64,000 nucleotides of DNA from an uncultured Bacteroidales bacterium (lineage in GTDB: Bacteria; Bacteroidota; Bacteroidia; Bacteroidales; Bacteroidaceae): NCBI GenBank assembly GCA_947303715.1, contig CAMYYY010000007.1, positions 1 through 64,000 on the forward strand, written 5' to 3'. Both the position numbers and the translations under genes were made by a program. Shown piece by piece: positions 1 through 64,000 of this stretch (the first letter of the stretch is position 1; the number at the start of each line of letters is the position of its first letter). The notes beneath the pieces were generated by a model, which made no database searches, had not been told where the DNA came from, and saw only the letters and a list, made by a program, of their open reading frames with translations.

Positions 1-66
1 CAAGGCTATTGTGACACACAAGGAAACATTGATTACAGTTTTAATCCAGACAAAATAGTTTTATAA
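1..66 (+). CDS. Possible 3' end of an upstream gene
   Basis: Frame 1 is open from the window edge to a TAA at 64-66 and would encode about 21 C-terminal residues. A second frame is also open to base 57, so the frame is not certain. No function can be assigned. The following stretch to base 180 is AT-rich and shows no clear TAnnTTTG promoter box. Confidence 0.22.
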   Translation, partial: QGYCDTQGNIDYSFNPDKIVL

Positions 67-180
67 TTACTAAAGATGACATACGACATGTTACTTGGTT
101 TTAATGATTTAATATAATCGGTTGCGTTTTTACACATAACAAAGTACTCCCATTTATTTTAATTCATTTGAATTGTTTAT

Positions 181-1533
181 ATGACACAAGAGAAGAGTCT
201 TAAGAAAGAAGCAATCGACGCTTTAAAAATCATAAGGGACATAGATTCTGATTCAACTTATCTCAAGGTTTCTGTTTCTCAAACTTCTGACAATAACGAC
301 TGGTATTTAATTATGTCGCATTTTCATGAATTGTCTGCTGAAACCCAGATAAGAATACTCCGTTATATATTTGGTAAAATGGCATCAGGAGATTTGCCAT
401 TGTCAATAGATGACTTATATGCGGAATTTGTTGACACAATCACACCAGCATGTTCGGCAATTTGTGGTATTCTTTTCATTCTTAAAGCCAAGAAAAACGA
501 CATGGGTATAAGTATTACGTCTTCCATGTTAGAATCTGTCATTGGTGAAGAAAGGTACAAACGATTTAATTTCTTGAAAAATATTCAGGAACTATTTTAT
601 CCTTGCAATGGCTATCTTGCCATTAGCGGCATTAAGTCCAACGTTGAATATCAAAAATTCATTGGATTTTTAACAAAAGAAGTTGATAACGGCGAATTAT
701 ACTATGTGGTACATTTTTATGAGTCGCCTGTTGACCTCTTTGGACGCACAATTGAGTGGTTGCTAGATTCTGATTATGTGGAGATTGCCAAACAGGTTCT
801 TCTGAGAAACTCAAATGCTAAAGTAATCAATGGCAAGTATTTTGTTCATGAATCATTTGAGTTTTTTGTAAAACAGTTCGTAATGGCTTATAATATAGAC
901 GACAAATGCGGATTGGTAAGCGATAAAGAAAGAATGATTGAACTGGGCTATTTGCCTAAAGACAACGCATATCAGCCGCTTTACACAAACTGCTTAAGGA
1001 ATTACGAGGATTCGGAGAATTATATTTGCCGAGGTGGTTGCTTTGGAGATTCTGATTCCCAAAATGGTATTCCCTTTTTTTGGTGCAATAAGAAAATGTG
1101 TGTAAGAAGAGCTCATTTTTTACTTCCTCCATCTAAATGGGAAAAGTACTGTTTTGCAGATTTTCTCTTTATTATTTTGGGACAGTCCCCTGACGTTAGA
1201 GAGTCTGTATGGCGAGTAAATGGTGAAATATCGCAGTTTATTTGCGATTACAAACAAGTTTTCAAGTCAAATGAAAGAAATATATGCAGTAAACCTCTTG
1301 ATGAAATAGAAGAAAGAGGTATTTGGGATGAAACATCATCAATCTATCGTGACATTTTCGATTATGAGGATGGTGATGAATACGAAGATTACGATGACTA
1401 TTCATCTGACAATGAAGAACCCACATATGACAGGTATAACGGTTCGTACGCCCAGGATGAGATGGGATATAGTGATGACGATATAGATACTATTTTTGAT
1501 GGAGAGCCCGATGCTTATTGGAATATAGATTGA
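181..1533 (+). CDS. Hypothetical protein with Cys cluster and acidic tail
   Basis: A 450-residue protein that I do not recognise. It has no signal peptide and no membrane segment, so it is probably cytoplasmic. Around residues 280-310 there is a cysteine-rich patch (CRGGC ... FWCNKKMC) that could bind a metal such as zinc. The last ~60 residues are very acidic (YEDGDEYEDYDDY). The gene is clearly AT-richer than the housekeeping genes downstream. It ends 8 bases before the start of the DUF6602 gene, so the two are probably co-transcribed and may act together. The association of an unknown protein with a DUF6602 protein on AT-rich DNA suggests an acquired accessory or defence-like module (inference). 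Confidence 0.75.
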   Translation: MTQEKSLKKEAIDALKIIRDIDSDSTYLKVSVSQTSDNNDWYLIMSHFHELSAETQIRILRYIFGKMASGDLPLSIDDLYAEFVDTITPACSAICGILFILKAKKNDMGISITSSMLESVIGEERYKRFNFLKNIQELFYPCNGYLAISGIKSNVEYQKFIGFLTKEVDNGELYYVVHFYESPVDLFGRTIEWLLDSDYVEIAKQVLLRNSNAKVINGKYFVHESFEFFVKQFVMAYNIDDKCGLVSDKERMIELGYLPKDNAYQPLYTNCLRNYEDSENYICRGGCFGDSDSQNGIPFFWCNKKMCVRRAHFLLPPSKWEKYCFADFLFIILGQSPDVRESVWRVNGEISQFICDYKQVFKSNERNICSKPLDEIEERGIWDETSSIYRDIFDYEDGDEYEDYDDYSSDNEEPTYDRYNGSYAQDEMGYSDDDIDTIFDGEPDAYWNID

Positions 1534-1541
1534 ATACTTAT

Positions 1542-2345
1542 ATGAAAAGAATACAACACAATGAATTCTATCGTTTATGGGCAAAAGAGTTGTCATTATC
1601 TCTTGCTCAGATGCAAACTCTAATAAAAGCGCATAATCTATCTCGAGGACTTATTGGAGAGAGTATTCTAAGAGACTTCTTAAAAAAAATATTACCTGAC
1701 TTTACAAAGGTTAGTCAAGGTTTTGTTGAGTACAATGGACAGCTATCAAACCAATGTGATATTATAATTTATGACAGATTGCACTATTCACCGCTTTATT
1801 CATTTGGAGAGATAGAGATTGTACCATGTCAGGCTGTGCTTGCTGTGATAGAGGTGAAGACTAGCATAACTCCCAAAAGATTTGGAGACGTCCTATTTGC
1901 CTTCGAAAAACTATCTCGATTTGGAGTGGATAATAAATACTTGTTTATATATAAAGGTTGTAAAGCCCATAAAATTAGGTCATATTTTTTTAGTAAACAC
2001 GTACCTTCCTATGGAAGAGAGAATGGACAAGCATTGTATGACCACGATAACTACGATAGTTTACCTGATGCGATTATTTCTTTAGAACCAGACTACTATC
2101 TGGCTAAAGGACATTATCAGGATGATAATAGAGATATGCAAGGGTATATGTCTTTCTTTATTGTAGATAACACAGACAGAGAAATTGCATGTATCCAGAA
2201 ATACGTTGAAGATTTGCAATATCGTATTGCTCCTCCAATAATTGATGAGGAATCTTTGCCACCATTACTTTATAACGATGAAAATAAATGCGATAGCATT
2301 AAAATGATATTAGTGAATGAAGGCTTTGGTTTGGTAGGTTTTTAA
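1542..2345 (+). CDS. DUF6602 domain protein (PD-(D/E)XK-like)
   Basis: Resembles the DUF6602 family: an N-terminal GESILRDFL motif, then SNQCDIIIYD and AVIEVKTSI, which together look like a PD-(D/E)XK-type nuclease core (D of CDIIIYD, E-x-K of IEVKT). The assignment is from memory of the motif pattern; activity is inferred. The ORF track starts at a TTG at 1518 inside the preceding gene; the ATG at 1542, 8 bases after that gene's stop, is the better start and gives 267 residues. It has no signal peptide. It is AT-rich like its upstream partner and is followed by the YhcG-type nuclease gene, so two putative nuclease folds sit side by side. Confidence 0.72.
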   Translation: MKRIQHNEFYRLWAKELSLSLAQMQTLIKAHNLSRGLIGESILRDFLKKILPDFTKVSQGFVEYNGQLSNQCDIIIYDRLHYSPLYSFGEIEIVPCQAVLAVIEVKTSITPKRFGDVLFAFEKLSRFGVDNKYLFIYKGCKAHKIRSYFFSKHVPSYGRENGQALYDHDNYDSLPDAIISLEPDYYLAKGHYQDDNRDMQGYMSFFIVDNTDREIACIQKYVEDLQYRIAPPIIDEESLPPLLYNDENKCDSIKMILVNEGFGLVGF

Positions 2346-2426
2346 TAAAAAATGGATTGTGACAGGTAACTTTCTCATAAAGAAAATTACTGAGCAATAG
2401 AATAAGGAACAAAACGTTATAGAGGT

Positions 2427-3485
2427 ATGGAAAACGAAATAGAGAAAATAAAGGTTGAACTGCCGGATCCAGAACTGGTGTCGCTGGCCGACAAGATTGT
2501 GCAGGTGATTGAAGAAGGTAAGCAGGCTTTGGCTGTCAGCATCAACGAGACAATAAAGACTACTTATTGGAGGATAGGACAGCATATTGTGGAATTTGAA
2601 CAGCAGGGTAATGCGCGTGCGAAGTATGGGACTGCACTCTTGTCGAACTTAGCCAAGCTGCTTAGGGCAAGAGTTGGGCGAGGATATAGTCATCCTAACC
2701 TCAACAATATGCGGAAGTTTTATCAGATGTATCCAAATTTTCAGACATCTGACAAATCTGCCTCAATTTTTCAGACGTCTGAAAAATTAACTTGGTCGCA
2801 CATCTGTGAGCTTGTTACAATAGACGATGAGCTGGAACGTGAGTTCTACGAAAAAGAATGTATCTCTGAAGGATGGACGGTTGACGAGCTGCATCGACAG
2901 AAGGAGAGTGGCCTTTTTATGCGGCTGGCTGTCAGTAAAGACAAGCAGGGCGTTCTGATGCTGGCTCGTAAAGGTCAGCAGGTGCAAGCACCTGAGGATG
3001 TGGTGAAGAGTACCTATACGCTGGAGTTCCTGGGGATTGAGGAAAAGAAGCGATATAGAGAGAAGGACTTGGAAGATAGGCTGATTGACAACATGCAGAT
3101 GTTTTTGCTGGAGTTGGGCAAAGGTTTTACTTTCGTTAAGCGACAGTATGGACTGACCATTAACAATGTGCACTATCACATCGACCTGGTGTTTTACCAC
3201 AGAATACTTCGCTGCTTTGTATTGATTGACATGAAGCGTGGTGCCGTGAAGCATAAGGACATCGGACAGATGAACATGTACTTGGGCTATTTCGCCAAGG
3301 AAGAGAACGTGGAGGGTGACAATCCTCCGATTGGCATCATCATGAGCCATTACAAGGATGAACTGATGGTGGAGTATGCTACGTATGGAATGGACTCGAA
3401 CTTGTTTGTATCGAAGTACGAGTTGTTCTTGCCTAATAAGGAAGAACTGCGAAAAATGGTTCATGATATTTTGGTAAAAAAATGA
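2427..3485 (+). CDS. YhcG/DUF1016 family PD-(D/E)XK nuclease
   Basis: 352 residues with the usual DUF1016 layout: an N-terminal helical DNA-binding-like domain (INETIKTTYWRIGQHIV, RGYSHPNLNNMRKFY), a linker, the WSHICEL motif, and a C-terminal PD-(D/E)XK nuclease core with HIDLVFYH and LIDMKRG followed by GQMNMYLGYF. Proteins of this family are predicted nucleases often found near mobile or restriction loci; the cellular role is not settled. The linker contains two near-identical peptide units (FQTSDK, FQTSEK) encoded by a 20-bp DNA repeat that recurs once more after the downstream gene. The stop overlaps the start of the next gene by 4 bases, so the two are translationally coupled. Confidence 0.88.
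   Translation: MENEIEKIKVELPDPELVSLADKIVQVIEEGKQALAVSINETIKTTYWRIGQHIVEFEQQGNARAKYGTALLSNLAKLLRARVGRGYSHPNLNNMRKFYQMYPNFQTSDKSASIFQTSEKLTWSHICELVTIDDELEREFYEKECISEGWTVDELHRQKESGLFMRLAVSKDKQGVLMLARKGQQVQAPEDVVKSTYTLEFLGIEEKKRYREKDLEDRLIDNMQMFLLELGKGFTFVKRQYGLTINNVHYHIDLVFYHRILRCFVLIDMKRGAVKHKDIGQMNMYLGYFAKEENVEGDNPPIGIIMSHYKDELMVEYATYGMDSNLFVSKYELFLPNKEELRKMVHDILVKK
2738..2787 (+). repeat. 20-bp repeat pair inside the YhcG-like gene
   Basis: TTTTCAGACATCTGACAAAT at 2738-2757 and a diverged copy TTTTCAGACGTCTGAAAAAT at 2768-2787, in frame in the linker. Each contains a CAGACrTCTG palindrome. A third copy, identical to the first over all 20 bases, lies at 5017-5036. Confidence 0.85.
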
Positions 3486-4984
3486 ATAGATTAGCGATAA
3501 CTTCAATCGTGATAATATCATTGCTGATGTCATCATGCGGCAGAGCGAAAACGAATGATGACAGATGCTGTGAGATTAATCGTTTCCCAAAATGGGCTAA
3601 TAGGCTGAAGGAAATGCCGATGCCTCCTTTTATGCAAGGAGACTCTCTGATTGATGTTTACTTTGCGTATAACCAAACCGTAAATGGATATGAGGTTACA
3701 GGAAGGTGGTGCCCGTTTAACAAGATATCGGAGACGGGGCCAGTCGTGTTGAACTTCCGTCACACAGAAATGGGAAAGGAATACCAATACTATAGTGAAA
3801 AGTACCACTCTTACGATACGGATATGGTCACGTTTGACAAAGCCTTTATGGGACACCAGAAAGGGGATGTGCATTATTTCCACTACACCTCGCCAGATAC
3901 TCTTGATTTCTTCAAAAAAGAGAACGGCAATTCTCCATTGGGTTATTATTCGCCGTTCCAGTTCTTGGATATTGACTTCGACGGCAAGGATGAGCTGCTG
4001 ATAAATGACTGGTATCAGGGTCAGGCAGGGAACGGCTATGAGGTTTTCAAAATGACCAACAGAGGGCTGAAGAAGGTGGAATATATGCCGCTGGACAGAT
4101 TAACGAATATGGATAGGATTGACTTGAAGAACAAGACCATAACTATTGTTGATTTTGACGGGGCGAGCGACAATGACACTTTCTATTTCTCTTTTAAGAA
4201 GCGGAAGGATAGAATTACAGATTTTCCGACGTACTTCTTCTCCTATTGTACGAGAAGATTTGATTTCGAGAAGTATAATAGCGAGCAGGGCGCTCCGTTC
4301 GTGCTTGATTCAATTGCAGTATATGCAGAAAGGGACGTAGTGCGTCGTTTATTTTACAAAGTAGATGGGAAAAAGATACATGAAGCGCTTGAGGCGGGAG
4401 AAAAGACAAAACTGATTTCCCAACTGTTGGATGGCCAAGAAGATAAGCAGAAAGCAAAAGAATTGCTGCTTCAGGAACAGGCACTATATGAACAGTTGGC
4501 CGGAAGCATGACGACTATTACCTTCAACATTATTTGCCTAAGAAACTGGCGCGGTTCCTGCATTGGCCCTCTTTTCTCCGCGTCCAAGAATAAACTCATC
4601 ATTGCCAGATCGGAAATGTATGAGGAGCTATGCCTGCAAGCTAATCAGGATGACAATGTGAATGAGTCAGGAGTCTTTATAGGTAACGCAGGAGAGCTAT
4701 TGCTCGAATGCATCGAAAAAGCGTTAGACCTATCTGTAAAGAATATGTGGAATATGCAGAATGAATTTGAGGAGTTGGATAAACAGGAGGCTCGTTCTTA
4801 TATGGAAATGGCACGTGAAACAAAAGCAAAGATAAAGGAAATGCGACCTGTCATGAAGCATTGGGCTGAGCTTTGGGATAAGATTGATGAAGAACTTACT
4901 CCCGGCGGAAGTTTTTATTCTATGGGACGCATAGCCTCTACGATGCTACTTGAATGGGCCAGCGTAGCAACTTCCCTCTGGTAG
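3482..4984 (+). CDS. Hypothetical lipoprotein
   Basis: 500 residues with a lipoprotein signal (hydrophobic stretch ending SLLMSSCG, predicted lipidated Cys near residue 19), so probably anchored in the cell envelope. Residues ~155-180 carry a calcium-loop/FG-GAP-like stretch (FLDIDFDGKDELLIND), and a similar DFDG occurs later. The C-terminal half is helical and charged and is not recognised. It starts 4 bases inside the upstream nuclease gene (ATGA overlap). The pairing of a cytoplasmic nuclease-like protein with an envelope lipoprotein has no obvious explanation. Function unknown. Confidence 0.75.
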   Translation: MNRLAITSIVIISLLMSSCGRAKTNDDRCCEINRFPKWANRLKEMPMPPFMQGDSLIDVYFAYNQTVNGYEVTGRWCPFNKISETGPVVLNFRHTEMGKEYQYYSEKYHSYDTDMVTFDKAFMGHQKGDVHYFHYTSPDTLDFFKKENGNSPLGYYSPFQFLDIDFDGKDELLINDWYQGQAGNGYEVFKMTNRGLKKVEYMPLDRLTNMDRIDLKNKTITIVDFDGASDNDTFYFSFKKRKDRITDFPTYFFSYCTRRFDFEKYNSEQGAPFVLDSIAVYAERDVVRRLFYKVDGKKIHEALEAGEKTKLISQLLDGQEDKQKAKELLLQEQALYEQLAGSMTTITFNIICLRNWRGSCIGPLFSASKNKLIIARSEMYEELCLQANQDDNVNESGVFIGNAGELLLECIEKALDLSVKNMWNMQNEFEELDKQEARSYMEMARETKAKIKEMRPVMKHWAELWDKIDEELTPGGSFYSMGRIASTMLLEWASVATSLW

Positions 4985-5016
4985 CAATGGCATAGACATT
5001 GCCCTAAAGCAAAGTT

Positions 5017-5036
5017 TTTTCAGACATCTGACAAAT
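5017..5036 (+). repeat. Third copy of the CAGACATCTG repeat
   Basis: Identical over 20 bases to the copy at 2738-2757 inside the YhcG-like gene. It lies just after the lipoprotein gene, between convergent genes. Confidence 0.85.
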
Positions 5037-5057
5037 TCGTCACCAAGCTGGTGACGA
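5037..5057. terminator. Intergenic hairpin between convergent genes
   Basis: TCGTCACCA-AGC-TGGTGACGA forms a perfect 9-bp stem with a 3-base loop, placed between the 3' ends of the lipoprotein gene (+) and the small membrane protein gene (-). There is no strong T-run on either side, so it is only a likely terminator or mRNA-stabilising hairpin. Confidence 0.45.
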
Positions 5058-5068
5058 GCTGGGGGGGA

Positions 5069-5440
5069 TTACTCCACCACCTTCGGGCGGCGAAGGGGGA
5101 TGAGGCCTGAACGGGCTGAAACGGGAATGGGGGTGACGCGGTCTGTCGCATTATCCACCACAAGGACAGAGTTTTCCTCTCCCAAACGATTGTGAACAAG
5201 CGTGTCGCCCGCATGGGCATGAGAGGCAATGAGGCTGTCGTTCAGCCATACGGAAAGCTCCTGCCCACGGAAGTCGTCTGTAACGACAAACTGATAGACA
5301 TCCTGACGAATACGATCCTCGCGATTCCCCAGAAGGTCGTAGCTCCAGAAGAGGAACAACAGCACCACAGCAAACACGCCCACGAACAATACCGCTGTGC
5401 CTGCAAGGAAGGATTTATTGGCATTCTTGGCTTTTCGCAT
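5069..5440 (-). CDS. Small single-pass membrane protein
   Basis: About 123 residues from the ATG at 5440. The ORF-track start at 5458 is a TTG that overlaps a TAGGTTTG promoter box (5463-5456) and is therefore unlikely. After a basic N-terminus (MRKAKNANKS) there is one hydrophobic segment of ~22 residues (TAVLFVGVFAVVLLFLFW). A soluble domain follows (LSVWLNDSLIASHAHAGDTL), probably extracytoplasmic. I do not recognise the family. It lies divergently upstream of rimP. Confidence 0.65.
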   Translation of the reverse strand: MRKAKNANKSFLAGTAVLFVGVFAVVLLFLFWSYDLLGNREDRIRQDVYQFVVTDDFRGQELSVWLNDSLIASHAHAGDTLVHNRLGEENSVLVVDNATDRVTPIPVSARSGLIPLRRPKVVE

Positions 5441-5491
5441 GGCGCGAAAGTACTGCAAACCTATCGAAAATGCAAATTTTTTGGAAAAATG

Positions 5492-5523
5492 TTTTGTTCT
5501 TATATAAATAAGTAGTAATTTTG
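5492..5523 (+). promoter_or_regulatory. Promoter of the rimP operon
   Basis: A TTTTG -33 element at 5492-5496 and TAATTTTG (TAnnTTTG) at 5516-5523, 19 bases apart, match the primary sigma consensus of Bacteroidetes. The predicted transcript starts near 5530 and has a ~100-base leader. Confidence 0.7.
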
Positions 5524-5549
5524 CACGCGATTTAGGTGATTAACGCTTG

Positions 5550-5575
5550 AGTGGCTCCTTTTTCAGGGAGCCACT
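5550..5575 (+). ncRNA. Leader hairpin upstream of rimP
   Basis: AGTGGCTCC ... GGAGCCACT is a perfect 9-bp stem with an 8-base loop, about 20 bases after the predicted start of transcription and 55 bases before rimP. It is not followed by a T-run, so it is a leader element rather than a clear terminator. A role in controlling the rimP-nusA-infB operon is inference. Confidence 0.5.
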
Positions 5576-5630
5576 TCGTTTAAATGAAGAAGAAAGAACG
5601 ATATATTGACAGACCCTATTTATTGCATAC

Positions 5631-6095
5631 ATGATAGAGAAAAACAACATTATCGGAATTGTAAATGAGTGGCTTGAGGGCAAGGACTACTTCCTTGTGG
5701 ATGTTACCGTCAGCCCGGATGACGAGATTGTCGTAGAGATTGATCACGCCGACGGCGTGTGGATTGAAGACTGCGTGGAACTGAGCCGTTACATTGAGTC
5801 GAAGCTCAACCGCGATGAAGAGGACTTTGGGCTGGAAGTAGGCTCAGCAGGTATCGGACAGCCCTTCAAGGTCCATCAGCAGTACGTCAACCACGTGGAC
5901 AAGGAAGTGGAAGTGCTGGCAGGCGACGGACGCAAATATCGCGGCATACTCAGCGAAGCGACTGACGACACCTTTACCGTCGTCGTCAACGAAAAGGTGC
6001 TGGCAGAAGGAGCCAAACGCCCCAAGATGGAGCCCGTGCCCCACACCTGGCGCTACGACGAGGTGAAATACGTCAAGGCCACCCTCACATTCTGA
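5631..6095 (+). CDS. rimP: Ribosome maturation factor RimP
   Basis: 154 residues, the usual RimP length. It acts in the cytoplasm in maturation of the 30S ribosomal subunit. The family pattern is seen in VEIDHADGVWIEDCVELSRYIE and YGLEVGSAG-like EDFGLEVGSAGIGQPF, followed by a C-terminal SH3-like beta domain (VEVLAGDGRKYRGILSEATDDTFTV). It is the first gene of the run, followed 29 bases later by nusA, the conserved order in many bacteria. The start is the ATG directly opening MIEKNNI. Confidence 0.95.
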   Translation: MIEKNNIIGIVNEWLEGKDYFLVDVTVSPDDEIVVEIDHADGVWIEDCVELSRYIESKLNRDEEDFGLEVGSAGIGQPFKVHQQYVNHVDKEVEVLAGDGRKYRGILSEATDDTFTVVVNEKVLAEGAKRPKMEPVPHTWRYDEVKYVKATLTF

Positions 6096-6124
6096 ATGAG
6101 AAACAACTAAACACACTATATCAA

Positions 6125-7390
6125 ATGGCAACATCAACAAAAAAGAACACTATCAGCCTGGCCGACATGTTCCAGGAATTCAAGGAATCGAAAAACATCG
6201 ATCGCACAACGCTCATCAGCGTGCTTGAGGAGAGCTTCCGTAGCGTCATCGCCAAGACGTACGGCAGCGACAAGAACTACGACGTCATTGTCAACCCCGA
6301 CAAGGGCGACTTTGAAATCTACCGCAATCGCGAAGTTGTGGAGGATGAGGAATTCGACAACCCCAACACCCAGATTCCCCTCTCGGAGGCCCAGAAAATC
6401 GACGAGGACTACGAACCGGGCGAAGAGGTAACCGAGGAGGTGCACTTCAACGACTTTGGACGCCGTGCCATCCTCACCCTGCGCCAGACACTTGCTGCCA
6501 AGATTCTGGAACTGGAGAAGGACAGCCTCTACAACAAGTACAAGGAGCAGATTGGCAACATCGTAGCTGCTGAGGTCTATCAGATCTGGAAGAAAGAGCT
6601 GCTGCTCCTCGACGACGAAGGCAACGAACTGTTGCTGCCGAAGACTGAGCAGATTCCCAGCGACTTCTTCCGCAAGGGCGAAACCGTCCGCGCCGTCGTA
6701 CATCGCGTGGAGAACGACAACAACAACCCGAAGATTATCCTCAGCCGTACGTCGAACGTCTTCCTACAGCGCCTGCTGGAACAGGAGGTTCCTGAAATCA
6801 ACGACGGTCTCATCACCGTGCGCCGCATTGCCCGCATACCTGGCGAAAGAGCCAAGATTGCTGTCGAGAGCTACGACGACCGTATCGACCCCGTCGGCGC
6901 CTGCGTAGGTGTCAAGGGCAGCCGTATTCACGGCATCGTGCGCGAGCTTCGCAACGAGAACATCGATGTTGTCAACTTCTCCTCGAACATCGAAATCTTC
7001 ATCAAGCGTGCCCTCCGTCCCGCCGAGGTCTCCAGCCTCGTCATGGATCAGGAGAACCACAAGGTGGAGGTCTATCTGAAGCCCGAAGAGGTTTCCCTCG
7101 CCATCGGCAAGGGAGGCTCCAACATCAAGCTGGCAAGCATGCTCACCGAGTACACCATCGACGTCTTCCGCGAGATTGACGACAAGCAGGAGGAAGAGGA
7201 CGTCTATCTGGAGGAATTTGCCAACGAAATCGACCAGTGGATTATCGATCAGTTCATTGGCGTCGGCCTTGACACAGCAAAGAGCGTGCTGGCTGTACCC
7301 CGCGAGGAACTTATCAAGAAAACCGACCTTGAGGAAGAGACTATCGACAACGTGCTCGAGATTCTCCGTGCTGAATTTGAGGAAGACTAA
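6125..7390 (+). CDS. nusA: Transcription termination/antitermination factor NusA
   Basis: 421 residues. It binds RNA polymerase and nascent RNA and modulates pausing, termination and antitermination. Domains in order: the NusA N-terminal RNAP-binding domain (1-~135), an S1 RNA-binding domain (~140-205), and two KH domains, the first with [15 protein letters not shown] and the second with [19 protein letters not shown] short acidic C-terminal HhH-like region ends the protein ([24 protein letters not shown]). It lies between rimP and infB in the classic operon. No anomaly seen. Confidence 0.96.
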
Positions 7391-7407
7391 TCTTTAATCA
7401 TCTTTTC

Positions 7408-10400
7408 ATGGCAAGATTTAGTAAGGTAATCAAAGATTTGAACATCGGGAAGCAGCGCGCCCTTGACTTCCTAGAAAAGAAGGGCCTTCCCGTCGAGGAC
7501 GACCTGAACGCAAAGCTGACGGATGAGCAGGTGGATTTGCTCACCACCGAGTTTGCCCGCGACAAGAACATCAAACAGGAAACGGAAAAGCGTCAGGCTG
7601 AACGACAGGAACGCCACGAGCGCATGCAGGCCGAGAAGGAAAAGGAAAAGAAGGCCAAAGAGCCGGAGATGGTGGAAACCGTTGTCCCCGAGGAGGCTAA
7701 GCCTCGTTTCACTACGATAGGCAAGATTGACTTGGACGAAGTCAGCGGCAAGAAAAAGGCTGCGAAACCGGCAGAGAAGAAGGAGAAGCCTGCAACCAAG
7801 ACCGTAGAGAAGTCTAAGGCAAAAGCTCCTGAAGAGGCCAAGACGCAGAATACCCTATCAACTGAGGAATCAAAGGAAGCTGACAAGCCCAAGGAGGAAG
7901 TTGCCGAAACACCTAAGGAAGTTGCCGTTGATAAGGCCAACGAATCTGCAGTCGAAGCATCTGCTGCAACAGAAGCCTACAATAAAAAATTAGAAGAGGC
8001 AACTGAGCCGACAGAGCAGGCTTCTGAGGAAATAGAATCAATAGATGAAACCGAAGAAGTTGACGAAGCTGAAGAAGCTGCGGAAGAGGAAGAGAAGAAA
8101 GAGGAAATCTTCGAGTTCGACCACTCAGACCTTCAAATGAAGCCGCTTACCGTCCTCGGCAAGGTAGACCTCAGCGCCATCAACCAATCCACTCGTCCAA
8201 AGAAGAAAACGAAGGAGGAGAAGAAAAAGGAGCGCGAAGAGAAGGAGAAAGCCCGTCAGGAACAACGCAAGCAGATTAAGGAGAACATCCTCAAGGACAT
8301 CCGCAAGGACAGCACAGCCAAGAGCACGGGCGAAACGCAGAAGAAGAAGCGTAACCGCATCGGCGGAAGCGAGCGTGTCGACATCAACAAGGCCGGCGCA
8401 GCTGTCGGAGGATCTTCTTCCTCAAACAACAACAGCAAGCGCGAAGACCGTCGGGGCAAGAGCGCCGAACGTGACAGGGATCGCGCACGCCGCATCCTCG
8501 AGAAAAACGAGCTCAACGAAGGCGATGTCTCGAAGCAGGTGAAGGACACGCTTGCCCGACTCACCAACAAGCAGAAATCCACATCAGCCAAGTATCGTAA
8601 GGAGAAACGCGAGCAGGCTTTCAACCGCCAGATGGAACAGATGGCTGAGGAAGAGGCTGGCAGCAAAGTATTGAAGCTGACGGAATTCGTTACCGCCAAC
8701 GAGCTGGCAAGCATGATGAACGTGGGCGTGGCTCAAGTCATCGGTACCTGCATGAGTGTCGGCATCATGGTCTCTATCAACCAGCGACTCGATGCTGAAA
8801 CCATCAACCTCGTGGCTTCTGAATTCGGCTTTACTACTGAGTTCGTTAGTGCCGACGTGGCCAAGGCCGTTACAGAGGAAGCTGACGACGAAGCCGACCT
8901 CCTGCCCCGCGCTCCTATTGTTACCGTCATGGGCCATGTGGATCATGGTAAGACGTCGTTGTTGGACTACATCCGCAAGTCGAACGTCATCGCCGGTGAA
9001 GCAGGCGGCATCACGCAGCACATCGGTGCCTACAACGTCAAGCTCGAGGATGGACGCCACATCACCTTCCTCGACACCCCGGGCCACGAGGCCTTTACCG
9101 CTATGCGTGCCCGCGGAGCCCAGGTAACGGATATCGCCATTATCATCGTGGCAGCAGACGACGACGTCATGCCCCAGACCAAGGAAGCCATCAGCCACGC
9201 TCAGGCTGCCGGCGTCCCTATGGTCTTTGCCATCAACAAGATTGACAAGCCCCATGCCGACCCCGAGAAGATCAAAGGCCAGCTGGCGCAGATGAACCTC
9301 CTCGTCGAGGATTGGGGCGGTAAGTATCAGTCGCAGGATATCTCTGCCAAGCAGGGCATCGGCGTAGAGGAACTGTTGGAGAAGGTATTGCTCGAAGCCG
9401 AGATGCTGGAGCTCAAGGCCAATCCCAACCGCAAGGCTACGGGCTCAGTCATCGAATCGACGCTCGACAAGGGACGCGGCTATGTGGCTACGCTACTTGT
9501 ATCGAACGGCACGCTGAAGATGGGCGACGTCGTCCTTGCCGGTACGCACTATGGCCGCATCAAGGCTATGTTCAACGAGCGTGGGCAACGGGTGAAGAAG
9601 GCTGGACCCTCGGAGCCTGTGCTGATTCTTGGCCTTAACGGAGCTCCGCAGGCTGGTGACAGCTTCCACGTCTTCGACAGCGAGCAAGAAGCTCGTGCTA
9701 TTGCCACAGACCGTGAGCAGCTGCAACGCGAACAGGGCTTGCGTACGCAGAAGCGCAAGACCCTCGAGGACATCGGACGCGATATCGCCAAGGGCGGCGT
9801 GCAGGAACTGAACATCATCGTCAAGGGTGATGTGGACGGCTCCATCGAGGCTCTCTCCGACTCACTCATCAAGCTCAGCACAGAGAAGATTCAAGTCAAC
9901 GTCATCTACAAGGCTGTCGGCCAAATCTCCGAGAGCGACGTTCAGCTGGCTGCTGCTTCGCAGGCCTTCATCGTCGGCTTCCAAGTACGTCCCTCACAAG
10001 GCGCGCGCAAGGTAGCTGAGAACGAAGGCGTCGATATCCGCCTCTACAGCATCATCTACGATGCCATCGAGGAGGTGAAAGCCGCTATGGAAGGTATGTT
10101 GGCTCCCGTTGTCAAGGAGGAAGTCACCTCTACCATCGAGGTTCGCGAGGTATTCCACATCAGCAAGGTGGGCTTCGTAGCCGGTGCTATGGTGAAGGAA
10201 GGCAAGGTGAAGCGCAGCGACAAGGCTCGCCTCATCCGCGACGGTATCGTCATCTACACGGGCGACATCAACGCGCTGAAGCGTTTCAAGGACGATGTGA
10301 AGGAAGTCGGTACCAACTTCGAATGCGGTATCAGTTTAGTGAACTGCAACGACATCAAGGTGGGCGACCTCATCGAGACCTTCCAGCAGATAGAGGTGAA

Positions 10401-10413
10401 ACAGACGCTCTGA
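7408..10413 (+). CDS. infB: Translation initiation factor IF-2
   Basis: 1001 residues. A GTPase that delivers initiator tRNA to the 30S subunit. The N-terminal ~430 residues are a low-complexity, Lys/Glu-rich extension, long but usual for Bacteroidetes. It starts with the IF2_N helix-turn motif ([20 protein letters not shown]). The GTPase domain begins near residue 500 with G1 [13 protein letters not shown]3 DTPGHEAF and G4 NKID, followed by the beta-barrel domains II-IV ([33 protein letters not shown]). It is 17 bases after nusA and 4 bases before cvpA, so clearly operonic. Confidence 0.97.
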
Positions 10414-10417
10414 CGCT

Positions 10418-11053
10418 ATGGGACTGCTTGACATCATTGTTACCATCATCCTTGTCGCAGGGCTGATTACCGGTATCAAGGACGGATTGGTGAAGCGGGT
10501 GCTGGGGCTTGGCGGCCTCATCGCCGGCATCATCATCGGCAAGCGGATTTATCTCTCCGTAGCTGCCAAGCTGACGCCCCTTTTGGGGACATCGGAGAAG
10601 ACAACACAGATTATTGCCTTTGCGCTGATTCTGATTATTGTGCCACTCATCTTCTCGCTGATAGCGTGGCTCATTGGCAACTTGCTTAAGACGGCGGGAT
10701 TGGGCTGGGTAAACCGTCTGCTGGGAGGTATCATCGGTGTCATCACCAATGCGTTGATTGTCGGACTGATTTTCATTGGCATCGAGAGTTTCGATACCCA
10801 CGAAGTACTCCTCAGCCAAGAAAATAGGGACGCCTCTGTGTTCTACTATCCGCTCTATCGGACGACAGGGCTTTTCATCAAGGACGTCCGGGAGCAGATT
10901 GACCATTGGAAGGAGACGCACTCCGAGGAGCCTGAGGACTCCGAAACCGATGAAGACGCCAAGGATTCCGATAATCCCGAAGATTCCGACACATCCGGAA
11001 AAACTGAAGGATCCGGAAAGAAACAACTGCAATCGTTTGAGGAGGTTGTGTAG
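10418..11053 (+). CDS. CvpA family membrane protein
   Basis: 211 residues. CvpA-family inner-membrane protein with about four hydrophobic segments in the first ~130 residues (GLLDIIVTIILVAGLITGIKDGLVKRV is the family's N-terminal signature). The C-terminal ~80 residues are hydrophilic and Ser/Asp/Glu-rich (EDSETDEDAKDSDNPEDS), probably cytoplasmic and disordered. The family is linked to colicin V production and envelope homeostasis in enterobacteria; its role in Bacteroidetes is not established. The stop is followed directly by the sufB start. Confidence 0.88.
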   Translation: MGLLDIIVTIILVAGLITGIKDGLVKRVLGLGGLIAGIIIGKRIYLSVAAKLTPLLGTSEKTTQIIAFALILIIVPLIFSLIAWLIGNLLKTAGLGWVNRLLGGIIGVITNALIVGLIFIGIESFDTHEVLLSQENRDASVFYYPLYRTTGLFIKDVREQIDHWKETHSEEPEDSETDEDAKDSDNPEDSDTSGKTEGSGKKQLQSFEEVV

Positions 11054-12511
11054 ATGAATCCTAAGGAAGACAACACCGCCCTCCGGCAACTTGCCGAAGA
11101 GAAGTACAAGTACGGCTTCACCACCGACGTGCCCACCGAAATCATCGGGGCTGGGCTCTCGGAAGAGGTCGTGCGACTTATCTCGTCGAAAAAGGGCGAG
11201 CCGGAGTGGTTGCTTGACTTCCGTCTGAAAGCCTACCGCCATTGGCTGACCATGTCGCTCCCCACATGGGCTCATCTCACTATTCCCGAGATTGACTTTC
11301 AGGCTATCTCCTATTACGCCGACCCTCGGAAGAAAGCCAACGGCCCCCGCTCGCTCGACGATATCGACCCCGCTGTCATGAAGACTTTCGACAAGCTTGG
11401 CATACCGCTTGAGGAGCGTCTGGCGCTCAGCGGTGGCATGGCCGTCGATGCCGTCATGGACTCCGTGTCGGTGAAAACAACTTTCAAGGAACGGCTGAGG
11501 GAAAAGGGCATCATCTTCTGCTCCATCAGCGAAGCCGTACGTGAGCATCCTGATTTAGTGCACCAATACCTCGGCTCCGTAGTCAGCTATCGCGACAACT
11601 TCTATGCCGCGCTCAACTCCGCGGTGTTCAGCGACGGTTCGTTTGTCTATATCCCCAAGGGCGTCCATTGCCCCATGGAACTCTCCACTTACTTCCGCAT
11701 CAATGCCGCAGGCACGGGACAGTTCGAACGTACCCTCATCGTGGCTGACGACGACAGCTACGTCTCCTACCTCGAAGGCTGTACTGCCCCTATGCGCGAC
11801 GAGAATCAACTTCATGCTGCCATTGTCGAAATCATCGTCCTTGACCGTGCTGAAGTGAAATACAGCACGGTGCAGAACTGGTACCCTGGCGATGCCGAAG
11901 GCAAAGGCGGAGTCTATAACTTCGTCACCAAGCGCGGTCATTGTCGGGGCGTTAATAGTAAAATATCCTGGACACAGGTGGAGACAGGCTCCGCTATTAC
12001 ATGGAAATATCCCAGCTGTGTGCTTTCGGGCGACAACTCCGTTGGTGAATTCTATTCCGTGGCTGTCACCAACAACTATCAGCAAGCCGACACCGGCACC
12101 AAGATGATTCATCTGGGACGCAACACCCGCAGCACCATCATCTCCAAGGGCATCTCTGCCGGCCATAGCTCCAATGCCTACCGCGGATTGGTACGCGTCA
12201 GCGAGAAAGCCGATGGAGCCCGCAACTACAGCCAGTGTGACTCGCTGCTGCTGGGCGACCAATGCGGCGCTCATACCTTCCCCTATATGGACATCCACAA
12301 TGAGACTGCTATCGTCGAACACGAAGCTACGACTTCCAAAATCAGCGAGGACCAGTTGTTCTACTGCAACCAGCGCGGCATCAAGACCGAGGACGCCATC
12401 GGCCTCATCGTCAACGGCTACGCTAAGGAAGTGCTCAACAAACTGCCCATGGAGTTCGCCGTTGAAGCGCAGAAGCTCCTCAGCGTCTCCCTCGAAGGCT
12501 CCGTCGGATAA
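11054..12511 (+). CDS. sufB: Fe-S cluster assembly scaffold protein SufB
   Basis: 485 residues, typical for SufB. It forms the SufBC(2)D complex in which iron-sulfur clusters are assembled. Family marks: the N-terminal [21 protein letters not shown], the beta-helix core with [13 protein letters not shown] and [21 protein letters not shown], and the C-terminal [21 protein letters not shown]. It begins immediately after the cvpA stop and is followed by sufC, sufD and sufS. The fusion of the rimP-nusA-infB run to suf gives one long likely operon. Confidence 0.97.
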
Positions 12512-12514
12512 AAA

Positions 12515-12546
12515 GGTCAACAAGTCAATAGGTCAACAAGTCAATA
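12515..12546 (+). repeat. Tandem 16-bp repeat between sufB and sufC
   Basis: GGTCAACAAGTCAATA occurs twice head to tail (12515-12530 and 12531-12546). The last base of the second copy is the A of the sufC start codon, so the repeat makes up nearly the whole sufB-sufC gap. Confidence 0.9.
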
Positions 12547-13286
12547 TGTTAAAGATAGAAAACCTCCACGCTTCCATTGCTGGTAAAGAGATACTGAAGG
12601 GCATCAACCTTACCGTCGGCACGGGCGAGGTACATGCCATCATGGGTCCCAACGGCTCCGGCAAGAGCACCCTCAGCAACGTCCTCGTCGGACACCCTGC
12701 CTACACCGTCACCGAGGGCAGCGTCACCTTCCGCGGCAAGGATCTCCTCGCCATGAATCCCGAAGACCGCAGCCACGAGGGTATCTTCCTCTCCTTCCAG
12801 TACCCCGTCGAAATCCCTGGCGTCAGCATGGTCAACTTCATGCGCACAGCTGTGAACGAGCAGCGGAAATACAAGGGGCTTGAGCCCCTCACCGCCAACG
12901 AGTTCCTGAAGCTGATGCGGGAGAAGCGTGCCCTTGTGGGATTAGACAGCAAGCTCGCCAACCGCTCCGTCAACGAAGGTTTCAGCGGTGGCGAGAAGAA
13001 GCGTAATGAAATCTACCAGATGGCCATGCTGGAGCCCCTGCTAAGCATCCTCGACGAGACGGACTCCGGCCTCGACATCGATGCCCTGCGCATCGTAGCC
13101 GAAGGAGTCAACAAACTCCACACTCCCGAGAACTCCGTCATCGTCATCACCCATTACCAGCGGCTGCTCAACTACATCCGCCCCGATGTCGTCCACGTGC
13201 TCTACGAGGGCCGTATCGTCAAAACAGCCGGCCCCGAACTGGCGCAGGAACTCGAGGAACGCGGCTACGACTGGTTGAAGGGTTGA
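12546..13286 (+). CDS. sufC: Fe-S cluster assembly ATPase SufC
   Basis: 246 residues from the ATG at 12546. The ORF track begins at 12174 inside sufB, but only the part from [11 protein letters not shown] matches the family. An ABC-type ATPase that powers the SufBCD scaffold: Walker [10 protein letters not shown] (~residue 34), signature [11 protein letters not shown], Walker [13 protein letters not shown], and H-loop VITHYQ. The DETDSGLD Walker B with EKKR after the signature is characteristic of SufC. Cytoplasmic. The gene is bounded on both sides by short tandem repeats. Confidence 0.97.
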
Positions 13287-13329
13287 TGGTTGATGGATAA
13301 AGGTTAAAGGTTAAAGGTTAAGGGTTAAA
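13281..13329 (+). repeat. Seven tandem heptamers between sufC and sufD
   Basis: Seven units in exact 7-bp register: GGTTGAT, GGTTGAT, GGATAAA, GGTTAAA, GGTTAAA, GGTTAAG, GGTTAAA. The array starts within the last codons of sufC and ends 5 bases before the sufD ATG. Confidence 0.88.
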
Positions 13330-13334
13330 GAGTG

Positions 13335-14279
13335 ATGGAGAAGCTGATCAAGGACCTTGGGAATGGCGCCGGTATCTATGACTACGGGGATGACACATTG
13401 GAAGTAAAAGTCCCCGAAGGCGTGAAACTGGCCAAGCCTGTCTATCTCACCCAACTGCTGGGCGAGAATGATTTGCTTGAGAACAAACAGAACATTCTCA
13501 TCTTCCTCATGCCGGGCAGCGAAGCAGATGTGGTCATCACCGACCGCACCGTCACCGACCGTCCGTTCCGCATCTTCCGTCGTATCGTTGGCGAGGTAAA
13601 CGAAGCCACACTGCGGCTCTATGTCCTGCAAGAGCAGGGCGCGCAAACTGTTTGGGAGAACCTATTTACGTTTAACGCTAACGGACATGTTACATTGGGC
13701 ATCTTTTGCATGGGCAGCGGAAACGTCACGAACCGCGTCAGAACTTACTTCCATGCGCCGGAGGCCACAGCCGACATCTTCGGCATGACCATTGCCTCCG
13801 GTACGCAGCAGGTGACCAATGCCGTCACCGTCACCCACCGTGCCCCCCGCTGCCGCGACCGCGAGCTGTTCAAGCAGATACTCGATGAAGAAGCCGTAGG
13901 CCGTTTCGATGGCCTCGTCCGTGTCGAGCCGAAGTGTCCTGGGGCCGACTCGCAGCAGACCAGCCGTAACATCTGCCTCAGCCGCACCGCCCGCGCCTAT
14001 GCCCAGCCCCAGCTCATTATCGACACCGACGACGTCCGATGCTCACACGGTGCCACCGTCGGCCAGCTCGACGAGGAAGCCCTCTTCTACATGCAGCAGC
14101 GCGGCATCCCCCGTCACGAGGCACGGCTCTTGCTTCTCAGCGCCTTCCTCAACGAGGTTATCGACCGTGTCACCATCGACGGCCTCCGCGAACGTCTCCG
14201 TGTGATAACCGATGCCCGTCTGCGCGGCGACATGGACCACTGCGTCGCCTGCGGCGTCTGTAAAACTGAAAAATCATAA
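13335..14279 (+). CDS. sufD: Fe-S cluster assembly protein SufD
   Basis: 314 residues from the ATG at 13335 (a GTG lies one codon upstream). SufD partners SufB and SufC in the scaffold complex. The beta-helix core is recognisable (GNVTNRVRTYFHAPEATADIFG; C-terminal DVRCSHGATVGQLDEEALFYMQQRGIP, including the family's essential His). It is shorter than the usual ~420-450 residues and lacks most of the N-terminal helical domain. It ends with an unusual CVACGVC (CxxCxxC) motif that could hold metal. Its place between sufC and sufS supports it being the functional SufD. Confidence 0.92.
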   Translation: MEKLIKDLGNGAGIYDYGDDTLEVKVPEGVKLAKPVYLTQLLGENDLLENKQNILIFLMPGSEADVVITDRTVTDRPFRIFRRIVGEVNEATLRLYVLQEQGAQTVWENLFTFNANGHVTLGIFCMGSGNVTNRVRTYFHAPEATADIFGMTIASGTQQVTNAVTVTHRAPRCRDRELFKQILDEEAVGRFDGLVRVEPKCPGADSQQTSRNICLSRTARAYAQPQLIIDTDDVRCSHGATVGQLDEEALFYMQQRGIPRHEARLLLLSAFLNEVIDRVTIDGLRERLRVITDARLRGDMDHCVACGVCKTEKS

Positions 14280-14282
14280 GCA

Positions 14283-15518
14283 ATGCTTGACGTTAACCCT
14301 ATCCGCGCTGACTTTCCCATACTCACCCGTGAGGTGTATGGTCGTCCGTTGGTCTATCTCGACAATGCTGCCACGACACAGAAGCCGCTTACCGTCATCG
14401 ATACCATCACGAAGGCCTACACCACCATCAACGCCAACGTCCACCGTGGCGTACACCGTCTGTCGCAGGAGGCCACCGACCATCACGAGGCAGCCCGTGA
14501 GACCGTCCGCCGCTTCCTCGGAGCCGCCAGCACCAGCGAAATCCTCTTCACACGCGGCACCACTGAGAGCCTCAACCTCCTCGCCACCTCGTTCGGCGAA
14601 GCCTTCTGCCACGAAGGCGATGAAATCATCGTCAGCGAGATGGAGCACCACAGCAACATCGTCCCCTGGCAGCTCCTTTGCCAGCGTCGTGGCACCGTCC
14701 TCCGTGTCATCCCCGTCACCGACGACGGCCGGCTCGACCTCGACGCCTTCCAGCGCCTTCTCTCCCCTCGCACCCGCCTTGTCAGCGTCACCCACGTCAG
14801 CAATGTCCTCGGCACCGTCAACCCCATCGAGGAGATTATCCGTATTGCCCATGACCACGACATCCCCGTCGCTATCGACGGCGCGCAGGCCGTGCCCCAT
14901 ATCCCCATCGACGTCCAGCAGCTTGGCTGCGACTTCTACGCCTTCAGCGCCCACAAGGTCTATGGCCCCACGGGCGTCGGTGTTCTCTACGGTAAGGAGC
15001 ATTGGCTGGAGCAGATGCCCCCCTACCAAGGTGGCGGCGAGATGATCGGCCACGTCCGCTTCAGCGGCACCACATGGAACGAACTCCCCTATAAGTTCGA
15101 GGCCGGCACGCCCGACTTCATCGGCACCATCGCCACCGCCCGCGCACTCGACTACGTCACCGCCATCGGCCTCCCCGCCATTGCTGCCCACGAGCACGCC
15201 CTTGTCCGCCGCACCCTCGATGCGCTTCACGCGATGCCACGCATTGAAATATATGGGGATTCATCTGATCACCGTTCACTGTTCACTGATCACTCTTCTG
15301 TCCTCTCCTTCAATCTCGCCGGTGCCCATCCCTCCGATGTCGGCATGCTACTTGACCATCTCGGCATTGCCGTGCGCACAGGCCATCATTGTGCCCAGCC
15401 CCTCATGGAGCGCTTCGGCATCCCTGGCACCGTCCGTATCTCCTTCGCCCTCTACAACACCGACTCCGACATCGATGCCTTCATCGCCGCCCTCCGCCGC
15501 GTAGCGGAAATGGTGTAA
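14283..15518 (+). CDS. sufS: Cysteine desulfurase SufS
   Basis: 411 residues. A class V PLP-dependent aminotransferase-fold enzyme that takes sulfur from cysteine for Fe-S assembly. Seen: LVYLDNAATTQKP at the N-terminus, TRGTTESLNLLA, the PLP lysine in FSAHKVYGPTGVGVLYG, and the catalytic cysteine in RTGHHCAQPLM, a group II (SufS) arrangement. Residues around 325-340 (SSDHRSLFTDHS) are encoded by a simple repeat (GTTCACTGTTCACTGATCAC) that looks like an in-frame insertion of the kind of DNA otherwise seen between genes here. It starts 4 bases after sufD and ends the operon. Confidence 0.97.
   Translation: MLDVNPIRADFPILTREVYGRPLVYLDNAATTQKPLTVIDTITKAYTTINANVHRGVHRLSQEATDHHEAARETVRRFLGAASTSEILFTRGTTESLNLLATSFGEAFCHEGDEIIVSEMEHHSNIVPWQLLCQRRGTVLRVIPVTDDGRLDLDAFQRLLSPRTRLVSVTHVSNVLGTVNPIEEIIRIAHDHDIPVAIDGAQAVPHIPIDVQQLGCDFYAFSAHKVYGPTGVGVLYGKEHWLEQMPPYQGGGEMIGHVRFSGTTWNELPYKFEAGTPDFIGTIATARALDYVTAIGLPAIAAHEHALVRRTLDALHAMPRIEIYGDSSDHRSLFTDHSSVLSFNLAGAHPSDVGMLLDHLGIAVRTGHHCAQPLMERFGIPGTVRISFALYNTDSDIDAFIAALRRVAEMV
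15265..15295 (+). repeat. Simple repeat inside sufS
   Basis: TGATCACCGTTCACTGTTCACTGATCACT is a short direct/inverted TTCACTG/GATCAC repeat lying in frame in sufS. Similar TTCACTAATCACTATTCACTAA sequence is found between genes at 39165-39190. Confidence 0.7.
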
Positions 15519-15553
15519 TCCATTCCTCCCACCCACCCTGCTTCTGGCGACTT

Positions 15554-15970
15554 TTATTCCAACAGTTCGCTGGGGAGGCGTTCCACGGTGTAGCCCGTGA
15601 GGACGTCGCGCTTCATGCCCGAGGAGGGACGGAATCCGATGCCGGTGCTCTGAATGTACGACGCGGGCTCGAACGAGTCCGTGGGGATGATGGCCTGGGC
15701 GAAGCACTTGCCGCGCACGTAGGGATAGATGATGCCGAAACCGTCGAGGACAACGTTCTGCCCGGCGGCAAGGGCTTCCTTGATGTACTCCTTGAGGGTG
15801 GTGACGACGGCCACGACGTCGGTCGTGGAGAGGGTGGAAGCGAAGGTTATCCGGCGGATAATCTGGGCCGTGGTGTAGGTCTGACGGTTGACGGCGCGAT
15901 TGCAGGCATAGTCCACGCCCTCGGCACCGCGGGGGTTCGAGCACCCCACGATTTTGTAAGGTATTGCCAT
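15554..15970 (-). CDS. HU-like DNA-binding protein, copy 3
   Basis: 138 residues. Fits the Bacteroidetes 'HU-related' histone-like family (TIGR01201 type): N-terminal MAIPYKIVGCSNPRGAEGVDYAC strand, then the HU helical region (TTAQIIRRITFASTLSTTDVVAVVTTLKEYIKEALAAGQNVVLDGFGIIYP) and a basic C-terminal arm region. Probably a nucleoid-type or site-specific DNA-binding protein. Last of three tandem paralogues on the minus strand; its first ~20 codons are almost identical in DNA to those of the next copy, which suggests recent duplication or gene conversion. It is convergent with sufS. Confidence 0.85.
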   Translation of the reverse strand: MAIPYKIVGCSNPRGAEGVDYACNRAVNRQTYTTAQIIRRITFASTLSTTDVVAVVTTLKEYIKEALAAGQNVVLDGFGIIYPYVRGKCFAQAIIPTDSFEPASYIQSTGIGFRPSSGMKRDVLTGYTVERLPSELLE

Positions 15971-16022
15971 AGTGAATCTTGTTTTATTGTTTAACGAATT
16001 TTTTTGAGGTTAAATGGGAGTT

Positions 16023-16454
16023 CTACGCCATCAGCTCTGACGGTACGCGGCGGAACTGGGCGTGAGTACGGAGGTACTTCTTCAGTGCGGCAGCGGGGCG
16101 GAAGCCCACGTAGGCACGGCTCAGGTACGAGGCGGGCTGGAAGTCGGGATTCTTCTTGCCGTTCACCTTGATGATGCTCTGGGCGTAGCACTTGCCGCTA
16201 AGGCGTGCGCTGAAGGTCCCAATCTCGTCCATGGTGACGGGGTTGCCGTCGCGCAGCAGGGTGGCCATCTCGTCCAGAAAGGCATTGAGGATACCCTTCA
16301 CTTCGCCGGGCGTCACGGTGGTGGCGCGGCTGATTTCATCGATAAGGCTCTCCAGCTGGAGGTCGCCTGTCTTGGTGCGGCGGCAGCAGGCGTAGTCCAC
16401 GCCCTCGGCACCGCGGGGGTTCGAGCACCCCACAATCTGATAGGTTATTGCCAT
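16023..16454 (-). CDS. HU-like DNA-binding protein, copy 2
   Basis: 143 residues, same family and layout as its neighbours: MAITYQIVGCSNPRGAEGVDYAC, a helical HU core (LESLIDEISRATTVTPGEVKGILNAFLDEMATLLRDGNPVTMDEIGTFSA) and a C-terminal region with a conserved AYVGFRPAAALKKYL. The start is fixed by the shared MAI-start. About 50 bases separate it from the downstream copy, consistent with one transcript. DNA-binding is inferred from the family; no target is known. Confidence 0.87.
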   Translation of the reverse strand: MAITYQIVGCSNPRGAEGVDYACCRRTKTGDLQLESLIDEISRATTVTPGEVKGILNAFLDEMATLLRDGNPVTMDEIGTFSARLSGKCYAQSIIKVNGKKNPDFQPASYLSRAYVGFRPAAALKKYLRTHAQFRRVPSELMA

Positions 16455-16490
16455 AGTGATTCTCTGTTTTAGGAGTTAATAATTGATTTT

Positions 16491-16895
16491 TTATTCTTTA
16501 CACTTTTCCGCCGTCGCCCGGGCTGCAATGAGGCGGCCGAGGCGGACGTCGGGGGTGAACTGAAGCTTGTACTGGCGGACAACGTCGGCGACGGAGAAAC
16601 TGCGGCGCGCGGTCTCCTCGGGTGTGCACAGGCGCGACTTGACCGTGATGCGGAACCGTCCCAGACCCTCCATCTCCACCGTCTGTCCGGCCAGCAAAGC
16701 TTCGCGGGCGAAATGGAGCATGCTCCGCATGGCAGCTGCCACATCGCCCTCGGTAAGCGACGAGGAGCGGCAGATATCCTCGCACATCTGCTCGAAGCCA
16801 TAGAGGCCCGAGCTGACGGCGCGCAGGGTGTATTGTCCGCCCGCCTCCGGATGGCGGGGGTCGATGCCTTTGACTACTTTGCACTGAATGGCCAT
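16491..16895 (-). CDS. HU-like DNA-binding protein, copy 1
   Basis: 134 residues and the most divergent of the three (MAIQCKVVKGIDPRHPEAGGQYTLRAV). The HU core (MCEDICRSSSLTEGDVAAAMRSMLHFAREALLAGQTVEMEGLGRFRI) is clear. It is first of the tandem set behind a good promoter (17116-17085) with a ~180-base leader carrying three ACGTTTCG boxes at 22-bp spacing. HU-like proteins of this family commonly sit beside VirE/VapE genes in Bacteroidetes, as here. Confidence 0.86.
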   Translation of the reverse strand: MAIQCKVVKGIDPRHPEAGGQYTLRAVSSGLYGFEQMCEDICRSSSLTEGDVAAAMRSMLHFAREALLAGQTVEMEGLGRFRITVKSRLCTPEETARRSFSVADVVRQYKLQFTPDVRLGRLIAARATAEKCKE

Positions 16896-16980
16896 AGGGA
16901 CTGCTCTCCTTTCGCTTCGGGTTTTAGGTTAATCCATAGTGTTTACTCTCTCTTTCGGTGAACGTCGGGGGTGGAGCGTG

Positions 16981-17032
16981 ACGTTTCGTTGCCGCCAGTG
17001 GGACGTTTCGCTGGGCCCGGTGGAACGTTTCG
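16981..17032. repeat. Three ACGTTTCG boxes at 22-bp spacing
   Basis: ACGTTTCG at 16981, 17003 and 17025, exactly 22 bp apart, within the leader of the HU-like genes between the promoter and the first start codon. The flanks of the second and third copies are also alike (TGGGACGTTTCGC, TGGAACGTTTCGC). They could be protein-binding sites, for example for autoregulation (inference). Confidence 0.75.
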
Positions 17033-17084
17033 CCGTCCGGCGGAAGGCCTTTCCCGCGTCGCGATCTCCTCTTCTTTTCACCTA

Positions 17085-17116
17085 CAAAGATACGACTTAT
17101 TTTTCAATCCACCAAA
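17085..17116 (-). promoter_or_regulatory. Promoter of the HU-like gene cluster
   Basis: Read on the minus strand: TTTG at 17116-17113 (-33) and TATCTTTG at 17092-17085 (-7), 20 bases apart. It lies in the 392-base gap (16896-17287), which also holds the ACGTTTCG boxes and the left arm of the G-rich inverted repeat. Confidence 0.7.
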
Positions 17117-17168
17117 CATTTATGTCGTTTTTTCCAAGAAAAACAATCGTTTTTTTCCCTTGCCTTCA

Positions 17169-17323
17169 GGTGGAAGGGTGGAGGGGTGTGGAGGGGTTTT
17201 TATTCGAAGTACAGAAAAAAAAACAAAAATCCCTATATGAGGTTTTGCATGTGAAAGGGGTATTTTTCTATTTTTTATGGAATCTCTTTAAAAAACCCCT
17301 CCACACCCCTCCACCCCTCCACC
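17169..17323. repeat. 33-bp G-rich inverted repeat at the vapE-like 3' end
   Basis: Left arm 17169-17201 (contains GGAGGGGTGTGGAGGGGTTT) and right arm 17291-17323 are reverse complements over 33 bp with one mismatch, separated by an 89-bp AT-rich spacer. Each arm is itself a degenerate GGAGGGGT tandem. The right arm lies within the last codons of the VapE-like gene and encodes its GGGGVEGCGGVF tail. Confidence 0.92.
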
Positions 17324-18970
17324 ACCGGCATCGGCGGAAAGGCTGTCGGGATGGAGCTCGGCGTACATGCGGTGGCCTTCGTTTACGGCCTCCATGCGGT
17401 TCTCGTCGAAGGTAATCTCCATGACGTACCAGCGGTTGCACTGCTTGGTCTTGCGCTTCTGGAAACCACGATGCTTGAGGGCCGTACCGACGTTCTTGGC
17501 ATTGACCTCGGATGAATTGTTGAGCTGGCGGAGCTTGTTGATGATTTCGCCGAAGGGGACCAGGCGTCCCTGCTCATCGTCGGTGGGGGTGCGGTAGCAG
17601 ATGGCAAGGAGTTCCTCGCAGAGGTTGGGCGTGGTGTAGTCGACGTTGTGCTGCTCGATACGGCGTGTGTCGCTGATGGTGAGGGTGTAGTCGTCGGCAT
17701 GGCCGCTCTTGATGGTGTGCCACGCCTGGGCGTAGGCCTGCTCAAGGGGCAGGGTGTCATCGGTGAAGGTGACGGTGCCGGCAACGGGCACGGAGAGGTA
17801 GCGGCGGTTGCCGTCAGGCTCGGGGATGTACTGCTCGTCGTTGCACGAGCCGATGAACGACGCCACGCGGGTGCGGCTCTCGCTGAAGTGGGCGAAGGGG
17901 GCACGGACGTCGATGCTGGCACTGGTAATGATGGCGCGCAGGGTGTTGGCCGTGCGGGAGTCGTTCTTGAACTCGTCGAAGATGAGCAGGCCCTTCTCAT
18001 TGATGGAGATGAGGGTGTCCTTGTCGAGGCGCTCGTTGGGATAGACCACCTTGGCATAGCTGCGCAGGCTGGGCGGTAGCAGGTGGGTACAGAAATAGGT
18101 CTTGCCGGCATGGGGCGGCCCCACGAGCACGGGCATGAGCTGGTTGTCGTCGGCACGCCCGACCAACAGGGCTACCAGACGGATGAACCACTTGCGGAGC
18201 AGCGGCATGCAGAAGTCGCGCTCGGCATCACCGCCCGCAAAGGTGATGAAGCTGAATAGCTGGGCGATGTAGTCGTTCGTGGCATCCCATTCGGGCAGAT
18301 GTTCGAGATAGTCAATGAATGGGTTGTACGAGGGGGTGAAGTCGGGGTTGTCGATGATGGAATGGAGGTTTTCCTTCGTGATGCTGATATGCTCCTTGCA
18401 CACCCCGACGAAGAGGCTGTTGAGGTTGCGGTCGTCAATGGGCATCCAGTCGCCATCGGGCACACCCTCCCATGTGAGGTGGCGCATCTCGGTCTTGCGG
18501 GTGATCTCGTTGTAGCGGAACTGCGCCATCTCCCTCAACTTTTCCTCCGCAAGGTGGAATTTGGTGGGTGCATCGTCCTCAGCGTTTTCGTCGGAGCCTT
18601 TCTTGCGGGGGCGTCCGCGACGGGGACGCAGCTCGGCGGGCAGGCTGATGTCCACCCCTGCCTGCTCGGCCAAATGGTAGAAGGTGGCGATGCCCACCTG
18701 GTTACGGCTGGACTTCATGCAGTTGGTAAACTTGGCATCGCAGTCGTCCATGTCGTAGCCCTCGTGGAGGCAGCTGACACGATGGAACAGCGGGCGCCCC
18801 TCCTCGCCCAGCGAGGCAAAGGCAAAGCCCAGTTCCACCCAGCGGTCGTAGTCGGATGTCAGGTCGATATGCTGGTTAATCACTCGCTCCACCACCGTCT
18901 GGGCGTGAAGCCTCTCCTTCTCGCTGCCGTTACTGTGCTTCGCGGCAGAATCAAACAGTTTTCTGGTCAT
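17288..18970 (-). CDS. VapE/VirE-family primase-helicase-like ATPase
   Basis: 560 residues. The N-terminal ~110 residues resemble a primase C-terminal (PriCT-type) domain (YDRWVELGFAFASLGEEGRPLFHRVSCLHEGYD). A variable linker with GRPRRGRPRKK-like basic patch follows, then the virulence-associated E domain (~residues 200-420) with Walker A VGPPHAGKTYF, Walker B GLLIFDEF and GSCNDEQYIPEPDGNRRYLSVPV, and a C-terminal winged-helix-like domain (GEIINKLRQLNNSSEVNAKNVGTALKHRGF). Such proteins are predicted replication or phage-related primase-helicases. The last ~12 residues come from the G-rich inverted repeat and are probably not ancestral. The partner BT4734-like gene lies 89 bases upstream. Confidence 0.85.
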   Translation of the reverse strand: MTRKLFDSAAKHSNGSEKERLHAQTVVERVINQHIDLTSDYDRWVELGFAFASLGEEGRPLFHRVSCLHEGYDMDDCDAKFTNCMKSSRNQVGIATFYHLAEQAGVDISLPAELRPRRGRPRKKGSDENAEDDAPTKFHLAEEKLREMAQFRYNEITRKTEMRHLTWEGVPDGDWMPIDDRNLNSLFVGVCKEHISITKENLHSIIDNPDFTPSYNPFIDYLEHLPEWDATNDYIAQLFSFITFAGGDAERDFCMPLLRKWFIRLVALLVGRADDNQLMPVLVGPPHAGKTYFCTHLLPPSLRSYAKVVYPNERLDKDTLISINEKGLLIFDEFKNDSRTANTLRAIITSASIDVRAPFAHFSESRTRVASFIGSCNDEQYIPEPDGNRRYLSVPVAGTVTFTDDTLPLEQAYAQAWHTIKSGHADDYTLTISDTRRIEQHNVDYTTPNLCEELLAICYRTPTDDEQGRLVPFGEIINKLRQLNNSSEVNAKNVGTALKHRGFQKRKTKQCNRWYVMEITFDENRMEAVNEGHRMYAELHPDSLSADAGGGGVEGCGGVF

Positions 18971-19059
18971 TTTTGGATAGAATATGAGGTATGAAAAGAG
19001 AATACACTCCGTGACCGCACGTTTCTGTATTCCGTGCGTACACGCGTTATCCTATAGTC

Positions 19060-19689
19060 TTATCTCTCCTGAAGATAGCGGGGATTAATGTAGCAATCGG
19101 GGTCGTGGCTGAGGTAGCAGGGACGCGGGATGTCCTTGCCCGACTCATCGAGAACGTAGCCATACTCGAACTGCACGTACTTCGAAACACGGCGGAAGTA
19201 GTCGGCCAGACACATGCCACCCATGTCGCCCACGTGGACAAACCACTTCATCCCATGGCCGCGGGGCGAGATGAAGAGGAGGTCGGTCTCGTAGCGGGGG
19301 TCTTGAATAAGGGCGTCGCGCAGGCGCAGCAGCCCGGCGGAGTCGTCGATGTGGTCGAAGTCGGCCACCATCATGCCGCTGGGGCGCTTCAGGCTGTTGG
19401 CGTTGCGGTAGCTGAAGGTGCCGAAGGGGGTGCAGTACTTCAGCGTCAGCGCCTTCATGGTGCGCTGCCGTTCCTCGTCGGACTCGGCGCGCAGGGCATC
19501 CGTCGCCCGCTTGGCCTGCGGTCCGCGAATGTATTGCCACACCTCGGTCAGCGTAACGTCCCTGTAAGGGGTGCATTGCAGAACGACCTTTCCAGATTTA
19601 TTCCTATATCCCGGATTGAACACCGAGAATACCGGTGGGAGGCTTCCGCTCCCTGTTGTGTTGGTTTTAAAGTTTGTTATCATAATCAT
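19060..19689 (-). CDS. BT4734/BF3469-type protein (VirE N-terminal domain)
   Basis: 209 residues corresponding to the BT4734-like N-terminal domain that precedes VirE-type ATPases in Bacteroidetes: VTLTEVWQYIRGPQAKRATDALRA, KYCTPFGTFSYRNANSLKRPSGMMVADFDHID, and LFISPRGHGMKWFVHV. The DFDHID and SPRGxGxK motifs resemble a primase-polymerase-like active site, and together with the downstream PriCT and ATPase domains would form a split primase-helicase (inference). Start at 19689 or the next Met two codons in. First gene of the minus-strand VapE/HU module. Confidence 0.82.
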   Translation of the reverse strand: MIMITNFKTNTTGSGSLPPVFSVFNPGYRNKSGKVVLQCTPYRDVTLTEVWQYIRGPQAKRATDALRAESDEERQRTMKALTLKYCTPFGTFSYRNANSLKRPSGMMVADFDHIDDSAGLLRLRDALIQDPRYETDLLFISPRGHGMKWFVHVGDMGGMCLADYFRRVSKYVQFEYGYVLDESGKDIPRPCYLSHDPDCYINPRYLQER

Positions 19690-19815
19690 CTGTTGTTTTA
19701 GATTTGCCCGTTTCGGGGCGTGTAGTTGTTATCCTATGGGGCGTTTTCTGTGTTTACATTCGCACCCCCTCACCAGGCCTTCTGACAAGGAAATGCGTCC
19801 CCCTTTCGAACGTTG

Positions 19816-19823
19816 CAAAGATA
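19816..19823 (-). promoter_or_regulatory. Candidate -7 box for the VapE module
   Basis: TATCTTTG on the minus strand, ~127 bases before the BT4734-like gene. No good -33 match at the usual spacing. The gap 19690-19969 otherwise holds T-rich sequence and the terminator of the next gene. Confidence 0.5.
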
Positions 19824-19904
19824 CTACAAAAAATGGGAATTTCCCGCGTTCCTTGGGGATTTTTTTAGTCTTTTTTTCCCAGTCTTTTTAAAGAAAGACA
19901 CCTC

Positions 19905-19937
19905 AAAACAAAAGCCTCTCTGCCGCTGAGCAGAGAG
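19905..19937 (-). terminator. Terminator of the glycan cluster
   Basis: On the minus strand CTCTCTGC-TCAGCG-GCAGAGAG (19937-19916) is followed by GGCTTTTGTTTTG. It sits 33 bases after the last gene of the glycoside-hydrolase cluster. Confidence 0.75.
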
Positions 19938-19969
19938 ACTTCTGTTGGCTGATGGGGCATTCCGTCCGC

Positions 19970-21832
19970 TCAGTCAGTGGTCATCATAAGGGAGATGAAG
20001 CTGAGGGGAGGGAGACTGACGCTGAGCGTGCCGTTCGTCACGCTCACGGTGGACTCAGTCATCGAAGCACCGGCATTGGTGACAAAGACGCGGGCCTTGC
20101 TGATCTTCGCCGGAAGGCCATCGACAACGGCGTTGCACGCGGCTCCGTTGTTGACCATGTGGACGCAGTACTCACCTCTGGCGACATCCGCGAAAGCAGC
20201 GCAGTTGAGCGTCTGTTTGCTACCCGTAACAGGCAGGGCGAAGCTGTTTTCGGGCGTAGCAGCCAGTTGTTTGATATTCCAAAAGCGTTGCGTCGGCGTT
20301 AGTACGCCCTGCGAGCCAAACACCCCACCGCCCTTCAGCAGGGAATAGTCGGCTGTCAGCTGCCACTGGAGGATGGAAAGAGGCTGGCAGATGGCGAGCA
20401 TACGGACGTAGAGGTTTATTTCATAGAGTGCGAAGGTCGATTCGCCGAAAATCTGCGGATAGCGCCATGCAGCGGCATCGGTGCTTCCTTCACCAACCAG
20501 CAACGGCACGCCCAGGGTCCGCGCAGCATCGGCCCATGTGTATAATTTCTCATCGTTGCATCCACGCCATGAGTGGAACGACACTGCCCCGATGTAGGGC
20601 CATGCCTCACGGTCGTTCAAGGCGGGGAGGATGAATGCCGTAGGGTTGGCATCGGAGGTATCGCCCAACAGCATTTTCGTAGCCAGCCCACGTTCCACAA
20701 GTGCACGGCCCATGGCTTTGATGAAGGCGGCATGCTCGTCAGCGGTATGCAGCACATCGATGCCGATGTCCGACTCGTTGAACGAGAACATAGCAGCCTC
20801 CACGCCATAGTGGATTTTCAGATAGAGCAGATAGTCGATGAGCGAGGCTATGATTTGCTGTTCTTTTCCGGTGTCGAGCCTCAATGCCGCCACACCGCCA
20901 CTCCGGCGATGGGAGTTCCTATCAAGCGCCCACTGCGGTGGAAACCAGCAACTGACGATAACGGGCATACCCTTTGCGGCCAGCCGTCTGGCCATCTCCA
21001 TGCTCTCGCGGACATGGCGGGGCAGCCCGTCGGGCGGGGTCTCCATGAATGAGGCATTGACGTCAGGCTGCCAGTCGCGCCATGGCATTTCCACTCGTCC
21101 GTAAGCCACACGCATGTTGTCAAGGCAGTAGTCGATAACGGCGGGGTCGGTACTCGGATTCTGCAACCGGAAGTTTCCTCCCATACCTACGAACAGACGT
21201 CCAGGCTGAGTGGCATCGACATGAACGGCAGCGGGGCTGTGGTCGATGCGCCCCGAGACAGACCATTCCATGTCCAACGTCTGTGTTTCCCCCTTTCTGA
21301 GTACATCCATCACAGGCACGGCAATCCGTATCTCGCCCGAGGTCCGTGTGACGACGGTCTTGACGGGACGTGACAGCTTCAACTGGATGTCCCTGACCAC
21401 ACCCTCTCTGTCGGCCAGGCGGACGGATACCTGCCGCCGTCCAGCCTTGATTTTTGCATCGGCATAGCGTACGGCGTCGAGATGAAGACAAAGCCCGGCC
21501 GGAAGGCTACGGGTAGTATCGCTGGCAAGTTCCAGATGGAGAAGACAGCGTCCACGCTCCACATCGGTCACCTGCTGAACAAAAGACACCCTGTCGATGA
21601 CGGTGCGCACTATCTGCGTATCGCCCTGACGCTCATAGTGGGTAGTGTAGCTTTCTTTTCCCGAGTGGCTGTCGCCCACCATGAGCGACGTCTCAAAATC
21701 AATGAGCTCCCCATCGATGCGAATACCCGTAAGATTTCCCCATGCCATCACTTCCGTCTGATTGGCAAACGGCTGAGCGGCCAAGGTGTTGATGGCCGTT
21801 CCGACCAGCAGAAACAAGAATAACCTTTTCAT
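19970..21832 (-). CDS. Secreted clan GH-A glycoside hydrolase (GH30/GH39-like)
   Basis: 620 residues with a signal peptide (MKRLFLFLLVGTAINTLAAQ). The first ~220 residues look like a beta-rich substrate-binding domain. The catalytic barrel begins near LFVGMGGNFRLQNPSTDP. Two clan GH-A hallmarks are visible: the acid/base region MFSFNESD (Asn-Glu after strand 4) and a likely nucleophile Glu in LLVGEGSTDA. A beta-sandwich tail follows the barrel. The exact family is uncertain; GH30- or GH39-like folds are the nearest by eye. It is last in the minus-strand cluster with mannanases and an alpha-galactosidase, so probably acts on plant galactomannan or a related hemicellulose. Confidence 0.72.
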   Translation of the reverse strand: MKRLFLFLLVGTAINTLAAQPFANQTEVMAWGNLTGIRIDGELIDFETSLMVGDSHSGKESYTTHYERQGDTQIVRTVIDRVSFVQQVTDVERGRCLLHLELASDTTRSLPAGLCLHLDAVRYADAKIKAGRRQVSVRLADREGVVRDIQLKLSRPVKTVVTRTSGEIRIAVPVMDVLRKGETQTLDMEWSVSGRIDHSPAAVHVDATQPGRLFVGMGGNFRLQNPSTDPAVIDYCLDNMRVAYGRVEMPWRDWQPDVNASFMETPPDGLPRHVRESMEMARRLAAKGMPVIVSCWFPPQWALDRNSHRRSGGVAALRLDTGKEQQIIASLIDYLLYLKIHYGVEAAMFSFNESDIGIDVLHTADEHAAFIKAMGRALVERGLATKMLLGDTSDANPTAFILPALNDREAWPYIGAVSFHSWRGCNDEKLYTWADAARTLGVPLLVGEGSTDAAAWRYPQIFGESTFALYEINLYVRMLAICQPLSILQWQLTADYSLLKGGGVFGSQGVLTPTQRFWNIKQLAATPENSFALPVTGSKQTLNCAAFADVARGEYCVHMVNNGAACNAVVDGLPAKISKARVFVTNAGASMTESTVSVTNGTLSVSLPPLSFISLMMTTD

Positions 21833-21854
21833 AATCGATTATTGGGGGGGGTAT

Positions 21855-22951
21855 TTACTTGAACAAACGGAGTGCGAAATCACGAAGGTCGTAGTGCCAA
21901 ACGTGCCAGCTATGTCCGCCACGAGTCTCGCTGTACTCATACTTTATGCCTGCATCGTCGAAGCACTTCAGGGTTTTCTGACAGTTCTCCCAGGCGAAAT
22001 CCTCGCGTCCGCCCATTGTGAAGCGCAGCAGACGGACGTTCTTTTTCAGCTTAGGAGCGATTTTCCTGAGCTGCTCCGTCTGTCCTTTCAAAGCAGCTTC
22101 GTCACTACCAAACCAACCGGAGCTCATCACATTGATGTATCCGAAGCGTTCGGGATAGCGAATGAAAGTGTTGAGTGTCTCTAACCCTCCCATCGACAAT
22201 CCGCCAAGGCCGTGTTTGCCGCACCGCTCTTGATGCGGTACTGCCACGCAATGCGCGGCATGATGTCGTTCACCAGCTCATCAACGAAGAGATTCGTATC
22301 CATTCCGCCATGAGGCATCACCACTATCATGGGCTTTATCTTGCCCTCGGCATAGAGGTTGTCCAAAATGTCGGCAGCACATCCTATCCCTGTCCAAGAA
22401 GCATCGTTATCGCCACCACCATGAATAAGGTAAAGCACTGGCAACGGCTTCCATGCCGCATTGCCTGCCGGAGTCCAGACGTGCATGCTACGGGTCTGCC
22501 CCGTGGTTGTGGAATGGTAGCTGATTTGCTGGATGGGACCATGGGGCACGTCGTGTCTTTCCCAGAAGATGTCCTCGCCATTGGTGATACGAGCCACTGG
22601 GAGTATCTCGTTATAGAGCGGCCAACGGGGGTCGATGACCTTGACACCATCCACGACGAAGTGGTAACGATAAGCATCAGTGTTGACTTTTGGGACACGG
22701 GCTGTCCAGATGCCGTCATCACCTTTCGTGAACACGGCGTTCAGCCCCGAAAAGTCTCCCGCAAGGGATACGGCCTGTGCCTGCGGGGCATAGATGCGGA
22801 ACGACACCGAGCCGTCAGCATTGGACACGATAGAGCGTAGCGTGTCGGCAGGGTTAATTGTACGCATTCTGCGCTGGGCGGTTGCCGTGACGCTCACCAT
22901 TGCTGCACAAAGCAGCAAGAAAACAAAATTACTTGTTTTCATTGGAATCAA
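21855..22951 (-). pseudogene. CE1-type esterase with N-terminal E-set domain, frameshifted
   Basis: Two ORFs (22181-22951 and 21855-22247) together make one esterase of ~360 residues. The first part has a signal peptide, an E-set/CBM48-like domain (SVSFRIYAPQAQAVSLAGDFSG) and the start of the alpha/beta-hydrolase fold (LPVLYLIHGGGDNDASW). The second has the nucleophile elbow GLSMGGLETL and the C-terminal His region (GGHSWHVWHYDLRDF). The frame breaks at about 22200-22206: TALA-DCRWEG* in one frame, TALA-GLSMGG expected. One missing base directly before the catalytic serine explains this. It may be an inactivating mutation or an assembly error. Related enzymes remove acetyl or feruloyl groups from hemicellulose. 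Confidence 0.85.
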
Positions 22952-22961
22952 TTCTTTACGA

Positions 22962-25187
22962 TTATATACCTTTATACATGGGTCTGATGTTCAGCGCCGG
23001 GAGTGGGCTTGTGGCTTTGGTGCGGCCGAGAGGAATGATGCGCAGGTTGTCGAAATAGGGCGTGCTGACGCGGGTATTTTGTCCCGGTGTCCAAAGCATC
23101 TGCTGCGAAGCATCGGCGGGAACCTCCCTGTCCTTCTCCACGAAGGGAGCCATCAGCCCCGCCATGCCCTTGGGGTACTGGGCAGAGGTGGCGTGGACGA
23201 CCTCTTTGCCATCCACGAGGCCGATGATGTTGTCCCCCAGGAAGCGCAACGTCAGCGTATGCCACCCGCAGGGAACGATGCCCTCGACGGCAGCCGTGGC
23301 CAGCGTCTGCTCGCCGCCCCGCTCATAATCCTTGCGGGAACGGATGATAGCCTGCTGCTCGGCGTCGCCGATGAGCTCACGTTTGTCCAGCTTGCCGCGG
23401 CTGATAACGAGGCTCACACGGCCGTGGTCGTCGAGTTTCAGGTAGTAGCCCTTCGCCCAGACGCCGTATCCCGAACCTACATCGCAGATGCGTCCCATGA
23501 CGGCAGCCTCGTCACCAGGAGTGAGCCAGACGTCGGCGCTCACTTCATAATCCGTCCATGCCGAGTCGCCGAGGATGGTGTAGTGATGCCATTCAGGTGC
23601 CCAGCTGAGGGTGTGGTCGCCCACCACCTGACGGATGCACTGCCCACGTCCGTCAGGGCGCTCGGTAAGTTCGAAGCAGCCGATGATGTCTGCGGTGTAG
23701 TGTGGCAGATAGCCCCACTCGGCAGGATGGGTATAGCCGTCGAAACTGTCCTCGTAGGGGATGGGAAACGGTGCAGCCGCGGGGATATCGTCGAACGAGC
23801 CCTTCTGCTGCCCCGTCGTGGTGGAAAGGGAATAGACGGCACCCGGCTCAAGGGTGATGGTGAACGCGCCGCCGCGGAGGCTGATGTCGTCGAGACGGAC
23901 GAACTGCTCCTCAGCGGTGCTCCGCCAAAGGCAGAGTTTACCGTTTTTCAACCCCTTCTTACCTTCGTTCCTAATCCCCTTTGCGCTGACCTTCATGGTC
24001 ACCGTCTGCGGAGCCTTGGCATCCTTGGTTTCGACGATGATGCTGTAGTCGCCTGTCGTGGGGTCACAAAGGGTGGCCATCGAACCACCGCCGTCTAGCA
24101 GCAGGCAGCCGTCATCGACATACTGCCACCCCAGCCTTGTGAATTGCCCGTAATGGGCATAGCCCCACAGCGCCTCGCGCACTGCGTAGTGTCCGCTCCA
24201 AGGCTCGCGCGCCACTATCATGGAAGGGTCAACGCCGTATGGCTCCAGCGGATAGACACCGGCGATGTCGTACCAGTTCACCACCTTCGTGGCACCGCTA
24301 ACGATGTAGTTTTCGTTGAAGCACTTGACGATGGTGATCAGGCAATCGAATCCCGGACGATAGATATGCTCCTCACTGTTCCACAGCGTCTTTCCGAGCT
24401 TTTGGATTTGGGCATGCTGTTCGGCGGTGACAGGGATTTCGCTGAAAGTGTGGGCGCTGACGATGTCGATGGCGGCAGCAAGGCTGGAGTCGCGCATCAT
24501 CTCACCGAGGAAGTCCAGCTTCTGACGGCCCCAGTTGTCGAAGGCGTGGAGACGTACGGCCTCAAAGCCGTTCTCATCCATCGTGCGGCGCAGAGCCTTG
24601 GCGAAGTCGTAGCTGTAACCCTTCTCGTTGTGGCAGCCGAGGGCATCGAGTTCCATCCCATGGACGTGGCGCAGCGCCTGGAGCCACATGACGTAGTAGT
24701 CAGCCATATCCTGCGACCAGATATTTTCCACCCATGCCGGTGCGCTCCATCCAGTAGCATCGAGAGTGATCTGTGGGTTGCGGGCCACGGCCTCGCGGAG
24801 CACCCACCATGTGTAGCCGCGCCATGGGTTGAAGTCGCCGCGCCAATGGCTATGGCTGGGCATGGAGCCCTGCGTGCTGTTGCCGTCGCCGGGGATTTCA
24901 GCCAGCATCGTGCTCACCGATGCGCCCCACATTGGGCGGAACACCATGTCCATGATCTGCGAGCGCTGCGGCTCGGGGTAGTCCTTGAGCAACACTGCTG
25001 TAGCGCCGCCGCCGTTGACGGCACCGATGCCATCGAAAGTTTTCACAGCGCTTGCTACACTGATGTGCACGGTCTGCACGGGAGGTTTGTCAGCTGCCTC
25101 CGTCGGGGCGGCAGAGAGGACGGCCACTGCTATCGCCCAGCCTAAGAGCCAGGCATGGCCTTTTCCATAATGTCTATTTGACTTCAT
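22962..25187 (-). CDS. GH59 family galactosidase (galactocerebrosidase-like)
   Basis: 741 residues with a signal peptide ending near PTEAADK. The first ~450 residues match the GH59 pattern known from galactocerebrosidase: FDGIGAVNGGGATAVLLKDYPEPQRSQI, SHSHW, GYTWWVLREAVARNPQITL, the acid/base Glu in GCHNEKGYSY, the nucleophile Glu in LWNSEEHIY, and REPWSGHYAV. A C-terminal lectin-like beta-sandwich follows (~490-700; EDSFDGYTHPAEWGYLP, DYEVSADVWLTP). Predicted to release beta-linked galactose outside the cytoplasm. The real substrate is unknown, but the company of GH27 and GH26 genes points to plant galactose-containing polysaccharide. Confidence 0.88.
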   Translation of the reverse strand: MKSNRHYGKGHAWLLGWAIAVAVLSAAPTEAADKPPVQTVHISVASAVKTFDGIGAVNGGGATAVLLKDYPEPQRSQIMDMVFRPMWGASVSTMLAEIPGDGNSTQGSMPSHSHWRGDFNPWRGYTWWVLREAVARNPQITLDATGWSAPAWVENIWSQDMADYYVMWLQALRHVHGMELDALGCHNEKGYSYDFAKALRRTMDENGFEAVRLHAFDNWGRQKLDFLGEMMRDSSLAAAIDIVSAHTFSEIPVTAEQHAQIQKLGKTLWNSEEHIYRPGFDCLITIVKCFNENYIVSGATKVVNWYDIAGVYPLEPYGVDPSMIVAREPWSGHYAVREALWGYAHYGQFTRLGWQYVDDGCLLLDGGGSMATLCDPTTGDYSIIVETKDAKAPQTVTMKVSAKGIRNEGKKGLKNGKLCLWRSTAEEQFVRLDDISLRGGAFTITLEPGAVYSLSTTTGQQKGSFDDIPAAAPFPIPYEDSFDGYTHPAEWGYLPHYTADIIGCFELTERPDGRGQCIRQVVGDHTLSWAPEWHHYTILGDSAWTDYEVSADVWLTPGDEAAVMGRICDVGSGYGVWAKGYYLKLDDHGRVSLVISRGKLDKRELIGDAEQQAIIRSRKDYERGGEQTLATAAVEGIVPCGWHTLTLRFLGDNIIGLVDGKEVVHATSAQYPKGMAGLMAPFVEKDREVPADASQQMLWTPGQNTRVSTPYFDNLRIIPLGRTKATSPLPALNIRPMYKGI

Positions 25188-25273
25188 ACTAACTTATAAT
25201 TAGGAATTCCGTTTTTTTCAGCGGCGAAGATACAAAATTTTTAAGGATTTCACTAACCAATAATCACAAAAAC

Positions 25274-26515
25274 CTATTTCACTGGTGTCAGGCGGTAGAG
25301 CAGCACATCCCTTCCAGGCACTGTCACTTTCAGCGGCTTTTTCGTGGTAATGGGGCGGGCTTTCTTCTTTGATGGTTTCTCCCAAAGATTGCTCAGCGAA
25401 TAGGTTACCCTGTCGAACGCCGTTGAGAGCCCCGAGACCTCTTCATCGGTAAAACAGAGTGTCTGCCAATCTATGGTCTGACTGATGGGCGCCTCACCGC
25501 GATTGAACAGGCAGAATGCCCAATCACCACCGGCAAGAGGCTTAAACCAATATTGAAGTCCATCTACTTCCTTCAGACGCAGTCCCTGCACACCCAGCGT
25601 ATCCTGATCGATGGCAATGACATCGCGGTTGAGGATGATTTCACGCGTCTCCTGCGTCATGTTCGTGATGTCGTTGCCCAAGATAAGTGGCGCTGCCATC
25701 ATGCACCAGAGGGTGAAGTGGGCACGGTCCTCATTCACCGTCATGCCATTGCCCACCTCCAGCATGTCGGGGTCGTTCCAATGTCCGGGACCCGCATATT
25801 TCCGCAGCCCAACGTTCTGCTCCAGGATGGTCATCACACTGTTTTCCCACGAGCGTCGTCCCTTGCCGTCGAAGATGGCGCTGATGTCGCCTGTGGTACG
25901 CCACGAATGCCCCACTTCGGCAGCCCACGTCCACGGCTTACTCTGTCCCCATTCGCACATGCTGAAAAGGATGGGCCGTCCCGCAGCTCTCAGCGCATCG
26001 CGCATCAGCGGGTAAGCACCCCGCGGATTGATGTCTTCCGTCTCGCACCAGTCGTACTTCAGATAATCCACCTCCCAACGGGCATACTGCAGGGCATCTT
26101 GATATTCGTGACCAAACGAACCAGGAAAACCGCCACACGTCTTGCGCCCGGCATCGGAGTAGATGCCAAATTTCAGTCCTTTCGAGTGCACATAGTCCGA
26201 CACAGCCTTCAGGCCCGAGGGGAATTTCTCCCTGTTCTCGGTGATGAAGCCATCGGCATCGCGGTTTCCGTGCCAGCAGTCGTCCATGTTTAGATAGATG
26301 TAGCCTGCGTCCAGCAGTCCCTCGCTCACCATGGCATCAGCCGTTTCGCGGATAAGCTTCTCGTTGATGCGCCCGGCAAATTTATTCCAAGTGTTCCATC
26401 CCATTTGGGGGGTTCGTGCCAGCCCTTCCCATTTCTGCGCCTTCGCAGAGAGAGGGGCAAGTGTCAGCGTAGCTGCAAACGTCAGCAACGCCAGATGATG
26501 GGTTGTCTTTTTCAT
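25274..26515 (-). CDS. GH27 alpha-galactosidase
   Basis: 413 residues, secreted (signal peptide to LSAKAQ). GH27 hallmarks: TPQMGWNTWNKFAGRI at the N-terminus, LNMDDCWHG, GLKFGIYSDAGRKTCGGFPGS, the nucleophile Asp in YLKYDWC, the general acid Asp near SWRTTGDI, and GHWNDPDMLEVGNG. The C-terminal antiparallel beta domain is complete. It would remove alpha-1,6-galactosyl side groups from galactomannan. An 86-base gap separates it from the GH59 gene; 42 bases separate it from the upstream GH26. Confidence 0.95.
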   Translation of the reverse strand: MKKTTHHLALLTFAATLTLAPLSAKAQKWEGLARTPQMGWNTWNKFAGRINEKLIRETADAMVSEGLLDAGYIYLNMDDCWHGNRDADGFITENREKFPSGLKAVSDYVHSKGLKFGIYSDAGRKTCGGFPGSFGHEYQDALQYARWEVDYLKYDWCETEDINPRGAYPLMRDALRAAGRPILFSMCEWGQSKPWTWAAEVGHSWRTTGDISAIFDGKGRRSWENSVMTILEQNVGLRKYAGPGHWNDPDMLEVGNGMTVNEDRAHFTLWCMMAAPLILGNDITNMTQETREIILNRDVIAIDQDTLGVQGLRLKEVDGLQYWFKPLAGGDWAFCLFNRGEAPISQTIDWQTLCFTDEEVSGLSTAFDRVTYSLSNLWEKPSKKKARPITTKKPLKVTVPGRDVLLYRLTPVK

Positions 26516-26557
26516 CTTTTTTTGAAGTAATGGATATTTAATATGACTATTTTGGAC

Positions 26558-27667
26558 TTAGATATCTCCTAGAAAAAGCACACGCTGTGAAGCTTGCATC
26601 TTTTGCAGCATCTGATTATGGCCTTCACGCCCCCAAGCACGGCGATGCCCCCGCACGGGTGCATGACGCCATGTGAGGAGGTACGAGCAGGGAACCTCCG
26701 CCAATATGTCCAACAACCCGTCCGTCAGCGGCCCGCATTCGCTCAAGGCAAAAGGTTTTTTATGCTCCTCAGCCAGACGGCTCACAAAACGCACCGCTGC
26801 CCCGCAGTCGCGGACGAAATCGTTGCCCTGCCCATACCAGTCGAGGCTGAGCATATCCACATACTCATCGCCAGGATAGCCACGCAGGTACTCTTCGGGC
26901 GAATAGACCTTGTCCGTATTATAGGCAAAGAGAATCTGATGGCATCCGCGGCTACGCAGGTAATCGACAGTGAAACGCCACAGCGAGGCATACTCCTCGT
27001 CGGTACAGCGCCCACGTCCCCACCAGAAGAAGGAGCCTGAATGCTCGTGATAGGGACGGAAGATGAAGGGAATAAGCTGTCCATCCCCATCGCGGATGGA
27101 GAGGAAGAACCGCGCCAGCCGCTCGAGCCATGAAACGAACATGGCATGGTCTGCCCCGTCTGGCAGCACTGAGCGTACTGCATTCACTCCCTCGGCCGAC
27201 AGCAGCTGAACGTCCCAAGCCGAACCTGCACCGTTAGGCTGTTTTATCCCAGGCCACTGTGACGTAATGGGGTTGATGGCATGCCACGACACAGTGACAA
27301 TTCCACCCTGCGTATTCCACCACTTCCAGCGGTCGGCAATATCGGCAAAAGCCACAGAGTCGAGACTCAATTTGTAGCCCAGCTCTAGTTCACCCAACTC
27401 AAAGCCTGCGATAGCGGGATAATCGCCCGCAGCCTCACGTGTGTCAGAACGCTCGGGCTCACCCCACCATTCATAGCCATAGAGCAGGTCGTCCTGATGG
27501 CCATACATCACACCGCTCTGCTGCAAGGTCTGTAACTTCTTCAATAGCGCCACGGCCTCGGGGGTCGCCTCTTTATCTGCCGGGCGCCACTCCTGAGCTA
27601 AGGCATTTGCCACCGTCGCGAAGAGGCATATGGCGGAAATCATCAGTTTTTTCTTGTTAACTATCAT
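26558..27667 (-). CDS. GH26 beta-mannanase, copy 1
   Basis: 369 residues with a signal peptide (to NALAQ). GH26 pattern: GVMYGHQDDLLYGYEWW, ELGYKLSLDSV, VSWHAINP, the acid/base Glu in FRPYHEHSGSFFWWG, DEYVDMLSLDWY, and the nucleophile Glu in ALSECGP. Cleaves beta-1,4-mannan. It lies 8 bases after the CE7-type esterase gene, so the two are surely co-transcribed. No attached binding domain. Confidence 0.94.
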   Translation of the reverse strand: MIVNKKKLMISAICLFATVANALAQEWRPADKEATPEAVALLKKLQTLQQSGVMYGHQDDLLYGYEWWGEPERSDTREAAGDYPAIAGFELGELELGYKLSLDSVAFADIADRWKWWNTQGGIVTVSWHAINPITSQWPGIKQPNGAGSAWDVQLLSAEGVNAVRSVLPDGADHAMFVSWLERLARFFLSIRDGDGQLIPFIFRPYHEHSGSFFWWGRGRCTDEEYASLWRFTVDYLRSRGCHQILFAYNTDKVYSPEEYLRGYPGDEYVDMLSLDWYGQGNDFVRDCGAAVRFVSRLAEEHKKPFALSECGPLTDGLLDILAEVPCSYLLTWRHAPVRGHRRAWGREGHNQMLQKMQASQRVLFLGDI

Positions 27668-27675
27668 GATATACC

Positions 27676-28998
27676 TTATTTTAAATAGTTTTCTATAAAT
27701 GCCAGACGAGGGCGATAATATTTTTCATCCCACACTTTTCGCCATTCTCCCGCAGGCCAGGCGTGGGTTCGGAAGGGTACACAATTGATAGTCTTCTTGC
27801 CGCTTGCGCCATTGAGCGAAGCCCAGACAGAGGACGGCGGGCAGGTGGTGTCGATAAGTCCCATCTCACAATAAATCTCAGCCTTCGAGTGGCGGATCAG
27901 TAAGGCGCCGTCGTAGTAAGGCAGAGTGGTATCGAGCTGGGCGGGATTGACATTCGGATGACCCTCAATAGGTTGCGGCCATCCGCTGCGACGGCCCACA
28001 CGTGCACCGCCCAAATCCTGCATGGCAGGCACATTGAGTACAATGGCCGACACACGCGGATCCAGCCCTGCGGCTGCCACAGCCTGACCGCCGCCCTGAC
28101 TCTCACCAATAACGAGGATACGCTTGCCGTCCCATTCAGGCTGGCGGGTCATAAACTCGATGGCACGCAGCAATCGCAAGTACATGCCACGGAAATAATA
28201 CGTCTCGCGGTCGGCAGCATTGTGGTCGTAATAGTTGCGCAGCAAGCCCTCTTCAAGCATATGGTAATAATCTTCGCTCTGCCCATTAAGCATCCCATGA
28301 GCGTTGATGTCAAGGCTGAGGGAACCGTTCCCCAAAGCGGCATTGCCCACACATTCTTCTACCGAGCACTCGCACCAATTACCGCTGACGCCCGCCGCTC
28401 GGCAGAGGATGATGATGGGTAATGACTTCTTTCTAGTCCATGCAGGCTTAGCCAAGTATGCCCGCACCGGAGCTGGACCAAGGCAGTTGATTTCTACATC
28501 CTGACAGGTGTATTTTCCTTGATATCGACCTGGCACCTCCAATGAAGTCGTCCTCACCTGCATAGGCAGAGCCTTCAGCTGTTTTTTCAGATTATCCCAA
28601 TAAGACATTAGGTCGGCAGGCTCCTCATAACCAGCACGGAAACCTTCGGGAGCCACCACATAGCCGATACTTACAGGACGGCCACGACTATCCCCCAACT
28701 CCACGCTCACGGCACAGGTGCTGTCCAACGTCTGCTCCAGAACTGTGAATTCCGCGGAAGCGGGCAAGATGCGAAACTCACGGCCAGCGCTATTATTATA
28801 GGATACACGCACGATGAGCGAATCTTTGGGCACCGTATCGGCACGGCAGGAAACCACGGCGCGCTCACCCTTCTGGTAAATGCCGCTTTCCTTGTCGATA
28901 CTGAGACGGTATCCGCCTGTACGGTACTGTGGAATAATCTGACCTTGGGCAGAAACCACCAGCACGGTCAGCAGAATGAGGAAGAGGAAACGTTTCAA
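27676..28998 (-). CDS. CE7-like acetyl esterase (AXE1 family)
   Basis: 440 residues, secreted (signal peptide to VVSAQG). A ~150-residue N-terminal beta domain precedes the CE7/AXE1 alpha/beta hydrolase, which begins near EEPADLMSYWDNLKKQLKALP. Catalytic triad visible: Ser in ILVIGESQGGGQ, Asp in GLIDTTCPPSSVW, His in FRTHAWP. The SQGGG and TCPPS motifs are typical of CE7. Likely removes acetyl groups from mannan or xylan fragments. The neighbouring GH26 mannanases favour acetylated mannan as substrate (inference). Confidence 0.88.
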   Translation of the reverse strand: MKRFLFLILLTVLVVSAQGQIIPQYRTGGYRLSIDKESGIYQKGERAVVSCRADTVPKDSLIVRVSYNNSAGREFRILPASAEFTVLEQTLDSTCAVSVELGDSRGRPVSIGYVVAPEGFRAGYEEPADLMSYWDNLKKQLKALPMQVRTTSLEVPGRYQGKYTCQDVEINCLGPAPVRAYLAKPAWTRKKSLPIIILCRAAGVSGNWCECSVEECVGNAALGNGSLSLDINAHGMLNGQSEDYYHMLEEGLLRNYYDHNAADRETYYFRGMYLRLLRAIEFMTRQPEWDGKRILVIGESQGGGQAVAAAGLDPRVSAIVLNVPAMQDLGGARVGRRSGWPQPIEGHPNVNPAQLDTTLPYYDGALLIRHSKAEIYCEMGLIDTTCPPSSVWASLNGASGKKTINCVPFRTHAWPAGEWRKVWDEKYYRPRLAFIENYLK

Positions 28999-29031
28999 AA
29001 CTAAATTATATTTTTACTTAGACACACAATT

Positions 29032-30189
29032 TCATCTGAAGTTGGGCAGTTCGTCGCGGGTAATGACGCAGTCCTGCAGTAGGGCATCCTTCCAGTAGTC
29101 GATGTTGGCATTGTTATGGTCGGTACTATTGAAGTCCGCGCTGCCAGGCTGGGAGGTGCGGGCATTATCCCACCAGGGGATGAGGAAGCTCCAGTACTGT
29201 CCGTCAGCCCAAAAGGCCGACACTTTGGGGATATTGCCAAATTCGCTGATGGCATAGAGTTTGCCAGGGAAATGCTCCCGGAAAAAGTTGTACCACCCGC
29301 GCATGCTGGCAAGTGACTGGTTGTAGAAATCGAATGCTACAACATCAACATACTCGTCACCCGGATACCAGCTCATGGAATCGCCAGAGTTATAGACCCA
29401 GATGAGATTGGTGAGGCCGTGGTAATTCACCAAGCGGTCGTACATCACCTGCCAGAGCTCCACGAAGGCCTCGGGGCCGTCGATGCCCCACCAGAACCAA
29501 GCCTTATGCCAGCTAGTTCCAGGATATTCGTCGCTCCAATTGCCTTGTGCCTCGTGGAGGGGACGCCAAAGGATGGGAATGCGTGCATCGCGGAGCGGTT
29601 TCATCCAAGTGGCCACTTGGTCGATGCGGCGAATCATGGTACGGTAGTCGGCCGACGTGGGGTCGAAGATGGCCGAGGGACGGAAGGAGGTCTCGCCGTC
29701 AGCCGTGCCCGGGGTACAGGTATAGGAGGTGCCATCGTTGGTGGGCATATTCCAGTGCCACAGGGCAGCCATGATGCCACGTTTGTTTGTCCAATTCTTC
29801 CAAACGCTCTGGTTGGCATAGTCTATCCAACCGCCCGATGACGAGTAGATGTCGTGGATGTAGTCGATGCAGTTGATGGCGGGGTACTTGCCCGTGTGTT
29901 TATATACCCAGTCGGCCTCGTAGGTATTATAGTTAACGCTGGCATGAACACCTGAGAGTATCCGTTGCCCCACGCCCTCCTCCAGCCAGGCAAGCAGGCG
30001 GCGAGCCTCCACCGAACGGTTTCCCCACTTGGGAATGTCCTCGAAGGTGATGCTGTCGATGCCCGCCACAGGGTAGTTGATGACCCGCCCGTCGGCAAGG
30101 TGTATCTTCATCGTATTCGGCTGGGCAACTACCCCTATAAACGGAAGTAACAGCAAAGCTATCCACCAGATTATAAAAAACTTCTTCAT
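29032..30189 (-). CDS. GH26 beta-mannanase, copy 2
   Basis: 385 residues, secreted. After the signal peptide comes a short segment (MKIHLADGRVINYPVAGIDSITFED) common at the N-terminus of Bacteroidales surface proteins. The GH26 domain follows: LSGVHASVNYN, AALWHWNMP, the acid/base Glu in LWRPLHEAQGNW, WFWWGIDGPEAF, VVAFDFYNQ, and the nucleophile Glu in AISEFGN. It is only distantly similar to the other GH26 in this operon, so the two may differ in endo/exo action or chain-length preference. Confidence 0.94.
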   Translation of the reverse strand: MKKFFIIWWIALLLLPFIGVVAQPNTMKIHLADGRVINYPVAGIDSITFEDIPKWGNRSVEARRLLAWLEEGVGQRILSGVHASVNYNTYEADWVYKHTGKYPAINCIDYIHDIYSSSGGWIDYANQSVWKNWTNKRGIMAALWHWNMPTNDGTSYTCTPGTADGETSFRPSAIFDPTSADYRTMIRRIDQVATWMKPLRDARIPILWRPLHEAQGNWSDEYPGTSWHKAWFWWGIDGPEAFVELWQVMYDRLVNYHGLTNLIWVYNSGDSMSWYPGDEYVDVVAFDFYNQSLASMRGWYNFFREHFPGKLYAISEFGNIPKVSAFWADGQYWSFLIPWWDNARTSQPGSADFNSTDHNNANIDYWKDALLQDCVITRDELPNFR

Positions 30190-30258
30190 GAGTTACGTTT
30201 TGGTCGGGAAGTCCATAGACTCCTGGCCACAGACCTCCCGACCATTTCATATCCGGTT

Positions 30259-33200
30259 CTACTTCTTCAGTATCTTCACCCCGTTCAGGATGTAAAGGCC
30301 CGCGGGCAGCGCGTTAACATCACCGAGCGTAGCTTCCGGCTTTATCAGTCGCCCATCAGCGTTATAAAGACGTCCGGCACGGGCAACCCTATCCAGTACG
30401 GCAGCCACTCCAGTGCCCTCGCCGTCCACCTCGAGCACAAGGCTATAGGTGGCAGCGGCATCGGCTTGCACAGCTCCGGGTACAACGTAAGCACGGTTCG
30501 CACCGACACGTGATGTCGAATCGGTGCTCCATGTGCACTTGCCACCGGCAAAAACAAGGGCTTCTTCAGAGAGGTCAATCTCTTCGTATGTTCCCCTTAG
30601 GGCACCCCCGGCAAGGGGTTCAGTAGCAATTTCGGAGCCTACGGTGAGAGCAGCCCTTACGATGTCGTCCTCAGCCTCGGCATTGTACGTACCATCGGCG
30701 ATATACACCACAGGCTGTCCAGCCTTGGCACCTTGGGCAGCATCGAGAGCCACATACAGCTTATCGCCAGCCGAATAAGTGCCTGCTACGGTGAACATAC
30801 GTCCCGTAGAGGGAGTGATGGCGATGGGATAGCAGAGCGTGGTGACCTCGCCAGCCTTATAATCGCGGACGGGTGTACCAGGCTCCACTCCTGCAATACT
30901 CCCCAGTTCTTCAATAAAGAGGCCTGAGTTGCTGCCGACCGCATGGTCGTGCCACGATACGAGGCGATGGTCGGCGAGCTGGGCATGAAGGTACGAAAGG
31001 TCGCCCCCGGCATAGTCCACGGCATGGATAGTCATTTCGCCACGTCCGATGGGACTGACGGTGAAGAGCGTGGGATGGAGCGAGAGGCTCACCCAGCTGT
31101 CTCGTCCATGCACCTGAATGTAGAGACCGGTGGCCTGATGCTGTATGGCATAAATGCCCTCCTCACCTACAGGAACGAAACGGAAGGCGATATCGGCATC
31201 CTCATCAGAGGTAAAAAAGAGCCCCATGCCTTCACGGACGTCACCGGCTGATAGGGGATTGAGCGTTTCCCAGTCGGCGGTGCCGAGGTAGGTGTCAAAA
31301 AGAGGCCCCAGCTCACTGTTCTCGGCATTGGACGTGCTCCAGCCCTCTTCTTCATATTTTTCACGACTGCCGAAGCGGATGGCATAGAAAAGGATGGGCG
31401 TTATCTGGTTGGCTGCTGCCATAAGAATGGTCTCGGCATTCGCAAGATAGGCCGTGTAGGCATCTGACTCTTCCTGTGTATATGCGCCTGCTGCATCGTA
31501 CTCTATAGCCTCCTCAAGCTGTGCTATGAAATCGTCCGTGGCACCGAAATCCCATGCGCCGGGATCGGGACCTTCTACGCAGAGATTCAGGGCAATCTGC
31601 GCCTTCTCTATGGCATCGCGCAACGGAGTGGGGTCGACGAACATGTCGATGAAAGGCTCGTAGGCAGCCTTGAGGTTCTCAAAGTCCTCCTTGCTGACAT
31701 TGTTCGGGTCAACGGCATCGGCAGCCTCAATGGCGCTCATCAGGTTCGTGAAGACCTCGCCCATGTGGGCAGCCTGATTGTTGGGGTTAGGGGCAGTAAT
31801 GTATAATTGGAACTCGCTGACATGGAAATAGCCGCGGTTGCTGGTGGTCGCCTCAGCATAGAAGCGGAGGTAACGGAAGCCGTTGCCGGAGGACAATTCG
31901 AAGGTTGCCGCCTGCGATGGAACATCCTCGCTGTAAGGCGTACTGACGTCGGCTATCCATTGGTAGTCAAACTTTTCACCCTCAGGTTGGTCACTTCCAT
32001 AGATGCCCCAGGTGGTGACGTGGTCGCTGCCAATGTTCTGACGGCGCGAGATGACCAATTCCAACTCGCCTGCCACGTCGCGTGAAACCTCCACTTGCAG
32101 ATAGTGGTCGCCGTTAGTAGCGTTACCGCCGCTCCAGTAGCTATGCCAGAAGGTTGAGGGGTCGCCGTCGATGAGAACACCTGCACTGAGGTCGCCACCG
32201 TCGCGGCTGCCCAAGTCGTTCTGGCTGAAGGGGCTACTGAACTGGCTAGCCTCGGTGATGAGTTTCTCCTTATACATATCATTGGCGAGTGTAGTCTTTT
32301 CCTTGGCATCGGCAAGCATAAGGACAAAGTCGCGTCCATAGGAGTTGGCGGCGAGAATACTGAGCGCCTCTTCTTCGCCAACGGGGACGAGGTACCACTC
32401 GCTGGCACCGCTTTCGTGAGCGGTATTGCACCACACCGTCATGGGGCCTCCCCAGCCATTGCCGTTGTCGTGCCAGTTGGCATGGACGTAGCGGTAGGCG
32501 TCGGCATCATCGGTGGACATGCGGAAGTTGAAGAGGGGGTAGTCTTGGTCGGTGCTCAGTTCCCACGAGAGGTCATACCCCTCAGGGGTCTGCACAAGGG
32601 GGTCGATGGAGATGCAGGCGGTGCCGTCGGTACAGCGCTCGGCGCTGGTGAAGGTCAGGCGGTTCGAGGGGTTGGCAAGCAGGTAGGTGTCGTCAGCCTG
32701 ACGAGTCATCGTCCAGAGGAATATGGGATTGTCGGGCTCGAGGGTACGCCACCCGTTTTGTCCGTTATTGTCGCTGTACATGGCTTTCAAGGGGTGGGTG
32801 ACGCCGCCCTCGTCCTCCTCGCTACCCTCGTTGAACTGACGGGCGACGACGAAGCGGTAGTAGCCGTCCTCGGGATAGTATAGCTTTTTGGCACCGACGG
32901 CAGCACGATAGGCATCCACAATCGCCTGTGCCAGGGCGTTCAGCTCGGTAGCCGTGAGGGCGGTGCCTCCTTCGCCGTCCTGCGCAGCCGCGGCAGCCGC
33001 TAGCGCATCGGCCAACGCCTGGCATAGCTCAGGGGGATAACAGCCGTAGCCCACGCCTGGGGTAAACGTGGGTAGCAGACCCTCGTAACGGGCACGGATG
33101 CGTAGGAGGTTCTCGCGGGCGGCCTCGAGGTCCTCAGGGGCCGGATTGAAGAACTCGTCCTCGGTGCAAAAGTAGAGGTCGTGTAGGGTAATGACACCCG

Positions 33201-33558
33201 CCTCGCGGTTCTGGATGACTACGCAACTGTAGTAGTCCATGGCATGGGGCACGACCTTGATCCAACCCTCGGTGGCATCGGCGGTGCAGACGACGGAGTA
33301 GGCATTCTGCCAATTGGGGTTCTGGAGAATGAGGTTGAACGAACAGGTAGATTCGTAGCGAATGTAAAGGTAGGCGTAGTCCATCACATCGTACGACTGC
33401 AGGAAGACATTGTACCAACCCCACGCATTTTCTGCGGTAATGGTGTTGCACTCAGGGTCGTTGGGGTCGTCCAACCGCGAGGAGAAATCCACGTCGGTTC
33501 GGGCGCTCGCGCCCACTACTGTCAAGGCGACAGCAAGCAAGAAGTAAATTCGTTTCAT
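30259..33558 (-). CDS. Large surface protein with discoidin-type domain
   Basis: 1099 residues from the ATG at 33558 (MKRIYFLLAVALTVVGASA). The ORF-track start at 33738 lies upstream of a promoter box and adds a non-signal leader, so is rejected. Residues ~447-586 form an F5/8 type C (discoidin) carbohydrate-binding-like domain (LIDGDPSTFWHSYWSGG ... FHVSEFQLYI). Two flanking segments look like beta-trefoil/ricin-type repeats (YAIQHQATGLYIQVHG). The tail LPAGLYILNGVKILKK resembles the C-terminal motif common on secreted Prevotella proteins. First gene of the operon; probably a glycan-binding surface protein acting with the hydrolases. No catalytic residues recognised. Confidence 0.78.
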   Translation of the reverse strand: MKRIYFLLAVALTVVGASARTDVDFSSRLDDPNDPECNTITAENAWGWYNVFLQSYDVMDYAYLYIRYESTCSFNLILQNPNWQNAYSVVCTADATEGWIKVVPHAMDYYSCVVIQNREAGVITLHDLYFCTEDEFFNPAPEDLEAARENLLRIRARYEGLLPTFTPGVGYGCYPPELCQALADALAAAAAAQDGEGGTALTATELNALAQAIVDAYRAAVGAKKLYYPEDGYYRFVVARQFNEGSEEDEGGVTHPLKAMYSDNNGQNGWRTLEPDNPIFLWTMTRQADDTYLLANPSNRLTFTSAERCTDGTACISIDPLVQTPEGYDLSWELSTDQDYPLFNFRMSTDDADAYRYVHANWHDNGNGWGGPMTVWCNTAHESGASEWYLVPVGEEEALSILAANSYGRDFVLMLADAKEKTTLANDMYKEKLITEASQFSSPFSQNDLGSRDGGDLSAGVLIDGDPSTFWHSYWSGGNATNGDHYLQVEVSRDVAGELELVISRRQNIGSDHVTTWGIYGSDQPEGEKFDYQWIADVSTPYSEDVPSQAATFELSSGNGFRYLRFYAEATTSNRGYFHVSEFQLYITAPNPNNQAAHMGEVFTNLMSAIEAADAVDPNNVSKEDFENLKAAYEPFIDMFVDPTPLRDAIEKAQIALNLCVEGPDPGAWDFGATDDFIAQLEEAIEYDAAGAYTQEESDAYTAYLANAETILMAAANQITPILFYAIRFGSREKYEEEGWSTSNAENSELGPLFDTYLGTADWETLNPLSAGDVREGMGLFFTSDEDADIAFRFVPVGEEGIYAIQHQATGLYIQVHGRDSWVSLSLHPTLFTVSPIGRGEMTIHAVDYAGGDLSYLHAQLADHRLVSWHDHAVGSNSGLFIEELGSIAGVEPGTPVRDYKAGEVTTLCYPIAITPSTGRMFTVAGTYSAGDKLYVALDAAQGAKAGQPVVYIADGTYNAEAEDDIVRAALTVGSEIATEPLAGGALRGTYEEIDLSEEALVFAGGKCTWSTDSTSRVGANRAYVVPGAVQADAAATYSLVLEVDGEGTGVAAVLDRVARAGRLYNADGRLIKPEATLGDVNALPAGLYILNGVKILKK

Positions 33559-33642
33559 GACATTAAAAGGTTTAAAAAAAAACAATGGTATTTGAAAATT
33601 GAATATTGATATGAATGGTGAATGGCTCATCGATTTCTGCCA

Positions 33643-33650
33643 CAAAGTTA
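33643..33650 (-). promoter_or_regulatory. -7 box of the mannan-cluster operon
   Basis: TAACTTTG on the minus strand, ~85 bases before the discoidin-protein start. It implies a single promoter for the eight-gene minus-strand cluster and rules out the upstream start offered by the ORF track. Confidence 0.55.
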
Positions 33651-33695
33651 TACTTTCCCTCCAAAAACACACCTGCCGCATCGTTACGAGACTAT

Positions 33696-33743
33696 CCCAA
33701 ATGGGTATTTTACCCAAACGGGAACTCTTTTTACCCAAATGGG
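33696..33743. promoter_or_regulatory. Three CCCAAAyGGG boxes in the divergent region
   Basis: CCCAAATGGG at 33696, CCCAAACGGG at 33713 and CCCAAATGGG at 33734, each with a CCCA/TGGG dyad. They lie between the operon promoter and the promoter of the hybrid regulator, the expected place for an operator of the regulator's AraC domain (inference). Confidence 0.6.
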
Positions 33744-33767
33744 AATCTCAGAAGTAGAAAAAAGCCG

Positions 33768-33775
33768 TACCTTTG
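33768..33775 (+). promoter_or_regulatory. -7 box of the hybrid two-component regulator
   Basis: TACCTTTG, 17 bases before the ATG at 33793, implies a leader of only about 10 bases and supports the 33793 (or 33805) start over 33622. Confidence 0.6.
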
Positions 33776-33792
33776 CAGCAAGAAAAAGAAGA

Positions 33793-36700
33793 ATGAAGGG
33801 TAGAATGGTATTTTGGAGTCTAGGAGTGCACAAGCATTGGAGAACCTGTGCTCCCACACTCCTGCTTTTAGGTATTATCCTGCTTCTTTTCGCAGCCCCC
33901 TGTGCGGCACAGACGCGGCTCGTCTTCCACAACCTCAACACCCAGCAGAATATCGGCCCGAGCTACGTTCGCAGCATCGTGCGTGACCGCCACGGGGCCA
34001 TGTGGTTGCTGATGATGAATCACGTGGAACGCTACGACGGCTACCGTTTTCACCACTATGAAGTGGGTGGAATGCCCGTGGGCGGTGATGCCCTGCACGA
34101 CCTCCGACGGACGGCCGACGGGAGGCTGTGGGTGACGGGGACGCGGCACAACTATGTTCTGAACGAACGGCTCGACCGAATTGATACTATTTGCATGGCT
34201 GACCTTCATCCATACGACATTGCAAATGAGGTGGAACGCATCTTCGTCGATAGGCGCGAAAACCTCTGGTGTGTCAGTACCAACGGACAAACGCTTTACC
34301 ACTATGACTTCGCCTCACGCCGTCTCTATCGGATGGACATTACAAGCGAGATGGGTAATGTGCTTGATCTCTGCGTGGGTGGTGACAGAGTTTATGTGCT
34401 AACATCGGGCGGGGACGCGGGCTGCACGGTGTGGACAGCCGAGACAAAGGGACGGTATTTAACGACGAAAGCTATCACTGACATTGCTGCCACGGATTTG
34501 CTGCACATCTACGTCGATAGCCGCGGAAGGCTGTGGCTCTATGCGCTGAACGATACATGGCTGCACCTTTACGACGAGACTACGGCTTCGTGGAGGGATG
34601 CTGCAGCAATGCTCGGCTTGGACGGAGCAATGATAACAGCTCTCACTGACGACGGCAGCGGCAACCTCTGGATAGGGACGGGCAACCGGGGCATCATCGT
34701 TGTGGAGGCAGAGGGTAGGCTGATTGCCGTGGAGCAGGAGGCGAGCGCACCCTTCCACCTAATGGACAACCACATCAACTGTTTCTATCGCGACACGGAG
34801 ACGGCAACCCTTTGGGTAGGTACCAGCAAACAAGGTGCCGTTTTCACGGGGTCGCGCCTCACGTCGGTAAGCCTCAGCACTCTGTCCGGAGCCGAGGATG
34901 TCAGCTGCCTTGATACCGATCCCGACGGGAGCCTCTGGGTGGGCTTCGACAGCCAAGGAATCGGACATTATAAGATTGAAGATTCAGGATTGAAATCTGA
35001 AGATGGTCTTGCCGTCCTCACCACTCGCAACAGTGCGCTCAGCAGCAATCAGGTCATCTGCACCCTTCGCGACAGCCGTGGGAGGCGCTGGTGGGGAACC
35101 TATGGCGGCAATCTTAACTATGCCGACACCGATGGTACCATCAAGACCATCGATGACAGCCGCATGAGCCACGTCATCAGTATACAAGAGGACGACGAGG
35201 GGCATATCTGGGTGGGCACATTCTACAACGGGGTATTCTGCATCGACGGCACCATGGGACGTATCCTGAGGACAGTGACCATGCGCCGCCACAGCATCCT
35301 CCGCTCCGACTGCATCACGCAGCTCCTCTTCGACAACTACACTCATCGCCTCTACATCGCCACCAATGCAGGACTTTATGTGCTTAACACCCTTGACCAT
35401 ACACTCCAGTGCCTCATGGAAGGTGATATTCGCACCATCCTTCTCACCAACGAGGGACAGACGCTGTGGGTAGGCCTCAACACAGGATTGACGATAATGA
35501 ACGACGAAGAGCAGACTCACCTCACCACGCGCCACGGGCTGTCGCACAACACCATCTTCGCCCTTGTGGAGGACGGGTACGGCTCGGTCTGGGCATCGAC
35601 GAAAAGCGGCATCACCCGCATCACCCCGCTCACGTCCGCCGACGGCACTCGGCGCTACCGCTGTACGGCAACGAATGAGGCCGATGGGTTGGCGGGCATC
35701 TGCTTCAACCTCCACGCCGCCACACGACTCAGCGACTCTACGCTCCTCTTCGGTGCCCTAGGCAACATCGTCAGCGTCACCTCTCACCCCGACCCTGCCG
35801 CACCGCGCCATCACTATCCCATCCGCTTCACCAGCCTCGCATTGGGCGGCGAACGAGTGCGGACAGGTGAACCCACAAGCGACGGCCGCATATTGCTCAG
35901 CGAAAACTTGATGACTACCGACCACCTCACCCTGCGCCATAACGACAGGAACGTCACCATTGAGGTGTCGGACATGGACTGCTACGCCCAGCAGAGCCAG
36001 CATTATCTCTACCGCCTCCGCAGCGCTGATGCCTGGCAGGAGTTGGAGGGGCATGCCGTGATTCTGGGCAACCTCAGCCCGGGCAACTATCGTCTGCAAG
36101 TCCGGCTGGACAACCCCGACGGCGAGGGAGCAGAGGACGATGGCGGCACGGCCTCGCTGCGCATCAGGGTGACGCCCCCATGGTACCTGACGTGGATGGC
36201 GCTGGCGGCGTATGTCCTGCTGGCAGCCACAGCGCTATGGCTGTTCCTGCATCATCGCCGTCGCCTGACCCAGCAGCGTGCCGAGAAACGACAGCGCGAA
36301 ATGGTTCTGGAACAGCGCATGAAGATGGACGAGGCGAAAATGCGCTTCTTCACCAATGTCAGCCACGATATGCGGACACCGCTCTCGCTCATCGTAACCC
36401 CTTTGCACCGCCTACTGGGCGGCAAGCTCGACCCCGACGTGCGCCGTCAGCTGGAGCTAGTCTGCCACAGTGCCGACACGTTGCAGGAGGAGATTACCCA
36501 GCTGCTTGACTTCCGCCGACTTGATCAAGCGCTTGACCCCCTCTACCCCACCGAAGGGTCGTTGAGCCAATTCGTACAGAACGTCTGCCAGCCATTCGTC
36601 GGCACCGAGCTACAAGGGGGTGTCACCCTCAGCGTCAATCTCCCCGAGGACGATGCCGTTGTCACCCGCTTCGACCACACAAAGATGAAGAGCATCCTAC

Positions 36701-37854
36701 GCAACCTCATCAGCAATGCCATCAAATACAACAAGGCAGGTGGGCAAGTCACCGTAGCTCTCGCCCATGAGGGTGACAATGCCATCATCAGTGTCAGCGA
36801 TCAGGGCATCGGCATACGCCCCGAGAACCGCGAACGCATCTTCGAACGTTTCTTCCAAGAGCAACACGACGGCACCACCTACATGGGCAGCGGAATTGGC
36901 CTTCATCTTGTAGGACAATATGTCGCCATGATGGGTGGCACCATCGCCGTCACCGATGCTCACCCTCACGGCTCCGTCTTCACCGTCCGCCTACCGCTGG
37001 AAAAAATTGAAGATGAAAGGGCTACACCCATCCCCACCCATGAAGGGAGGGGTACTCTTCCTCTCATAATAGAGCGGGAAGAGGGTCTGCCCACCCTTCT
37101 CATCGTCGAGGATAACGACGACTTCCGCTCGTTCCTCCAGAGCTGCCTGACAGAACGGTATCGACTGCTCACCGCCGCCAACGGAAAGGAAGCCCTCGAC
37201 CTGCTTAGCCAAGGAAACGACGACGTAGCTGTGCAGCTCATCATCAGCGATGTCATGATGCCTATCATGGACGGTATGGAATTCTGCCGACGCGTGAAGG
37301 GCGACATCCGCTTTTCGCACATCCCCTTCATCATGCTCACCGCCCGGACTACTGATCAGCAGCAAGCCGACGGCCTCCACGAAGGTGCCGACGACTATAT
37401 TACCAAACCCTTTAACCTCGACATCCTCATCCTGCGCATTGAGCGACTATTGCGCTGGGCAGAAGGTGCTCAGGAGCGATTCCAGAAGATGGATGTCAAG
37501 CCCGCCGAGCTCACTGTAAGCCACATCGACGAACAGCTTATCGCCAAAGCCATCGCTCATGTGGAAGAGCATATCAGCGACCCCGACTACTCCGTCGAAC
37601 AACTCACCACTGCGATGGCTATGAGTCGGAGCGGACTTTACAAGAAGCTTACTGCCATCACCGGACTCTCGCCCCAGCTGTTCATCCGTACGCTGCGCAT
37701 TAAGCGTGGCCGTCAGCTGTTAGAACAAAGCGGCGAATCCGTGTCGCAGGTCGCCTATCGCGTCGGTCTCTCTCCAAAGCAGTTCGCTAAGTATTTCCGC
37801 GAAACCTACGGCATCCTTCCCTCCGGGTTTGTCGTAAATCAAAACAAAGCCTAG
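33793..37854 (+). CDS. Hybrid two-component system sensor/regulator
   Basis: About 1353 residues from the ATG at 33793; the longer ORF from 33622 runs through promoter sequence. Order: signal anchor (TLLLLGIILLLFAAPCAAQ), periplasmic two-bladed propeller sensor with Reg_prop repeats (LWVGTSKQG, LWVGFDSQGIG, IWVGTFYNGVF), Y_Y_Y domain, membrane segment (WMALAAYVLLAATALWLFL), HisKA (FFTNVSHDMRTPLSLI), HATPase (GSGIGLHLVGQYVAMMGG), receiver (LIISDVMMPIMDG), and C-terminal AraC HTH (SVSQVAYRVGLSPKQFAKYF). Such regulators sense a glycan fragment and switch on an adjacent degradation operon, here probably the divergent mannan cluster. The kinase-receiver linker carries a repeat-like insert (ERATPIPTHEGRGTLPL). 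Confidence 0.94.
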   Translation: MKGRMVFWSLGVHKHWRTCAPTLLLLGIILLLFAAPCAAQTRLVFHNLNTQQNIGPSYVRSIVRDRHGAMWLLMMNHVERYDGYRFHHYEVGGMPVGGDALHDLRRTADGRLWVTGTRHNYVLNERLDRIDTICMADLHPYDIANEVERIFVDRRENLWCVSTNGQTLYHYDFASRRLYRMDITSEMGNVLDLCVGGDRVYVLTSGGDAGCTVWTAETKGRYLTTKAITDIAATDLLHIYVDSRGRLWLYALNDTWLHLYDETTASWRDAAAMLGLDGAMITALTDDGSGNLWIGTGNRGIIVVEAEGRLIAVEQEASAPFHLMDNHINCFYRDTETATLWVGTSKQGAVFTGSRLTSVSLSTLSGAEDVSCLDTDPDGSLWVGFDSQGIGHYKIEDSGLKSEDGLAVLTTRNSALSSNQVICTLRDSRGRRWWGTYGGNLNYADTDGTIKTIDDSRMSHVISIQEDDEGHIWVGTFYNGVFCIDGTMGRILRTVTMRRHSILRSDCITQLLFDNYTHRLYIATNAGLYVLNTLDHTLQCLMEGDIRTILLTNEGQTLWVGLNTGLTIMNDEEQTHLTTRHGLSHNTIFALVEDGYGSVWASTKSGITRITPLTSADGTRRYRCTATNEADGLAGICFNLHAATRLSDSTLLFGALGNIVSVTSHPDPAAPRHHYPIRFTSLALGGERVRTGEPTSDGRILLSENLMTTDHLTLRHNDRNVTIEVSDMDCYAQQSQHYLYRLRSADAWQELEGHAVILGNLSPGNYRLQVRLDNPDGEGAEDDGGTASLRIRVTPPWYLTWMALAAYVLLAATALWLFLHHRRRLTQQRAEKRQREMVLEQRMKMDEAKMRFFTNVSHDMRTPLSLIVTPLHRLLGGKLDPDVRRQLELVCHSADTLQEEITQLLDFRRLDQALDPLYPTEGSLSQFVQNVCQPFVGTELQGGVTLSVNLPEDDAVVTRFDHTKMKSILRNLISNAIKYNKAGGQVTVALAHEGDNAIISVSDQGIGIRPENRERIFERFFQEQHDGTTYMGSGIGLHLVGQYVAMMGGTIAVTDAHPHGSVFTVRLPLEKIEDERATPIPTHEGRGTLPLIIEREEGLPTLLIVEDNDDFRSFLQSCLTERYRLLTAANGKEALDLLSQGNDDVAVQLIISDVMMPIMDGMEFCRRVKGDIRFSHIPFIMLTARTTDQQQADGLHEGADDYITKPFNLDILILRIERLLRWAEGAQERFQKMDVKPAELTVSHIDEQLIAKAIAHVEEHISDPDYSVEQLTTAMAMSRSGLYKKLTAITGLSPQLFIRTLRIKRGRQLLEQSGESVSQVAYRVGLSPKQFAKYFRETYGILPSGFVVNQNKA

Positions 37855-37860
37855 GACAAA

Positions 37861-37899
37861 AAGAAGGAGCGAAGACGAACGCCTTCACTCCTTCTTTTT
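37861..37899. terminator. Bidirectional terminator
   Basis: AAGAAGGAG (37861-37869) pairs with CTCCTTCTT (37888-37896), followed by TTT on the plus strand and by a TTTTTG run on the minus strand. It serves the convergent hybrid-regulator and outer-membrane-protein genes. Confidence 0.8.
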
Positions 37900-37923
37900 A
37901 CCCTTCTGTTTGGGGAAGCTACA

Positions 37924-38523
37924 TCAGAACTTGTAGCGGAGACCAGCGAGGAGAATGCCCTGTTCGCCGATGCCACCCTCACAGAATACACGGAAGCGGG
38001 GGCTGCCGGCTTCGATACCGAGGAGCGATACCTGGAAGTTGGGGTGGAAGATGTTATCGTTCTCCTGCGGACGACCATCGGTATAGATGTAATGCTGGAG
38101 ACGCATCGTGTAGCCGGCGGCAAGTTTCGAATACATACCGAAGTGGCGGAGGCGCACCCAGTCGAACTTAATAGCAGGCATGAGCGAGAAGTATTGAATC
38201 TTGGAGGTTCCAACCTTGGGACCGTCCTTCTGGTTGGCAACATCCATGCTGCTCTGTCCGAAAGTAACGATTCCGCCGAAGCTGAGCCAAGGACGATAAT
38301 GATAGAAGTACTCCACAGCGAGGGGGCCGAGGAATTGCTCGTTGCTCAGCGCTGCGCCTGCCTCTTCAGTCACAACCGCAGAAAAGGCATCAAGCCACTG
38401 CGAGTTGCCCAGCACGCCATAGGTGAAGGCAATCTCGCCCTTGGTATCGTCGTAACCATTCTGCGCATTCACGCACACTGTAGCCATCATGGCGGCTACG
38501 GCCAAAAGAAATACTTTTTTCAT
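37924..38523 (-). CDS. Putative outer-membrane beta-barrel protein
   Basis: 199 residues from MKKVFLLAVAAMMATVCVNAQ (start at 38523; the track's longer start adds an unlikely leader). A signal peptide is followed by alternating hydrophobic/aromatic strands (HYRPWLSFGGIVTFG, FGMYSKLAAGYTMRLQHYIYTDG) and a C-terminal strand ending in Phe (GIGEQGILLAGLRYKF), as in small outer-membrane barrels. Family not identified. The upstream minus-strand gene has a similar character. Confidence 0.75.
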   Translation of the reverse strand: MKKVFLLAVAAMMATVCVNAQNGYDDTKGEIAFTYGVLGNSQWLDAFSAVVTEEAGAALSNEQFLGPLAVEYFYHYRPWLSFGGIVTFGQSSMDVANQKDGPKVGTSKIQYFSLMPAIKFDWVRLRHFGMYSKLAAGYTMRLQHYIYTDGRPQENDNIFHPNFQVSLLGIEAGSPRFRVFCEGGIGEQGILLAGLRYKF

Positions 38524-38545
38524 AACTTTTTTATTAAAATAGAAA

Positions 38546-39115
38546 TTAATTGCCAAAGATTGAGCTGATGTTGACGCTTATACCGCCGTAGATAGCGTGT
38601 AGCGTGCCGATGGCATAGATGTCAACCCAGCGGATAGGCTGGACGAAGAGGCCGACTCCGGCGTTAAAGTAATGGCGGCGTGTGCCGGGGGTGACGTCGT
38701 AGTCGTGATAGAAGTCGAAGCCGTTGTCGCGGTCTGTGTTGATGTTGATGGTGGAGGCATCGGTGATGCCGGCATTCGTCTGGCAGTAGCCCACTATGGG
38801 CGCTATGCGCAGCCAAGGCAGCACGGGAATCTGATAGCCAAGATTGATGTGGAAGGCCGTGGAGTCATTGTACTGCTTGTCCTCAATGTGATTGTCGTAC
38901 TTGTGGTTGGGGCCTGCCTGCAGGACGTCGAGATAGACGCCGTTGACGTTAAGGCTGATGCCGGTGCCCAAATCCATGTATTCGGTTTTCACTCCGGCCA
39001 TGCCAAAGTTGAAGCCTGCGCCGTAACGGCCGGCATTACTGGAGAAGTCGAACCATTGTGCGTTGGCGCTCATCGCCACAGCCATCAGCGCCACAAGAAA
39101 TAAATGCTTTTTCAT
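38546..39115 (-). CDS. Putative outer-membrane protein
   Basis: 189 residues, signal peptide MKKHLFLVALMAVAMSANAQ, then a Gly/aromatic-rich strand pattern (RYGAGFNFGMAGVKTEYMDLGTGISLNVNGVYLDV, FHINLGYQIPVLPWLRIAPIVGY, RHYFNAGVGLFVQPIRWVDIYAIG) suggesting an 8-stranded barrel. Not recognised as a named family. Only 22 bases separate it from the downstream gene, so the two are likely one transcription unit. Confidence 0.72.
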   Translation of the reverse strand: MKKHLFLVALMAVAMSANAQWFDFSSNAGRYGAGFNFGMAGVKTEYMDLGTGISLNVNGVYLDVLQAGPNHKYDNHIEDKQYNDSTAFHINLGYQIPVLPWLRIAPIVGYCQTNAGITDASTININTDRDNGFDFYHDYDVTPGTRRHYFNAGVGLFVQPIRWVDIYAIGTLHAIYGGISVNISSIFGN

Positions 39116-39194
39116 TTGCTTGTTTGGATTGGATGTTTAATTGTCAAACGTTAATCGTTAACCACTATTCACTAATCACTATTCACTAAAAAAA

Positions 39195-39743
39195 TCAATA
39201 CCCCTCCTTGAGTGCCTTGCGGGCGTTGAACTTGAAGGTGCTTCGGAGGTTCTTGGCTCCAGACTTAGTGAGGTAGCTGTCGGTGGTGTACTTCTCGTGA
39301 GTGAGACGGAAGCAGAGGCGGCGTCCGAAGAGCACCTTCTGTACGAAGCAGGCGGCGGTGCCGTTTATAGCCAGCGGGCGGCCGACGGCAAGCATGGCGG
39401 GAAAGTCGCGCTTCTCGGTGAGCGGCATCTTGAAACTGGCCACAATGTCGTCCAGCGTAGCGAGGGCATCGGCAGCGGTGGCGCCGAGGTAGATGCAGGT
39501 TTCCGTCACCTGATCGAATACAATGGGCGAACCGGGGATGTTATCCACTCCGCCCAAGCCCAGCCAATAGCCGCAGGTGCCATCCTTCTGCTTGTAGAAG
39601 AATATGGTATACTCGTTGCCGTTGCTCTCGGCCTCGACGATGTCGTCGCGGATTTCAGCACCAATCTTAGGGTTCTGCGCCGTAGCGCACAGGGATGCAA
39701 GCACAAAGGCCATGCAGATGAATAAGGTTTTTCGTGTGTTCAT
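39195..39743 (-). CDS. Secreted hypothetical protein
   Basis: 182 residues from MNTRKTLFICMAFVLASLCATAQ (ATG at 39743; the track start at 39788 lies in AT-rich non-signal sequence). Signal peptide followed by a mixed alpha/beta domain (DIVEAESNGNEYTIFFYKQKDGTCGYWLGLGGVD) that I do not recognise. The gap to the next gene (39116-39194) carries TTCACTAATCACTATTCACT simple repeats. Confidence 0.68.
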   Translation of the reverse strand: MNTRKTLFICMAFVLASLCATAQNPKIGAEIRDDIVEAESNGNEYTIFFYKQKDGTCGYWLGLGGVDNIPGSPIVFDQVTETCIYLGATAADALATLDDIVASFKMPLTEKRDFPAMLAVGRPLAINGTAACFVQKVLFGRRLCFRLTHEKYTTDSYLTKSGAKNLRSTFKFNARKALKEGY

Positions 39744-39828
39744 TTTTATTTTATAGAATAAGTGAGTATTTTGGATGCAAAAATACAACGTTTCTCAGAA
39801 TACTCAAAAGTTTTTGCCCCAAAAACGA

Positions 39829-42105
39829 TTATTCTGCCGAGGGGGGAGCGGCCTCGGGGGCAGCACCCCAAGTCTTGTTAGGACGGGGACCCATCTCAAG
39901 GACGAGGGTAGCTCCGTCGCGGATGTCATCGTGCGAGAACCAGGGTTTATCCCACGGCTGACCGTTGAGGGTGGCGCGCTGGATGTACTTGTTCTCGTCA
40001 CTACAGCCCTTGGCGACAATATGGAACGTGCCGCCGGAGGGCAAGCTGATGCGGATGTCGGAGAATACGGGGCTACCGATGTTATAGGCGGGGAAGCCAG
40101 GGGTAACAGGGTAGAAGCCGATGGACGAGAAAACTGCGAACGAGGTAAGGCCGCCGCCGTCCTCATCACCAGGGACACCCATGACGTCGTTGCGGAACCA
40201 AGTGTCGAGACATTGGCGGATGCGCTTCTGCGTCTTCCACGGCGCACCGGCGTAATTATAAATATAAGGTATATGAAGCGAGGGCTCGTTGGCCATAGTG
40301 AACTGTCCGATGTTGCCCGTCTGATCGGGGAGCTGCTCGTAGAACTCGCGCTTGCCACGGCCCATGGGCTCGGCAAAGGTGCGGTCGAGGTTGCGGACAA
40401 GAGCTTCGCGGCCTCCCATCAGGTTGGCAAGGTCGCGGAAGTTGTGCTGCACGTCCCAGCGGTAGGTCCACCCGTTGTTCTCATCGTAGGCGCCACGGGC
40501 ACCCAGTCCGCCGCCAAAGCGGTAATCGAAGTCGGGCAGAAACTCGCCCGTGCTGTCCTTGGGGTGGAAGAAGTGGGTGTCGGGGTTCCAGACGTTGCGG
40601 TAGTTGTAGCTGAGGCGGAGGTACTTGGCGGCGTTCTCCTCATCACCACGGAAGCTGGCGATGCGCGACAGGCACCACTCGTCGTAGGCGGTGCCGAGGG
40701 TGACGGCGATAGGCTGCCGGCGCTCGAAGCCGTGGACGTTGGGGTCGGTCTCTTCTTCACCCTCGCGCAAGGCGGGGATGTAGCCACGACGACGGTAGAA
40801 GTCGTCAATCCATCCGGCGGGGGCGCCGTTCCAGGGGGCAAGGGTTTTCTCCTCGATGCCACGGCGACAATAGTCGAAGGCACGGTCGGCATCGACGTTA
40901 AGCCCCTTCCAAAGGGCATCAGCCACCATAGCCACGCCATGGTTGGAGTTCATGCGGCGGGTGTCGCCAGTTATCTCAGGGAAGGTGGGCATCCAGTTGG
41001 TGCCCATCTGCTCGGCCATACGCAAATAGGATTCGATGATGTCCTCCTCCTCGGTGGGACGCAGCAGGGCACGCAGGGGGTGGGCAGCACGATAGGTGTC
41101 CCAGATCCAGTCATCGGTGTAGAAGGGATGACCGTCGTCGTTATGTACCTTACCGTCGAACGCGCTGAAATAGCGTCCGTCCTCGCTGAGGCAGACGGGG
41201 CGTTCCATGGTACGATAGAACGAGGTATAAAGCACGGTCTTCTGGTCTTCGGTGCCGCCCTTGACACGGATGGCAGAAAGCTTGTCGTTCCATGCCTTAC
41301 GCCCGGCTGCGGCGACGGTCTTCACGCTGAAGCCCTGCTGCTCGCGATGGAGGTTGGCAGCAGCCTGCTCGGTACTGATGAGCGAGATGCCGTAGCGCAT
41401 CGACACCTTCTTCGTCCCTGCAGGGAAGCGGACAGCCATGCTGGCAGCGCGGCCCTCGGTACGATGGTCGGAAAGAACCTGCCCATTACGCAACACGCCA
41501 AACGACTCAGGCGCCGTGTCAAACTCTCCGGCAAAGTAGATATTCATGTTCCAGCTGAGCCGCTGACTACCGGTAAGCAGAAGGGGAGTCTCCCCCGTCC
41601 CCTCAGACGATGTTTCTACCATACCCCTTTCGGAATAGAACACCAGCGTAGCGGGCTTCGAGGGGTCGAAGAACTCCAGCTCATAGACGGCGCTCTGCGG
41701 AGCTACGGCCAGCGAAACGCCGATGGTATTATCGGCCACCTCCACGTGATAGTCGTAGGGGGTGATGCGCTCCTGGTCCCACGTCACGGGAATGATGGAG
41801 CGCAGCTCGGTGCCCTGCGTCACACTCAGACGGAATGCCGAACGCTCCCGGTGATTCGTCACCACCACGGGTAGTCCGTCAAGCATCTCGGTCGTATAGT
41901 CGCCACGCGTAGGATAGATTCGCATCAGGCAATTAGGCAGCTGCACCGTGGCAAACGTCGGCACCAACAGATGGCTGATGTTGCCGATATAGGGGTTGAC
42001 ATAGTCCACCGGCTCCTTTGTGGCGGTGGCTCCGCCGGAACCCGTACACGTCACTTCCATCAAACACAGCCCACACAGGGCAAGGACAAGAAACAGTTTT
42101 TTCAT
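39829..42105 (-). CDS. GH92 alpha-mannosidase
   Basis: 758 residues from MKKLFLVLALCGLCLMEVTCTG (ATG 42105; likely a lipoprotein signal with Cys near residue 20). GH92 marks: VDYVNPYIGN, GRAASMAVRFP, WDTYRAAHPL, NSNHGVAMVADALWKGLN, NNGWTYRWDVQHN, the catalytic Glu of MANEPSLHIPYIYNYAG, and VMGVPGDEDGGGLTSFAVFSSIGFYPVTPG. It is a calcium-dependent exo-alpha-mannosidase acting in the envelope or at the surface, usually on N-glycan or yeast mannan. It is separate from the mannan cluster and has its own promoter, overlapping that of rnhB. Confidence 0.93.
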   Translation of the reverse strand: MKKLFLVLALCGLCLMEVTCTGSGGATATKEPVDYVNPYIGNISHLLVPTFATVQLPNCLMRIYPTRGDYTTEMLDGLPVVVTNHRERSAFRLSVTQGTELRSIIPVTWDQERITPYDYHVEVADNTIGVSLAVAPQSAVYELEFFDPSKPATLVFYSERGMVETSSEGTGETPLLLTGSQRLSWNMNIYFAGEFDTAPESFGVLRNGQVLSDHRTEGRAASMAVRFPAGTKKVSMRYGISLISTEQAAANLHREQQGFSVKTVAAAGRKAWNDKLSAIRVKGGTEDQKTVLYTSFYRTMERPVCLSEDGRYFSAFDGKVHNDDGHPFYTDDWIWDTYRAAHPLRALLRPTEEEDIIESYLRMAEQMGTNWMPTFPEITGDTRRMNSNHGVAMVADALWKGLNVDADRAFDYCRRGIEEKTLAPWNGAPAGWIDDFYRRRGYIPALREGEEETDPNVHGFERRQPIAVTLGTAYDEWCLSRIASFRGDEENAAKYLRLSYNYRNVWNPDTHFFHPKDSTGEFLPDFDYRFGGGLGARGAYDENNGWTYRWDVQHNFRDLANLMGGREALVRNLDRTFAEPMGRGKREFYEQLPDQTGNIGQFTMANEPSLHIPYIYNYAGAPWKTQKRIRQCLDTWFRNDVMGVPGDEDGGGLTSFAVFSSIGFYPVTPGFPAYNIGSPVFSDIRISLPSGGTFHIVAKGCSDENKYIQRATLNGQPWDKPWFSHDDIRDGATLVLEMGPRPNKTWGAAPEAAPPSAE

Positions 42106-42132
42106 ACGAAATACGTTTTTGGTTTTGTTGGG

Positions 42133-42164
42133 CAAAAATAGATACAATTTTTGGAATACCCAAA
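42133..42164 (-). promoter_or_regulatory. Promoter of the GH92 gene
   Basis: Minus-strand TTTG (42164-42161) and TATTTTTG (42140-42133), 20 bases apart. It interleaves with the rnhB promoter on the other strand. Confidence 0.65.
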
Positions 42165-42181
42165 TAAATAGGGTATCTTTG
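42148..42181 (+). promoter_or_regulatory. Promoter of rnhB
   Basis: TTTTTG (42148-42153) and TATCTTTG (42174-42181), 20 bases apart, 22 bases before the rnhB ATG. A dyad ATACCC-N9-GGGTAT (42156-42176) lies across both divergent promoters. Confidence 0.72.
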
Positions 42182-42203
42182 CACCCCGAAAAAGAAAAAA
42201 GGT

Positions 42204-42809
42204 ATGCTGGAGTGTTGTTTGAACCGAGGAATGCGGGAGGCCGGATGCGACGAAGCTGGGCGCGGATGCCTGGCAGGTGCCGTGTATGCCGCAGCCGTCA
42301 TTCTACCTGACGACTTCCAGAACGACCTCCTTAACGACAGCAAGCAACTTACCGCCCGCCAGCGGTATGCCCTGCGGCCTATTATCGAGAAGGCAGCCGT
42401 CAGCTGGGCCCTGGGCATCGTCACCCCGCAGGAGATTGACGAAATCAACATCCTCCGCGCCTCTATCCTCGCCATGCATCGTGCCCTCGACGGGTTGAAG
42501 ATACGCCCAGGTTTTATCATCGTCGACGGCAACCGTTTCACCCCCTACGACGATACGCCATGGAAAACCGTGGTGAAGGGCGACGGCAAGTATATGAACA
42601 TCGCCGCTGCCAGTATCCTCGCCAAGACCTACCGCGACGACTACATGGACCGTCTCCACGAAGAATACCCCGTCTACGACTGGAACCATAACAAGGGCTA
42701 CCCTGCCCCTGCCCACCGCAACGCCATCCGCCAGTACGGCACCACGCCCTACCACCGCATGACATATAATCTGCTGGGTGACGGACAGTTGTCGCTCGCA
42801 TTCAAATAA
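42204..42809 (+). CDS. rnhB: Ribonuclease HII
   Basis: 201 residues, normal length. It cleaves RNA in RNA-DNA hybrids and removes ribonucleotides from DNA. Catalytic signature [21 protein letters not shown] (the DE pair and later Asp of FIIVDGNRF), [15 protein letters not shown], and [12 protein letters not shown] are all present. Start chosen at the ATG 42204, shortly after a strong promoter box. Monocistronic or followed by gpmI after a repeat-containing gap. Confidence 0.96.
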
Positions 42810-42829
42810 GAGTTATGATGAAGATTTTA

Positions 42830-42933
42830 GGAGTTCAGGAGTTCAGAAGTTGCAGGAGTTCAGACCAATGCCCTGTATGCAGCATTTTAAACTATCGTCT
42901 GCAACTCCTGAACTCCTGCAACTCCTGAACTCC
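42830..42933. repeat. Imperfect inverted repeat of GGAGTTCA units
   Basis: Left part 42830-42864 and right part 42898-42933 are built of GGAGTTCA/GGAGTTGCA units in opposite orientation; 18 bases of the left arm (from GAAGTTGCAG) match the right arm with one mismatch. It fills the rnhB-gpmI gap and could fold into a hairpin in RNA. Confidence 0.75.
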
Positions 42934-42980
42934 AAATAAGATTGAATAATTGAAAATTGAATAATAAAAAAACAAATCGT

Positions 42981-44474
42981 ATGAAAGCTTTATTAATGAT
43001 TCTTGACGGCTGGGGCATCGGTGCCCACGGCAAAGGTGATGTCATCTTCAACACCTACACTCCCTATCTTGATTACCTCAACGCCACCTACCCCCATAGT
43101 CAGCTGCAGGCCAGCGGCGAGAACGTCGGTCTGCCCGACGGACAAATGGGCAACAGCGAAGTCGGACACCTCAACATCGGCGCCGGACGCGTCGTCTATC
43201 AGGATCTTGTGAAAATCAACCGTGCTTGTGCCGACGGCGGCATCCGCAAGAACAAGGAGGTTGTGGGTGCATTCTCCTATGCCAAGCAGACGGGCAAGAA
43301 CGTCCACCTCATGGGCCTTACCAGCGACGGCGGCGTCCATAGCAGCCTCGAGCACCTCATCACCCTTTGCGAAATTGCCAAGGAATACGGTATCGACAAC
43401 ACCTACGTCCATTGCCTGATGGACGGACGCGACACCGACCCCAAGAGTGGCGTGGGCTTCATCCGCACCCTGCTGGAGAAGGACATCAAGGTCGCCAGCA
43501 TCATCGGACGTTTCTACACCATGGACCGCGACAAGCGCTGGGAGCGCGTTAAGGTGGGCTACGACCAGCTCGTCCACGGCGAAGGAAAGCAGAGCGACGA
43601 CATGGTGAAAGCCATGCTGGAGAGCTACGACGAGGGCGTCACCGACGAATTCATCAAGCCCATCGTCAATACAAAATACGATGCCACCATCAAGGAAGGC
43701 GACGTCGTCATCTTCTTCAACTACCGCAACGACCGCGCCAAGGAAATCACCATCGCCCTTACCCAGAAGGATATGCCTGAGCATGGCATGACCACTATCC
43801 CCGGCTTGCAGTACTACTGCATGACGCCCTACGATGCTTCGTTTACTGGCGTCCACATCCTCTTCGACAAAGAGAACGTCGAGAACACCCTTGGCGAGTA
43901 CGTCAGTAACCAAGGGCTGCGCCAGCTCCATATCGCCGAGACGGAGAAATATGCTCACGTCACCTTCTTCCTCAACGGCGGACGCGAGGAGCCCTACAAG
44001 AACGAAGATCGCATCCTCGTCCCCTCGCCCAAGGTAGCCACCTACGACCTGCAGCCTGAGATGAGTGCTTTCAGCGTCTGTGCCAAGCTGGTCGAAGCCA
44101 TCCGCAGCGATGTCTATGACTTCATCGTCGTCAACTTTGCCAACGGCGACATGGTAGGCCACACGGGTGTCTATGAAGCCATTGCCAAAGCCGTCACAGC
44201 TGTCGATGCCTGCGTCCACAGCGTCATCGAGGCAGCCCGCGCCACGGGTTACGAAGCCATCATCATCGCTGACCACGGTAACGCCGACAACGCCATTAAC
44301 CCCGACGGCACCCCCAACACGGCTCACTCACTCAACCCCGTGCCCTTCATCTACGTCACGGAAAAGAAGGACACCATTGTACAGAACGGCATCCTCGCTG
44401 ACGTGGCACCCAGCATCCTGAAGATTATGGGACTCCCCCAGCCTGCCGAGATGACAGGCCACAGCCTGCTCTGA
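42981..44474 (+). CDS. gpmI: 2,3-bisphosphoglycerate-independent phosphoglycerate mutase
   Basis: 497 residues from [14 protein letters not shown] (ATG 42981; the longer ORF start is in AT-rich leader). It interconverts 3- and 2-phosphoglycerate in glycolysis and uses two metal ions. Alkaline-phosphatase-fold marks: [21 protein letters not shown] with the catalytic Ser, [39 protein letters not shown], and ADHGNAD. Followed by a clear terminator. Ordinary housekeeping gene. Confidence 0.97.
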
Positions 44475-44483
44475 TAAATCCTG

Positions 44484-44520
44484 CCCCAGCATAGCGCCTT
44501 CCTGCTCTGCTGGGGTTTTT
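44484..44520 (+). terminator. Terminator of gpmI
   Basis: CCCCAGCA (44484-44491) pairs with TGCTGGGG (44508-44515), directly followed by TTTTT. Confidence 0.88.
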
Positions 44521-44539
44521 CTCGGCTTTCCGAAAAACC

Positions 44540-44578
44540 GAATAAAAACAAACAAGCCTCGTCGTCACGACGGGGCTT
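44540..44578 (-). terminator. Terminator of the tRNA-Asn pair
   Basis: On the minus strand an 11-bp stem with a 3-base loop (around 44578-44554, AAGCCyCGTCG arms) is followed by TTGTTTGTTTTTATT. It lies just 3' of the second tRNA. Confidence 0.75.
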
Positions 44579-44584
44579 TGTCTG

Positions 44585-44658
44585 CGCTTCTTCAAGGACT
44601 TGAACCTTGGACCCCCTGATTAACAGTCAGATGCTCTAACCAACTGAGCTAAAGAAGC
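44585..44658 (-). tRNA. tRNA-Asn (GTT), second in transcript
   Basis: Minus strand. 7-bp acceptor stem GCTTCTT/AAGAAGC, D-loop AGTTGGTTAGA, anticodon loop CTGTTAA with anticodon GTT, T-loop GGTTCAAGTCC, discriminator G. The CCA end is not encoded. Confidence 0.96.
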
Positions 44659-44682
44659 AATAATCTCTTTTCTTTTCCTTCG

Positions 44683-44756
44683 CGCTTCTTCAAGGACTTG
44701 AACCTTGGACCCCCTGATTAACAGTCAGATGCTCTAACCAACTGAGCTAAAGAAGC
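44683..44756 (-). tRNA. tRNA-Asn (GTT), first in transcript
   Basis: Identical in sequence to the copy at 44585-44658, 24 bases away. Same anticodon GTT. A promoter lies just upstream on the minus strand, so the two tRNAs form one transcript. Confidence 0.96.
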
Positions 44757-44778
44757 AACATTTTTCGCAAATGCGCGG

Positions 44779-44810
44779 CAAAGGTACGGCAAGCTGAGCA
44801 AAAAAACAAA
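44779..44810 (-). promoter_or_regulatory. Promoter of the tRNA-Asn pair
   Basis: Minus-strand TTTG (44810-44807) and TACCTTTG (44786-44779), 20 bases apart, ending 23 bases before the first tRNA. Confidence 0.75.
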
Positions 44811-44889
44811 TAAAAACAAAGATTTTTTCAATATTATATCTTCTTTAACGGGACTTCGTCCGTTTAAGGTAGGCTGCGCCTCTGATAAT

Positions 44890-44931
44890 TGCAAATATAT
44901 TTGCATTATCTCTCGGCTTGCACTACCTTTG
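44890..44931 (+). promoter_or_regulatory. Promoter of the PfkB kinase gene with palindrome
   Basis: TTTGC (-33, 44900-44904) and TACCTTTG (-7, 44924-44931) at 19-base spacing. A perfect 16-bp palindrome TGCAAATATATTTGCA (44890-44905) covers the -33 element, a possible operator. Confidence 0.72.
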
Positions 44932-44952
44932 TCCCGCAATTTAATAATAGAC

Positions 44953-45933
44953 ATGAAACGGATTACTGGTATAGGCAACGCACTAACCGATGTGCTGGCC
45001 CAAGTGAGTGATGAAAATGTACTTTCTACGCTTGCCCTGCCGAAGGGTAGCATGCAGCTGATTGACGACAGCCGTCTGCCTGACATCCGTCGCGCCATGC
45101 TGCAGATGACGGTAAGCCGCGCTACGGGTGGCTCTACAGGAAATACCATGTTGGCTTTGGCTAATCTGGGAGCCTCGCCAACCTTCATCGGCAAGGTGGG
45201 CGACGATGAGACGGGACGTTTCTATGCCTCCAATGCCGCCAGCAAAGGCATCCGTCCCCTGCTCATCAAGAGCCAACTGCCCTCAGGTATCGCCCACACA
45301 TTCATTACCCCCGACGGCGAACGGACGTTTGCTACCTATCTAGGTGCCGCCGGCGACATGCAGGCCGACGACCTCAACGAAACGCTATTTGCCGACTGCG
45401 ACTACCTTTATATTGAAGGTTATCTGGTGCAGAACCACGCCCTCATCCGCAGCGCTATTGAGATGGCGAAGGCAAAGGGAGCGAAAGTCGCTCTCGACCT
45501 CGCCAGCTACAACATCGTGGAGGCTGACCATGCCTTCTTTGCTGAGCTGCTGACAAAGTATGTCAATGTGGTATTTGCCAACGAGGAAGAGGCTCGCGCC
45601 TTCACAGGTAAGGAAGCCGAGGATGCGCTCATCGAATTGGGCAAGCTGTGCGAGATTGCCGTGGTGAAGATGGGTAAACGAGGTTCTGCGATTCTCTATC
45701 AGGGCGAAAGGACGTTTGTGGAAAGTATGGACGTGAGCCACGTCATCGACACCACCGGAGCCGGAGACTTCTATGCAGCCGGCGTCATGTACGGCCTTCT
45801 CAACGACTGGAATATGGAACGCTGTGCCCAGGCAGGCTCCCTACTGGCAGGGCACGTCATCCAAGTCATCGGCACCACCCTGCCGGAAGAAGTGTGGGAA
45901 GAAATCAGAACAAAAATGAAGAATGAAAAATGA
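44953..45933 (+). CDS. PfkB-family kinase, probably adenosine kinase
   Basis: 326 residues from the ATG at 44953; the track's TTG start at 44929 lies in the promoter. PfkB/ribokinase fold: N-terminal GIGNALTDVLAQV, GGSTGNTMLALANLGA, FIGKVGDDETGRFY, and the C-terminal catalytic DTTGAGDFYAAGVMYGLL with the base Asp. Bacteroidetes proteins of this type are usually annotated as adenosine kinase; the sequence alone cannot exclude another nucleoside or sugar substrate. The stop overlaps the start region of the next gene. Confidence 0.85.
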   Translation: MKRITGIGNALTDVLAQVSDENVLSTLALPKGSMQLIDDSRLPDIRRAMLQMTVSRATGGSTGNTMLALANLGASPTFIGKVGDDETGRFYASNAASKGIRPLLIKSQLPSGIAHTFITPDGERTFATYLGAAGDMQADDLNETLFADCDYLYIEGYLVQNHALIRSAIEMAKAKGAKVALDLASYNIVEADHAFFAELLTKYVNVVFANEEEARAFTGKEAEDALIELGKLCEIAVVKMGKRGSAILYQGERTFVESMDVSHVIDTTGAGDFYAAGVMYGLLNDWNMERCAQAGSLLAGHVIQVIGTTLPEEVWEEIRTKMKNEK

Positions 45934-46047
45934 AAAATAGAATGTCCTATACACCCCGAGACTATCGGCTGACGGGGAGACGCAACATGTCGGGTCTCTA
46001 CTGCAAAGTTCTTTTGTTCTCATTCTTCCTTCTTCATTTTTCATTAA
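45915..46047. repeat. AATGAAAAATGAA repeats around the S41 protease start
   Basis: GAAGAATGAAAAATGAAAAA at 45919 onward and its near inverse CATTCTTCCTTCTTCATTTT at 46021 onward flank the first codons of the protease gene; the right copy encodes part of the signal peptide. Confidence 0.7.
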
Positions 46048-47669
46048 TATCTGTTCAGGCCAAGGATGGTAAAGACGGTAAGGGCGACCGCAAGGCGTTC
46101 ACCATCGCCAAGAGCCTCAATGTCTTCAACTCCGTCGTCCGCGAGCTGAAGATGCTCTATGTCGATGACTTCGACTATGAGAAATCCGTCAACACCGCCA
46201 TCGACGCCATGCTGGAGGACCTCGACCCCTATACCGTCTACTACCCCGCTGACGACACGGAGGAACTGGAGATGATGATAACCGGCAAGTATGCGGGCGT
46301 GGGTGCTGTCATCCGCTACCAGAAGAAACGGGATCATGTGGTCATCTCCGAGCCCTACGAGGACATGCCTGCCCATCGTGCCGGGCTGCGAGCAGGCGAC
46401 GTGCTGCTCCGTGTGGATAGCGTAGATGTCAAGGGTATGGACACGCAGGCTGTCAGCAATATGCTGCGCGGCGATGCTGGAACGACGGTAACCGTCACCG
46501 CCCAACGCCCCGACGGCAGCGAGCCCAAGACCTATCGCATCACTCGCGCCAACATCCAGCTGCCCGTCCTCCCCTATTATGCCATGCTTGACGACAGCAC
46601 GGGCTACATCCTCTTCGAACGATTTGTCGACAACTGCTCACGCGATGTCCGTCTTGCCCTTGTCGATTTGAAGGAGAAAGGGGCTAAGCGCCTCATCCTC
46701 GACCTGCGCGGCAATGGCGGAGGCTCGTTGGCCGAGGCTGTGGAGATCGTCAATCTCTTCGTTCCCAAGGGAGAAACCGTCGTGGAAACTCGTGGTCGTC
46801 TGCCCCAGGCATCGCATACCTACAAGACGCGCCATGCCGCCACAGAGCCCGATATGCCGCTTACCGTACTTGTCAACGGCCAGACTGCCTCAGCCGCCGA
46901 GATTGTGGCAGGTGCTTTGCAAGACCTCGACCGCGCCGTTATTGTCGGGGCTCGCACCTATGGCAAGGGACTTGTGCAGATTCCACGCGACCTACCCTAT
47001 GGCGCTAATCTGAAGGTAACGACCTCGAAGTACTACATCCCTTCGGGCCGTTGTATCCAAGCCATCGACTATGCCAAGCGCGACGAGGACGGCAACGTCG
47101 AACGCATCCCCGACAGCCTTACGACCGTATTCCATACCGCTGCCGGACGTGAGGTGCGCGACGGCTGCGGCATCATCCCCGACGTCAGCGTCAAAGCCGA
47201 GAAAGTCCCCAATCTTCTTTACTATTTATCCAGCGACGATTGCCTCTTCGACTTCGCCACCCATTGGTGGCTCACCCACGACAGCATCGCCCCCGCCGAG
47301 GAATTCGAGGTTACGGACGAGATGTACGCCGCCTTCCGCGACAGCGTTCGCGCCTCCGGCTTCACCTACGACCGCGGCAGCGAAAAGGCGCTCAAAAGCC
47401 TGAAGGAATGGGCAGAATTTGAAGGATACATGGACGATGCGAAGGAGGAGTTCAGCGCCCTTGAGGCCAAGCTCCAGCACAATCTCGACAAGGATTTCGA
47501 CAACTTCTCCAAGGACATCCGCCTTCTCCTCGCTACCGAAATCGTCACCCGCTACTACTTCCAGCGCGGCGCCATCATCCAAACCCTCAAGGACGACCCC
47601 GACCTCCGCTCCGCCCGCGACGTCCTCGCCGACCCCGCCCGCTACCGCTCCCTCCTCCAGCCGAAGTGA
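45930..47669 (+). CDS. S41 family C-terminal processing protease
   Basis: Up to 579 residues. The real start may be an internal Met nearer the signal peptide (MSGLYCKVLLFSFFLLHFSLISVQA, near 45987). Envelope protease: N-terminal helical part, PDZ domain (residues ~90-185: ITGKYAGVGAVI, RAGLRAGDVLLRVDSVDVKGM), then the S41 catalytic domain with LILDLRGNGGGSLAEAV, catalytic Ser in GQTASAAEIVAGAL, and Lys in GARTYGKGLVQ. A helical C-terminal extension follows. The first ~115 bases are framed by an inverted AATGAAAAATGAA-type repeat pair. Confidence 0.93.
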   Translation: MKNRMSYTPRDYRLTGRRNMSGLYCKVLLFSFFLLHFSLISVQAKDGKDGKGDRKAFTIAKSLNVFNSVVRELKMLYVDDFDYEKSVNTAIDAMLEDLDPYTVYYPADDTEELEMMITGKYAGVGAVIRYQKKRDHVVISEPYEDMPAHRAGLRAGDVLLRVDSVDVKGMDTQAVSNMLRGDAGTTVTVTAQRPDGSEPKTYRITRANIQLPVLPYYAMLDDSTGYILFERFVDNCSRDVRLALVDLKEKGAKRLILDLRGNGGGSLAEAVEIVNLFVPKGETVVETRGRLPQASHTYKTRHAATEPDMPLTVLVNGQTASAAEIVAGALQDLDRAVIVGARTYGKGLVQIPRDLPYGANLKVTTSKYYIPSGRCIQAIDYAKRDEDGNVERIPDSLTTVFHTAAGREVRDGCGIIPDVSVKAEKVPNLLYYLSSDDCLFDFATHWWLTHDSIAPAEEFEVTDEMYAAFRDSVRASGFTYDRGSEKALKSLKEWAEFEGYMDDAKEEFSALEAKLQHNLDKDFDNFSKDIRLLLATEIVTRYYFQRGAIIQTLKDDPDLRSARDVLADPARYRSLLQPK

Positions 47670-47693
47670 TTCCCGATTTTTCTCGAAACACCC

Positions 47694-48074
47694 CCAACAC
47701 TTACCTTTTCCCTCGTAAGGTGTTGACAATAAAGAGGTAAACATAGGTAAGTGTTTGTCGAACACTTACCTAACACCTACCTAAGACCTTCCTGTTTGAA
47801 AGGCACACTCGTTTTCATTACTCAACGCTCTCAAGTTCTTGACTGTTTGATCGTTCTACATATAATTGTCTTGTAATTGCTCAAGTTTACTGCGCCAGCC
47901 ATTCATGGAAAATACGTGGTAATTCGTGTTTTCTTTCTTTATAATTCTCTGATTCCCACCATTTTCAGACACCAAGGTAGGTGTTAGGTAGGTGTTAGGT
48001 AAGTGTTTTGCAAACACTTACCTAACTTAACGTATTGTATCATAGTGAGTTTTGGGCAAAAAGGTAAGTGTTGG
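47694..48074. repeat. Nested palindromic structure built on GGTAAGTGTT
   Basis: Three levels of inverted repeat share the core GGTAAGTGTT. Outer pair: CCAACACTTACCTTTT (47694-47709) and its exact complement (48059-48074). Middle pair: 24 bp, 47761-47784 and 47984-48007 (TTAGGTAGGTGTTAGGTAAG...). Local hairpins: 12-bp stem with 5-base loop (47744-47772) and 15-bp stem with 3-base loop (47994-48026). No gene within. Confidence 0.92.
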
Positions 48075-48209
48075 CATTTTTTTTCGCAAACAATCTCCTC
48101 TGGAAAGAATCGCAAGAACCGGACAAATGACAGACCGAATCAAAGAGCTGTCCCCATTATACGTCGAGTTGAGAACCGTCCATTCCTATAAGAAAGTGGC
48201 GTCTGCTGC

Positions 48210-48395
48210 GCGGTTTGTTTTTCAACCCGTAACTTCTTCGTCCAAATGATGTGCCTGCAACGTAGTGCGAACTGTCGATAACGCACTACGTCTATGTCGT
48301 AGCGCACTACGTCCGCGTCAGAACGCACTACGTCTGTCCGCGCACGTAGTGCGTCGTGCGTCACCGGTTGCGTGACGGGTTGAAAAGGAAACCGC
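48210..48395. repeat. 21-bp-phased CGCACTACG array inside an inverted repeat
   Basis: CGTAGTGCG at 48261, CGCACTACG at 48282, 48303 and 48324, and CGTAGTGCG at 48345: five copies at exactly 21-bp steps, the outer two inverted. The array is flanked by 21-bp inverted arms (48210-48230 and 48375-48395, two mismatches; core TTTTCAACCCGT). No supported gene; a minus-strand ORF through it reads as DVVR heptads. Confidence 0.93.
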
Positions 48396-48510
48396 CCAGT
48401 AACGGGCACTTCTATAGTTAATGGAGGGGCGGAGATTGTCGGCCTCGCCTTGGCTTTTTCAACACGGTTTGTCAACAGGGATGGCGATAATTTGTATGCC
48501 TTTCCTGGCG

Positions 48511-48639
48511 TTTTCCATGAGGTAAATCGTGGAAAATATTGCAATAGGTTGATTTATAGTCGTTATAAAAAGTGTTCCACGTGCACGTTTTCCATAGGTA
48601 AAATGACGTTGTTTTGAAATAATGCCGTATCTTTGCAGC
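48511..48639 (+). repeat. Promoter-bearing repeat, copy A
   Basis: Begins with TTTTCCATGAGGTAAA and, 77 bp later, has TTTTCCATAGGTAAAA. The final 53 bp (48587-48639), ending TATCTTTGCAGC, match copy B at 52712-52764 with one mismatch. The middle portion differs. Confidence 0.9.
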
Positions 48640-48645
48640 TGGAAT

Positions 48646-48712
48646 AAAACTGCTCCAAATTGCCAAGTAAAACTGCTCCAAATTGCCAAGTAAAACTGCT
48701 CCAAATTGCCAA
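48646..48712 (+). repeat. 23-bp tandem repeat, about 2.9 copies
   Basis: AAAACTGCTCCAAATTGCCA... units start at 48646, 48669 and 48692. The array lies between two TAnnTTTG boxes (48628-48635 and 48752-48759) upstream of the DUF4143 ATPase gene. Confidence 0.92.
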
Positions 48713-48751
48713 AAAAATATAAGAAAATTTGGATGATTAAAAGAATACCAG

Positions 48752-48759
48752 TATCTTTG
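48752..48759 (+). promoter_or_regulatory. -7 box of the DUF4143 ATPase gene
   Basis: TATCTTTG, 16 bases before the ATG, implying a ~10-base leader. Confidence 0.55.
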
Positions 48760-48775
48760 CCGAAAAAAAGATGGT

Positions 48776-50062
48776 ATGTCAGAAGTGAATTATAAGAAGC
48801 GTATTGCAGATCGTATTTTGAGAGACAAATTGGATGCTATAGGAGCCGTATTGATAGAAGGACCAAAGGCATGCGGAAAGACAACGACCGCTGAACAGCA
48901 GGCGGGAAGTGTTGTATATATGGATGACCCCGAAAAAACAGAACAATTACTGAGAATGGCAAACACAAACGTCAAGTATCTGCTTCAGGGCAAAACCCCG
49001 CGTCTAATAGATGAATGGCAGTTAGCGCCGCAACTTTGGGACGCCATTCGATACGAGGTGGATCATCGCAGCGGCGACGGGCAGTTTATGCTCACCGGAT
49101 CTGCTGTTCCTGCGGATAGCAGTCGGATTCGTCATTCCGGTGCTGGGCGCTTCGGCTGGATAACAATGCGTACCATGAGCCTTTGGGAATCGGGTGATTC
49201 TACGGGTGAAGTCAGTCTTTCAGACTTGTTCGATAGTAGAGAATCCACTACTCAGGGTACCAGCCAGATCAGTATGGAAAAACTGGCTTTCCTGATATGC
49301 CGAGGTGGATGGCCGAAAGCTTTGTTCAAGAAGTCGGAAAAGGCGGCACTGGCGCAAGTAGAGGAATACTATCAAGCCATTACCCGTTCAGATGTGTCGA
49401 GGGTTGACAATGTGAACCGTTCGTATGAACGGGTACAAAGATTGTTGCGTTCATACGCAAGGCTTCAAGGCTCACAAGCCAGTATCGCCACCATTTTGGC
49501 GGATATGATTGCGAACGAATCCGATGAATTAAGTGACATGACGGTAGATTCCTACTTGAATGCATTGCGCAAGATATTCGTCGTTGAGGATATGCCGGCA
49601 TGGAATCCCAATCTGCGGAGTAAAACTTCTATCCGTACCTCTGATACGCGCTATTTTGTTGACCCTTCTATTGCCACAGCTTCGTTAGGGCTTGGCCCGA
49701 GAGATTTGATAAATGACCTGAATACATTCGGCTTGTTTTTTGAGACATTGGCCGTGCGTGACCTTCGAGTATATGCAGATGCCATGGGTGGCCAGATATA
49801 TCATTATCGGGACAGTAATGGGTTGGAATGTGATGCCGTGATACATTTACGCAATGGCAATTATGGTTTGGTGGAAATAAAACTCGGAGGAGAGAAACTA
49901 ACTGAGGAGGGGGCTGAAACCTTAAAGAAACTGTCTGGAAAAATAGATACTTCGAGAATGAAAGAGCCTTCCTTCATGATGGTGTTGACGGGGGTAGGGC
50001 AATATGCCTATGAACGGGAAGACGGTGTGATAGTGGTACCTATTGGATGTTTGAAGGATTAG
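48776..50062 (+). CDS. AAA ATPase with DUF4143 domain
   Basis: 428 residues, cytoplasmic. N-terminal AAA_14-type ATPase: Walker A IEGPKACGKTTTAEQ (residues ~27-40), PRLIDEWQLAPQLWDAIRYEVD, GQFMLTGSA. C-terminal DUF4143 domain with FFETLAVRDLRVYAD, YHYRDSNGLECDAVIHLRNG and VEIKLGG, which resembles a PD-(D/E)XK nuclease core (E-C-D ... E-x-K). The family is widespread, often horizontally transferred, and of unclear function. Slightly AT-richer than its neighbours. The repeat-rich 1.1 kb upstream strengthens the view of this as an inserted segment (inference). Confidence 0.9.
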   Translation: MSEVNYKKRIADRILRDKLDAIGAVLIEGPKACGKTTTAEQQAGSVVYMDDPEKTEQLLRMANTNVKYLLQGKTPRLIDEWQLAPQLWDAIRYEVDHRSGDGQFMLTGSAVPADSSRIRHSGAGRFGWITMRTMSLWESGDSTGEVSLSDLFDSRESTTQGTSQISMEKLAFLICRGGWPKALFKKSEKAALAQVEEYYQAITRSDVSRVDNVNRSYERVQRLLRSYARLQGSQASIATILADMIANESDELSDMTVDSYLNALRKIFVVEDMPAWNPNLRSKTSIRTSDTRYFVDPSIATASLGLGPRDLINDLNTFGLFFETLAVRDLRVYADAMGGQIYHYRDSNGLECDAVIHLRNGNYGLVEIKLGGEKLTEEGAETLKKLSGKIDTSRMKEPSFMMVLTGVGQYAYEREDGVIVVPIGCLKD

Positions 50063-50084
50063 AAATCTGTTAAAAGAACGACAT

Positions 50085-50106
50085 CACATGATAAATAAAT
50101 CATGTG
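50085..50106. terminator. Hairpin after the ATPase gene
   Basis: CACATGAT-N6-ATCATGTG, an 8-bp stem 22 bases after the stop codon. No T-run, so termination is uncertain. Confidence 0.35.
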
Positions 50107-50245
50107 TAATATGAACAAACAAGTCATCTTCCTCATTTTATGTCTGCTGGTGGCGATTAGAAAAAAACGAATGCGATAGGGGCATTCGTCGAAACACGTG
50201 GGGGCAAACGTCGAAGGAGATTTGGCGCGAGCCTCTCTTTCTTCA

Positions 50246-50253
50246 TACCTTTG
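50246..50253 (+). promoter_or_regulatory. -7 box of the small periplasmic protein gene
   Basis: TACCTTTG, about 48 bases before the ATG at 50302. Confidence 0.6.
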
Positions 50254-50301
50254 CAACGTCAAAAGGACAAAATAGTATTAACATTTAAAAATAAAAAAGG
50301 T

Positions 50302-50664
50302 ATGAAAAAAATGGCAATCGCCCTCGTGGCAATGTTTGTGATGACAGTGAGTGCTAACGCACAGAGTGACAACAACAGCAAGCTGTCTTTCCAGCGCTTG
50401 AGCAACTATCTGGAGCTGACCACCAGCCAGGTTAAGCCTGTGAAGACGGCAATGGCACAGCTCATGATGTCGATGGAAGCGTATTATCAGCTGGATAATC
50501 AGTCGGAGGCGCAGGAAACGTGGCAGAAGATTCAGGCGCGCCATAAGGCGACCATGAAAAAGGTGCTCACCAAGAAGCAGTACAAAAAGTATGAGCAAAT
50601 GCTCGACCTGACCATCAAAAACGCGGCCGAACATATGACGGACCAGCAGATGGCTTTGAAATAA
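50302..50664 (+). CDS. Small secreted helical protein
   Basis: 120 residues from MKKMAIALVAMFVMTVSANAQ (ATG 50302; the track start is upstream leader). The mature part is helical (LELTTSQVKPVKTAMAQLMMSM, ARHKATMKKVLTKKQYKKYEQMLD) and resembles small Spy/CpxP-like periplasmic proteins of Bacteroidetes, in which LTxxQ and LTKKQYxKY motifs recur. A stress-related chaperone or sensor role is only an inference. It is followed by a strong terminator, so monocistronic. Confidence 0.78.
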   Translation: MKKMAIALVAMFVMTVSANAQSDNNSKLSFQRLSNYLELTTSQVKPVKTAMAQLMMSMEAYYQLDNQSEAQETWQKIQARHKATMKKVLTKKQYKKYEQMLDLTIKNAAEHMTDQQMALK

Positions 50665-50694
50665 CACTTCAAATGCATTAACATACGTTTTTCG

Positions 50695-50736
50695 TCTCTC
50701 CTGCGTAGCGATTATGCGGGAGAGATTTTGTTTTTT
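50695..50736 (+). terminator. Terminator overlapping the next promoter
   Basis: A 13-bp stem (50695-50707 with 50713-50725, two G-U pairs) and 5-base loop, followed by TTTTGTTTTTT. The T-run holds the TTTG used as the -33 element of the LytS promoter. Confidence 0.85.
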
Positions 50737-50757
50737 ACTCACTAATCCGTACCTTTG
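50727..50757 (+). promoter_or_regulatory. Promoter of the lytS/lytTR pair
   Basis: TTTG (50727-50730) and TACCTTTG (50750-50757) at 19-base spacing. The start codon at 50766 is only 8 bases after the -7 box, so the mRNA should be nearly leaderless. Confidence 0.72.
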
Positions 50758-50765
50758 CACACGAT

Positions 50766-51770
50766 ATGAAGAAGATTCGAAGTAAGGACATTTGGCTGCT
50801 GGTGGCGCAAGTTTTACTGCTGTCGCTCATATTGGACTCGCCAGGACTCATTAACTACGTGACCACACACGACTGGGAACAGGCTATGGGGTCATTCCAT
50901 CTATCTTGCTACTGGCTGGCACCTATGCTGGCTGTCTATCTTGTGAATTTCTACCTGCTGGTGCCGCTCGTCTGGTTCCGACGCAGGAAATGGCAGTTCT
51001 TCATGTTGAATGTGGCGTTGGTCATCGCCTGCAATAGTCATATCATCTTCCAAGACCAAACTACGCTGCCCGAACTTTACAGAACGGGGTACTCATCGTT
51101 TATCATCATCTCCATGCTTGTTAACTGTATGGAGATTGGCATTGCTTTGAGCATCCGCTACGTGATGCGCCAGCAGGAGCGCAGGCAGCAGGAGGTGGAG
51201 GCTGAACTCGCATGGCTGAAGAATCAGATAAATCCCCATTTCCTTTTCAATACGCTTAATAATATCTCTAGTCTGGCACAGATAGACAGCGACGAGACGC
51301 AGGAGGCCATCATGCAGTTGAGCGACCTGCTTCGCTACGCCATGTACGAGACCAACAAGCCGAAGGTACCCATCAGTGGGGAGGTGGAGTTTATGCGTAA
51401 CTACATTGAACTGATGAAACTGCGCTGCAACGGGATAACGACAGTCAATTATCAGTTTTCAATTGTCAATTATCAATTAGAGATAGCCCCCCTGCTCTTT
51501 ATCTCACTGATAGAAAACGCCTTTAAGCACGGCATGAACAGCAATGCCCCTGCCAGCATCCATATTAGCCTGACAGAAGATGGCGAAGGCCTGACCTTTG
51601 TCTGCGATAATACCAACAACCCCAAGCCGACCAAAGACCGTAGCGGGTCTGGCATCGGACTGGAGAATACCCGTCGTCGTCTGGACCTGCTTTACAATGG
51701 TCACTACAAATGGGAACAGACCATTACGCCAGACAACATCTATCACGTCAAGATAACGCTTGAGCTATGA
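50766..51770 (+). CDS. LytS-type sensor histidine kinase
   Basis: 334 residues. Four membrane segments in the first ~130 residues (IWLLVAQVLLLSLIL, WLAPMLAVYLVNFYLLVPLVWF, FFMLNVALVIACN, FIIISMLVNCMEIGIALSI), then the His_kinase domain with the phospho-acceptor His in LKNQINPHFLFNTLNNISSLA, the N-box SLIENAFKHG, and the G-box GSGIGLENTRRRLDLLY. Inside the kinase domain a run NYQFSIVNYQLE is encoded by a TCAATTATCA-type simple repeat (51441-51480) that looks like an in-frame insertion. The last 4 bases overlap the response-regulator gene. Confidence 0.93.
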   Translation: MKKIRSKDIWLLVAQVLLLSLILDSPGLINYVTTHDWEQAMGSFHLSCYWLAPMLAVYLVNFYLLVPLVWFRRRKWQFFMLNVALVIACNSHIIFQDQTTLPELYRTGYSSFIIISMLVNCMEIGIALSIRYVMRQQERRQQEVEAELAWLKNQINPHFLFNTLNNISSLAQIDSDETQEAIMQLSDLLRYAMYETNKPKVPISGEVEFMRNYIELMKLRCNGITTVNYQFSIVNYQLEIAPLLFISLIENAFKHGMNSNAPASIHISLTEDGEGLTFVCDNTNNPKPTKDRSGSGIGLENTRRRLDLLYNGHYKWEQTITPDNIYHVKITLEL

Positions 51771-52507
51771 GACCGCCCCTGACCTGCATCATCGTCGATG
51801 ACGAGCCCTTGGCTGTACGTCTGTTGGAATCGTATGTGGAGAAAACGTCCGGCCTCAAGTTTTTGTCCTCCTATACCGACTCTATCAATGCCCTCAACGC
51901 CGTGAAGGAGCAGAAGCCCAGCCTGCTGTTCCTTGACATTCAGATGCCGAACATGGATGGTATGGAATTGGCACATTGCCTGTCGTCGGAAACGCGTGTC
52001 ATCTTTACCACTGCCTTCAAGGAGTATGCTTTCGAGAGTTACGAGGTGAATGCCCTTGATTTCCTGTTGAAACCCATCCGTTACAACAAGTTCCTCGCAG
52101 CCGTTGAGAAGGCCTGCGAGTGGTTCGGCCGTCGGGAGGATGCGGCGCCCCCTTCGGCTCCTGCCGGGGACAAGCCCTCTGGCAATGTTTTTATCAGGGT
52201 CGACGGCGAATGGCGGAACATCCCCATCGGTCGGATTACCTATGTCAGCGGCATGAAGGATTACGTCATGTTCTATCTGGACGGCGAGAAGAAACCGTTG
52301 ATTTCTCATCTGACGATGAAATCCGTCGAGGGCATGTTGCCGGCGGACAAGTTTCTGCGCGTACATCGCAGTTATATCATCGCTGTGGACAAGATTCGGA
52401 AGGTTGACCACAATGACTGTATCTACATTGGCGACGAGATTATCCATGTCCCCGACGGTTATCTGCCCGTCTTCAGGACATTCCTCGAGAAACGCAGTAT
52501 AACTTAA
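51767..52507 (+). CDS. LytTR-family response regulator
   Basis: 246 residues. Receiver domain (residues 1-~120: CIIVDDEPLAVRLLESYV, phospho-Asp in LLFLDIQMPNMDGMEL, TTAFKEYAFESYEVNALDFLLKP) and a C-terminal LytTR DNA-binding domain (VFIRVDGEWRNIPIGRITYVSGMKDYVMFYL ... FLRVHRSYIIAVDKI). It is translationally coupled to the LytS-type kinase by an ATGA overlap; the two form a two-component system. The target is unknown; the neighbouring S74/T9SS gene is a possible one. Confidence 0.95.
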   Translation: MRPPLTCIIVDDEPLAVRLLESYVEKTSGLKFLSSYTDSINALNAVKEQKPSLLFLDIQMPNMDGMELAHCLSSETRVIFTTAFKEYAFESYEVNALDFLLKPIRYNKFLAAVEKACEWFGRREDAAPPSAPAGDKPSGNVFIRVDGEWRNIPIGRITYVSGMKDYVMFYLDGEKKPLISHLTMKSVEGMLPADKFLRVHRSYIIAVDKIRKVDHNDCIYIGDEIIHVPDGYLPVFRTFLEKRSIT

Positions 52508-52635
52508 TCCTAGAACGCTATTTCTTTCTTCATAGAGCCACATCATTTATCATTTTTAATCTCCAGCCTACAAGGATAGAGTTTCGTTTACATAGAGCAA
52601 AAGATTTGCAGGGAAATGGTGCCTGTCTTACGCGG

Positions 52636-52764
52636 TTTTCCATGAGGTAAAAGGCACGATTTTTTACAATTGATTGATTTGTAGAGGTTCATTATGGTGT
52701 CTTTTGTGTATGTTTTCCATAGGTAAAATGACGTTGTTTTGAAATAATGCCGTAACTTTGCAGC
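52636..52764 (+). repeat. Promoter-bearing repeat, copy B
   Basis: Same architecture as copy A at 48511: TTTTCCATGAGGTAAA, then 77 bp later TTTTCCATAGGTAAAA, and a 53-bp end (52712-52764) that includes the -7 box TAACTTTG (52753-52760). It occupies most of the 313-base gap 52508-52820. Confidence 0.9.
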
Positions 52765-52820
52765 GAAAAAAAGAACGGAAAAACTCACCATTATTGTTTC
52801 ACCTAAAAAAATCAAATGTT

Positions 52821-53549
52821 ATGAAAAAGGTAGTATTACTTGTTTTGGCAACCACTCTGTCTGTTGCCATGAATGCACAATTAGTCAACGGTGCCGACAA
52901 TCGCCTGAGAACAAACGTCCAAAGTTTGTCGGAGACGATGCCCAATGCATTGGAAATCGTACTGGGAATGACTCCCGTCCAGTACAACATCGCAAACCCA
53001 AAAATTGACGAGGACAAAGATGGAAACCCCATTTACTTGTATCAGGGAGATGAGGAGGTATTTCTCAACACCCATTTTGGCTTTGTCGCCGAAGAGTTTC
53101 AGCAAATCCTCCCTAATCTCGTCTATCATGTGGACAACACCCATCTGGGCATTTCCATCACGGAGCTGATACCCGTCCTCGTCACAGCCATCCAGAATCT
53201 GAAGGACGAGCTGAGGGAAACCCGTAAGGCAGCAGGCATAGGCGACGAGAATGTCACGCCGGTGGAAGCCGTTGCCATGCGCGGCCTGACGACCGAGCTG
53301 TTCCAGAACACGCCCAACCCCTTCACGGAGAACACCGTCATCCCCTGCTCCGTAGCAGAGGGCGTCGCCAACGCCATGATCTACATCTACGACCTCAGCG
53401 GCAAGCAGATTGACCAGTACCCCGTCGAAGGACGCGGCAAGACCTCCGTCACCATCTCCGCCCGTAGTCTCGATGCCGGCATGTACCTCTACTCCCTCAT
53501 CGCCGACGGCAACGTCATCGACACCAAGCGCATGATCCTGACAAAATAA
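52821..53549 (+). CDS. Secreted protein with S74-like domain and T9SS sorting tail
   Basis: 242 residues from MKKVVLLVLATTLSVAMNAQ (ATG 52821). Residues ~25-140 resemble the peptidase S74 (intramolecular chaperone) domain known from phage tail spikes: LRTNVQSLSE, LGMTPVQYNI, THFGFVAEEFQQILPNLVY, and LGISITELIPVLVTAIQNLKDEL. The C-terminal ~80 residues are a type IX secretion sorting domain (LFQNTPNPFTENTVI ... MYLYSLIADGNVIDTKRMIL). It is therefore probably exported across the outer membrane. It lacks the long stalk that usually precedes S74, so the role is unclear. Confidence 0.85.
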   Translation: MKKVVLLVLATTLSVAMNAQLVNGADNRLRTNVQSLSETMPNALEIVLGMTPVQYNIANPKIDEDKDGNPIYLYQGDEEVFLNTHFGFVAEEFQQILPNLVYHVDNTHLGISITELIPVLVTAIQNLKDELRETRKAAGIGDENVTPVEAVAMRGLTTELFQNTPNPFTENTVIPCSVAEGVANAMIYIYDLSGKQIDQYPVEGRGKTSVTISARSLDAGMYLYSLIADGNVIDTKRMILTK

Positions 53550-53594
53550 GGCCTTTCCCTGATTGGGCGAGAAACTAAAGGAAAAGAGTCTGCC

Positions 53595-54986
53595 ATGCTT
53601 TCGCGCATAGGGTACTTGTTCTTCATAGGCCTTCTGATGATGGCTTGCAGTCAGTCGGAGCAGGGGCCGGAGCCTCAGACGGCAACGCGCCTGCTGGAGG
53701 AGGCGGAGGTGGCCTTGGGCAATGACAGCATCCGTTTGGGTGAGACGTTGCTGCGGAAAGCCATCCGTCTGTCGGAAGAGTCTGAAGATTGGCATACCCA
53801 CTATATCGCCTACCAGCGGTTGGCGGAGGCGTTGTCGCAGGGCAATCCCGAGGAGGCGTTGCGGCTGATGAAGAAATCCCTGGCCGTCTATGAGCAGCAT
53901 CCCGACGATGAGCGCAACCACGTCATCCTGCTCGACTATGCGGGTACCTACGCTTCACAGGCGGCTTTCGTCAACGAAGGGTCGTACGACGAAGCGCTCA
54001 ACTTCATCCATCGGGCCTACGACATCGCGAAGAGGAATCGGATGACCGACCTGATGTGTCAGACGCTCACCAGCCTTGCCAACATCGCCTGGGCAAAGGA
54101 GGACTATCGTCAGGCCATCGACTATGCCCGTCAGGCTGAAGCCATAGCGACGGAAGAGCTGCGGCCAGGCACGCTACAGGTGCTGGCGCGCAGCTACCTC
54201 AGCCTGGGTAGGCTCGATTCGGCAGAAACCGTCTATCGGCAGATTGAGCCAGGCGATGATGTCCACATGGCCTATATCGTGCAGAGCAACCTCGCCAGGA
54301 TAGCGCTCCGACGGATGGGAGCCACACAAGTGGAGGACGATATCGACAATGCCTTTGAACAAGTGGAGGACTTCTACTATAAGGCACTCGAGCAGAAGGA
54401 CGATTACTACCAGGAGACGTTGCGACAGGAAATGGAGAACCAGCGGCTCGAGTACCGCTCGCGCATGTACGCACGTACATTCCTTATAATAATCATTGCA
54501 TTCATCTTCGTCATCCTGTCAATGGGGCTGGTCGTCCGGTACCGAATGCGGGCCGGGCGTCAGGAGAAACGTCGGCTCCAGGAGGAGGCAGAGCACCAGA
54601 AGGCGCTGCTGCACCAGGCAAACGAAGTGGTTACATTCCTGCAGAACCACATCCTGGAACGTACGGAAGTGATGAAGAAGCTTAGTCAGAGTGGCGATTC
54701 GCTCATCACCCTCAACCCGCACGAATGGAGCGAGATAGAACGCACACTCAACGCCATCGACGGCAACCGTTTCGCCAACCTCCGCGAGCAGTACCCCACG
54801 ATGACGGAAGACGACATCCGCCTGTGCATCCTCACCCGCCTCGGCGTCAGCAACCGCACCATCGGCAACATCTACTGCATCACCATCTCAGCCGTCCAGC
54901 ATCGCAAGCTCAAGCTGAAGAAGGACGTGTTCGGAGAAAGCAACCCCGACATCACGCTGGAGCAAATATTGAACGGTAAACTGTAG
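53595..54986 (+). CDS. TPR - membrane segment - HTH regulator
   Basis: 463 residues. Lipoprotein-like or anchor signal (YLFFIGLLMMACSQS), then tetratricopeptide-type repeats over residues ~20-280 (SYDEALNFIHRAYDIAKRN, DYRQAIDYARQAEAIA). A membrane helix (FLIIIIAFIFVILSMGLVV, ~296-315) leads into a coiled coil and a C-terminal LuxR/sigma-region-4-like HTH (TEDDIRLCILTRLGVSNRTIGNIYCITISAVQHRK). This arrangement is common in Bacteroidetes and suggests a membrane-bound transcription regulator with an extracytoplasmic sensing part. Its targets may include the large BspA-like gene directly downstream. Confidence 0.85.
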   Translation: MLSRIGYLFFIGLLMMACSQSEQGPEPQTATRLLEEAEVALGNDSIRLGETLLRKAIRLSEESEDWHTHYIAYQRLAEALSQGNPEEALRLMKKSLAVYEQHPDDERNHVILLDYAGTYASQAAFVNEGSYDEALNFIHRAYDIAKRNRMTDLMCQTLTSLANIAWAKEDYRQAIDYARQAEAIATEELRPGTLQVLARSYLSLGRLDSAETVYRQIEPGDDVHMAYIVQSNLARIALRRMGATQVEDDIDNAFEQVEDFYYKALEQKDDYYQETLRQEMENQRLEYRSRMYARTFLIIIIAFIFVILSMGLVVRYRMRAGRQEKRRLQEEAEHQKALLHQANEVVTFLQNHILERTEVMKKLSQSGDSLITLNPHEWSEIERTLNAIDGNRFANLREQYPTMTEDDIRLCILTRLGVSNRTIGNIYCITISAVQHRKLKLKKDVFGESNPDITLEQILNGKL

Positions 54987-55012
54987 TTAAGAGTTAAGAA
55001 TTAAGAGTTAAG
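54985..55012 (+). repeat. Four tandem heptamers after the TPR gene
   Basis: AGTTAAG, AGTTAAG, AATTAAG, AGTTAAG in exact 7-bp register, beginning in the stop codon of the TPR gene. Similar to the GGTTAAA array at 13281-13329. Confidence 0.85.
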
Positions 55013-55046
55013 AAAAATAGTATAGTAAACGAAAAACCATACAGCT

Positions 55047-58000
55047 ATGAAACGTACATTCTCTTTTATGCGCATTTTGGCGTCAATTGTGATGTCGGCT
55101 GTAGCACTTGTGGCCATTGCCGACGAGTATATTGACCCTCAGAGCAAGGTCGTCTATACATATGAACCAGGCTCTGGAACAGCAATGGTCAAGGCTGGGT
55201 ATGAGGAAATAATTTACAGAGGTGAAGACTATGAACTGGATACAGCCGTTCATTCCGGCAGTCCTGATGCTGTGGGAGAAGTGGCGATTCTCGACAGATT
55301 TACCATTGGAACTGAAGAATATGTGGTGACGAGCATCGGCGAACTTGCTTTCTCGGTGAACAGAAACATTACATCCGTCAGCATCCCTGAGACGGTGAAT
55401 GAGATTCAGTATGAGGCTTTCAGCTACTGCACCAGCCTGATAGCCGTGCAGCTTCCCGAGGGACTGACGAAAATAGCCCAAGCACTCTTCTACGGCTGCA
55501 ACAAACTCACGTCGGTTGTCATTCCTTCGACTGTTAATCGCATTGAGCTGGGAGCTTTTTCTGGATGCAGCAGTTTGGCCAGCCTCAATCTTCCTGCTGG
55601 TATCGTCTATGTTGGCAAAGACGCTTTTTATGGTACTCCTTGGTACTCTACGATGTATGACGAGGCTCCCGACGGCCCATTCTATATTGGCTCCCTGCTT
55701 CTCGGCTATAAAGGAGATAAACCGACGGGCGAGCTGGTGATTAAAGACGGAACCACTTGCATCGGAAACGGAGCCTTCCATAACTGCCAAGACCTAACCA
55801 GCGTTACCATTCCCAGAAGCGTTGTCAGCGTGGATAATAACGCATTCCAAAATTGCTCCCGTTTGACCGCTGTGCACATCACCGACCTTGCTGCCTGGTG
55901 TGGCATCGAGTTCAAGGATGAGGGTCTTAGTCGCAGCTCCAATCCCCTTTTTTATGCCCATCACCTCTACCTTGACGAAAAGGAGGTTACCGACCTTGTC
56001 ATCCCAGAGGGTGTCACCAGCATTGGCAGCTATGCCTTCGACAACTGTAGCGCTCTGACCAACGTCACCATTCCCGATGGTGTCACCAGCATTGGTACAT
56101 GCGCCTTCCGAAAATGTGGTAGCCTGGCAAGTGTCACCATTCCACCAAGTGTGGCCACAGTAGAGAGCCATGCTTTCCTCTGGTGCTTCGAACTGAAGGC
56201 GGTGCATATCTCAGACCTTACAGCCTGGGGTAGAATCTCTTTCCATGACAACGTTTCGAATCCCCTTTATTATGGTGCCCACCTTTATCCAACGGCCCAA
56301 TCTTATTTTTATTACTATAAAGGAGACAAGATTCCTTTGATCCTGAATAAAAATAAAGTTTGTGTCAGTATTCCCACGGAATGTAATCTGGCACGCGAAA
56401 GGATTTTTTCAAATGTCCAACCATTGGATACGATAAGAGACGAGGAATTTGAAACGCGAGTCATTTCCCGGTCAGACTATGAGAAGTTAACCTTAATGGA
56501 CTTCTGGAAAGAAGACTCGAAGTCTGTGATATTGACTTCATGCTATTATACAGAGAACTACGAGGAGGTCTTCTCAACTCCATATTTGGACGTCCGATTG
56601 AAAAAAGAACAAGATATTGACTTGCTATCGTCTTATGCTGAAAGGTATGGACTAAGGATTGTAAAGCAAGATTCGTTTATGCCTTTATGGTATATTCTGT
56701 CTGTCACTTTAGATAGTAAAAAAAGCCCATTGGAATGTGCGAATGAATTATTTGAAAGCGGAGACTTTGCGGCATCAGAACCAGACTTGGCCTCTAACAT
56801 CTTCTCCCAAATGGATTACCACCCACTGGTGGAGGAGGGGAAGCATTGGACGTACGACAACTACTTGCCCGTGCGTCCTGATGAGTATAATCATGACTAT
56901 TCCTACGATTTGAAAGGAGACACCCTGATAGCCGGAAAGAACTGCCTCAAGATGTACTCCGACAATCAGTACAACGATGGCGTCGTCAGGTATGAGGCTG
57001 CCCTATATGAAGAAAACAAGAAAGTCTTCTGCTTCTTTCCTGAGAAAGAAGAAGCCGTCCTGCTGTACGACTTCGATTGCGAAGTGGGCGACACGCTCAA
57101 CGTCTATGAGACACAGATGATTGTCACAGATATCCAGACAGTAATGCCTGGCGATGTGCTCATTCGGATATACACACTCCAGCCTATCTGGGACGAACCT
57201 GAGGACTACGGCGAAGTCTTCTGGATTGAGGGTGTGGGTGCCACGATGGACTTCTTTGCCATGACGCCGGTGCCAGGCAACTACAATACCCTTCACGCCT
57301 GTGAGGTGAATGGTGAGAAGCTCTTCTCAGCTGACACCTCGCCCCAACCGGCCTATCGCCCCTTCGTCGAAGAGGGTAAAGTCTGGAAGGTTGGCGACTA
57401 CTCGGGTAATCCTGTAAGGAGGGTTGAATACTTCTACTTCGATGGCGACACCATCATCGACGGAAAGACCTGCAAGCAGATGATGTGTCAGCGGTATGTC
57501 AGCCCCGAACATCCGGACTATAGTGTTTTCTCACAATTCCCCTCCCAAAGCTATATGGGAGCATGGTACGAAGAGGACAAGAAAGTGTACAAGTATGACC
57601 CGACAAACAAAGAGTTCCAACTTATGTATGACTTCTCCCTCGATGCCAACGACACCCTGTGGATTAAAAATGCTTCTCTTCCTTATATTGTGGGGCCGAG
57701 GCGGACTGGAGGCTTTAAGGGCTTCAAAGGCGTTTATAGGGAAGTTATGCAGTGTTACGATGAAAACCCATGCTATAACACCACTTGGCTGGAAGGCATC
57801 GGCAGCATCGATGGCCCGATACTCAATGTCTATTATGGTGAGGAAGGCCATGCGGTGTTCCTGATGTCATGTAGCGTTGAGGATGAAGTCATCTACCTCA
57901 ACGACGAAGTTGAGGACGGAGCCACGCCTGAGATTATGGATGCCCAAAACCGCCGAATCGACTTCACCCATACCATCAAGACCAAACCAAAATCACCCAT

Positions 58001-58409
58001 GAAGAGGGAGGCCGAGCAATCGCTCTATGGCGAATACAACGAACTGCAGCTGGGTATCAATCTCGACCCGATTTTCGATGCCTATCAGGTACGCATTACC
58101 GACGAAACGGGCAACGTTGTCTATGAGAAAGCCATCGACGCCGCGGGCATCGTAGGCCTCAACATCGACATCTCCGCCTACGAAGAAGGCCTTTACACCA
58201 TAACGTTGGAGAATGACCAAGAGTCCTTTACGGGCGTATTCGAAGTGCAGACAACGGGAATAGCCTCTCCTGAATTCTCCCCTGAAGGGAAGGACTTTTC
58301 ATCTCTCCTTCAGGAGGGGACGGCCATCTACAACCTGCAGGGTCAGCGAATGAGTTCCTTACGGAAAGGACTGAACATCGTAAACGGGCGAAAGGTTTAT
58401 GTAAAGTGA
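55047..58409 (+). CDS. BspA-like leucine-rich-repeat surface protein
   Basis: 1120 residues with a signal peptide (to ALVAIADEY). Residues ~85-410 hold BspA/LRR_5 repeats (VTSIGELAFSVNRNITSVSIPETVNEIQYEAF, TSIGSYAFDNCSALTNVTIP), typical of adhesin-like proteins. The next ~600 residues contain two copies of a Bacteroidales domain starting HPLVEEGKHWTYDNY and RPFVEEGKVWKVGDY, with GDTLIAGKNCLKMYSD/GDTIIDGKTCKQMMCQ. The C-terminus has a beta domain and the tail AIYNLQGQRMSSLRKGLNIVNGRKVYVK, a sorting-like motif of Prevotella secreted proteins. Just before the tail, FSPEGKDFSSLLQEG is encoded by an inverted CCTGAAGG repeat. Confidence 0.88.
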   Translation: MKRTFSFMRILASIVMSAVALVAIADEYIDPQSKVVYTYEPGSGTAMVKAGYEEIIYRGEDYELDTAVHSGSPDAVGEVAILDRFTIGTEEYVVTSIGELAFSVNRNITSVSIPETVNEIQYEAFSYCTSLIAVQLPEGLTKIAQALFYGCNKLTSVVIPSTVNRIELGAFSGCSSLASLNLPAGIVYVGKDAFYGTPWYSTMYDEAPDGPFYIGSLLLGYKGDKPTGELVIKDGTTCIGNGAFHNCQDLTSVTIPRSVVSVDNNAFQNCSRLTAVHITDLAAWCGIEFKDEGLSRSSNPLFYAHHLYLDEKEVTDLVIPEGVTSIGSYAFDNCSALTNVTIPDGVTSIGTCAFRKCGSLASVTIPPSVATVESHAFLWCFELKAVHISDLTAWGRISFHDNVSNPLYYGAHLYPTAQSYFYYYKGDKIPLILNKNKVCVSIPTECNLARERIFSNVQPLDTIRDEEFETRVISRSDYEKLTLMDFWKEDSKSVILTSCYYTENYEEVFSTPYLDVRLKKEQDIDLLSSYAERYGLRIVKQDSFMPLWYILSVTLDSKKSPLECANELFESGDFAASEPDLASNIFSQMDYHPLVEEGKHWTYDNYLPVRPDEYNHDYSYDLKGDTLIAGKNCLKMYSDNQYNDGVVRYEAALYEENKKVFCFFPEKEEAVLLYDFDCEVGDTLNVYETQMIVTDIQTVMPGDVLIRIYTLQPIWDEPEDYGEVFWIEGVGATMDFFAMTPVPGNYNTLHACEVNGEKLFSADTSPQPAYRPFVEEGKVWKVGDYSGNPVRRVEYFYFDGDTIIDGKTCKQMMCQRYVSPEHPDYSVFSQFPSQSYMGAWYEEDKKVYKYDPTNKEFQLMYDFSLDANDTLWIKNASLPYIVGPRRTGGFKGFKGVYREVMQCYDENPCYNTTWLEGIGSIDGPILNVYYGEEGHAVFLMSCSVEDEVIYLNDEVEDGATPEIMDAQNRRIDFTHTIKTKPKSPMKREAEQSLYGEYNELQLGINLDPIFDAYQVRITDETGNVVYEKAIDAAGIVGLNIDISAYEEGLYTITLENDQESFTGVFEVQTTGIASPEFSPEGKDFSSLLQEGTAIYNLQGQRMSSLRKGLNIVNGRKVYVK

Positions 58410-58455
58410 TGCACCTGTTCAGGCGATTCTGCAATCCGTCTGAACGCGAGATAGA

Positions 58456-58490
58456 AAAGGAGGGCGTACCTGTTTGGCACGCCCTCCTTT
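58456..58490. terminator. Bidirectional terminator between the BspA-like gene and pnp
   Basis: AAAGGAGGGCGT (58456-58467) pairs with ACGCCCTCCTTT (58479-58490): a 12-bp stem ending in T on both strands, between convergent genes. Confidence 0.88.
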
Positions 58491-58536
58491 GTAATTGTCC
58501 GTCTCAGCCGATACAGAAGTCTATCTGTTCGCTGAA

Positions 58537-60804
58537 TTAGCGGTTGCGGCGCTCACCCCCACGTTCGGGGCGTTCGCGACGCTCGCCACCACCGTTGCCG
58601 TTTCGTCCGTTCTCGCCACGCTCACCACGCTCAGGGCGTTCACGGCGGGGAGGACGTTCCTCGTAGCCTTCAGGCTTCTCCAAGAGAGCACGATGGCTGA
58701 GCTTGAACTTGCCCGTCTTGGGGTCGATGTCGAGCAGTTTCACGGTGATGGAGTCGCCTTCAGAAAGGCCTGTTTCCTCCATTGTCTCGAAGCGCTTCCA
58801 ATCAATCTCGCTGATGTGGAGCAAGCCTTCCTTACCAGGCATGAATTCCACGAAAGCGCCGTAAGGCATGATGCTGCGCACCTTGCTCTCATAGACCTCG
58901 CCCACTTCGGGGATGGCCACGATAGCACGAATCTTCGACATAGCGGCGTCGATGCTGGCCTTGTTGGTGGCAGCAATCTCCACACGGCCAATGCCGTCGA
59001 TTTCATCGATATTGATGGTAGCACCCGTCTCTTCCTGCATACCCTGGATAATCTTTCCACCCGGGCCAATGACGGCTCCGATGAACTCCTTGGGGATGGT
59101 GATGATTTCGATGCGCGGAGCATGCGGCTTCAGCTCGGGACGCGGCTCGGGCAGAGTCTCCAGCATGCAGTTGAGGATGTGCATGCGGCCTTCCTTAGCC
59201 TGATTGAGGGCCTTCTCAAGGATTTCGTAGCTCAATCCGTCGCATTTGATATCCATCTGTGTAGCGGTAAGGCCTTTGACGGTACCGGTGGTCTTGAAGT
59301 CCATGTCGCCGAGGTGGTCTTCATCGCCGAGGATGTCGCTCAGCACGGCGTACTTCTCTTCGCCCGGGTTCTTGATGAGACCCATGGCGATGCCGCTGAC
59401 GGGACGGGCGATGGGGACACCGGCGTCCATCAGAGCCAGCGTTCCGGCGCAGACGGTAGCCATGGAGCTGGAACCGTTGCTCTCGAGGATGTCGCTGACG
59501 ACGCGCACGCAATAGGCGTAGTCGTGAGGAATCATTTCCTTCAGGGCGCGCCAGGCGAGGTGGCCGTGACCAATCTCACGACGGCCCACGCTACGCTGCG
59601 GACGGGCTTCGCCGGTGCTGAAGGGCGGGAAGTTGTAGTGGAGCAGGAAACGGGCCTTGCTCTGGTCGAGGACGTCATCGACGATTTTCTCGTCGTCCTT
59701 GGTACCGAGGGTGACGCTGGTGAGCGACTGCGTCTCGCCACGGGTGAAGATGGAGGAGCCGTGAGGGCCGGGCAGGTAGCCGACCTCGCACCAGATGGGA
59801 CGGATTTCGGTGGTGGCGCGTCCGTCGAGGCGCTTGCCCTCGTCGAGGACACAGCGGCGCATGGCGTCGCGCTCCACATCGTGGTAGTAACGGTCGATGA
59901 GGGCGTTCTTCTCAGTCAGTTCATCCTCCGTGAGGTCGGTATGAGCCTCGGCATAGGCAGCCTTGAAGTCCTCGCAAATCTGCGTGAAGGCGTCTTCGCG
60001 GGCATGCTTGTCGCGGTTTCCCTCGTGGGCAATGGCGTAGGCCTTGTCGTAGCAGGCACTCTTCACCTCGGCACGGAGGTCCTCGTCGTTCACTTCGTGG
60101 CAGTACTCGCGCTTCACCGTCTTGCCGGCAGCCTCAGCCATCTCGTTCTGGACAAGGCACATGGGCTTGATAGCCTCGTGGGCAGCCTTCATGGCGCCGA
60201 GCAGGTCGGCCTCGCTCACTTCCTTCATCTCGCCCTCGACCATCATGATGTTGTCGTAGGTGGCGCCTACCATGATGTCCATGTCGGCACGCTCAAGCTG
60301 CTCGAAGGTGGGGTCGATGACGTACTCGCCATCCACGCGGGCCACGCGCACTTCACTGATGGGGCCGTTGAAGGGGATGTCGCTGACAGCCAGGGCAGCA
60401 CTGGCAGCAAGGCCAGCCAGGGCATCGGGAATGTCCACACCGTCGGCGCTGAACATGATGATGTTCACAAAGACCTCTGCGTGGTAATTATCGGGGAACA
60501 GGGGACGCAGGGCACGGTCGACGAGACGGCAAGTGAGGATTTCGTAGTCCGAAGGCTTGCCTTCGCGCTTGGTGAAACCGCCAGGATAACGTCCGAATGC
60601 GGCATACTTTTCTCTGTACTCTACCTGAAGAGGCATGAAATCTGTTCCGGGAACTGCATCTTTGGCGGCGCAAACCGTAGCAAGCAGCATGGTCTTGCCC
60701 AGCGTTACCATCACCGCGCCGTCGGCCTGCTTGGCCAATTTCCCGGTTTCCAACGTAATCTCCCTTCCGTCGGGCAGGGCGACTTTTCTTGTAATAATGT
60801 TCAT
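58537..60804 (-). CDS. pnp: Polyribonucleotide nucleotidyltransferase (PNPase)
   Basis: 755 residues. A phosphorolytic 3'-5' exoribonuclease of RNA decay. Two RNase PH-like cores (first with [37 protein letters not shown]; second with [23 protein letters not shown] and [32 protein letters not shown]-like GDMDFK), KH domain ([17 protein letters not shown]), and S1 domain ([20 protein letters not shown]). The tail after ~residue 710 is Arg/Gly/Glu-rich ([19 protein letters not shown]), a disordered RNA-binding type extension. A long antisense ORF over this gene is a shadow. Confidence 0.97.
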
Positions 60805-60846
60805 CTTGAAATTTAACTAATAATTTTACTCTCTGAAAAAATCGCG

Positions 60847-60854
60847 CAAAATTA
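60847..60854 (-). promoter_or_regulatory. -7 box of pnp
   Basis: TAATTTTG on the minus strand, 43 bases before the pnp start codon. A weaker plus-strand box TAATTTCG (60898-60905) precedes the divergent thioredoxin-fold gene. Confidence 0.55.
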
Positions 60855-60925
60855 CATAATAACTGTGAATAATCCGTCTAATTTCAGAATTTTTATGTAA
60901 TTTCGCCGCCGAAATCCCAAAAGAA

Positions 60926-62119
60926 ATGAAAAAACTCACCCTTTTAGCATTGTTTTCAGCCTCATTACTCGTTGTTGGCTGCAACCATACACCCCATGCA
61001 ACCATCGAAGGTGCCATCACCGAAGCCGATGGAAAGACGCTCTACCTCGATGCGCTCGGCATCGAAAAAGTCACCATCGCCGACTCCGTCAAGCTGAAGG
61101 GAAACGGCACGTTCTCGTTCCGCGTCCCGCGTCCCGAGTGCTACGACTTCTACCGCCTGCGCATCGACCGCGAACTCATCAACGTCAGCATCGACTCCAC
61201 GGAGACCATCCGCGTCAACGCCGCCCTGCCCACCATGTCCATTGCGTATCAGGTGGAAGGGTCGGACGACAACGTGAAACTGAAGGAGCTTGTGATGAAA
61301 CAGATTGAGCTGCAGAACGCCGTCCGCGCCCTTGTGCGCAACAGCGGGCCGGAAGTGGGCGTCACGCGGAAAAAGATTGAAGACCTCGTGCAGGCGTACA
61401 AGGACAGCGTCCGCCTCCAATACATCTACGCCGACCCGAGCAAGCCCTACGCCTACTTCGCACTCTTCCAGCGGCTGGGCGGCAGCCTCATCTTCGACCC
61501 CGTCAGCACGCGCGACGATGTCCGCGCCTTTGCTGCCGTCGCCACGTACCTCGACCTCTATCACCCCGACGCCCTGCGTACGAAGAACCTCCACAACATT
61601 GCCATCAAGGGCATGGCCTCCACGCGCCCCGCACGCTCTGCCGCTAACGACAGTATTGCCGCCCTCCTTGCCGACAAGATGGTGGAGGCTTCGCTCATCG
61701 ACATCAGCCTGCCCAACGCCGACGGCGCCGAGTGCCGCCTCACCGACCTCAAGGGAAAGGTGGTGCTGCTCAGCTTCTGCGCCTACGCCCAGGAGACATC
61801 GGCCATGAGCATCCTCTCGCTGCGCGAGCTCTATAACCAGTACGCCGACAAGGGGTTTGAAATCTACCAGGTGGGACTTGACGACAACGAGCATTACTGG
61901 CGCATGGCCGTCGATAACCTCCCCTGGATTTGCGTACACGATGCAGACTGTCAGTGGTATGCCACGCGTGAGGGCATCCTCGCCTTCCGTTCCGTACCGG
62001 CTTCCCACTACGGCGTCAATATCCTTCCCACGTACTTCCTCATTAACAGGGACAACGAGGTCATCCTCCGCATTGAGGACGAGAAAGCCCTCGCCGACGC
62101 CATCGCTGCCAACATCTGA
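60926..62119 (+). CDS. TlpA-like thioredoxin-fold lipoprotein lacking CxxC
   Basis: 397 residues. Lipoprotein signal (LALFSASLLVVGCNH). N-terminal DUF4369-like beta domain (residues ~25-120: ATIEGAITEADGKTLYLDALG), helical middle, and C-terminal TlpA/AhpC-like thioredoxin fold (~260-397: LTDLKGKVVLLSFCAYAQETSAMSILSLRELYNQYADKGFEIYQVGLD, NILPTYFLINRDNEVILRIE). At the position of the usual WCxPC the sequence reads AQETS, so both redox cysteines are missing. It probably acts as a binding or structural protein rather than a disulfide enzyme (inference). The cis-Pro motif (LPTYF) is retained. Confidence 0.88.
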   Translation: MKKLTLLALFSASLLVVGCNHTPHATIEGAITEADGKTLYLDALGIEKVTIADSVKLKGNGTFSFRVPRPECYDFYRLRIDRELINVSIDSTETIRVNAALPTMSIAYQVEGSDDNVKLKELVMKQIELQNAVRALVRNSGPEVGVTRKKIEDLVQAYKDSVRLQYIYADPSKPYAYFALFQRLGGSLIFDPVSTRDDVRAFAAVATYLDLYHPDALRTKNLHNIAIKGMASTRPARSAANDSIAALLADKMVEASLIDISLPNADGAECRLTDLKGKVVLLSFCAYAQETSAMSILSLRELYNQYADKGFEIYQVGLDDNEHYWRMAVDNLPWICVHDADCQWYATREGILAFRSVPASHYGVNILPTYFLINRDNEVILRIEDEKALADAIAANI

Positions 62120-62205
62120 TAGCGGGTTTGCTTCATCGCTTGCACGTTCTTTTTCAGGGCTAATCCACTTTTTAGAGAGGGTTCGCCTAAAAAAGTGTAA
62201 ATTTA

Positions 62206-62237
62206 TTTGTTTATTCGTTCGGTTCACCCTATCTTTG
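62206..62237 (+). promoter_or_regulatory. Promoter of greA
   Basis: TTTG (62206-62209) and TATCTTTG (62230-62237), 20 bases apart, giving a leader of ~105 bases. Confidence 0.75.
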
Positions 62238-62263
62238 CAAGCGAAACATGAGAAACAAGGGTT

Positions 62264-62281
62264 CCGGCATGAAAATGCCGG
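62264..62281 (+). ncRNA. Leader hairpin upstream of greA
   Basis: CCGGCAT-GAAA-ATGCCGG, a perfect 7-bp stem capped by a GAAA tetraloop, followed by GATTCTTTTCTTTCGTTT. It could act as a weak terminator or attenuator in the greA leader. Confidence 0.6.
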
Positions 62282-62349
62282 GATTCTTTTCTTTCGTTTA
62301 GAAAAAGAGAAAAAGGAAAAGAAAGTAATAACTAAACAATAGAAAAACT

Positions 62350-62814
62350 ATGGCTTATATGTCACAAGAAGGGTTCGACCAACTCGTTGCCGAACTGAAA
62401 GAACTGGAAACCATCCGCAGGCCTGAGATTGCTCGGCAGATCGCCGAGGCTCGCGACAAAGGCGACCTCTCCGAGAATGCCGAGTACGACGCTGCCAAAG
62501 AGGCACAGGGTATGCTGGAGATGAAAATCAATCAGCTGAAACTGACCATCAGCGAAGCGAAAATCATCGATCCGTCGAAAATCAAGACCGACACGGTGCA
62601 GGTGCTCACGAAAGTGGAACTGAAGAACGTGAAGAACAAGGCGAAGATGAGCTATGCCATCGTGCCTGAGAGCGAAGCAAACCTGAAGGCGGGCAAGATT
62701 TCCGTCAACACACCCATTGCCCAGGGCTTGCTGGGACACAAGGTCGGCGAAGTGGTGAAAATCAAAATCCCTGCCGGCATGCTCGAACTGGAAATCCTCG
62801 GAATCTCCATCTAA
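62350..62814 (+). CDS. greA: Transcription elongation factor GreA
   Basis: 154 residues, normal length. It rescues backtracked RNA polymerase by stimulating RNA cleavage through the secondary channel. N-terminal coiled coil with the catalytic acidic tip (ARDKGDLSENAEYDAAKEAQGMLE) and C-terminal FKBP-like domain (SVNTPIAQGLLGHKVGEVVKIKIPAG) are intact. It is preceded by its own promoter and a leader hairpin and followed 13 bases later by the HIT gene. Confidence 0.97.
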   Translation: MAYMSQEGFDQLVAELKELETIRRPEIARQIAEARDKGDLSENAEYDAAKEAQGMLEMKINQLKLTISEAKIIDPSKIKTDTVQVLTKVELKNVKNKAKMSYAIVPESEANLKAGKISVNTPIAQGLLGHKVGEVVKIKIPAGMLELEILGISI

Positions 62815-62827
62815 AAAACGCTCTACT

Positions 62828-63220
62828 ATGGCCTCGATATTTTCACGCATCATCGCAGGGGAGATTCCCTGCTACAAAATCGCGGAGGACGAGCACAACT
62901 TCGCCTTCCTTGACATCAATCCCCTTCAGGAGGGCCACACCCTCTGCATCCCCAAGCACGAAGTGGACTACCTCTTTGACCTCAGCGACGAGGAGTATGC
63001 CTCGCTGACGCTGTTTGCCAAGCGCGTTGCCCGTGCCGTGAAGGCAGCTATCCCCTGCCAGCGCGTCGGCGTAGCCGTGCTGGGCATGGAGGTCCCCCAC
63101 GCCCACATCCATCTTGTCCCCCTGCAAAAGGAGAGCGACTTGCTCTTCACCAACCCGAAGAAGCAGCTCACCCCCGAGCAGTTTGCCGACATCGCCCGCC
63201 GCATCAGCGCCAACCTCTGA
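62828..63220 (+). CDS. HIT family hydrolase
   Basis: 130 residues. Histidine-triad nucleotide-binding protein, probably a purine nucleotide phosphoramidase or dinucleotide hydrolase (HINT type). Seen: SIFSRIIAGEIPCYKIAEDEHNFAFLDINPLQEGHTLCIPKHEVDYLFDL and the triad VPHAHIHLVPL (HxHxH). Cytoplasmic. Likely co-transcribed with greA, an arrangement common in Bacteroidetes. Confidence 0.95.
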   Translation: MASIFSRIIAGEIPCYKIAEDEHNFAFLDINPLQEGHTLCIPKHEVDYLFDLSDEEYASLTLFAKRVARAVKAAIPCQRVGVAVLGMEVPHAHIHLVPLQKESDLLFTNPKKQLTPEQFADIARRISANL

Positions 63221-63332
63221 TGCCACTTAAAAGGTAAAAAGATAAACTCAAGCGAATTTGCAGAGACGCAGCATGCCGCGCCTCTGTTATTTCCTGTAAA
63301 TTCTCACCTAATAAAAACGACGAAAATTTACA

Positions 63333-64000
63333 ATGGCTTACGTAGGAGAACTGATTTCAATTGGCGTGGCATTCTCATGGACGGCAACGGCGCTGCTGAG
63401 CGAGTTTGGCTCGAAGCGGCTGGGAAACCTGACGCTGAACGTGCTTCGCATGGCAATGGCGCTGCTGTTTTCGCTGGTGCTCTTCGGGGTGGTGACGGGA
63501 AATCCGCTACCCGCTGGCGCATCCACCGAGGCTTGCGGCTGGATGCTGCTTTCGGGCCTCGTGGGGTATGTCATCGGCGATTTCTGCCTCTTCCAGTGCT
63601 ACATTATCATCGGCTCGCGTTACGGACAACTTTTCATGACGCTGGCTCCGCTGGCTGCGGCTTTGATGGCGTGGATAACGCTGGGGCAGCAGATGAAGGC
63701 CATCAGTATTGTGGCCATGCTGGTAACGCTGGCAGGCATCAGCATCTCTGTGCTCGGGCGAGGCGAACACCACAAGGTGTCGCTGCGTCTGCCCCTGAAC
63801 GGAGTGCTTTTCGCTATGGGGGCTGCCATCTGCCAGGGCGTCGGGCTGGTGCTGAGCAAAATCGGCATGAATCATTTCGAGGCAGTGGAGGGTGTTCCTG
63901 AGTGGCTCGTGCCGTTCAGCGCTAACTTCTACCGCTGCATTGCCGGTCTCGTCGGCTTCTCCCTCTTACACTATTTCCGCGACGGTATTCGTCCGCTGCG
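63333..64000 (+). CDS. EamA/DMT family transporter, 5' part
   Basis: Open from ATG 63333 (MAYVGELISIGVAFSWTATALLSEFGSKRLG) to the window edge, with no stop; it is absent from the ORF track except for out-of-frame shadows. About 222 residues are visible with at least six membrane segments (VLRMAMALLFSLVLFGVV, GWMLLSGLVGYVIGDFCLFQCYIIIG, LFMTLAPLAAALMAWITLG, ISIVAMLVTLAGISISVLG). The first EamA repeat is complete and the second begins (GVLFAMGAAICQGVGLVLSKIGM). An inner-membrane drug/metabolite-type exporter; substrate not predictable. Confidence 0.88.
   Translation, partial: MAYVGELISIGVAFSWTATALLSEFGSKRLGNLTLNVLRMAMALLFSLVLFGVVTGNPLPAGASTEACGWMLLSGLVGYVIGDFCLFQCYIIIGSRYGQLFMTLAPLAAALMAWITLGQQMKAISIVAMLVTLAGISISVLGRGEHHKVSLRLPLNGVLFAMGAAICQGVGLVLSKIGMNHFEAVEGVPEWLVPFSANFYRCIAGLVGFSLLHYFRDGIRPL

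Follow-up and report, generated by a model that had tools for sequence, protein, structure and literature searches.

Phased 21-bp palindromic arrays form a dispersed intergenic repeat family in rumen Bacteroidaceae

In the window (the whole 64,000-nucleotide stretch analysed, positions 1 to 64,000 of contig CAMYYY010000007.1 from an uncultured Bacteroidales bacterium), the interval between the genes for a CtpA-type protease and a DUF4143/AAA_14 ATPase (Pfam) carries a row of short repeated boxes inside an inverted repeat. A first-pass annotation made from the sequence alone had described five 9-bp boxes at 21-bp steps with the outer two inverted, enclosed by 21-bp arms at 48210-48230 and 48375-48395. 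All five exact boxes were re-found at these coordinates, and the arms are inverted with exactly two mismatches, being nested in a longer inverted pair of 40 bp. The window contains four 21-bp-spaced box pairs, whereas 100 dinucleotide shuffles gave 0.00 on average. The features are listed below; the 73-bp element was scored with an nhmmer profile made from eight solo copies.

48261 to 48269, minus strand: Box 1, CGTAGTGCG on the plus strand; core of the dyad at 48258-48272
48282 to 48290, plus strand: Box 2, CGCACTACG; core of the dyad at 48279-48293
48303 to 48311, plus strand: Box 3, CGCACTACG; core of the dyad at 48300-48314
48324 to 48332, plus strand: Box 4, CGCACTACG; core of the dyad at 48321-48335
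48345 to 48353, minus strand: Box 5, CGTAGTGCG on the plus strand; core of the dyad at 48342-48356
48165 to 48232 (nominally 48161-48233), minus strand: left copy of a dispersed 73-bp inverted-repeat element (nhmmer E 7e-16); includes the left arm
48372 to 48419, plus strand: right copy of the 73-bp element, in the opposite orientation to the left copy (nhmmer E 1.5e-10), with its first 48 positions recognisable; includes the right arm
48372 to 48395: exact GTGACGGGTYRAAAAGNWAACCGC, within the right copy of the 73-bp element
48140 to 48544, minus strand: 134-codon open reading frame with DVVR heptads, judged not to be a gene (no Pfam family; the array family fails coding tests)

Other repeats lie close by. 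The interval between ctpA and the array (47690-48080) holds clusters of 11-bp repeats, AGGTAAGTGTT / AACACTTACCT, direct and inverted, with a period of about one helical turn, and clusters resembling them occur downstream of ctpA in a close relative (genome G016, locus L271). At L180, L172 and their orthologues, the 21-bp array is directly preceded by a stretch of GGTAAGTGCAC/AGGTGTCC-like words with a period of 11 bp. On the other side of the window array, a short way upstream of the DUF4143/AAA_14 gene, a 23-bp sequence, TAAAACTGCTCCAAATTGCCAAG, is directly repeated three times without a mismatch (48645-48712); it has no counterpart elsewhere in 61 genomes searched at one mismatch. Although ctpA is 99% identical in G016, the DNA downstream differs and the window array has no orthologue; at L271, the corresponding locus, a RelB/RelE-like toxin-antitoxin pair (recognised by eye) is accompanied by a different phased array, so that the site downstream of ctpA is variable among close relatives. 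Since the DNA there is unrelated in these relatives, they yielded no clean empty-site comparison for the window locus.

The five boxes belong to a large intergenic repeat family in a group of rumen Bacteroidaceae. Searching the source genome with the array region recovered many dispersed partial copies, of arms and boxes separately, and a search for pairs of CGYASTRCG boxes that permitted any gap of 1-31 bp returned 32 pairs, all exactly 21 bp apart from start to start, against 0 in the reversed control. Across 61 genomes, 9-37 such pairs were found in each of four other congeneric species, 0 or 1 in the remaining members of the genus, and essentially none in relatives at the level of family or order. 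With phased copies plentiful in relatives, one outcome that the first-pass annotation had named as refuting it, a unique sequence lacking such copies, does not apply. Among distinct neighbouring box pairs no more than 80 bp apart in several species, 65 of 72 are spaced at 21 bp, two at 22 and two at 42. Judged by matching coordinates, the public assemblies of the four array-bearing congeners are probably Tb.RUG.90, UBA1189, RGIG6839 (from sheep rumen) and RUI054, which carry the label Bacteroidaceae or Bacteroidales.

The family is wider than one word. When loci are laid out in 21-bp rows, CGCACTACG emerges as one of several recurrent 9-bp words flanked by YAR/YTR, others being AATCAAACG, AATCAGCTT, ACCAAGGGG and CCCAAGCAT, with further words and reverse complements sharing a common array and a common 21-bp phase. 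A pattern free of words, in which only the YAR/YTR flanks and the 21-bp period were fixed, matched a 15-bp dyad in runs of three units 105 times in the source genome and 3 times in its reversed control, and in runs of four units 52-90 times in each of five related species of one genus and 0-2 times in controls; matches in other genera resembling coiled-coil genes were left out of these counts. The consensus of 119 units from 29 arrays, those of the source genome being sampled by region, is the symmetric dyad YARMRYNNNRYKYTR, whose ends are partly imposed because YAR/YTR was built into the search pattern; in the window array these outer positions are partly missing. Each unit thus consists of a 15-bp dyad and a 6-bp spacer, together 21 bp.

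Similar arrays built from different words are present in other genera of the Bacteroidaceae. Dispersed intergenic elements of exactly four 21-bp palindromic units are seen with the word AACGWCGTT in genome G109 (L228-L233) and with CAGCASTGCTG in G198 and G159 (L234-L237); these words bear no relation to the words found in the window genus, and the flanks are partly alike between copies. Beyond this lineage, a scan of public contigs for three phased boxes gave mostly noise: among the matches listed, most of those outside Bacteroidales were 7-bp satellites or near-identical tandem units, and of the three in viral contigs, two were again near-identical tandem units and the third had diverged spacers.

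Direct repeats of 21 bp have the classic look of replication iterons, and the first-pass annotation had named iterons or an integration site among its suggestions. These readings, a replication origin or a recombinase attachment site, are the least credible of all that we considered: dozens of copies are dispersed over chromosomal intergenic space, between convergent, tandem and divergent genes alike, a plasmid collection searched with the array gave no match, and the neighbours in the window are the protease and ATPase genes, with no association with a rep gene, a plasmid or an origin.

Comparison of ten orthologous arrays, a set that does not include the window array, reveals a marked constraint on the cores. 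Changed positions amount to 2 of 371 in the core, 16 of 424 in the outer dyad, 15 of 318 in the spacer and 164 of 2066 in the non-coding flank, i.e., a change rate of 0.5% in the core versus 7.9% in the non-coding flank (P 4e-10), so that the core changes 15-fold less than the flank and 9-fold less than the spacer (P 4e-4 for the latter). A larger, partly redundant set gave 7 of 640 changed positions in the core and 66 of 1034 in the rest of the array. Insertions and deletions within orthologous arrays (n=4) measure 21, 42, 21 and 21 bp, with one of 42 bp at an array edge, while those in the flanks are mostly of 1-2 bp. Read from these alignments, the arrays combine a minisatellite-like turnover of units with constraint on core and phase.

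These data bear directly on the main competing explanation, according to which the arrays are selfish or neutral intergenic repeats, akin to minisatellites or to MITE/REP-like sequences, whose 21-bp phase records a history of tandem duplication and whose spread is due to transposition or recombination of the 73-bp element. Such an origin would account for orthologues that differ in unit number, for spacers that are similar within some arrays (e.g., L181), for the placing of arrays in every gene orientation and for their lineage-specific distribution, as well as for the composite loci considered next. Neither neutrality nor conversion of whole units, however, would leave the core so much less changed than spacer and flank, and in the window array the spacers have diverged despite exact cores and phase. 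We regard this explanation as a serious possibility, though a less probable one than protein binding.

The arms that enclose the window array lie within two oppositely oriented copies of a distinct dispersed element of 73 bp, which ends in terminal inverted repeats (GTGACGGGT...ACCCGTCAC) and is also dispersed as solo copies. The symmetrical enclosure noticed in the first pass is real and recurrent, an inverted pair of 73-bp elements enclosing an array at ten loci (the window, L062, L065, L080, L099, L127, L133, L140, L157 and L164), and more inverted pairs are present in G016 and G017. The composite of array and 73-bp pair may be a non-autonomous mobile unit, and the inverted pair could have helped to spread this composite form; the earlier suggestion of a non-autonomous element is thus plausible where 73-bp units and composites are concerned, but does not extend to the family, since most source-genome arrays lack the 73-bp element, which also weighs against the neutral explanation. 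Some composites carry a nested insert of ~75-80 bp (GTAAGACTTCC...GTTCGTCGG), seen at L179 (~2115-2195) and, in opposite orientation, at L140 (~2815-2905), and missing from L127, the orthologue of L179.

A coding origin, in which the repeats would be a heptad-coding relic or a C-terminal tail with DVVR repeats, had been offered as an alternative in the first pass and is now very improbable. It draws on the equivalence of 21 bp to seven codons, on a minus strand open over 134 codons in the window, and on the presence of some open frame in 35 of 36 arrays compared with 30.2 under a null in which units are flipped; this null is confounded, as it also destroys the coherence of tandem copies, and was replaced by tests on both strands and on codon positions. 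In these, seven arrays are closed on both strands, with no depletion, and a frame is usually open because the dyad consensus on both strands yields one. The third positions of that usually open frame (frame 2) vary least (15 of 73 changes), the cores hardly change at any codon position, and no strand is kept open. The minus-strand frame, without a Pfam match, does not represent the end of a known protein family.

An RNA origin, with the dyads forming small hairpins in a transcript, has in its favour that every unit is an imperfect palindrome and that pairing would be possible between units, which are often present in both orientations. It is nevertheless unlikely, if less remote than a coding one: observed and expected pairing are close for four arm pairs (0.57/0.51, 0.67/0.66, 0.52/0.48 and 0.40/0.37) and clearly above chance only at positions 6/10, TG-to-CA changes in the 73-bp element are unmatched on the opposite arm, and arrays and composites have no Rfam match above threshold. 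Across the 119 units of 29 arrays, the dyad halves vary independently except at one position pair. With so little covariation between half-sites and no protection of any reading frame, the constraint on the core is, on this sequence evidence, one on DNA and not on protein or RNA.

The two-turn phase, the dyad symmetry, the independence of the arms and the conservation of the core agree with consecutive dimer sites recognised by an oligomer. We therefore favour, at a probability of about 0.5, the reading of each array as a series of helically phased, palindrome-like sites for a putative oligomeric DNA-binding protein; of the suggestions made in the first pass, a protein-binding array phased at two turns is the one that best agrees with the phase, the dyads and the conserved cores, even though its iteron and integration variants fail. 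As dyad and spacer together make 21 bp, neighbouring dimers would be separated by two turns and occupy one side of the helix, where they could wrap the DNA or stiffen it, with possible effects on genes or the nucleoid. Array length changes by gain and loss of whole 21-bp units. Because arrays are found around genes in all orientations, promoter control is not a general role, and a nucleoid-architectural one is more likely. A broader proposal, which we consider speculative, is that Bacteroidaceae possess genome-wide, nucleosome-like positioned sites, phased dyad arrays with a limited set of lineage-specific words, each strictly preserved, read by its own putative oligomeric DNA-wrapping protein and serving the nucleoid and not single promoters.

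Dyad arrays of such strict phase and core conservation, present at dozens of loci, would offer a testbed for the use of regularly spaced binding sites in bacterial chromosomes, as well as a handle on a putative architectural or regulatory protein of abundant gut and rumen bacteria. Small open reading frames annotated across such arrays are probably not genes.

Among known systems, the operators of the Lrp/AsnC family offer a parallel in geometry and outer bases. Lrp-family dimers recognise imperfect inverted repeats of 13-17 bp, clustered at two or three helical turns and often bound by octamers (PMC2995911; PMC10201364). The arrays resemble them in their 15-bp imperfect dyads (119 units), in having several sites two helical turns apart (21 bp in 65 of 72 pairs), and in YAG...CTR ends, clustering and four or more sites; the dyad is compatible with the Lrp consensus yAGhAwATTwTdCTr (PMC5554404) at positions 1-4 and 12-15, with a centre that is not AT-fixed, this consensus being that of E. 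coli and possibly not that of the Lrps concerned here. By analogy, the elements in other genera, with exactly four units each, would offer one unit to each of an octamer's four dimers. The arrays differ from such operators in numbering dozens, in occupying all kinds of intergenic space and in falling into several fixed word classes, and the identity of the words is under closer constraint than would be expected of a degenerate operator. Every congener, with or without arrays, has one or two Lrp/AsnC genes, and copy number was dropped as a discriminator. An array at the regulator's own promoter, a common but not universal trait of Lrp/AsnC proteins, was not seen either, no phased chain being present in the ~3-kb regions around the lrp genes examined. 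We consider an Lrp/AsnC protein a doubtful candidate.

Among repeat families, the arrays share with REP/BIME sequences and their RAYT transposases clustered intergenic palindromes with inversions and a lineage-specific distribution. Inter-REP segments, however, are variable in length (PMC2817692), in contrast to the strict 21-bp phase of the arrays, whose arms also lack compensatory changes apart from one position pair. The Y1 transposase domain PF01797 was found in none of G000, G008, G016 and G017 and once in G011 (five array-bearing genomes, 84-93% complete); with RAYT missing from four of five such genomes and no arm compensation, we do not assign the arrays to this class. CRISPR, with identical repeats of ~23-50 bp, unique spacers of similar size and cas genes, was rejected, as the arrays have conserved words of 9 bp, gaps of 12 bp and mixed orientation. 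The 73-bp element resembles bacterial MITEs in its terminal inverted repeats and dispersed copies, but shows no clear, consistent target-site duplication in the copies inspected by eye, and no cognate transposon was found in a search that was not systematic; arrays also occur without this element.

The family of phased palindromic arrays is apparently undescribed, no arrays of such anatomy having been found in the literature searched, which covered few subscription papers. Its nearest relative in kind, compared by description and not by sequence, is PINSR of Prevotella, a single incomplete repeat of 188 bp without terminal inverted repeats, for which 21-bp phased dyads are not reported. With PINSR the arrays have in common that they are lineage-specific, intergenic, non-coding, high-copy repeats of a Bacteroidales clade, and that the small CDSs overlapping them are judged spurious.
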